The translations under genes and the position numbers were made by a program. A stretch of DNA of 28,295 bases from a virus: positions 1-28,295 of the IMG/VR virus record IMGVR_UViG_3300020205_002878; one strand, 5' to 3'. Of this stretch, positions 1 to 28,295 are shown one piece after another (the stretch's first letter is position 1; each line of letters starts with the position of its first letter). The notes under the pieces were generated by a model. That model had not been told where the DNA came from and did not search any database. It saw only the letters and a program-made list of their open reading frames with translations.

Positions 1-18
1 CGATTCTCTTCAGTCCGC
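1..18 (+). tRNA. 3' end of a tRNA, cut by the window edge
   Basis: The first bases read like the end of a T loop (CGATT), a T-stem strand, and a 7-base acceptor strand with its discriminator. The next tRNA begins only about 4 bases later, the same spacing as between the following tRNAs. Identity cannot be given because the anticodon lies outside the window. Confidence 0.45.
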
Positions 19-22
19 TTTT

Positions 23-96
23 GGTCTTGTAGCGCAATTGGTTAGCGCATCGGCTTGTCACGCCGAAGGCTACGGGTTCGATTCCCGTCAAGATCG
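23..96 (+). tRNA. tRNA-Asp (GTC)
   Basis: A full cloverleaf is visible. The acceptor GGTCTTG pairs with CAAGATC, the anticodon stem TCGGC/GCCGA encloses loop TTGTCAC (anticodon GTC), and the T loop is TTCGATT. CCA is not encoded. It is the first complete member of a tight three-tRNA run. Confidence 0.95.
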
Positions 97-98
97 TT

Positions 99-170
99 GT
101 GACTGTAGCACAATGGTAGTGCAGTAGGTTGTGATCCTGCCGGTTGTGGGTTCAAATCCCATCAGTCACC
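99..170 (+). tRNA. tRNA-His (GTG)
   Basis: The acceptor GTGACTG pairs with CAGTCAC and the discriminator is C, as expected for tRNA-His. The anticodon stem GTAGG/CCTGC holds loop TTGTGAT, giving anticodon GTG. The base before position 1 is T, so the usual G-1 would have to be added after transcription. CCA is not encoded. Confidence 0.94.
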
Positions 171-174
171 CTTT

Positions 175-246
175 TGGTCTGTAGCACAACGGTAGTGCAT
201 CGACCTGTTAAGTCGAGGGTTACTGGTTCGAATCCAGTCAGACCAG
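175..246 (+). tRNA. tRNA-Asn (GTT)
   Basis: The acceptor TGGTCTG pairs with CAGACCA, and the anticodon stem TCGAC/GTCGA holds loop CTGTTAA, giving anticodon GTT. The T arm is ACTGG-TTCGAAT-CCAGT. CCA is not encoded. It is the last tRNA before the helicase-like gene. Confidence 0.95.
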
Positions 247-266
247 TTTATTAAAAAATATAAATG

Positions 267-293
267 TTCAAAATATCTTTGAATAAGTTCAAA
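267..293. promoter_or_regulatory. TTCAAA inverted repeat in the 111-base intergenic region
   Basis: Between tRNA-Asn and the helicase-like gene there is TTCAAA-(5)-TTTGAA at 267-283, followed by another TTCAAA at 288-293. This could be a small operator upstream of the promoter at 324-351, but six-base arms in AT-rich DNA can arise by chance. Nothing else is recognisable in 247-323 except an AT-rich run. Confidence 0.25.
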
Positions 294-323
294 TGGTATT
301 AATCGGATTATTGTCCCAATAGG

Positions 324-351
324 TTGACAACGGTTAGGATTGTGATATCAT
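324..351 (+). promoter_or_regulatory. Sigma70-type promoter placing the start site on the ATG at 358
   Basis: A perfect -35 box TTGACA (324-329), a 16-base spacer and -10 box TATCAT (346-351) lie directly upstream of the ATG at 358. Only six bases separate the -10 box from the ATG, so transcription would be expected to start on or within a base or two of the start codon. No Shine-Dalgarno sequence is present. The promoter at 3102-3129 has the same geometry. Confidence 0.75.
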
Positions 352-357
352 ATCCAT

Positions 358-2169
358 ATGCCTACTATTCCTACAATCATTGACGAGCCGCCCTTTATCA
401 AGTGTATGCCTAATTTGGATGATATTGTTCCTCCTGTTGGGTCATACAAACTTCGTCGCAGCCAATTCAATGCGGCTAAAGAGGCTTTTGAATCCCTGCG
501 TTGGGAACATGGATGTTCTGCTGTTATTATCGCTGCTCGTACACAGCAAGGGAAAACAGGAACTTCTATTGGTTTTATTGATATGGAATTGAAGGCTTTT
601 CCTGATAGTATTATCATATATTTTCAAAACATACCAGATAATGATGCATTCGATCAAAATGTAACTCAAGCCCTCTACAATCAGGCTGGTTTTGATTCAA
701 ATAGGGTATTGGCATTCAAGCATGGAGCAGGTGAGAATGGTTATAGAGAATGCCGTAAACTTTTGAAAAAATATCCACACATGAAGGATAAGATTGCTTC
801 AGTTGTTCTTGATGAATCTCATGTTGGTCTTGAAAAAGATGCAGAATTACATCTGCTGTTACAGGAGTTAGGAATCAACCTCGGTGCTCCTGCAAATGCA
901 TGGTCTAATCAGAGAATCAAACTTGTTCAGACTTCTGCTACTCCTGCTGCACATATTTACCAACAGAAATTGGCAGAAGAACAAGGTCTATCTGTTTACA
1001 AAGTAATCGTATTGGAAAAAAGTCCAAGTTACATTGGCTTTGAAGACATCAAGTGGAGAATGCGCCCATCTTTTCCGTATGTGAAGGGTGGAAAGGTTAC
1101 TCCAGAATTTTCGGCGGCTATTGCAGATTTCGATGGATATTGCAAGAAAAATGGGTCAAAGCATCTCATTGTTAGACTTGGTAAAAAGAAGGAAGAAAAA
1201 ATCATAGAAAAGTGGATGAGAAAAACTCATCCTCATTTCTTCCTTCGTGTTTTCCGTAGCGATAATAGATCAGCGTTTACCAAGAAAACTTCTTGTCATC
1301 CTATCCATAAACTTGATAATATCTTAAGCAACCCACCAACAGATGCACCGTGGGTGAATCCTGCTTGGGAAATGGGAAACAGTGTTCCGAATGTAATTTT
1401 CATCTACGACTCTTTGAGAATGGCAAAGACTATAACCAGCGTCCATCACTTGGGTGGATGGATTGACTGTATTCCAACAAAGAAGGAAAATCAAAATACA
1501 GATACTGTTGTTCAATCGGTTGGAAGACTGTGTGGTTATACGCTGTGTAGAAAGAATACAGATTTCCCAATTTATTGCAACACGGAAAAGATTGATGAGT
1601 ACACCGCTGCCTTTGAAAGCGGAGAACAGTTATATGGTGCAACTTGGCTGAAGCAACAGCGAGAAACAGAGAACTCATACGAGTGGAGTCCTGTTATTAT
1701 TGCCGATGATAAAAATCAAATTGATGCATATGTTCGAGATTTTTGTAAAGACTATGAACAAACATCAGAAGCCATCTCACCCACTCTTGAGGATAATTTT
1801 GCAAAGAGAAATAATACCGCATCTTCTGAAGAGGTTAGTAAACTTTACGATGTGTTAAAGCCTTCCGTTAGAAGTTGCAGTACAAATAGACAACAGGATA
1901 AGGCAAAAGAACTTGCAAGACCAATGAGTGAAATGGGATTTTCACAGAGAGATATGGGAAGTCCGTTTGTTCTTCGACACATGGATGCTGAGTCTGCAAA
2001 TCCTGATTTCAAAGACAATTGGAATGCTTTTGCAAAAGCACATCCTAATTGGGTTGGGAAATATGTTCTCTTCGTGGCTCAAAAGAGAAAAGCACAGGAA
2101 GTGAAGGTTTCCCATAAGCATCGAAAAAATTCAATGATGCCCGATTTTGAAACTATTGGTGCTAAATAA
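358..2169 (+). CDS. SF2 helicase-like ATPase, 603 aa
   Basis: This protein has the core motifs of a superfamily 2 helicase or translocase. A Walker A-like ARTQQGKTGT lies at residues 60-69, a DESH box at about 152-155, TSATP (motif III) at about 192-196, and a Q..GR..GY motif VI at about 386-394. It therefore probably uses ATP to move on or remodel nucleic acid. The C-terminal 200 residues match nothing I recognise and are rich in charged residues. It follows three tRNAs and is followed by two more. The ATG at 358 has no Shine-Dalgarno sequence and sits where the upstream promoter should start transcription, so it is probably read as a leaderless mRNA. It could serve replication, recombination or counter-defence, and the sequence does not decide which. 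Confidence 0.8.
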   Translation: MPTIPTIIDEPPFIKCMPNLDDIVPPVGSYKLRRSQFNAAKEAFESLRWEHGCSAVIIAARTQQGKTGTSIGFIDMELKAFPDSIIIYFQNIPDNDAFDQNVTQALYNQAGFDSNRVLAFKHGAGENGYRECRKLLKKYPHMKDKIASVVLDESHVGLEKDAELHLLLQELGINLGAPANAWSNQRIKLVQTSATPAAHIYQQKLAEEQGLSVYKVIVLEKSPSYIGFEDIKWRMRPSFPYVKGGKVTPEFSAAIADFDGYCKKNGSKHLIVRLGKKKEEKIIEKWMRKTHPHFFLRVFRSDNRSAFTKKTSCHPIHKLDNILSNPPTDAPWVNPAWEMGNSVPNVIFIYDSLRMAKTITSVHHLGGWIDCIPTKKENQNTDTVVQSVGRLCGYTLCRKNTDFPIYCNTEKIDEYTAAFESGEQLYGATWLKQQRETENSYEWSPVIIADDKNQIDAYVRDFCKDYEQTSEAISPTLEDNFAKRNNTASSEEVSKLYDVLKPSVRSCSTNRQQDKAKELARPMSEMGFSQRDMGSPFVLRHMDAESANPDFKDNWNAFAKAHPNWVGKYVLFVAQKRKAQEVKVSHKHRKNSMMPDFETIGAK

Positions 2170-2177
2170 AACACCAT

Positions 2178-2251
2178 AGGATTGTGGCTCAGTTGGTTAG
2201 AGCATACCCCTGATAAGGGTAAGGTCGTGGGTTCGACTCCCACCAGTCCTA
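2178..2251 (+). tRNA. tRNA-Ile (GAT)
   Basis: The acceptor AGGATTG pairs with CAGTCCT (one G-U). The anticodon stem TACCC/GGGTA holds loop CTGATAA, giving anticodon GAT. It starts 8 bases after the helicase-like gene. CCA is not encoded. Confidence 0.95.
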
Positions 2252-2254
2252 TTC

Positions 2255-2335
2255 GGTTGGTTACTCAAGCGGCAACGAGGTCAGACTGTAAATCTGGTGA
2301 CATAGTCTTCGGGGGTTCGAGTCCCTCACCAACCA
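2255..2335 (+). tRNA. tRNA-Tyr (GTA)
   Basis: The acceptor GGTTGGT pairs with ACCAACC, the anticodon loop CTGTAAA gives GTA, and there is a long variable arm as expected for bacterial-type tRNA-Tyr (81 nt in total). Only 3 bases separate it from tRNA-Ile. CCA is not encoded. Confidence 0.95.
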
Positions 2336-2336
2336 C

Positions 2337-2344
2337 TATAAATA
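2337..2344 (+). promoter_or_regulatory. T4-like late promoter box TATAAATA, six bases before the ATG at 2351
   Basis: The sequence is an exact match to the T4 late -10 consensus TATAAATA. It lies just after tRNA-Tyr and exactly six bases before the next ATG. Transcription from it would begin at about the A of that ATG. There is no good -35 box, as is usual for T4 late promoters, and no Shine-Dalgarno sequence in the gap. Confidence 0.5.
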
Positions 2345-2350
2345 CGCTAT

Positions 2351-2800
2351 ATGCCTAAATGGATACCACCACAAGCCATTGACTTGAAAAAGGAATATGA
2401 GATTGAATACCGCAATCACATAAAGCCTGATTACGGAGATGTTTTTCCTACATTCAAATCCTTTGTGGCAGCAGCCCAAAAAGGCAAGGTTGTGAATGTT
2501 ACCCCTGCAATGGATAGGCGGATCGAAAATCGAAGTAGTACAAGAAACATGAGAGAGTTGATCTCTTTGGTAAAAACCTACCGATCCTATCCAAAGTTTA
2601 GAAATGAAAAGACCCTTGCCGATTTAGAGTCAAAGATTAAAGGTAATGGCGAGATGTCCATACCTATCGTTTTGCAGTTCTCTGATGGTGGACTTCGCAT
2701 CATGGGTGGAAACACCCGAATGGACATTGGATTTTGGTATGGGAAATCCGTTCCTGTGTTGGTGGTAAAGGTTCCTAAAAGAAAAACATCTGAAGATTAG
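2351..2800 (+). CDS. ParB-like domain protein, 149 aa
   Basis: The C-terminal half (about residues 100-143) has the pattern of the ParB/sulfiredoxin-like fold: a hydrophobic strand, then GGNTRMDIG, then a turn and the strand VPVLVVKV. Small stand-alone ParB-like proteins of this kind occur in many T4-like phages, and their role is generally unknown (candidates are DNA binding, nuclease or NTP-dependent activity). The N-terminal half is basic and probably helical. The start is the ATG at 2351 because the frame upstream runs into tRNA-Tyr. No ribosome binding site precedes it, and a TATAAATA box ends six bases before it. The next gene begins 26 bases downstream with its own strong ribosome binding site. 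Confidence 0.65.
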   Translation: MPKWIPPQAIDLKKEYEIEYRNHIKPDYGDVFPTFKSFVAAAQKGKVVNVTPAMDRRIENRSSTRNMRELISLVKTYRSYPKFRNEKTLADLESKIKGNGEMSIPIVLQFSDGGLRIMGGNTRMDIGFWYGKSVPVLVVKVPKRKTSED

Positions 2801-2826
2801 AATGCGTCTACCCAAGGAGAAATACG

Positions 2827-3105
2827 ATGCCGATTGAATACGAAATGATGTATCTAAAAGATATTGTGGTAAAGGCTATTTCCAAGTTTGCAAATAGTGA
2901 TCGCCCTGAAGAATGGTTATTTGGTGCAGAAAATTCTGTTTTGGATATGATTGAAAACAATGAAAATCCTAACAAGATATTTCAAGATTATCAAATCATA
3001 GCAATGCGGGAACTCGTTAGCCGTGGTTATTGGGTAAAGCACGACACCAGCAGTAATCCTTCTGTTTCGGGTACTATTCTTTTTCGTTTGAATCGTAACC
3101 CTTGA
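2827..3105 (+). CDS. Hypothetical protein, 92 aa
   Basis: I do not recognise this family. The protein is soluble-looking and mostly helical, with a central acidic stretch and a C-terminal basic strand (FRLNRNP). The start ATG is preceded by a clear AAGGAG about 8 bases upstream, unlike the genes on either side. The stop codon overlaps the -35 box of the promoter that drives the UV endonuclease gene. Confidence 0.7.
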   Translation: MPIEYEMMYLKDIVVKAISKFANSDRPEEWLFGAENSVLDMIENNENPNKIFQDYQIIAMRELVSRGYWVKHDTSSNPSVSGTILFRLNRNP

Positions 3106-3129
3106 CATACCCTTTTTGTACGGTATACT
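3102..3129 (+). promoter_or_regulatory. Sigma70-type promoter for a leaderless uvsE transcript
   Basis: A perfect TTGACA (3102-3107), a 16-base spacer and TATACT (3124-3129) end six bases before the ATG at 3136. Spacer length and distance to the ATG are identical to the promoter at 324-351. The gap is CTTTTT, with no Shine-Dalgarno sequence. Transcription should start at or next to the start codon. Confidence 0.8.
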
Positions 3130-3135
3130 CTTTTT

Positions 3136-4077
3136 ATGCCTATTCGCCACTTGGGTTATGCGTGTATGAATCTTTCTCTTACAGAAAATGTAAGCAAAAA
3201 AGATCGTATCTTTACTGACCGCACCCTGCGACAGAGTGGATTTTCTTTGGAGCGGGTTGGAGAACTTGCAATTCAAAACTCTAATGATCTGTTGCCAATT
3301 TTGGAATGGAATCATAAGAATGGAATCCGATTCTTCCGAATTGGCAGTGGTATCTTTCCTTTTATGGATCATCCTGACATTGGATACACCCTAAACGACC
3401 TCTCCCCAAGCCACAGGCAAGCCATTACAGCCGCCCTCCAACGGGCAGGGGCTTTCGCCAAGGCGCATGGGCTACGGCTCTCCTGCCATCCAGGCCCGTA
3501 CACCTGTCTTGCCTCGCCTGACTCTAAAATCAAAGATAAGAGTATTTTATCTTTGAATATGCACTCCATGTTTGCTGATCTGCTTGGCTACGGGCAAGAA
3601 TTTGCCATTAACATTCATGTGGGTGGGGTGTACGAGGACAAGGCACAAACAGCGCAACGCTTCTGCGAGGCGTATAGCGGCTTGGACGAAAAGTTACGCA
3701 ACCGCCTGACCCTTGAGAACGATGACAAGGCTTCCATGTGGTCAATCACCGAATTATATAATATGATTTGGTCTTGCTGTGGTATTAAATTAGTTTTGGA
3801 TGTTCATCACCATAAGTTCTGCCGTCAGGAATCCCTGCATGAGGCGGCGGCGTTGGCATTCAGCACTTGGCAAGGCTTTACAGAGATTCCAAAAGTTCAT
3901 TATTCGGAGTCCAAGCCTGATGCCCGACCCCAAGCCCACTCCGACTATATACAAGAGCCTATTCCTGATCTCGGGGATACGGTATATGATGTTATGATTG
4001 AGGCAAAGGCTAAGGATTTGGCACTTCTAAACTACAGAAAACTCTGTAGAGATTGGAGAGGAACCAATGCGGGATGA
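3136..4077 (+). CDS. uvsE: UV-damage endonuclease (UvsE/UVDE family), 313 aa
   Basis: UVDE enzymes nick DNA 5' of UV photoproducts and other lesions, starting excision repair independently of UvrABC. They are metal-dependent TIM barrels. The family motifs are present in order: GYACMN (7-12), SCHPGPY (116-122), H161, LTLENDD (191-197), DVHHH (222-226), HYSES (255-259), HSDYI (268-272) and MIEAKAKDLAL (287-297). Length is typical for the family and all likely metal ligands appear intact. The start has no ribosome binding site and lies six bases after a strong promoter. The end overlaps the next gene by 11 bases. Base composition changes inside the gene: 3421-3480 has 41 G+C of 60, against 23 of 60 in 3241-3300, which suggests a mosaic or recent transfer. 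Confidence 0.95.
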   Translation: MPIRHLGYACMNLSLTENVSKKDRIFTDRTLRQSGFSLERVGELAIQNSNDLLPILEWNHKNGIRFFRIGSGIFPFMDHPDIGYTLNDLSPSHRQAITAALQRAGAFAKAHGLRLSCHPGPYTCLASPDSKIKDKSILSLNMHSMFADLLGYGQEFAINIHVGGVYEDKAQTAQRFCEAYSGLDEKLRNRLTLENDDKASMWSITELYNMIWSCCGIKLVLDVHHHKFCRQESLHEAAALAFSTWQGFTEIPKVHYSESKPDARPQAHSDYIQEPIPDLGDTVYDVMIEAKAKDLALLNYRKLCRDWRGTNAG

Positions 4078-4357
4078 AGACGATTACAATTCCCCGGAAG
4101 ACGAAGCAAATCTGTATCCTGATATTCCTGATGAAGAAGATATTGCCCGTTGGGACTATCGCCTGATTCGTGGAGAAGATGGACTGCTGACCATAGGTGA
4201 AGTATACTACAACAGCAAAGAAGAACCTATTGGTTGGATGTTGGAAGCAGCCGTACCAGAATCAGCCAATGTGGAAGAAATTATAAGTGAACTCAAAAAA
4301 ATGCTGGATGCAACACAAAAGCCAGTATTTCAACCACCTAAAGGAGAAATAGTATGA
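4067..4357 (+). CDS. Conserved small acidic protein, 96 aa
   Basis: The N-terminal 28 residues are strongly acidic. They are followed by a compact domain with the pattern WDYRLIR...TIGEVYYNSKEEPIGW and a C-terminal helix ending in KPVFQPP. I have seen this pattern as a widespread small family of unknown function in phages and bacteria. The ATG lies inside the end of uvsE, with GGAGAGG just before it, so the two genes are translationally linked. The stop overlaps the next start (ATGA). Confidence 0.75.
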   Translation: MRDEDDYNSPEDEANLYPDIPDEEDIARWDYRLIRGEDGLLTIGEVYYNSKEEPIGWMLEAAVPESANVEEIISELKKMLDATQKPVFQPPKGEIV

Positions 4358-4587
4358 CAGAGCAAGAAATCGAAGAGTTAAAGAAAGAAAATATTTTGCT
4401 TCGTTTACGCAACGAGCGTTTGGAAGCAGACATCCTCAAGTTCCAAGATATCGTAAAAAGCATTCTTGTTGGTGAAATCACCACAGAACTTCTTAACGAA
4501 GAATTGGTTGCAGAAGAAGCAGCAAACGGAGAAGCGGATATTGATGCCTATACAGACAACAGTAGAACTAACGAAACTCCTGCTTGA
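4354..4587 (+). CDS. Coiled-coil small protein, 77 aa
   Basis: Residues 1-35 form a leucine-rich, highly charged helix (EIEELKKENILLRLRNERLE) typical of a short coiled coil. The C-terminal half is acidic and probably disordered. AAAGGAG lies 8 bases before the ATG. The gene overlaps its neighbours at both ends, so it belongs to one translationally coupled string with 4067 and 4544. Function is unknown. Confidence 0.7.
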   Translation: MTEQEIEELKKENILLRLRNERLEADILKFQDIVKSILVGEITTELLNEELVAEEAANGEADIDAYTDNSRTNETPA

Positions 4588-4774
4588 AACTGCATTAGAG
4601 GTGAATGGGCGTGTTCAGTCATGTCCTATTGAATACCTTCGTGACACAAACAAGTGGGTCTTTTGGGATGAAACTTGGGCAAATCCGAGCGGTGAATACA
4701 GTTCATTTGATGAAGTCTTGGAAGCATTTCACGAATACTGCAAGCAATACATTGAACAAGGAAATACACTATGA
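4544..4774 (+). CDS. Hypothetical protein, 76 aa
   Basis: The frame is open further upstream (to an ATG at 4466), but I chose the ATG at 4544 because GGAGAAG precedes it and the extra upstream residues look like an out-of-frame reading of the coiled-coil gene. The C-terminal half carries a pattern seen in small phage proteins (NKWVFWDETWANPSGEYSS) followed by a helix. Function is unknown. It overlaps the previous gene by 44 bases and shares ATGA with the next. Confidence 0.6.
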   Translation: MPIQTTVELTKLLLETALEVNGRVQSCPIEYLRDTNKWVFWDETWANPSGEYSSFDEVLEAFHEYCKQYIEQGNTL

Positions 4775-4866
4775 TTAAGACACTAATCGCAACAACGCTA
4801 CTCGCACCATCGGCACTTGCGCTGATTGGGATTGCTGGTATGATTGGAACTTCTCGTCGCCGTTGA
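4771..4866 (+). CDS. 31-residue single-pass membrane microprotein
   Basis: The ATG overlaps the stop of the previous gene (ATGA), a typical coupled start. The product is one hydrophobic helix (LIATTLLAPSALALIGIAGM) followed by GTSRRR, so the C-terminus is probably cytoplasmic. It resembles the hydrophobic-plus-arginine tail of sorting signals but has no PEP motif. It could be a membrane regulator or a lysis or exclusion accessory; nothing more can be said. Confidence 0.5.
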   Translation: MIKTLIATTLLAPSALALIGIAGMIGTSRRR

Positions 4867-4877
4867 AAGGAAACACA

Positions 4878-5144
4878 ATGAGTGGATACCGCCTACATAT
4901 TGACATCCCCCTTGGTGGGAGCGAGTCCGAAGCCGTATCAATTGCCAATCAAATTATTAGTATGATTTCTAATAAAGAAAAAATGATTGGATTGGGAATC
5001 GAACATCTAAATTATAGATTGGGACACGACGAAGATCGACAGAAGAGCAACTATTTTCATAAAAACGAAAATGGTCATGTCAATAATAAAAAGTCACGGA
5101 TTGTGTTCACAGACCAGTTGACTTCACCTGACACCGTGGTATAG
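4878..5144 (+). CDS. Hypothetical protein, 88 aa
   Basis: I chose the ATG at 4878 over the in-frame TTG at 4863 because AAAGGA lies about 6 bases upstream of it. The product starts with an amphipathic strand (YRLHIDIPLGG), then a helix, and ends in a polar, lysine- and asparagine-rich tail. No family was recognised. The last codons overlap the promoter of the following tRNA-Ile. Confidence 0.6.
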   Translation: MSGYRLHIDIPLGGSESEAVSIANQIISMISNKEKMIGLGIEHLNYRLGHDEDRQKSNYFHKNENGHVNNKKSRIVFTDQLTSPDTVV

Positions 5145-5145
5145 T
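5118..5145 (+). promoter_or_regulatory. Promoter for tRNA-Ile (TAT)
   Basis: TTGACT (5118-5123), a 16-base spacer and TATAGT (5140-5145) lie just before the tRNA, which starts at 5157. The 16-base spacer equals that of the two leaderless promoters. Here the predicted transcript start is about 5 bases before the mature tRNA end. Confidence 0.65.
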
Positions 5146-5156
5146 ATACAAGTCAT

Positions 5157-5231
5157 GCGCCGTGGGAGGTCTTGGTTATCTCAGACCGACTTATAATCGG
5201 TTAAGACTTGGTTCGAATCCAAGACGGCGTA
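5157..5231 (+). tRNA. tRNA-Ile (TAT)
   Basis: The acceptor GCGCCGT pairs with ACGGCGT (first pair G-U). The anticodon stem ACCGA/TCGGT holds loop CTTATAA, giving anticodon TAT, which reads AUA. The T arm is CTTGG-TTCGAAT-CCAAG. Bacteria usually read AUA with a lysidine-modified CAT tRNA, so a direct UAU anticodon is less common. AUA is frequent in the structural genes on the right of the window. Confidence 0.92.
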
Positions 5232-5273
5232 TTGTGATGAGTCTGATTAAACCTTTTAGAACAGGAGTGGGCA

Positions 5274-5684
5274 ATGAAGACAGTTTCAGTAAACGATGTG
5301 TTTGGATATGTTGGTGTGGCGGCAATCGGTGTGGCAGGATATGCGTGGTTTGACGGCAATCACAACTTTGCGCTTGCAAGTGTTTCTGTTGGTGCATTTG
5401 CTTTCTATGCGACTATCGCAAACTTGAAGGAAAGGTTGGCAGAAAGCCAGCGTCAAGGTCAAGATGATTCTCGTCGGCGTGAAACAGACGATATTCGTAA
5501 TGAACTCAACAAGTTGCGGAATCACATTGATAGCCGTGTGAAACAGACAACTTTTGATGACTGTATCCGTGAAATACATCAAGATCGAGAAAATCGTCAG
5601 CGTGATCAATCCGATCAATTTGATCGGATGTACCGACATATCGAAACAGAAATCAATGGCGTGAGTATGAAGCGTAGCAAGTAA
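5274..5684 (+). CDS. Membrane-hairpin plus coiled-coil protein A, 136 aa
   Basis: Two hydrophobic segments (about residues 9-26 and 32-50) separated by a short polar turn should form a membrane hairpin. They are followed by about 80 residues of charged coiled coil (ESQRQGQDDSRRRETDDIRNE onwards) ending in a YRHIETEINGV motif. The same architecture and motif recur in the gene at 5921, so the two are tandem paralogues. AGGAG precedes the ATG. Function is unknown; a membrane-anchored coiled coil could scaffold, exclude superinfecting phage, or take part in lysis. Confidence 0.7.
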   Translation: MKTVSVNDVFGYVGVAAIGVAGYAWFDGNHNFALASVSVGAFAFYATIANLKERLAESQRQGQDDSRRRETDDIRNELNKLRNHIDSRVKQTTFDDCIREIHQDRENRQRDQSDQFDRMYRHIETEINGVSMKRSK

Positions 5685-5767
5685 GCCCTATCATAATCTT
5701 TGATTGTGGCTGTAACGAGTTCAAGCAGGGGCAGCACCTGATGGGCGCACTAAAGAATGGAGCAATC

Positions 5768-5920
5768 ATGTTTAGATCAAATCTTAGTGCAAGTGAAATC
5801 TTGGGATTTCCCCCAAGTAAACCCTTCAATATCAAGAAGTTGAAGCGGGTTACATATCGTCAAATGAAAAATCACAAGAAGGTTTTTAGTTTTTACAACT
5901 CTTATAAAGGAGATTTCAGA
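5768..5920 (+). other. Open in-frame extension upstream of protein B
   Basis: The frame of the gene at 5921 stays open back to 5741. An ATG at 5768 has GGAG 5 bases before it. Translation from here would add 51 mostly basic residues to protein B. This could be a second, longer isoform or simply a leader. The stretch also holds a small hairpin (CTTGGG at 5800-5805 with CCCAAG at 5812-5817). The bases before it, 5685-5740, contain no gene I can identify. Confidence 0.35.
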
Positions 5921-6382
5921 ATGAACATCAAGAATGCCTATATCCTGTCTTATTTTGGATTTGCTGCCACTGGCGTTGCAGGATACGCCTATATTGCAAA
6001 TCAGAACACCAACATTGCCATTACTGCCGCTGGTGCTGCCCTTCTCGGCTTCTATGCAGCCTTCCGTTCCGCACAGAGCGAGTTGGATGAAAAGAATCAG
6101 GAAGAGAATATGAACAGCGTTTGGCGTGAGACTGGTCGTATTTCGGATCGGCTCAATGAGTTGGAGGATTCCATTAGTCAGCGTGTTTCCGTGTCCGACT
6201 TTGATAAGTCTGTCGAGGGAATCCGACACGATTTTGATGCGGTGTATCGCCACATCGACACCAGCAATGAACATAATATCCGTGAACTTCAAGAAGAGAT
6301 CAATGGCATTCACCGTCGAGTTGATGCGATGGAAGAGTCTGCGGTCTGTGAAGCCGCTTGCGTTGGCAAGCGTGGTAAGTGA
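5921..6382 (+). CDS. Membrane-hairpin plus coiled-coil protein B, 153 aa
   Basis: This is a paralogue of the gene at 5274. It has a membrane hairpin at about residues 8-24 and 31-48 (both proteins share GVAGYA in the first segment), then a long charged coiled coil containing YRHID and LQEEINGI, and a short Cys-containing tail. I chose the ATG at 5921 because AAAGGAG lies 7 bases before it and because the start then matches the paralogue. A longer in-frame form from 5768 is possible. An 8-bp inverted repeat follows the stop. Confidence 0.7.
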   Translation: MNIKNAYILSYFGFAATGVAGYAYIANQNTNIAITAAGAALLGFYAAFRSAQSELDEKNQEENMNSVWRETGRISDRLNELEDSISQRVSVSDFDKSVEGIRHDFDAVYRHIDTSNEHNIRELQEEINGIHRRVDAMEESAVCEAACVGKRGK

Positions 6383-6383
6383 G

Positions 6384-6406
6384 CCATACCATCTACTTTG
6401 GTATGG
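6384..6406 (+). terminator. 8-bp inverted repeat after protein B
   Basis: CCATACCA (6384-6391) pairs with TGGTATGG (6399-6406) around a 7-base loop, just after the stop codon. The following bases contain T-runs but not directly at the stem, so termination is plausible rather than clear. It may instead stabilise the upstream mRNA end. Confidence 0.35.
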
Positions 6407-6439
6407 TTGCAAAAATAGTTTTTACAAAAGGAAAAACAT

Positions 6440-6634
6440 ATGAGTAAGAATGCTAATGAAGGATGTCCTGTTTCTGGCGGATGCGATTGGGTTTCGTGCT
6501 GGTTGAGCAAGGTTGGAGTGACCCGGTCGCTCTTGGTTACCCTTGCTCTGCTGCCATTCGCTTGGAATGGAGTGTCCTTTTTGAAGGATGCCGTCCTCCA
6601 TGTTTGGAACTTGGTTACTACGGCTCATCCGTAA
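6440..6634 (+). CDS. Small Cys-rich membrane protein, 64 aa
   Basis: The N-terminus has three cysteines (C9, C15, C20) in a glycine-rich segment, followed by one hydrophobic stretch (about residues 30-50) and a short tail. AAAGGAAA lies about 8 bases before the ATG. It follows the two membrane/coiled-coil paralogues and may act with them. No family was recognised. Confidence 0.6.
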   Translation: MSKNANEGCPVSGGCDWVSCWLSKVGVTRSLLVTLALLPFAWNGVSFLKDAVLHVWNLVTTAHP

Positions 6635-6653
6635 TCCAAACCTTGGTAAGAAA

Positions 6654-6675
6654 GCCCCCCACTTCGGTGGGGGGC
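6654..6675 (+). terminator. Perfect 9-bp GC hairpin with TTCG tetraloop
   Basis: GCCCCCCAC pairs perfectly with GTGGGGGGC around the extra-stable TTCG loop. It lies 19 bases after a stop codon and 5 bases before tRNA-Glu. There is no T-run after it, so it may be a 3'-end stabiliser or a boundary for tRNA processing rather than a classical intrinsic terminator. Confidence 0.6.
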
Positions 6676-6680
6676 AATAC

Positions 6681-6754
6681 GCCCTAATAGATTAACCGGT
6701 TAAATCCCCGCCCTTTCAAGGCGGTGAGTCGGGGTTCGAGTCCCCGTTAGGGTA
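6681..6754 (+). tRNA. tRNA-Glu (TTC)
   Basis: The acceptor GCCCTAA pairs with TTAGGGT (first pair G-U). The anticodon stem CCGCC/GGCGG holds loop CTTTCAA, giving TTC. The T arm is CGGGG-TTCGAGT-CCCCG. CCA is not encoded. Confidence 0.95.
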
Positions 6755-6780
6755 TTGAAATTTACATAATCTTTACACGC

Positions 6781-6801
6781 CCGTGCATAGATATTGCACG
6801 G
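6781..6801 (+). promoter_or_regulatory. Hairpin overlapping the ribosome binding site of the gene at 6810
   Basis: CCGTGCA (6781-6787) pairs perfectly with TGCACGG (6795-6801) around loop TAGATAT. The last two G bases of the stem are the first half of the GGAG ribosome binding site (6800-6803) for the ATG at 6810. Folding would hide part of that site, as in translational operators or RNA thermosensors. Confidence 0.45.
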
Positions 6802-6809
6802 AGAAACAA

Positions 6810-7073
6810 ATGGAAATTGCACTAATAGGAATTGGTATTTTGGCATCAGTGATACTTTACAAAATTGGCTATAACAAGGGAAAACAAGACGGTCATACCG
6901 TTGGATATAGCCACGGAATGTTCAAAGCAAATGAACTTCTTAATGAAAAGAAAGCCATTGAAGATGCAGAACGATCTAAACCTTTCGTTGGTGTCAAACA
7001 CCGTCTTTCCGGAGGTTTCAGAGAACCAATCCGATCTGATCATTCCACAACAGAACCTGCTTGGCTCGGTTGA
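6810..7073 (+). CDS. Small membrane protein, 87 aa
   Basis: A single hydrophobic segment starts right at the N-terminus (residues 2-18, EIALIGIGILASVILYKIG). A polar region rich in K, G and E and a long charged tail follow. I chose the ATG at 6810 (GGAG 6 bases upstream) over one at 6783 that lies inside a hairpin. The 3' half overlaps the methylase frame by about 110 bases, an unusually long overlap. Function is unknown. Confidence 0.6.
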   Translation: MEIALIGIGILASVILYKIGYNKGKQDGHTVGYSHGMFKANELLNEKKAIEDAERSKPFVGVKHRLSGGFREPIRSDHSTTEPAWLG

Positions 7074-7599
7074 AACCCGCAATATAATTGACCATTACCA
7101 CTATTGGAAGCACGATGCAATTCTTGCTGATCTTGATTCCAAGCGGCACAACTTCACGGTTGTTTGCTGCAATCTTGGTAATGATTTTAATATTGCCACA
7201 GTGATTCGCAACTCTAATGCGTTCTTGGCAAAGGAAGTATGGATCTACGGTCACAAGCAATGGGATCGGCGTGGTGCTGTAGGCACACATAACTACTCAA
7301 GAATTAAACACTTCAAGACTTTGGAAGAACTCCATGCAGCAATGGATGATGTGGTTGATTCTGTGACTGTTGCTGTGGATAATATTCCTTTGGCTGTTCC
7401 TGTTGATCAATTTGAGTGGAACAAAGACAAGCACTATTTCATCATTATGGGTCAGGAACAATTAGGAATCCCACAGGAAGTGCTTGACATCTCGCAGCAT
7501 TGCGTCTATATTAGGCAGTATGGAAGCGTTCGAAGCCTTAATGTGGGAACAGCAAGCGGGATCGTGATGCAGGATTTCTGCACTAAAATAAATATTTAA
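6964..7599 (+). CDS. SpoU/TrmH-family RNA 2'-O-methyltransferase, about 211 aa
   Basis: The protein has the SPOUT knot motifs: N..N...VIRNSNAF (about residues 73-87), GQEQLGI (163-169) and the C-terminal RQYGSVRSLNVGTASGI (184-200) that binds S-adenosylmethionine. These fit TrmH-type enzymes that methylate ribose in tRNA (classically G18), although TrmL-type wobble methylation or rRNA targets cannot be excluded. The gene lies between tRNA-Glu and the CAA-anticodon tRNA, with only 5 bases to the latter, which favours a tRNA substrate. The start is uncertain: the frame is open back to 6865, the ATG at 6964 is my choice, and TTG/GTG codons near 6988 are alternatives. No strong ribosome binding site is visible. 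Confidence 0.85.
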   Translation: MQNDLNLSLVSNTVFPEVSENQSDLIIPQQNLLGSVETRNIIDHYHYWKHDAILADLDSKRHNFTVVCCNLGNDFNIATVIRNSNAFLAKEVWIYGHKQWDRRGAVGTHNYSRIKHFKTLEELHAAMDDVVDSVTVAVDNIPLAVPVDQFEWNKDKHYFIIMGQEQLGIPQEVLDISQHCVYIRQYGSVRSLNVGTASGIVMQDFCTKINI

Positions 7600-7604
7600 A
7601 ACAA

Positions 7605-7677
7605 GCCAAAGTAGACCAACGGCAGAGTCGATTCACTCAAAATGAATTCAGTGTGGGTTCGAATCCCACCTTTGGCA
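7605..7677 (+). tRNA. tRNA with CAA anticodon (Leu), short variable loop
   Basis: The acceptor GCCAAAG pairs with CTTTGGC (discriminator A). The anticodon stem ATTCA/TGAAT holds loop CTCAAAA, giving CAA (reads UUG, leucine). The T arm is GTGGG-TTCGAAT-CCCAC. The D stem is only GAC/GTC. The variable region is just 5 bases (TCAGT), whereas bacterial tRNA-Leu normally has a long variable arm. It lies 5 bases after the methylase gene. CCA is not encoded. Confidence 0.85.
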
Positions 7678-7705
7678 TTAATACATATGGTAAAAGGATA
7701 AATAA

Positions 7706-8293
7706 ATGGAACCATTCAAGAAGTTCATCAGCGAAGCAAAACTATCCCGTATCTTTCAATATGTGGAAGATCCAAAGAAAACCTTTGGCATTGTGTCTTC
7801 TTTCCGTGGACAGTATTCCAAGGAAGAAAATCTTAAGCGTCATCTTGATTTAAAGAAAGCCATTCGAGACATGGGCTTGGGCTTTATTGAGATGAAGGGC
7901 GGCTACAAGGAAGAAGGCGGCTTTGTTGAGGAGTTGAGTATTTTTATTCCTGGAGTCAAGCGGTCACAGATCATTAAGTTGGGACAGGATTTCGAGCAGC
8001 ACTCTGTGATGTTCAAGGACGAGGTTGAGTTTGTCTATATTGGAACAAACGAATCATCAGGTGTTGGTACTGTTCTATCCAAGTTCAAGGCTGGTTCTGG
8101 AAAAGAGAACATTGAATTGGCAAAGGACAAGGTTGCCGAGTTCTTTTCCCAATTAAAGAAGGGTTCACACAAAGACAAGAAGTTTGTATTCAATATGGAG
8201 TCGTTCTCGCTTTACGAGCAGGAAGAATGGAACTTTGCAAAGGCGGCTTATCTTAAGCGTGGACAAAAGCCTGAGTGGATTCAGATTATTTGA
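7706..8293 (+). CDS. DUF3293-like phage protein, 195 aa
   Basis: The first 115 residues fit the DUF3293 pattern: a strand and turn (GIVSSFRGQYSKEEN), helix KRHLDLKKAIRDMG, a G-G-Y segment, then EELSIFIPGV, a helix and a buried strand. The C-terminal 80 residues are a charged region with SFSLYEQEEW. AAAGGA lies just upstream of the ATG. The function of the family is unknown. It is the last plus-strand protein gene before the convergent tape-measure gene. Confidence 0.65.
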   Translation: MEPFKKFISEAKLSRIFQYVEDPKKTFGIVSSFRGQYSKEENLKRHLDLKKAIRDMGLGFIEMKGGYKEEGGFVEELSIFIPGVKRSQIIKLGQDFEQHSVMFKDEVEFVYIGTNESSGVGTVLSKFKAGSGKENIELAKDKVAEFFSQLKKGSHKDKKFVFNMESFSLYEQEEWNFAKAAYLKRGQKPEWIQII

Positions 8294-8299
8294 TAACGA

Positions 8300-8370
8300 C
8301 GGGGATGTGGTGTAATAGTAACACGCCGCTTTTGGGAAGCGGAAAAGCCGTGCAAGTCGGACATTCCCGA
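8300..8370 (+). tRNA. Irregular tRNA-Pro (TGG)
   Basis: The acceptor CGGGGAT pairs with ATTCCCG, and the anticodon stem CCGCT/AGCGG holds loop TTTGGGA (anticodon TGG). Two features are weak: the D loop lacks the usual GG pair, and the T stem has only three good pairs around loop TGCAAGT. It ends immediately before the stop codon of the convergent tape-measure gene. It may be a functional but divergent tRNA or a decaying one. Confidence 0.6.
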
Positions 8371-11300
8371 TTAGCGGTAAAGCATTGAATAGTAGCGTTC
8401 ACCTGAGAACAGGATGGACGGATCGCTGTTTCTTCCGCCCGGTGGGGATACAATCATATTCGTGTTTCCAACAGTGGTTGCATTTACGATAGATGCGTTT
8501 CCTCCCATTCCACCCGCTTCGCCTATTGCAGCACCCGTCCGCATGGCTTGATTTTCGCCACGCAGTTGTTGGTTAGCGGTGGTAACCCGCTCCATAGCAA
8601 GCGATACATCTTGTAGATTCTGTATCTTGGTTGCATCCATAGAGACAAGAGTGCTTATTGTTTCCAATGCTATCTCAGGATTTGCACTCAAAGCACCAAA
8701 GGCTGCTCCTACTTTTTCCACAGCATCAGCAATAGTAAGAAGAGCCGTTGCCGTTTGCAGTAATTGTGCAGATTGTGATGCAAGTGTTGTAATAACACCC
8801 AAGATTCCTGGGCCTGGATCAAATCCCAAATAAGAGGCTATGTCTCCCAAGATATTCCCTGCTGCAAGCAGAGTATTTGAAGCCGCTATTGCACTTGTCA
8901 ATACCAACAGTGCTGCTCCTGTTGCTAGGATTCCAAGGGCAGCAATGATCAACATTGGGCCAGCAGCAGCCAAGGCATTCACAAATCCTACGATTGCATC
9001 CATTCCCTTTTCATTTATCATATTAGTCACAAGAGCCAATGGAATCATACCCAATCCTATTGCACCCAATCCTATTCCTGCAAGAACCATAAGTTCAGCC
9101 AAAAATCCAAAGATGCCTAATGGCAGTACCAAATCCATTAATGATTTTGCTAATTCGCTTAATACCTTTGGATCTGCCAAACTCATTAGTGCCAAGCCAA
9201 CACCAAATCCAATCATGCCCAATCCTGCTAAAGCCATCATTGGTGAAATTAGCGAGAACAGCGCAATCGGTGGAACCAAAGCCATCAGCGATCCTGCCAA
9301 GGCACTAAGTTTTCCTGGATCGGCTGCCGACATCATTTGTAGACCAATGGCAAGTGGCATCATTGCCAAGCCAATAACTGCAATAAGTGCTGCGCCGGCG
9401 GCGATTGCTGCTGCGCCAACACCCGTTAATGCAATTGCACCAATTACTCCAGCAACAAGAGCCAATCCAGTAACAGCAGCCAAAGCAACTCCAATTGTAG
9501 AGAGATCAATTCCTGACATCATTTGCATACTATATGCAAGTGGCATCATTGCCAAGCCAACGGCGGCAAGTGCTAATGCACCCATTAGAATATCACCCTC
9601 AAACTTGCTTACAACAATAAGAATAGCAGCAAGACCAGCAATGGCAACAAGACCCGATAATATTCCTGAGAATGGAATTTGCCCAAGTATTCCCATACCA
9701 ATAGCAAATGGTATCATTGAGACACCTACTGCTGCCAAACCTAATGCGCCCCTGATTACCTTCATGTCTCCGAATGACTTGATTCCTTCTGCAAGCGAAG
9801 ACAAGAATCCTCCAATACCACCCTTCTTTTTGCCCATTCCTCCAGGTGCTGCGCCTTCTTTTCCGCCTTGACCGTCTTTGCTTTCACTACTGCCTTCATC
9901 AACTTTCTTGCCGTTTCCATCCTTTAAAAAGTTGTAGATGTCTTCAAGCCATTTGTCTGCCTGTATGTCCTTGGTGTATAGTGCGGTTTCTTCCGACTTG
10001 CCATTGGCTTCTTCTTTTCCAAATCCCAAAAGACCTTTTATGCCACCCTTGGCTGCTGTTGCAAGACTGCCAAATTTTCCTTTTGTGAAATCGGTAACTC
10101 GGTTGTAGGTGTTTTTTAGTGTACTCTTGGCTCGGGATATAATACTACCACTACTAACACCCTTCTCACCCTTTCCAAAGAACTTGGTGACACGACCAAA
10201 AGCACTCTTGATGCCCATTTTTGTATTATTGAGTATGCCGCCAACAGATCCTCTTGGTTTGGTGAAGAACTCGCCAACACTCTTGAAAGTGCTTGACATC
10301 TTTTCCTTGGCAATCTTTAGGAAACTTGTACTTGTACTCCTACTCGTACTTTCTCTTGAACGACCGGAGAATATATTCTTTATTGCGGAATAAGTTTTTG
10401 ATCCAAATTTGGATACCTTTTCTCTAAATGTATTTGATTCTCTTGAACGACCGGAGAATATATTCTTTATTCCAGCATAAGCCGTTGATCCGAACTTTGA
10501 TATCTTTTCTTTTGTTGCCCGTAGTCTTCCGCCGACCGCTTCTTTGGCTATGGTATAACCCCTGCCTAAAGATTCTTTTGCAGTTGTCAATCCCTTTACG
10601 GTTCCTTCCTTGGCGGCTATCATGCCTCTACCAATGGACTCTCTGACAGCAGTATACTTTCTTCCAATAGCCCCTCCGACCGTCTGAGCCACGCCCGAGG
10701 CACTGCTATAAGCCTTCTTTGCCAAGCCAATGGTAGTATCTTTTATACCCCCTGCTGCCGACTTTATCTTTTCTTTTACATTTTCTACAGTATCAATGCT
10801 CTTATTTACAACATTGCGTACATCTTCTTTCAACTTATCTTTTGTCTTGGTGTACAGGCTTTTCCAAGTTTCTTTTCCACTTTCCTTAGACATCTCATTG
10901 GATTTTTGACTTTGTGTCTTTAGATCCTCAGACGATTCGGTGGTCTTCTCGGCAGTCTTCTCGCTGCTCTCCTGAGTGGATGAAAGAGCCTCGGAATCGG
11001 AGCGCATGATACTCAAGATACTTGAAAGAATTTGTTCGCTGTGTATATCATGGGTATAGATGGAGCCTTGCTCAAGTGCACTCTTGCTCAACTCTATCAT
11101 TGAGGTGTATGCTTCTTGAGCAAGAGGAACAAACTCGTCCATCTTTGGCATACGGGATTCGCCAGATGGAAGCAGACTTCCTGGGCTTCCTTCGGGTTGC
11201 CTTGAAACGGATTGTCTTAGTGTCTCCATTGTTTCAATGGAGGTTCTAACCAAATCCTCTCCAATAGAGATGTTTCTATCTGCAAGTGTTCTTAGATTTT

Positions 11301-14300
11301 CATCACTCACGGATACTGTGGACGATTCCTGACGGGCATTTTGCTCGGATGTTACCTTTGCAATGGTCTTTAGATCATCGGATGATGACTTTCCTACTGC
11401 CGTCAGTTCTATCAGACTTCGGGTTGACTCCTCAGACATCACCAATGCTTCGTCTTCTGCCTTTTGCTTTGTAGAAACAGTCTTGGTTTTCTTGCTATTG
11501 GACTCTGATGTTTCCTCTGTCTTTAGACGAGCCAATTCATCCGAAATATCCTTTGATGTGTTTACCTCTCCTGTGGTGCTTTCCCGTTGTAAGAGTGAGA
11601 CATCAATGGAATCAACCACGGTGTTTATATTCGTACCAAGATTCGTCATAGAATCATCGGTTCTAACTACGGTTTCTGATAGATCCTTCTTTGCAGAATC
11701 AAGAGAAATTGCTGTTGTTGTAACACGATTTAGCGCACTTGAAGCAGCATCAGTTGATGTTTGTAGTGTTTCGCTTGATGTGGATTCAGCCGTACTACGG
11801 GTTGCAGTCGCTGCCGTTGTTGATGTGGCGGTATTTGTCTTTAAGGACTCGGTTGCGATATTGTTTGATGCCGTGGAGATTTCCTGTGAAATCTTTGATT
11901 GGTCTATTGCCAACTGTTCGATTCTTTGGGTCAGAACATCGAATGCACTTGTAAGACGACTTATTTCTTCCGTTGTCTTGCTTGTCTGTTCGGTTGATTT
12001 CTTTTGGGTATCAATGTCTAAATTTACAACAACAGAACTGGTGTTCAATGCAAGAGTTTCACTCTGTTGGCTCTTGGTAATGTCGATGGTACTTGACGAG
12101 AGAGTTGTTTCTGCTCCAAACAGTTCAAGAGTCTTTGTCGTAAGGCTCTGTATAGCCTCGTTTATAGACTTGATGCTATCAACAAACGATGTTGTTGCTT
12201 CAGTAAATGATGTGGTAACACTATTCGACTTCAAATCATTGAAGGATCTTGTCACGGATTCTGTTGTGGTTCTCAAGAACTCTTCGGCAGTTGTCACTTC
12301 CGCAGTCTTTAGTTGAAGCAACTGTAGAGTCTCTCCAACAGTCTTTATCTTTTCTTCTATTGTCGAAGAAGTGCTTGCATTTGTCTGTAGATTCTGTAAT
12401 TGTGTCTGTATTGCCAATGATACAGAGTCCGTTACGGTCTTGAGAACCTGTTCGGATACTGATGCAGTACCCGTTGTTGCCTTTGTTTCTGAAGAGGAAA
12501 TATCGGATGTCTTGGCTTGAAGTTCCGTTAGTGCCAATGATACAGAGTCCGTTACGGTCTTGAGAACCTGTTCGGATGAAGCCTTGTCTGAGACTTGGTT
12601 TTGGAGACTCTGTAGTGCTGTAGAAACTGCTTCAGTAACAGTCTTCATGTGCTCTTCGGAAGCCGATACATCGGTAGTCTTGGTCTTTAGTATATCAAAA
12701 ACCGCATAGACTGCATCCGTTGTGGATTTCAGTGTAGTTTCACATTCAGTCAGTTGCTTTGTTGCCAACTCCAAATTTGTCAGAGTATCGGTTACACTCT
12801 TTATCGTGCTTTCATAAGTCGATACTAAATCCGAAGAAGCAATAGTCGTTATTTGCTTTGTGAGGCTATCCAATCCTGTGGTTATGGATTGATTTATGGT
12901 CTTTATTGATTCTGCAAAGGACTTCATTTCATCGGTAAATAGAACCAATGATTGTGTTGTTGTAGAATCGGTAACAATACCACCAACACCAGTGGTTTTT
13001 ACTGATTTTTTCTTACCAGAAGTAGTTACTTGTTCGGGTTCAACTGCTTCTGCTGTTGTTTGTAATGGGGCAACAGCATTTGGCTCCAATGGCAAGGCTG
13101 TTTTGGCTGTTTCTATTGACTGCAATTTTGTAGTCAGAGCATTTATTGTGGTTGTTAGCACTTCCTCGGAAGTTGCCGTTTCCTCGGTTGTACGCAATGC
13201 CGATTCAACAGCACTCATTACAGACATTATATCTTCAGTTGTCAATGCACCAGTAGTTGATTGGGTAGACTTTGTGGTGTCTACTATTGCAGAAAATACA
13301 GCATTTCTTATTGCCGTATTAACATCCAAAGAATCTGTGCCTTCTGGAATTTGTTCTTGTGCTGTAAATACTGATTGGGAAACAGCATCAGTTATACTCT
13401 TAGAGAACACATCAGGAGAGACAGCAGTTGTGGATGCAAGCGTTGGCTGTGTTTTCTTGACGGCAGGAGCAACTCCTGCCTTTTGTAAGTTGGTATCCAA
13501 TTGTTCATTATATGTGCTGATTTTGCTTATACCAGCACCACTTGCTTTGATTCTCTCAGTTGTTTGAGTAGAAGCCTTTCTGGCTTCCTCGCTTTGTGAG
13601 CCATAGAGAACCGCACCAACATTTCCACCACCAAGCATTTTAGGCAGTTTCTTGCCTAATATACCAGTTCTTTCCAAACCTATCTTGAACATATTTGTGA
13701 AGATATCACCAAATCCTTCACCCTTGAGAGCACCAAATAGACCACCTGTAAAGGATTTGGATACAACTTCTCCTGCAAATCCTCTTTTACCCTTTTTGTA
13801 TTGTCCGCTGGTTGCTTCTACTTGCTTTTGGCGGAATACCGTATCAGTCTTTAGGGTACTTATTTCTTTATTAAGAGTCAGAATTGCGTGTTTTCTGACC
13901 TTAATTTCTGTCTCTTTTTTACTCTTTTCATCACCAGTAAGATTGCCGAGTTCGGCTTCTCCTACCTTAATGATTTCTTTTTCTGATTCATATTTATCGG
14001 TTAGGATTTCCAGAGTATCCTTTTCTGCCAACATCTGCCCTTCAATACGCTGCTGAATGAGTTCACGCTGATCGTCAGTCTGTGCATCTGCAAATTTTTG
14101 CAGTAAATCTCTGAAGTTAGACATCAATCGGTCACTCACTGTAGCCGATTCTGCTATTGATTTTTCTTCAGTTTTGATTCTTGTTTTTTCGTAATCAAGA
14201 TATTTTTCTTGAACACTTATGAGTTCTTTCTTGCTCTCTACTTCTTTCTTTACTTCTTCTTTAGACATATTAGAAGTATTGCGTCGAGTCTCCAAGATAG

Positions 14301-14730
14301 ACTCTTCGATTTTTCTTATCTCTTTTTCTACTCTGGTTTCAATAATAACACGCTCTTTTGCACTATCCATTAAAGCAGCAGAACGAGCCTTTTCACTTGC
14401 TGTTGTGTTCTGAGCAGCAATTGTTACAGCCTGTTTTGTCTTGTATGCGCTTCTTTCCATAAAGGAAAGGGTGGACAGAAGAGACTCTTCCATCTTTACA
14501 GACATTTTTTGTATGGACTGATCTTGGGATAGTTTTGCTAACAGAACGGTTGTTTCTGCACCTTTGCGTAGGGCAGAAGTATAGCGACCGTATGCACCAC
14601 CAAGTGCTTTGGTACTCAATCTTAGTTTGGGTTCAATATTTGCTAATTTTGCCAACTCCCGATTCAATGATTTTATCTCATCGGGGTCAAGTCCTTGCAG
14701 ATTGATTGTTGGTAGTGATTTTGCTGCCAT
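8371..14730 (-). CDS. Tail tape measure protein, 2119 aa
   Basis: The length, the position after the gp26-like/frameshift pair, and the architecture all point to the tape measure protein that sets tail length and threads the tube. An N-terminal helical part is followed by a very long Ser/Thr-rich, coiled-coil region (about residues 400-1250). A basic amphipathic repeat region (about 1290-1560) and a Gly-rich linker (about 1600-1645) come next. Then there is a hydrophobic domain of several membrane-like helices (about 1650-1960) with repeated AxGLAMMPLA..MQMMS units. At 1.5-1.6 angstroms per residue this would span roughly 320-340 nm if all of it is extended. The ATG shares one base with the stop of the upstream frameshift frame. 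It is on the minus strand. Confidence 0.9.
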   Translation of the reverse strand: MAAKSLPTINLQGLDPDEIKSLNRELAKLANIEPKLRLSTKALGGAYGRYTSALRKGAETTVLLAKLSQDQSIQKMSVKMEESLLSTLSFMERSAYKTKQAVTIAAQNTTASEKARSAALMDSAKERVIIETRVEKEIRKIEESILETRRNTSNMSKEEVKKEVESKKELISVQEKYLDYEKTRIKTEEKSIAESATVSDRLMSNFRDLLQKFADAQTDDQRELIQQRIEGQMLAEKDTLEILTDKYESEKEIIKVGEAELGNLTGDEKSKKETEIKVRKHAILTLNKEISTLKTDTVFRQKQVEATSGQYKKGKRGFAGEVVSKSFTGGLFGALKGEGFGDIFTNMFKIGLERTGILGKKLPKMLGGGNVGAVLYGSQSEEARKASTQTTERIKASGAGISKISTYNEQLDTNLQKAGVAPAVKKTQPTLASTTAVSPDVFSKSITDAVSQSVFTAQEQIPEGTDSLDVNTAIRNAVFSAIVDTTKSTQSTTGALTTEDIMSVMSAVESALRTTEETATSEEVLTTTINALTTKLQSIETAKTALPLEPNAVAPLQTTAEAVEPEQVTTSGKKKSVKTTGVGGIVTDSTTTQSLVLFTDEMKSFAESIKTINQSITTGLDSLTKQITTIASSDLVSTYESTIKSVTDTLTNLELATKQLTECETTLKSTTDAVYAVFDILKTKTTDVSASEEHMKTVTEAVSTALQSLQNQVSDKASSEQVLKTVTDSVSLALTELQAKTSDISSSETKATTGTASVSEQVLKTVTDSVSLAIQTQLQNLQTNASTSSTIEEKIKTVGETLQLLQLKTAEVTTAEEFLRTTTESVTRSFNDLKSNSVTTSFTEATTSFVDSIKSINEAIQSLTTKTLELFGAETTLSSSTIDITKSQQSETLALNTSSVVVNLDIDTQKKSTEQTSKTTEEISRLTSAFDVLTQRIEQLAIDQSKISQEISTASNNIATESLKTNTATSTTAATATRSTAESTSSETLQTSTDAASSALNRVTTTAISLDSAKKDLSETVVRTDDSMTNLGTNINTVVDSIDVSLLQRESTTGEVNTSKDISDELARLKTEETSESNSKKTKTVSTKQKAEDEALVMSEESTRSLIELTAVGKSSSDDLKTIAKVTSEQNARQESSTVSVSDENLRTLADRNISIGEDLVRTSIETMETLRQSVSRQPEGSPGSLLPSGESRMPKMDEFVPLAQEAYTSMIELSKSALEQGSIYTHDIHSEQILSSILSIMRSDSEALSSTQESSEKTAEKTTESSEDLKTQSQKSNEMSKESGKETWKSLYTKTKDKLKEDVRNVVNKSIDTVENVKEKIKSAAGGIKDTTIGLAKKAYSSASGVAQTVGGAIGRKYTAVRESIGRGMIAAKEGTVKGLTTAKESLGRGYTIAKEAVGGRLRATKEKISKFGSTAYAGIKNIFSGRSRESNTFREKVSKFGSKTYSAIKNIFSGRSRESTSRSTSTSFLKIAKEKMSSTFKSVGEFFTKPRGSVGGILNNTKMGIKSAFGRVTKFFGKGEKGVSSGSIISRAKSTLKNTYNRVTDFTKGKFGSLATAAKGGIKGLLGFGKEEANGKSEETALYTKDIQADKWLEDIYNFLKDGNGKKVDEGSSESKDGQGGKEGAAPGGMGKKKGGIGGFLSSLAEGIKSFGDMKVIRGALGLAAVGVSMIPFAIGMGILGQIPFSGILSGLVAIAGLAAILIVVSKFEGDILMGALALAAVGLAMMPLAYSMQMMSGIDLSTIGVALAAVTGLALVAGVIGAIALTGVGAAAIAAGAALIAVIGLAMMPLAIGLQMMSAADPGKLSALAGSLMALVPPIALFSLISPMMALAGLGMIGFGVGLALMSLADPKVLSELAKSLMDLVLPLGIFGFLAELMVLAGIGLGAIGLGMIPLALVTNMINEKGMDAIVGFVNALAAAGPMLIIAALGILATGAALLVLTSAIAASNTLLAAGNILGDIASYLGFDPGPGILGVITTLASQSAQLLQTATALLTIADAVEKVGAAFGALSANPEIALETISTLVSMDATKIQNLQDVSLAMERVTTANQQLRGENQAMRTGAAIGEAGGMGGNASIVNATTVGNTNMIVSPPGGRNSDPSILFSGERYYSMLYR
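10351..10471 (-). repeat. 34-bp direct repeat in the tape measure gene, 87-bp period
   Basis: The same 34 bases occur at 10351-10384 and 10438-10471. They encode two copies of a unit containing KNIFSGRSRES, preceded by similar K(I/V)SKFGS segments, 29 residues apart. Identity at the DNA level suggests a recent internal duplication. Confidence 0.85.
12412..12577 (-). repeat. 46-bp perfect direct repeat in the tape measure gene, 120-bp period
   Basis: The same 46 bases occur at 12412-12457 and 12532-12577. They encode SEQVLKTVTDSVSLA twice, 40 residues apart, in the Ser/Thr-rich coiled-coil part. The flanking units are related but diverged, so the region appears to grow by unit duplication. 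Confidence 0.9.
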
Positions 14731-14948
14731 TATTTCTTCCGTTTGCTTGACGCTGCCTTGATCTTTGCATTCTCGGCTTCGATTCGCTTGTTTTCTTCTT
14801 CAACATAGGAACGAAGCAAGGACACATAGATATCTCTCTCCCACGGAATCATATTTTCAATTTCAGTCAGACTATATTTATGGTGCTGCATCATCTGGAA
14901 ATTGAGATTATAATAATTCGTTAAACTGTTGTGGGAGAGGCAGAAGCG
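14730..14948 (-). CDS. Frameshift extension: tail assembly chaperone T-like segment
   Basis: This frame is -1 relative to the gp26-like gene and stays open through its 3' end. It encodes 72 residues after the slip site, including the motif YSLTEIENMIPWERDIYVSLL and a charged helix (EEENKRIEAENAK). The WERDIY motif is familiar from short genes that follow gp26-type genes in T4-like phages. It could also start alone at the ATG at 14894 (54 residues), but no ribosome binding site is visible there. Its stop shares one base with the tape measure ATG. By position it corresponds to lambda T, made only as a fusion with the upstream protein; the fusion would have 311 residues. Confidence 0.7.
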   Translation of the reverse strand, partial: RFCLSHNSLTNYYNLNFQMMQHHKYSLTEIENMIPWERDIYVSLLRSYVEEENKRIEAENAKIKAASSKRKK

Positions 14949-15664
14949 AAAAAATCTTCTACCCCCCTCAAGATCATGTGTTTTTCAGTTTGACACTTGG
15001 GGCATCGAAAATGAACTTCTTTTTCCACTCTGGGCATATTAGAGATAAAATCAATGATTTTCTTGAAGTTTTCAGTTGGAGTTCCTTCAATAAACTGAAT
15101 AATTTCTTTTTCGGAATAGCCTTTAGGATCAAAAGTCTCATCGCCATCAAAGATCATGTCGATACATTTTGCAATAATCTTAAATACAGTTTCTGTGTCT
15201 CCTGATCCAACTGCTGCATCAGGATCAATGTCTTCTACCATTTCCATATTTGGATAAACCAAGGTGATACCGATTTTATCAGAAAGCATAACTTTATATG
15301 GTGTTTCCATTTTATTTTTATGATTTACTTCAATATCAGCCAAATTTATCTTTATTTTGCCCTGACTTCCGCAGTTTGGGCATACAACCACAGGGTCAAG
15401 AGTTTCTCCAAGCGACTTGCCACGGATTTGAATAAAAAGATATTCAACATCAAATACGGTAAGTTTATTGGGATCAATTGGGGACAGAATACAATTCTTT
15501 AAAATCTGCTTTAGCGCACGATATTGCCCTTTTTTATCTGCTGATTCTAATGCAAGTAGAAGAATCTTTTCTTCTTTGACCAAAAAGGGTCTAAACTGTA
15601 CTATTGTGCCATTCGATGGAATGGTTGTCTCATATGTCGGTGTGCTGATGATTGGCAATGCCAT
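14921..15664 (-). CDS. 26: gp26-like baseplate/tail assembly protein with zinc ribbon, 247 aa
   Basis: The start MALPIISTPTYETTIPSNG, followed by FRPFLVKEEKILLLALES, is the signature of the T4 gp26 family (T4_baseplate domain). That protein assists assembly of the baseplate hub and tail core in T4. Two CxxC pairs (C95/C98 and C221/C224) should form a zinc ribbon. AAAGGAT lies upstream of the ATG. Near the end the gene carries the slippery heptamer T_TTT_TTC in frame (codons 238-239). A -1 shift there would join it to the next frame, as in the lambda gpG/gpGT pair, and the tape measure gene follows directly. In this arrangement the protein probably acts as a chaperone of the tape measure protein; that role is inferred from position. 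Confidence 0.85.
   Translation of the reverse strand: MALPIISTPTYETTIPSNGTIVQFRPFLVKEEKILLLALESADKKGQYRALKQILKNCILSPIDPNKLTVFDVEYLFIQIRGKSLGETLDPVVVCPNCGSQGKIKINLADIEVNHKNKMETPYKVMLSDKIGITLVYPNMEMVEDIDPDAAVGSGDTETVFKIIAKCIDMIFDGDETFDPKGYSEKEIIQFIEGTPTENFKKIIDFISNMPRVEKEVHFRCPKCQTEKHMILRGVEDFFASASPTTV
14948..14954 (-). promoter_or_regulatory. Slippery heptamer T_TTT_TTC for -1 ribosomal frameshifting
   Basis: On the minus strand the gp26-like frame reads GAT TTT TTC, placing the canonical X_XXY_YYZ heptamer T TTT TTC in the correct register. After a -1 slip the ribosome reads CGC TTC and continues for 72 codons to the tape measure start. Without the slip it stops 8 codons later. Confidence 0.75.
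14962..14969 (-). promoter_or_regulatory. Internal Shine-Dalgarno-like stimulator (GAGGGGGG)
   Basis: On the minus strand GAGGGGGG lies 7 bases before the slippery heptamer. Shine-Dalgarno-like sequences about 10 bases upstream stimulate -1 frameshifting in E. coli dnaX. The purine run encodes Arg-Gly here, so coding constraint alone is an alternative explanation. Confidence 0.5.
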
Positions 15665-15732
15665 AGTGTAATCCTTTTCTAATATAGATGTTTCAGTTAT
15701 TTAGTTTGGTTTTTGATATCAACCGTGTTTGC

Positions 15733-16251
15733 TTATGCTTCGGTTTTTATTTTATAACAGGAGAATGTAGCAGAGAATTTTATGTATTCACCACCTTCAT
15801 TAGAGAAGGCGATTGCCTGTCTGTTTATTGGATAGAGTCCCAATATTTGAGAGATAACGGTTTCTTCACTGGAGAGTTTTATATCACAGGAATTTGCCGT
15901 ACAATAGTCGTCAAAATATCCAATGCGGATTACACCCTTCTCATCAACACCCATAACATCATTCATCCATTTTTCTACTAAATAGATAATCTTGAAATCT
16001 TTTGGAACTCTCCAACTTACCTCAAAATCTTCATAAGAAACACTTGATGCAACCTTTGCAGATATCATATTTGCTATTGTGCTTTCATTGGTTGAGATGG
16101 AGCGACCAGGAAGATTAACTGTTTCAATATAATCGTTGTAAGCATTCAACGGGCTTGCGTTTTTTCCTATCCACATGAGATCATAATCAGAGGTAAGAAT
16201 ATAGTCTCTACCGCTTCGTAGTTGTTCTTGTATCTCTGATACCTTTTTCAT
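15733..16251 (-). CDS. Tail tube or tube-initiator protein (gp19/gp54 family), 172 aa
   Basis: The protein fits the T4 gp19-like tube fold: an early LPGRSI segment, a middle segment EDFEVSWRVPKDFKIIYLVEKWM, and a terminal strand pair QAIAFSNEGGEYIKFSATFSCYK matching the end of gp19 and gp54. Such proteins form tube rings or start the tube on the baseplate. At 172 residues it is nearer gp19 in length, but its neighbours (gp26-like and gp4-like) suggest an initiator or second tube protein. I chose the ATG at 16251, 4 bases after the previous stop; longer readings run into the neighbouring gene. Confidence 0.65.
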   Translation of the reverse strand: MKKVSEIQEQLRSGRDYILTSDYDLMWIGKNASPLNAYNDYIETVNLPGRSISTNESTIANMISAKVASSVSYEDFEVSWRVPKDFKIIYLVEKWMNDVMGVDEKGVIRIGYFDDYCTANSCDIKLSSEETVISQILGLYPINRQAIAFSNEGGEYIKFSATFSCYKIKTEA

Positions 16252-16255
16252 CCCA

Positions 16256-17008
16256 TTACTCCATTTCATGCATATGTTTGAGAAACTCTCTGATCTTGAC
16301 TCTTGTTTCCACCCATACTCTTCTACCCTTTGCCTTGATAAAGTTCTCACAAGGAAGAGCCACAGCATTTCCCCATTGATTTGATGGTATCATTACAGGT
16401 CTTCCAATGATTTTTCCTGGATCATATGATCTAATACAAGCCATACCAAATACAAAGCGAATCGTTTTTATCAAATCATAGTTTACACGAAAGTATCCCA
16501 CTCCCTTTGGTGGGTCTTTTTCGCCCATTCTTGGGCTGCTCAAATGCAAAAGTCTATCTATAAGTTCTGCACGAAGGTCGGGATCAAGATAGTGGAGATT
16601 TATACCCAATATATTGCCACTACGATCCGTGCTTTCTGTTGGCAGCGTTATTATGAGTGGAGTAATATCATAATATTGAAGCACGGAACGGGTTTTTGGG
16701 TGGTACATGAATGCAAACATTCTTCCCGGAAGTTCCATATACCGCTTGGATGCAATATTCTTGTGATTTGAAAGCAGGGAAACTGTTACATCATGGTTAT
16801 TAGGAAGTTCAATTTGACCACTTTTTATTGCATCCATAAACCATTCGGTTGCACCTCGGGAAGATCCTGATTTCTTTGTTTCTTCAATAAGGGCATGATT
16901 CATATCTTTTAGAATATCTTCACTTTTTCTTAGATCGTATACCATATCACCCATACCATTCGTGGATACAGAGCCGCCGTGTGGTGTTGTGGTTTTTTTC
17001 TTATTCAT
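16256..17008 (-). CDS. Conserved T4-like phage protein, 250 aa, unassigned
   Basis: An N-terminal polar helical part (about 1-85) is followed by a domain with LPGRMFAFMYHPKTRSVLQY and GINLHYLDPDLRAELIDRLL. The second half has LIKTIRFVFGMACIRSYDP and ends in RVKIREFLKHMH. I associate the PGRM...F.Y.PKT....YYD..P and LNLHYL.P..RA patterns with conserved proteins of T4-like marine phages near tail and head-completion genes. I cannot name the function. The start is the ATG two bases after the stop of the gp4-like gene, and the 3' end is 4 bases from the tube-protein start, so the three genes are tightly coupled. Confidence 0.6.
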   Translation of the reverse strand: MNKKKTTTPHGGSVSTNGMGDMVYDLRKSEDILKDMNHALIEETKKSGSSRGATEWFMDAIKSGQIELPNNHDVTVSLLSNHKNIASKRYMELPGRMFAFMYHPKTRSVLQYYDITPLIITLPTESTDRSGNILGINLHYLDPDLRAELIDRLLHLSSPRMGEKDPPKGVGYFRVNYDLIKTIRFVFGMACIRSYDPGKIIGRPVMIPSNQWGNAVALPCENFIKAKGRRVWVETRVKIREFLKHMHEME

Positions 17009-17010
17009 AT

Positions 17011-17454
17011 TTAGAATATATCGTCCTCGGTAAGAATGACGAACTTCCATTCTCTTTCTTCTGCAAATTTTTGGGCGGCTTCCCATTTGCCCTGGTTTAC
17101 TGCCCATGCTTTTGCCTCATATATGTAGTTTGATTTTTGCTTTTTAGTGGGCTTTTGGGCTTGCTTTGGCTCTTTGCATTGTTTCTTTGGTTTTATTTCA
17201 ATAATTGATATCTTTGGAACACCATCCTTGTCCAAACTCTCAATGATAAAATCTACAAAATAGGTGTGGGGACGACCATCAAGCGGCGATATGTAAGGAA
17301 TCTTTACTATTTCTGATCCCCATTTGGTTATATTTGCATTGGTATCACAATAAACCATAAAACGGCGTTCCCAAAGAGACAGATAGCGAATTTTATCTAA
17401 ATCACCGACATACTTTCTTGGATTTTCGGGTTTGTACTTTCCTTTGTAGGACAT
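17011..17454 (-). CDS. 4: Head completion nuclease-like protein (T4 gp4/gp50), 147 aa
   Basis: It resembles T4 gp4 along its length: MSYKGKYKPENPRKYVGD, then SLWERRFMVYCDTN, WGSEIVKIPY.SPLDGR.H.YFVDF, EIKPKKQ, and a C-terminal WKFVILTED. The D68...E86-x-K88 arrangement fits the PD-(D/E)XK nuclease fold. In T4 this protein is needed to finish filled heads before tails attach. The ATG at 17454 gives the standard length; the frame is open upstream to 17580 but that part overlaps the divergent gene. It is the first gene of the minus-strand block. Confidence 0.9.
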   Translation of the reverse strand: MSYKGKYKPENPRKYVGDLDKIRYLSLWERRFMVYCDTNANITKWGSEIVKIPYISPLDGRPHTYFVDFIIESLDKDGVPKISIIEIKPKKQCKEPKQAQKPTKKQKSNYIYEAKAWAVNQGKWEAAQKFAEEREWKFVILTEDDIF

Positions 17455-17497
17455 ATTTCTTATTCTCTCATAAATACATTGATTACAGGAGAACCAA
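17455..17497. promoter_or_regulatory. 43-base divergent control region
   Basis: This short gap separates the minus-strand block from the plus-strand baseplate operon. On the plus strand it holds CATAAATA (17469-17476, one mismatch from the T4 late box) and AGGAGA before the ATG at 17498. No clear minus-strand promoter is seen; it may lie inside the start of the plus gene. Confidence 0.4.
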
Positions 17498-18238
17498 ATG
17501 GCAACATCACTCAGATATCCAAGCAATGTGGACGATTGGAAACTTCCTTTCGTTACATTTACATTTCTCAAATCTGACAATCAGGGAAAAAGAGTTAAAG
17601 CAGACGGTGTTTCTCCTATAATCTTATTTATGCCTCCTGCCTTTCAGATTGCAGACGGTCACGACTATGAATTTGCAGAAAGTGGCGCACTATTTACTGC
17701 TCTTGGTGCTTTTGATTCTCTTGGAGGACTTGCAAGAGGTATATTGAGTTATGGAATGACTAAACTCATGCCTGGAGCAAAGGCTCAAGCAGCGGCTGCT
17801 ATTGGAGATGCTGTTCGTGATCCTAAATTCTTTAACTATAAAGAACCAAAGGCAAGAGAGTTTACATTCACATATAATTTTAAACCCAAAAATGCTGTGG
17901 ATGCCAATGCTATGATGACTATCATTAATACATTCAGAACAGCATCGTATCCAACCAGATTGGGTGCTTTCATGTATGGTGTGCCAGATTCAGTTGCTAT
18001 GAAATTTGAAAATGTACAGGTGGGAATAGAGGAAACCCTTGCCAATCTTGTGATTAAAGATATGAATACCACTCTTTCTGAGGGTGAACAAATGCTTACA
18101 TTTGATGGTGGTATTCCAACGCAAGTGGGATTCAATATTACATTCGCAGAAACATCGTTGCTATCAAAAGACAAGACTGGAAAGGTAAGTGCCGAGTCAA
18201 ACTCCGGGCGGCAGGAAGTGGAGGGATTTGATGTTTAA
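17498..18238 (+). CDS. 48: Baseplate tail-tube cap protein (gp48-like), 246 aa
   Basis: The C-terminal half matches gp48-family features: EFTFTYNFKPKNAVDANAM, then IINTFR (the conserved FKFxPRsxxE...I...F pattern), and MLTFDGGIPTQVGFNITFAE near the end. gp48 caps the baseplate so that the tube can polymerise. The central part contains a small hydrophobic Gly/Ala segment (about 65-105). It is shorter than T4 gp48 (246 against about 364 residues). AGGAGA lies just before the ATG. It begins the baseplate operon and is followed by the gp53-like gene. Confidence 0.75.
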   Translation: MATSLRYPSNVDDWKLPFVTFTFLKSDNQGKRVKADGVSPIILFMPPAFQIADGHDYEFAESGALFTALGAFDSLGGLARGILSYGMTKLMPGAKAQAAAAIGDAVRDPKFFNYKEPKAREFTFTYNFKPKNAVDANAMMTIINTFRTASYPTRLGAFMYGVPDSVAMKFENVQVGIEETLANLVIKDMNTTLSEGEQMLTFDGGIPTQVGFNITFAETSLLSKDKTGKVSAESNSGRQEVEGFDV

Positions 18239-18286
18239 ATCCCCAAGGATAGGATCCCAAGATAGGATATAACAGGAAACTAATAG

Positions 18287-19276
18287 ATGGCTCTATCATA
18301 TTTCTCACAACTTCCAATAATAGAATATTCTTTGAATAAGAGCACGAATAAAAAGGCTCGGGATATTCTGCATAGATTGTTTTTCGACCAAAAATTTTTG
18401 AATCAAAGCAACTATGTGACAAAATACGAAGTACAAGATGGTGATAGAGCAGAGATTATTGCAAATAAACTGTATGGGCGACCTGATCTATACACAATTA
18501 TCATGTTGCTGAACGACTTTGATACGACTATGCTGTCGGGTCTTCCTCCAATGTCTTCCATATACGATCAATACTTGAATGAGAAATATAAGGAAAGTGT
18601 GTGTTACCTTATACCAACGATTACAACGCTTACAGCAAGTGGTTTGGGATACTCTGGTGGCTATGTGTTTCCTCTGCTTGGCTATGGATTCAACATTGGA
18701 GAACGGGTGTTTGGAGCCGATGGAAACTTTCAAAACTACAATGTTCGTGCATATGTAAAGGAATGGGATCCAAAGTTGTCTGCATTGAAATTAGATATAA
18801 TTTCGGGTTCGTTTGTTGCAGGAATGACCTTGGTAAACGAAGACGGTTCGATCAACTACAAAATTGCCCATGTAAAAAGCGGAAAGCAAGCAGTTCATCA
18901 TTTTGAAGCAATCAGCACGACCACTAGTGGAACAACACCGCTGATAAAGGGATCAATCATTGATTCGTTTTCCCGATTGGATATCCTTGCAACAGGCAGC
19001 GTTCGGTTAACACCTATGGGTGTTTATCCTGGAACTGATCAGTTTGGGGTTGGAGGAAATACTGGTTCTTATGGTTCTTCGATTTTATATCTCTTCAATG
19101 TATCAGGAGGAAATATATCTTCTATACAAAAGCCCTATATCAAGGCTGTTACAAATCAGGAATACGAGGAACGCCTACAAGAGCGCAAGAGAAAGATCAC
19201 GGTTCCTGCTCCAGAAAATAATTTGATTGATAACTTGACAACAATGGTAACTGATCTACTTAAAACAACAGGGTAA
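18287..19276 (+). CDS. 53: Baseplate wedge protein (gp53-like) with inserted domain, 329 aa
   Basis: Residues 1-105 match gp53: SYFSQLPIIEYSL, VTKYEVQDGDRAEIIANKLYGRPDLYTIIMLLND and the YLNEKY motif. The last 45 residues (TNQEYEERLQERKRKITVPAP) match the conserved gp53 tail. T4 gp53 has about 196 residues, so roughly 130-150 residues, probably beta-rich, have been inserted between the two parts. gp53 holds neighbouring wedges together around the hub. AGGA precedes the ATG, and the next gene starts 5 bases after the stop. Confidence 0.85.
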   Translation: MALSYFSQLPIIEYSLNKSTNKKARDILHRLFFDQKFLNQSNYVTKYEVQDGDRAEIIANKLYGRPDLYTIIMLLNDFDTTMLSGLPPMSSIYDQYLNEKYKESVCYLIPTITTLTASGLGYSGGYVFPLLGYGFNIGERVFGADGNFQNYNVRAYVKEWDPKLSALKLDIISGSFVAGMTLVNEDGSINYKIAHVKSGKQAVHHFEAISTTTSGTTPLIKGSIIDSFSRLDILATGSVRLTPMGVYPGTDQFGVGGNTGSYGSSILYLFNVSGGNISSIQKPYIKAVTNQEYEERLQERKRKITVPAPENNLIDNLTTMVTDLLKTTG

Positions 19277-19281
19277 TAATC

Positions 19282-20715
19282 GTGGCTAATACAAATACAG
19301 GATCATCAAGACCATATGCACGATCACTTGACTGTTATGTTGAGAGTATTCGCATTGCAACTTTGGTAAAAGATGAAATTGGAGAGGATATAGTTCTCCA
19401 TGATAATGCCCAAGACATTAGTCGATGGTTAGGATTTTCAATATATGAAGATATGTTTCGTAACTTTATGACTTGTGAAATCCTATTACAAGATCAAGAT
19501 GGTTTCTTTCTCAATAGACTCAGAACAGAAGAGAGTATTATAATTAGTTTCAAGACTCCTGATCTTCCAGGCAAGAATTTTGAAATGAGAACTCATTATT
19601 TTTATCTGTATAAGATAGATTCTATTGCATTAATTGATAATCCTCCTGGTGCTTATTATTCTATTAAGGGAATATCGTTTGAATTTTTTACAAACAGTCT
19701 TCGAACCTTTTCAAGAGCATATCAAGGGAAAACCCACACAATAGTGAAGAAGATTTATGATGAGTATTTGGTACAAACAACAGCAAAGGATTCCGAAAAA
19801 CAATCTGTTGTAAAACGGGCAAAAAAGACCTTATCTTTAGGAAAAGAAACTAAACACGATATGATGTTTACTTTTCCATATGTTAATCCAGTTGATGCAA
19901 TAAATCATTTGGCTTCAGTCTCTATTGATGCAGCAAATCCAGATATATGCAACTATGTTTTCTTTGAGAATAGAGATGGTTATCATTTTAAATCTATAAC
20001 AGAAATGATAGAGAATCCAAAAACTACACACAAATATACAACAACCAAACGGCTTGATGAACCCTTTACAAATTTCAGTTTTTATTTTGATAAAACCGTG
20101 TCTCTAAGACCAATAAGAACTGGTGATAAAATCATCGACACATTGGATGGAGTATGGGGTGAATATTTTGCAGAATATGATCTTATGTTCAAATCATACA
20201 AGCCTTTCTTCTCCAGCAAAAGAGGAAAAGAAACAAGTTGGGGCAAAGAATATTTAGATTATTTTCCAAAAACAAAACATCTAAATAAAGAGCCATTATT
20301 ATCAGCAGATAATGAGTTATTTTCTGCACCATTGGGTAGGAATAGAATTTGTTTCACAAATCGTGCTCTTCATTCTATGGAGAAAAAGTTATCACCAACA
20401 AAAAGTGAATGGAAGATGTTTGAAACCCATGAGGGCGAATACTCTTTCCAACGCAGATCCATGATGCAACAGATCAATGGATTTAATGTCGAAATGACTG
20501 TTGCAGGAAACTCTAATATAACTGTTGGAGATATTGTTGATCTTAAGGCAGCAATATATCGTACAACATCTGATGAGAAATATCTTTCTGGTAAGTATCT
20601 TGTGGCGGCGGTGAACCATATGGTTACTCTTTCAAAATATGTCACAATAGTAACGCTATCCCGTGATTCTATGGCTAGTGTGGAGTTTGCTGATGACACC
20701 AAGGGTGGGGAATAA
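19282..20715 (+). CDS. 27: Baseplate hub protein (gp27-like), 477 aa
   Basis: By order (gp53, this gene, gp5) and by fold cues it is the gp27-like hub. An N-terminal tube-like domain (VESIRIATLV...GFSIYEDMF.NFMTCEILLQD) is followed by a second domain, and the C-terminus holds the GNSNITVGDIVDL...YLSGKYLVAAVNHMV strand set common to gp27/gpD-type hubs. It forms the trimeric ring that joins spike and tube. The start is GTG with only a weak AGGG upstream. It is longer than T4 gp27 (477 against about 391). Confidence 0.8.
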   Translation: MANTNTGSSRPYARSLDCYVESIRIATLVKDEIGEDIVLHDNAQDISRWLGFSIYEDMFRNFMTCEILLQDQDGFFLNRLRTEESIIISFKTPDLPGKNFEMRTHYFYLYKIDSIALIDNPPGAYYSIKGISFEFFTNSLRTFSRAYQGKTHTIVKKIYDEYLVQTTAKDSEKQSVVKRAKKTLSLGKETKHDMMFTFPYVNPVDAINHLASVSIDAANPDICNYVFFENRDGYHFKSITEMIENPKTTHKYTTTKRLDEPFTNFSFYFDKTVSLRPIRTGDKIIDTLDGVWGEYFAEYDLMFKSYKPFFSSKRGKETSWGKEYLDYFPKTKHLNKEPLLSADNELFSAPLGRNRICFTNRALHSMEKKLSPTKSEWKMFETHEGEYSFQRRSMMQQINGFNVEMTVAGNSNITVGDIVDLKAAIYRTTSDEKYLSGKYLVAAVNHMVTLSKYVTIVTLSRDSMASVEFADDTKGGE

Positions 20716-20726
20716 AGGAATAAACA

Positions 20727-22901
20727 ATGAGCGCAGTTGACTATATTTCAAAAAATCAATTCGTGTGGTGGCAGGGAGTCGTTGAAGATGTACTTGATCC
20801 GATGAAGATTGGAAGAGTACGAGTTAGAGTGGTTGGTTGGCATAATCCTGATAAAAGCGAACTTCCATCAATTGATCTTCCGTGGGCATTACCCATCATG
20901 CCTGTTACAAGTGCAAGCACAACAGGAATAGGAAACTCCAGTACAGGTCTTGTTCCTGGATCAGTGGTCATAGGATTTTTTCGTGATGGTCAACTTGCAC
21001 AGCAACCAATCATCTTTGGTTCCATAGCAGGTGCTCCAATTGATGCGCCTCCCGGTGGTTCATTTGGATATGGTGATCCCAGACTCACATCAGGAACCGC
21101 AGGGCTGTATATGCCTAACCAAGACCTGTTGGGTAAAGATGGTTTGATTGGAAAATTTGCCCCAAGATCAGGACACTATGTTGGTCAGACTTATGGGGCA
21201 GACTTTGCATCTTTTGGTTCGAAAGATAATCGCACCATTGGTGGAATTGCAAAGTACGAATATGATTTTTATGGAAAAGGAATATCCCATGATAACTCGT
21301 ACTATGGAAACATATATCCACGATATTGGGGTCTTACTCTTCCAACAATATCACCAATAACAGATACCAATACTCTTGCAGGAGGATGTGGACCAACCCA
21401 CGGATCAAAGATATTACAAGAGTATATAATTGACCGTGCTTCTTTGGGTACAATTCTTCCTGTTCCAAAGTTTCGTCCATACTACGAAATACCCCTTATT
21501 ACTTATGATATTGCTGAACTATTGGCAGAAGGTGCAGATCCTGCTGCAATGACCGAGGCTGGTATAAAGAAATTGGACTTGGGTGCAGGAGGCGGATTCC
21601 GTACAGGTGCAGATCTATTTGGAAAATATGGAGGTATGCCTCCAGCGGTTGATGCAGACGGAAACACAATCACACCCGGGCCGTTTAATGGTTATGAAAC
21701 AACAACAAGCATTCGTGGAAACGAATATTTTGAGAGATTGTTTGGAGCAACCACTGATTATGTTACAACCAAGATAGGGGTTGATGGAAAACCGCAATAC
21801 ACGGTTGACGAAAAGAATCCTTGGGTATTTGTACAACCACGGGGAACAACTCTTACCAGACAGTACCCATACAACCATGTATATGAATCCGAATCAGGAC
21901 ATATCATGGAATTTGATGATACAAATGGAGGAGAGCGCATCAAGATTGCCCATCGTATGGGAACATCTGACGAGATTCTTGAAGACGGTTCCAAGGTGGA
22001 ACAAGTCGTAAACGAGAAGTACACCCGTGTTCTTGGCGATCACAATACAGTTGTTGGAGGAAACTCTATATTCTTTGGTGAGCGTGGATTCAAGGCTATT
22101 ATTAATGCCGAGGCTCTGTACTACTCTCCAGAAGTATCGGCAGGAAGACCCGCCGCACAGGTAAAAAGTAAACCCGATGATCCATTTGTCTATGGACCTG
22201 GATTCCTTGGAACAGGAGAAGTTGGTGGTCCTGGTTGGTGGGACGAGTCAAACAAACAACACAATACACCAGACGGTAAACCGCTTGGAAAGTCAGAGTT
22301 TTTTATTGATCCAAAAAGAGAGCGGGATATTTTCTCTGGAAATTATACAATCAAGTTCCCACCAGGAGTAGATATTGACAAGGGAGTAACATTCCACGGA
22401 GGATACCGTGGATTGCCCCGCATGAACTTTTTCAAGGGTGGTAATACTGATATTATTGTTGCTTATGGAAATGTGAATCTCCATATTATGCGTGGAAATG
22501 CAAATCTGCGGGTGGATCAAGGCGATCTAAACCTTGAAGTTCTTAACGGGGATATGCGCTCGTATATTGGAGGAAATCATTTTCAAAGAATTGATGGAAG
22601 TGAGATTAGATATATTGCTGGTAATAAATACGATATAGTTCAAGGAAAAATCAAAGATATTGCAAATGGCGATGAAATCACAACCCGAGGAGCAGCAGGA
22701 CTTCTAAACACCTATGTTTCTTTGGATTTCACCCTTAGACAACCAGGCGGAGACAGCCCAATAGCAACTCCAAGCGGACAAGGGCCAGTACAGGGAAGTG
22801 TATTTGGTGGTGGAAGCGAACAAGAGTTCCGAGGATTGCTTGACAAACAATTATTTGGTGGTTCAAACTCAGGAAATGCAGGAGTAATCGGGGGCATATG
22901 A
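20727..22901 (+). CDS. 5: Central spike protein (gp5/VgrG-like), 724 aa
   Basis: Residues 10-105 form the gp5 OB-fold (WWQGVVEDVLDPMKIGRVRVRVVG, LPWALPIMP, VPGSVVIGFFRDG, QQPIIFGSI). After a long middle part, HVYESESGHIMEFDDTNGGERIKI and VVNEKYTRVLGDHNTVVGG mark the neck that leads to the spike in gp5/VgrG proteins. Residues about 575-665 are short repeats with alternating G-D/N and hydrophobics (NVNLHIMRGNANLRVDQGDL), fitting a beta-helix needle. I see no lysozyme catalytic region between the OB-fold and the needle. AAGGAAT lies before the ATG. The stop overlaps the next start. Confidence 0.85.
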   Translation: MSAVDYISKNQFVWWQGVVEDVLDPMKIGRVRVRVVGWHNPDKSELPSIDLPWALPIMPVTSASTTGIGNSSTGLVPGSVVIGFFRDGQLAQQPIIFGSIAGAPIDAPPGGSFGYGDPRLTSGTAGLYMPNQDLLGKDGLIGKFAPRSGHYVGQTYGADFASFGSKDNRTIGGIAKYEYDFYGKGISHDNSYYGNIYPRYWGLTLPTISPITDTNTLAGGCGPTHGSKILQEYIIDRASLGTILPVPKFRPYYEIPLITYDIAELLAEGADPAAMTEAGIKKLDLGAGGGFRTGADLFGKYGGMPPAVDADGNTITPGPFNGYETTTSIRGNEYFERLFGATTDYVTTKIGVDGKPQYTVDEKNPWVFVQPRGTTLTRQYPYNHVYESESGHIMEFDDTNGGERIKIAHRMGTSDEILEDGSKVEQVVNEKYTRVLGDHNTVVGGNSIFFGERGFKAIINAEALYYSPEVSAGRPAAQVKSKPDDPFVYGPGFLGTGEVGGPGWWDESNKQHNTPDGKPLGKSEFFIDPKRERDIFSGNYTIKFPPGVDIDKGVTFHGGYRGLPRMNFFKGGNTDIIVAYGNVNLHIMRGNANLRVDQGDLNLEVLNGDMRSYIGGNHFQRIDGSEIRYIAGNKYDIVQGKIKDIANGDEITTRGAAGLLNTYVSLDFTLRQPGGDSPIATPSGQGPVQGSVFGGGSEQEFRGLLDKQLFGGSNSGNAGVIGGI

Positions 22902-23842
22902 TAGACAAAAAGCCATCCATAGCATTTGAAGGCATAGGACTCTCTCCCGAGCAGAGAGCCTTTGTTAATGCTGTGGTTACTGGCAAAGGATTCAGCAATC
23001 CGCTTGATGACAAGTTGCGTTCCATGTACGATTCTGTGGTTGAAGCCATATCTCAACTGAATACCTATGGGTTATTTGGAACAGATGCAATCTCGCAAGA
23101 CTACCAAGACCTGTTTCAACTCAAGTTACAGAATCTTGAGTTGGCAATCATACAGTATTGGAAACATACGAATAAACTGTCGGGTGTTGTAAACAGCGAA
23201 GTGGTTGAACTAAACCGTTACGATGCCATCTACACCACTACAACTCCTGCTCCTCCCAGAAAGTCAATCACAGTTAGCGGAGCCAAGGGGCTATCACCAA
23301 GCACAACTGCGGACAAGCCTACGGTTGGTTGCCTTGCTAACATTGCTGAGTTCTACAACCGTTTGCTTACTTCGGTGAACTACTGCACTGCTAAAGCCGA
23401 AATGGCACGGGAAGCAAACTGTGACTTTGGTTCTTTTAATAGCATTCTTGGCCCTATGGACAAGATATTTGATGGAACAAACAGAACCGTAGAGTGTGGG
23501 CCTGGCTGCTGTGATCCATGCACCGAACTACCCTGTACAGGTCTTGAGCCTGTGTGTTTTGGTTTGAAGGGTATTGTTGACCATATTGTATCTGTGAAGA
23601 ACTCTATTGGAGGACAGCGTGGCATTGATGCTGCTCTTGCCCTTGCATACGAATATTCTTTGGGAGTAGACAGACTTACTGCGGAGATATATTGTAATAT
23701 CATTACTGATGACACAAACTACTGCAAGGAATCCCGTTATGTGGAAAGATTTGCCCTTGGACAAAGAATATCTAACGATCTTGTCAATGGCGGCGCAGTA
23801 TCAGCCGTACTCAATAGTTTCTTTGGAACAAAGGTAGGTTGA
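22898..23842 (+). CDS. Cys-rich structural protein, 314 aa
   Basis: It starts within the spike gene stop (ATGA), so it is translated with it and is probably a virion or assembly protein. The N-terminal 110 residues are helical. The middle has a Pro/Thr linker (TTTTPAPPRK). The C-terminal half carries many cysteines, clustered in CGPGCCDPCTELPCTGLEPVC (about residues 200-220), plus further single cysteines in YCTAKA, YCNIITDDTNYC. Such a cluster suggests metal binding or disulfides. No family was recognised. Confidence 0.65.
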   Translation: MIDKKPSIAFEGIGLSPEQRAFVNAVVTGKGFSNPLDDKLRSMYDSVVEAISQLNTYGLFGTDAISQDYQDLFQLKLQNLELAIIQYWKHTNKLSGVVNSEVVELNRYDAIYTTTTPAPPRKSITVSGAKGLSPSTTADKPTVGCLANIAEFYNRLLTSVNYCTAKAEMAREANCDFGSFNSILGPMDKIFDGTNRTVECGPGCCDPCTELPCTGLEPVCFGLKGIVDHIVSVKNSIGGQRGIDAALALAYEYSLGVDRLTAEIYCNIITDDTNYCKESRYVERFALGQRISNDLVNGGAVSAVLNSFFGTKVG

Positions 23843-23845
23843 CCT

Positions 23846-24715
23846 GTGGCTATAGATCCAAGAAATCCTGATCAGGTAAAGCAAACATCACCCAAGATAA
23901 ATTTGGAAGAGATTGCCCGTGCCAAGATTAGTGAAGTCATAAAGAAAAAAATACTGAGTCGAACAAACTATCAGGAACCTGATGACACCTGTGAGTGTGA
24001 TGATTTTGTCACTAATCCACCAAATCCCCCAATCATTCCTACACGAAAAAGACCACCAGGACCACCAAAGCCACCAAAGATTCCAATTATTTCGCCGCCG
24101 CTGCCGCCGCCACCAGCAAGGTATACTGCGCCTCAATTGCCTAATGCTATTCCTCCGCTGCTTGCCCCACCGCCACTTATTTTTCCTGATCCTAATATCA
24201 ATATCGACATTATAGTTCCACCTGGTGGCGGTGGAGGTGGAGGAGAATCAGGTGGAACCGGATCAACATCCGTTCCCCCAACAAATGATCCCCAAGGCGA
24301 CGATGTATGGGAAGGCAGAATTCCCTGCTGTCTAAGTGGGCCTCTTGAATTTGTCACAGATTACCAATTGGCTTTAGGTATAGAAGAAAGCACTCACAGC
24401 GGTGAGTTCCGAAACGGATGCTATCCTATGTGTAATGCAGGAAGCCTTGCAATATACCGATTAGGATGGACAAATCCTGACGGTTCGAATCCTTATAATA
24501 CATCTCCTCCAGCAGGATTCTGTGACCGATCAGGAATTCAAATCTGCCAATGCTTTGCGAAAAACAATCCATCCAATCCTTGTTACAAGGGAAATGGACA
24601 GATTTCGCCTCCTGGTGGAAATATCACTTCAACATCAGCATTAAAAAGATTAGTATTGCCAAATTTATACACTTCCCCCGATCAATATTATGCTTCAAAT
24701 ATAACCTCTACATAA
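23846..24715 (+). CDS. Polyproline-linker, Cys-rich structural protein, 289 aa
   Basis: An N-terminal helix (LEEIARAKISEVIKKKIL) and CECDDF are followed by a proline-rich stretch (about 57-128) that should be extended and stiff. A glycine run and a globular Cys-rich domain (CCLSGP..., CYPMC, ICQCFAKNNPSNPCYKG) complete it. The start is GTG three bases after the previous stop, with AAGGTAGG upstream. It may be a fibre-like or decorating baseplate protein working with the preceding Cys-rich protein. Function is not known. Confidence 0.6.
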   Translation: MAIDPRNPDQVKQTSPKINLEEIARAKISEVIKKKILSRTNYQEPDDTCECDDFVTNPPNPPIIPTRKRPPGPPKPPKIPIISPPLPPPPARYTAPQLPNAIPPLLAPPPLIFPDPNINIDIIVPPGGGGGGGESGGTGSTSVPPTNDPQGDDVWEGRIPCCLSGPLEFVTDYQLALGIEESTHSGEFRNGCYPMCNAGSLAIYRLGWTNPDGSNPYNTSPPAGFCDRSGIQICQCFAKNNPSNPCYKGNGQISPPGGNITSTSALKRLVLPNLYTSPDQYYASNITST

Positions 24716-24737
24716 ATGAGAATACGGTGGAGACAAT

Positions 24738-27700
24738 ATGGCTGAAACAAGACCTTATGTAATAAATGCAAATGTAATAAAACTATTGAACTCTGCGCCT
24801 GTTCCTAATATGCGCCCGAGTCTTGGTTCGTTTGTGCAACGCAAAACCATTGATATTGGTTGTTATCCGTTTCCATTCATGGTTAATTCTGAGAATGTTC
24901 CGCTTGATGGCAGAACTATTATAGTTAATGGTGAGTCCACAAGACTTCCTATCCGACCTGTTCCGTATTGGTGTTCCGAGAACACATATGCACGGTATTA
25001 TGGCGATCCTACTTATAATAATGGAATAATAAGTTGGGCAGGAAAAATAGGCTATCTAAAATCAAAAATAGCAGGAAATGATATAAAGGGATTGTCTGCA
25101 TTTGAGTATGATAGTGTTATGGGAGTATCTTTTCCCAGTGTTCGCTACAATACGGCATTCATAGGAATGAATAATACTGTTTCACAGGAATGGATTGATG
25201 TTCGTGACGCTGCTTTTGCTCCAGGAGGATTTAGCGGTGCTCTTTTCTCCCAAGGCTCTACTCTTGCAATAGCAGAAAATATACTATTCAAAATTTGGTC
25301 TGGTGTAACATTTGAGGTGCGAAATGCAACAGATCAAAATGGAGGTGTGACATATGGTTTTCTTCCAATGGAAGAGTTTATAAACAAGGGCGGAACATAT
25401 AGTGGTTTTTTTGCTCGCTACAACTATGGGTGTTTGGAAGAAATATTCAATAGCGATAGATTTGCAACTATTGGTCTTGCTCCCAATGATTTTTGGGATG
25501 GTCAAGGAGTATCATACGGTGTGAGTGGCGGCATGACAGGAGAACTATTTCTTCTTAATGCAGTAACCGCAGGAAATGATTCAGGATCTCTCTATATCGA
25601 AACAGCAGGAGCAAGTATTGATTTTCCCTATAGTGTACTTTTGGCTGGAGGCGGTGGTGGAAAAACTCTATCGGGTCGTCAACTTGCACTAAATCTGTAT
25701 AGTCTTGGAAACGATTCTCCTTTCATTGGATCAGGTGATCCAAAGGGTGGATTTGTTGATACGATGGCTATGCTTTTGGGAACAAATCAGAAAATTACTA
25801 CTCTGATTAGTGGTCAAACCGCATCCCTTCGTGCATTGGATTTCAATAATCCTTGCTCTGCTTCATTTACCTATAGAAACGATACAGAATTGGGTAGATG
25901 GGGATATGATGTACAACGATTGCCTATTGGTGAAGACATTTATACTCCTGGCCCTGCTCCGGAAGTAGGTTGCAATGTGTCTACATTCACCGAATATCTT
26001 CAAGGAGCAACTGCCAAAGCACATGGAAACCTACATCCGCTTTCATGGATGTTTTGGAAAGGCATAAAATCAGGAAATCAACTTACTGGATATTCCGAAG
26101 GGTTTGTGCATGACTTTGTTGGTTTAGATTCCGAGGATTTTCATCCAATCTACAACAAACTTGAAGGAATTCACGATCACCTTTGCTATGAATTTTTTGA
26201 TAATACTGGATTGAAGAGTCGTGTATACTATCCACTAAGACCTATTACAAAAGGGTATTACGATACCAATATTGCTCCACTATACGATATAAATCTTGAT
26301 TCTGGTGCATTGGCTCAAGCCTTTGGTTCTACTCTCAGTACGAGACACGACACTGCTTTCCCTGATACTTTCAAGGGAGATGGTTCTGTCAATCTTGTCG
26401 ATGGAGCAATAAGTCTCAGGAATCTTGATGCCGATCTTGATGGAATCAATCTTCAATTCCCAGGAACAAACAACCTTGATGGCGTGACAGGAATTCTTTT
26501 CCCGTATTTCATTCCCTTGGCTTCGTTTGCAATGGAAGGAATAAACACAGGAACTCCTCCTGGAAGTGGAGATTTGACGATCAATGGCGAATTCAATAAT
26601 TTTGCAGATTGGACTAAGGTTAAATTCGAATTAGATGGAACATCCGATCCTGTTTCCCTGTACCAATATTATGCAGACGGTGTTTCTTCTGCTGCCGATA
26701 CCAATCCTGCGGTCAGCCCATATACCGTTGATCGTGAGGGTTCAAGTACCAAGCCGAATTTCCGACTTTTCTCTTGGAATGCTCTTTCACGAATAAGTCC
26801 CCGTGAGTTTCCTCTCACCGAAGATTCACAGATCGTAAAGTCTTCATTCAAGGCTGTATCAAACGATGCATATGGCAAGGCACAATATACCAATCCAAAT
26901 ACGCTTTCTCTTGATGGAAGCCTGGTCGATGTAGATCCTCTGCACTATCCCCCAACAGCATTGCCAACAGGATTTGGGCAAGGCTTGACCTATTCCATAT
27001 TGGACGGAAGTTCAACTGTAGTCGAACCATTGGAATGTGCAAGTTTCATCAATGTCATAAGATATGCAAATAATACTCCTCCCGATGAAGAGACAACACC
27101 AGGAGCATTCGGACTCACAGCCGAGAGAAAATTGATATCCGAAGTTGTCTTGGGTGCTTCCACAAAGACATTCGTTCAATTTGATCCCGATAAGGCAGTA
27201 GAAGCAAATATTTCAAATAATTTCAATAGAACAGGAAATCCCACTACTGTTCCGAATATGTCGTCAAACTTCTTTCTTGAAACCGATGTTTCCAAAGGAA
27301 ATTTCCAAAACTTCTTCTTTACAACAACAACAAAAGATTCTAGTTTGGCTGTGTTTGATGGAACTTATTATCTAACAGCCCAAGAATACTTTGACAAGTA
27401 TATCAATGCCAGTTCGGCACTTACATGGTGGCAGAATATAGATACGGAAAGTCTTGCAGTCGATGGTGGTTTTGATCTTACAAATGGAGCAATTGTCGGA
27501 ATAGCGGCAAATATAACGGATAAACTCCTTTCTGGATCTGGAAATTGGGCATTACAGTCTTCTGCTCAATCAGGATTCCGTGGAATACCATATGATCCAG
27601 TCAATGATACAGATGGTGGAAATGGATTCGTTATTGAAGGAGTACGACAAGCAATAGCGGATGGATTGCATCCTGCATTTGTCTACAGGATATTCACTAC

Positions 27701-28295
27701 CAATGTTTTACAGCAACTGGGAGATGAAGAGTTCAACTGCATTCAAGGATGGAGAAATTCTGCTGGTGTTCCTTGTGACCAAATATTGCAAGTATCCGAT
27801 GCATTGAAAACCAATGGCGGTGTGTATAATTCGTATTTCTCGGGTTCCACTGGATGTAATGCCGTTGGCAATGAATTCACAGCGTCGGAATTCTCCACAC
27901 AAAAAGGAAAAGACTTCTTTGGAAAATGTGCGATTCGAGTACAGACAGGAAGTAGTCAGGGTGGGGCTGGTGGGGGATCGTTGGTCTATGCATATGATGA
28001 CTATTGGTATGCTCCTCTTCCAACAACGGACAGTTCAAATCCTTTCTTTGTATATCAAAATATCAACTGTGCTGGAGGATCAAGCATATCAGATCCTCCG
28101 ATGGAAGCAAGCCTGAGCATATTTGGATTGCAGTTTGCAGAAGCACTGAAGATTGCAGAACCTAAACCCAATGTGGATCTAGCAGATCCATTACAGGTTC
28201 GTGACCAATTATTTGCTTTCCCAGGAAATACCGCATCCTTGGATGGTTCTAGCAATAATGTTGGAACAGTAAATGTTGGAAATTGGCTGCAAGGA
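24738..28295 (+). CDS. Giant putative tail/baseplate structural protein, partial (at least 1186 aa)
   Basis: From the ATG at 24738 (GGTGGAG upstream) the frame is open to the right edge with no stop, giving 1186 codons. The N-terminus (TRPYVINANVIKLLNSAPVPNMRP) contains no signal peptide. The protein is rich in Asn, Gly, Ser and Thr with mixed beta-type patterns, a Gly run (AGGGGGKT) that is not a convincing P-loop in this context, and scattered cysteines. It is in the baseplate operon, so a large wedge or fibre-type virion protein is likely. No family was recognised, and the C-terminus is outside the window. Confidence 0.7.
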   Translation, partial: MAETRPYVINANVIKLLNSAPVPNMRPSLGSFVQRKTIDIGCYPFPFMVNSENVPLDGRTIIVNGESTRLPIRPVPYWCSENTYARYYGDPTYNNGIISWAGKIGYLKSKIAGNDIKGLSAFEYDSVMGVSFPSVRYNTAFIGMNNTVSQEWIDVRDAAFAPGGFSGALFSQGSTLAIAENILFKIWSGVTFEVRNATDQNGGVTYGFLPMEEFINKGGTYSGFFARYNYGCLEEIFNSDRFATIGLAPNDFWDGQGVSYGVSGGMTGELFLLNAVTAGNDSGSLYIETAGASIDFPYSVLLAGGGGGKTLSGRQLALNLYSLGNDSPFIGSGDPKGGFVDTMAMLLGTNQKITTLISGQTASLRALDFNNPCSASFTYRNDTELGRWGYDVQRLPIGEDIYTPGPAPEVGCNVSTFTEYLQGATAKAHGNLHPLSWMFWKGIKSGNQLTGYSEGFVHDFVGLDSEDFHPIYNKLEGIHDHLCYEFFDNTGLKSRVYYPLRPITKGYYDTNIAPLYDINLDSGALAQAFGSTLSTRHDTAFPDTFKGDGSVNLVDGAISLRNLDADLDGINLQFPGTNNLDGVTGILFPYFIPLASFAMEGINTGTPPGSGDLTINGEFNNFADWTKVKFELDGTSDPVSLYQYYADGVSSAADTNPAVSPYTVDREGSSTKPNFRLFSWNALSRISPREFPLTEDSQIVKSSFKAVSNDAYGKAQYTNPNTLSLDGSLVDVDPLHYPPTALPTGFGQGLTYSILDGSSTVVEPLECASFINVIRYANNTPPDEETTPGAFGLTAERKLISEVVLGASTKTFVQFDPDKAVEANISNNFNRTGNPTTVPNMSSNFFLETDVSKGNFQNFFFTTTTKDSSLAVFDGTYYLTAQEYFDKYINASSALTWWQNIDTESLAVDGGFDLTNGAIVGIAANITDKLLSGSGNWALQSSAQSGFRGIPYDPVNDTDGGNGFVIEGVRQAIADGLHPAFVYRIFTTNVLQQLGDEEFNCIQGWRNSAGVPCDQILQVSDALKTNGGVYNSYFSGSTGCNAVGNEFTASEFSTQKGKDFFGKCAIRVQTGSSQGGAGGGSLVYAYDDYWYAPLPTTDSSNPFFVYQNINCAGGSSISDPPMEASLSIFGLQFAEALKIAEPKPNVDLADPLQVRDQLFAFPGNTASLDGSSNNVGTVNVGNWLQG

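Follow-up and report, generated by a model that had tools for sequence, protein, structure and literature searches.

The gp26-like gene on the minus strand of the window, by which we mean the whole stretch of viral DNA analyzed here (28,295 nucleotides; IMG/VR record IMGVR_UViG_3300020205_002878), carries what sequence comparison indicates to be a real signal for programmed -1 frameshifting, strongly conserved and located in a gene for a tail assembly chaperone; it is a further example of a mechanism that is already known. The gene is very probably a T4-like (Kyanoviridae-type) tail assembly chaperone gene from which short and long forms are made by -1 frameshifting.

The anatomy of the locus is read directly from the DNA (Table 1). 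The gp26-like gene lies directly upstream of the tape measure gene. A base-by-base check agrees with the first-pass annotation, which had placed a slippery heptamer T_TTT_TTC in register at codons 238 and 239 and, after it, an open -1 frame of 72 codons reaching the tape measure ATG; the stop of that frame overlaps the ATG in AAATAATGG (TAATG). The Shine-Dalgarno-like sequence that it had proposed upstream, GAGGGGGG, is also in place, separated from the heptamer by 7 bases (TAGAAGA), and the predicted fusion does come to 311 residues (239 + 72).

Table 1. Features of the putative frameshift locus in the window and atypical junctions in other phages.
Feature	Position	Strand	Family or remark
gp26-like protein, short tail assembly chaperone form (TAC-N, G-like), 247 aa	14921..15664	-	PF12322, phrog_150
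Slippery heptamer T_TTT_TTC, in register, codons 238-239 (F238-F239)	14954..14948	-	
GAGGGGGG, Shine-Dalgarno-like element	14969..14962	-	Probable stimulator
-1 frame segment, 72 codons plus stop: gp51 / T-like C-terminal domain (TAC-NC, GT-like)	14948..14730	-	
Zero-frame tail past the predicted slip, ASASPTTV-stop	14921..14947	-	Unconserved
Tape measure gene, 2119 aa	8371..14730	-	phrog_1272 tail length tape measure, E 2.8e-5
Atypical site in Ackermannviridae and vibriophages	L085 3257-3304; L095 ~1936-1983; L096 ~1897-1944; L097 ~1876-1923; L098; L099; L090		

Three other features of the window deserve mention. The tape measure ORF is unusually long, and its family match is weak. Within 15733-17107 of the minus strand, a tail-tube-like ORF (15733-16368) overlaps a gp2-like ORF (16256-17107) by about 113 nt; one of the two starts has probably been called too far upstream. 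A large ORF on the plus strand (24738-28295; at least 1186 aa) continues beyond the end of the contig.

The gp26-like protein matches PF12322 over nearly the whole profile (E 1.6e-62, positions 2-219 of 219) and phrog_150, a baseplate hub family (E 4.8e-67). Its AlphaFold2 model has a pLDDT of 90.5, and the viral predicted structures that match this model are gp26-family proteins. The best PDB match in a fold search is the HK97 tail assembly chaperone 2ob9 (E 1.1, probability 0.35; non-significant), a likeness that at this E value is suggestive at most, and a sequence search for solved chaperones returned no PDB match. The first-pass annotation had called the downstream segment T-like; such a segment is present, but the anonymous label can be replaced, as the segment matches phrog_634, "baseplate hub assembly catalyst" (E 1.4e-28, profile positions 58-119 of 121), and is, on this sequence match, the gp51 domain of T4-like phages. 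In alignment, it contains the motif of that domain, xxLSHxSLxxxYxxNF..HHKYSLTELENMxPWERxIY. A further match, to the C-terminal end of phrog_150, showed that both parts form one protein in some phages.

Within the window, the 20 ORFs contain 15 in-register X_XXY_YYZ sites, a single one of which, that in the gp26-like gene, is a T6 heptamer; it is also alone among the 15 in opening a 72-codon -1 frame. Base composition would yield such a frame with a probability of about 0.01. Of 280 window positions close to gene ends, 43 reach 72 open -1 codons too, in their case because of neighboring genes. Taken alone, the open frame is weak evidence.

The decisive evidence comes from comparing sequences of relatives, in all 80 of which both features are kept. 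The sample was drawn from IMG/VR and comprises the 80 relatives that best match the gp26-like protein (36-43% protein identity), with 77 unique junctions; relatives and junctions share ancestry and are not phylogenetically independent. An in-register TTTTTT[C/T/A] lies 7 to 31 nt ahead of the gp26 stop in 80/80, and the gp51 domain occupies the -1 frame from the slip onward, likewise in 80/80, with 48-65% identity in the -1 frame protein. The homologue comparison that the first-pass annotation had proposed thus has a clear outcome, with the T-run and the -1 domain conserved and the zero-frame tail not: the zero frame terminates 0-8 codons past the slip, and after exactly one codon in 61 of the 77 unique junctions. 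Over the first 20 codons past the slip, the -1 frame is free of stops in 77/77, while upstream of the slip it is often closed and unconserved.

At the protein level, F238 is invariant and F239 nearly so. The codon preceding the T-run encodes S, D, N, A, R or G, and its third base is nevertheless T in 77/77 junctions, compared with 48.7 expected from synonymous usage. The first Phe codon of the run is TTT in all unique junctions; the second is TTC in 56/76, versus 181/852 (21%) elsewhere in the gene (p 3e-20, a value that overstates significance because the relatives share ancestry). Codon choice at the predicted slip thus opposes background usage and shows the nucleotides around it to be under selection.

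At the codons where the window has GAGGGGGG, the relatives show a GAG-GG(N) element, enriched over background codon use when shared ancestry is ignored. The upstream Glu codon is GAG in 30/40 versus a background of 458/1710 (p 5e-10) and the upstream Gly codon is GGG in 20/74 versus 22/498 (p 8e-9), both p-values again ignoring shared ancestry. This enrichment is consistent with a Shine-Dalgarno-like stimulator. A conserved downstream stem or pseudoknot was also considered as a stimulator and was rejected: RNAalifold found zero conserved pairs downstream in 29 sequences, and the downstream RNA fold of the window is weaker than that of its shuffles (z +1.73). With no RNA structure found downstream, stimulation, if any, must arise elsewhere.

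The mechanism that we infer, from slippage and its rate to Shine-Dalgarno stimulation and the chaperone role, would operate as follows. Most ribosomes would finish the gp26-like frame and yield the 247-residue short form (TAC-N). A fraction would slip one base back on T_TTT_TTC, probably aided by the upstream GAGGGGGG, and would read on through the gp51-like domain to yield the 311-residue long form (TAC-NC). If lambda G/GT is a guide, the 2119-residue tape measure protein would be coated by both forms, which would nucleate the tail tube on it.

Alternatively, gp51 could be a small gene in its own right, read in the downstream frame from its own start codon, as the annotations of several cyanophages have it, and the poly-T run could be incidental. 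Databases do list gp51 separately (57 aa in S-PM2, 31 aa in P-SSM7, ORF207 in nt-1), and an in-frame ATGATG occurs in the window 60 nt past the slip. However, these annotations are inconsistent in where they start gp51, which is unannotated in Ah1, Aeh1 and PM10. The -1 frame ATGs sit within the conserved domain and shift position among relatives, nine of which have no -1 frame ATG before +102 nt, a point already inside that domain, which argues against an independent start; upstream of the ATG in the window, no Shine-Dalgarno-like sequence was found. We rejected an independent start on these ATG positions, which still leave room for GTG or TTG. Contrary to the separate-gene model, conservation begins at the slip, and the model leaves both the invariant T-run and its atypical codon use unexplained. 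We regard a separate gene as very unlikely.

Less probable again is translational coupling, in which ribosomes would terminate at the end of gp26 and then start again in the -1 frame to make a free gp51-like peptide. TAATG or TGATG overlaps do occur at the zero-frame stop in nt-1, KVP40, Cr30, Atu_ph04, Mendera, D533 and K476, but the window and most Kyanoviridae-type relatives have no start codon at the gp26 stop, and the position of that stop relative to the -1 domain varies whereas that of the T-run is fixed. The near-invariance of both phenylalanines would fit a T-run kept merely for Phe-Phe in the protein, beside a -1 frame open by chance. This explanation is the least credible of all: a Phe-Phe constraint would not fix or bias synonymous positions against background usage, and a chance opening is already refuted by the conservation of the -1 frame protein and by its own family match. 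Programmed -1 frameshifting thus remains our preferred reading.

The same arrangement extends to named phages, 13 of which have a T_TTT_TT[C/T] site together with the -1 domain: S-PM2, P-SSM7, Mosig, Ochrobactrum OC, Caulobacter Cr30, Agrobacterium Atu_ph04, Vibrio nt-1, KVP40 (putative name, locus L124), Aeromonas Ah1, Aeh1, Menderavirus (Mendera), Xanthomonas X1 and Acidovorax ACP17. By group, the site recurs in KVP40/nt-1, Aeh1, Kyanoviridae, Pootjesviridae, Menderavirus and others. Several annotations at these junctions are at odds with the sequence. In P-SSM7, gp51 is mis-annotated as a 31-aa gene (L093 2801-2896) with the -1 domain present, and in Ah1 and Aeh1 (L089 2717-2884; L102 1902-2069) it is unannotated although the -1 domain is there. 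Pseudomonas phage 30-3 (Arenbergviridae; L091, around 2660) has AGT TTT TTC AGA GAA TCC TAG near the end of gp26 and an open -1 frame, with a downstream domain that is doubtfully alike. For Stenotrophomonas phage IME-SM1 (L100 1798-1890), a +1/-2 frameshift was considered and rejected because other Menderavirus records have one more T and an ordinary site; the difference is likely a one-base homopolymer sequencing difference, as a result of which the annotated 280-aa gp26 runs into another frame.

A gp51-like domain in the -1 frame is found also in Ackermannviridae and in vibriophages D533 and K476, where ATT_TTC or CTT_TT[C/T] stands in place of the T6 run, with the stop one codon later. These may be atypical shift sites or sites of re-initiation. 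We offer only tentatively, and consider rather doubtful, a broader proposal: that the shift across the T4 superfamily is driven by an internal Shine-Dalgarno-like GAGGG without RNA structure, and that the [AC]TT_TT[CT] of Ackermannviridae and vibriophages (e.g., GAG ATT TTC ATT TAA), with only one tRNA able to re-pair, is a different class of -1 site in the homologous position.

In T4-type phages, for which we used T2, the two parts are distributed differently. As in the window gene, gp26 consists of PF12322 alone and gp51 of PF12322 plus the C-terminal domain; unlike in the window gene, these are two paralogous genes, and the 3' end of gp26 lacks the slippery run. The run is absent from the gp26 end in both T2, which ends in GAG TTC TTT GAG, and SonariX. 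In T2 gp51, PF12322 spans residues 1-201 (E 4e-55) and is followed by the same C-terminal domain in a single frame; the two parts thus do occur naturally as one fused protein. On this domain evidence, T2 gp26 and gp51 are paralogues corresponding to the predicted short and long products. The two T2 genes are divergently oriented (L083 1692-2441, minus; 2492-3118, plus). In a tree with several long branches and weak deep forks, the gp26 and gp51 of T2, SonariX and Aer31 form one clade (97/93), near Ah1 and nt-1, which, within the limits of that tree, fits a duplication inside this lineage that replaced an ancestral frameshift. A review of T4 counts gp26 together with gp51 among the hub assembly chaperones and describes gp51 as absent from the final particle (PMC3004832).

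If this reading is correct, the gp26/gp51 locus in most T4-like phages, here in a large independent sample, would be a single frameshifting gene. Two earlier remarks by Sullivan et al. (2010; PMC3037559), who do not mention frameshifting, would then be explained: that gp51 in cyanophages has only about 20% of its usual length, and that Aeh1 lacks it. In Aeh1, the domain is in fact encoded by the -1 frame of gp26. Our literature search on frameshifting with the hub assembly catalyst or with cyanophage gp51 returned nothing direct. Annotations of the gp51 part are at present mostly wrong or absent, and a systematic correction is possible.

The mechanism itself has a precedent. Vladimirov, Gautam and Davidson (Virology 2022;566:9-15, doi 10.1016/j.virol.2021.11.003) reportedly identified the tail assembly chaperones of T4-like phages, and are said to have found frameshifting conserved in several T4-like groups, with T4 using genes 26 and 51. 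The Adele paper cites them for -1 slippery poly-T sequences in T4-like TAC-N genes (PMC12846349), and PRFect cites them for some T4-like phages that have separate short and long genes in place of frameshifting (PMC10885494). To judge from these two citations, both the mechanism and the relation between gp26 and gp51 have already been published as a bioinformatic prediction. The first-pass annotation, which proposed a -1 frameshift joining a gp26-like protein to a T-like segment before the tape measure gene in the manner of lambda G/GT/H, is strongly supported by our comparisons as to mechanism; its suggestion of novelty for the gp26 family does not hold, such frameshifting having been reported for T4-like phages in 2022, as far as the citing papers convey. 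Two details are perhaps as yet undescribed: the enrichment of GAGGG upstream and the atypical site in Ackermannviridae.

In lambda, which makes gpG and gpGT, a minor -1 product carries an added T domain, encoded immediately ahead of the tape measure gene. The window gene resembles this system in arrangement, in that the minor -1 product would add a T domain upstream of the tape measure; lambda differs in its slippery heptamer, and the window phage is a T4-like myovirus. In the tail assembly chaperone genes of Vandenendeviridae and Andersonviridae, which are myoviruses too, a -1 frameshift is likewise conserved at the 3' end of TAC-N, but with a GTTTTT site and in other phage families (PMC12846349). 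Closest are the T4-like chaperones of Vladimirov et al. (2022), which, as cited, belong to the same family and share the short and long forms and the poly-T -1 site; relative to them, what is new here would be the identity of the window contig.
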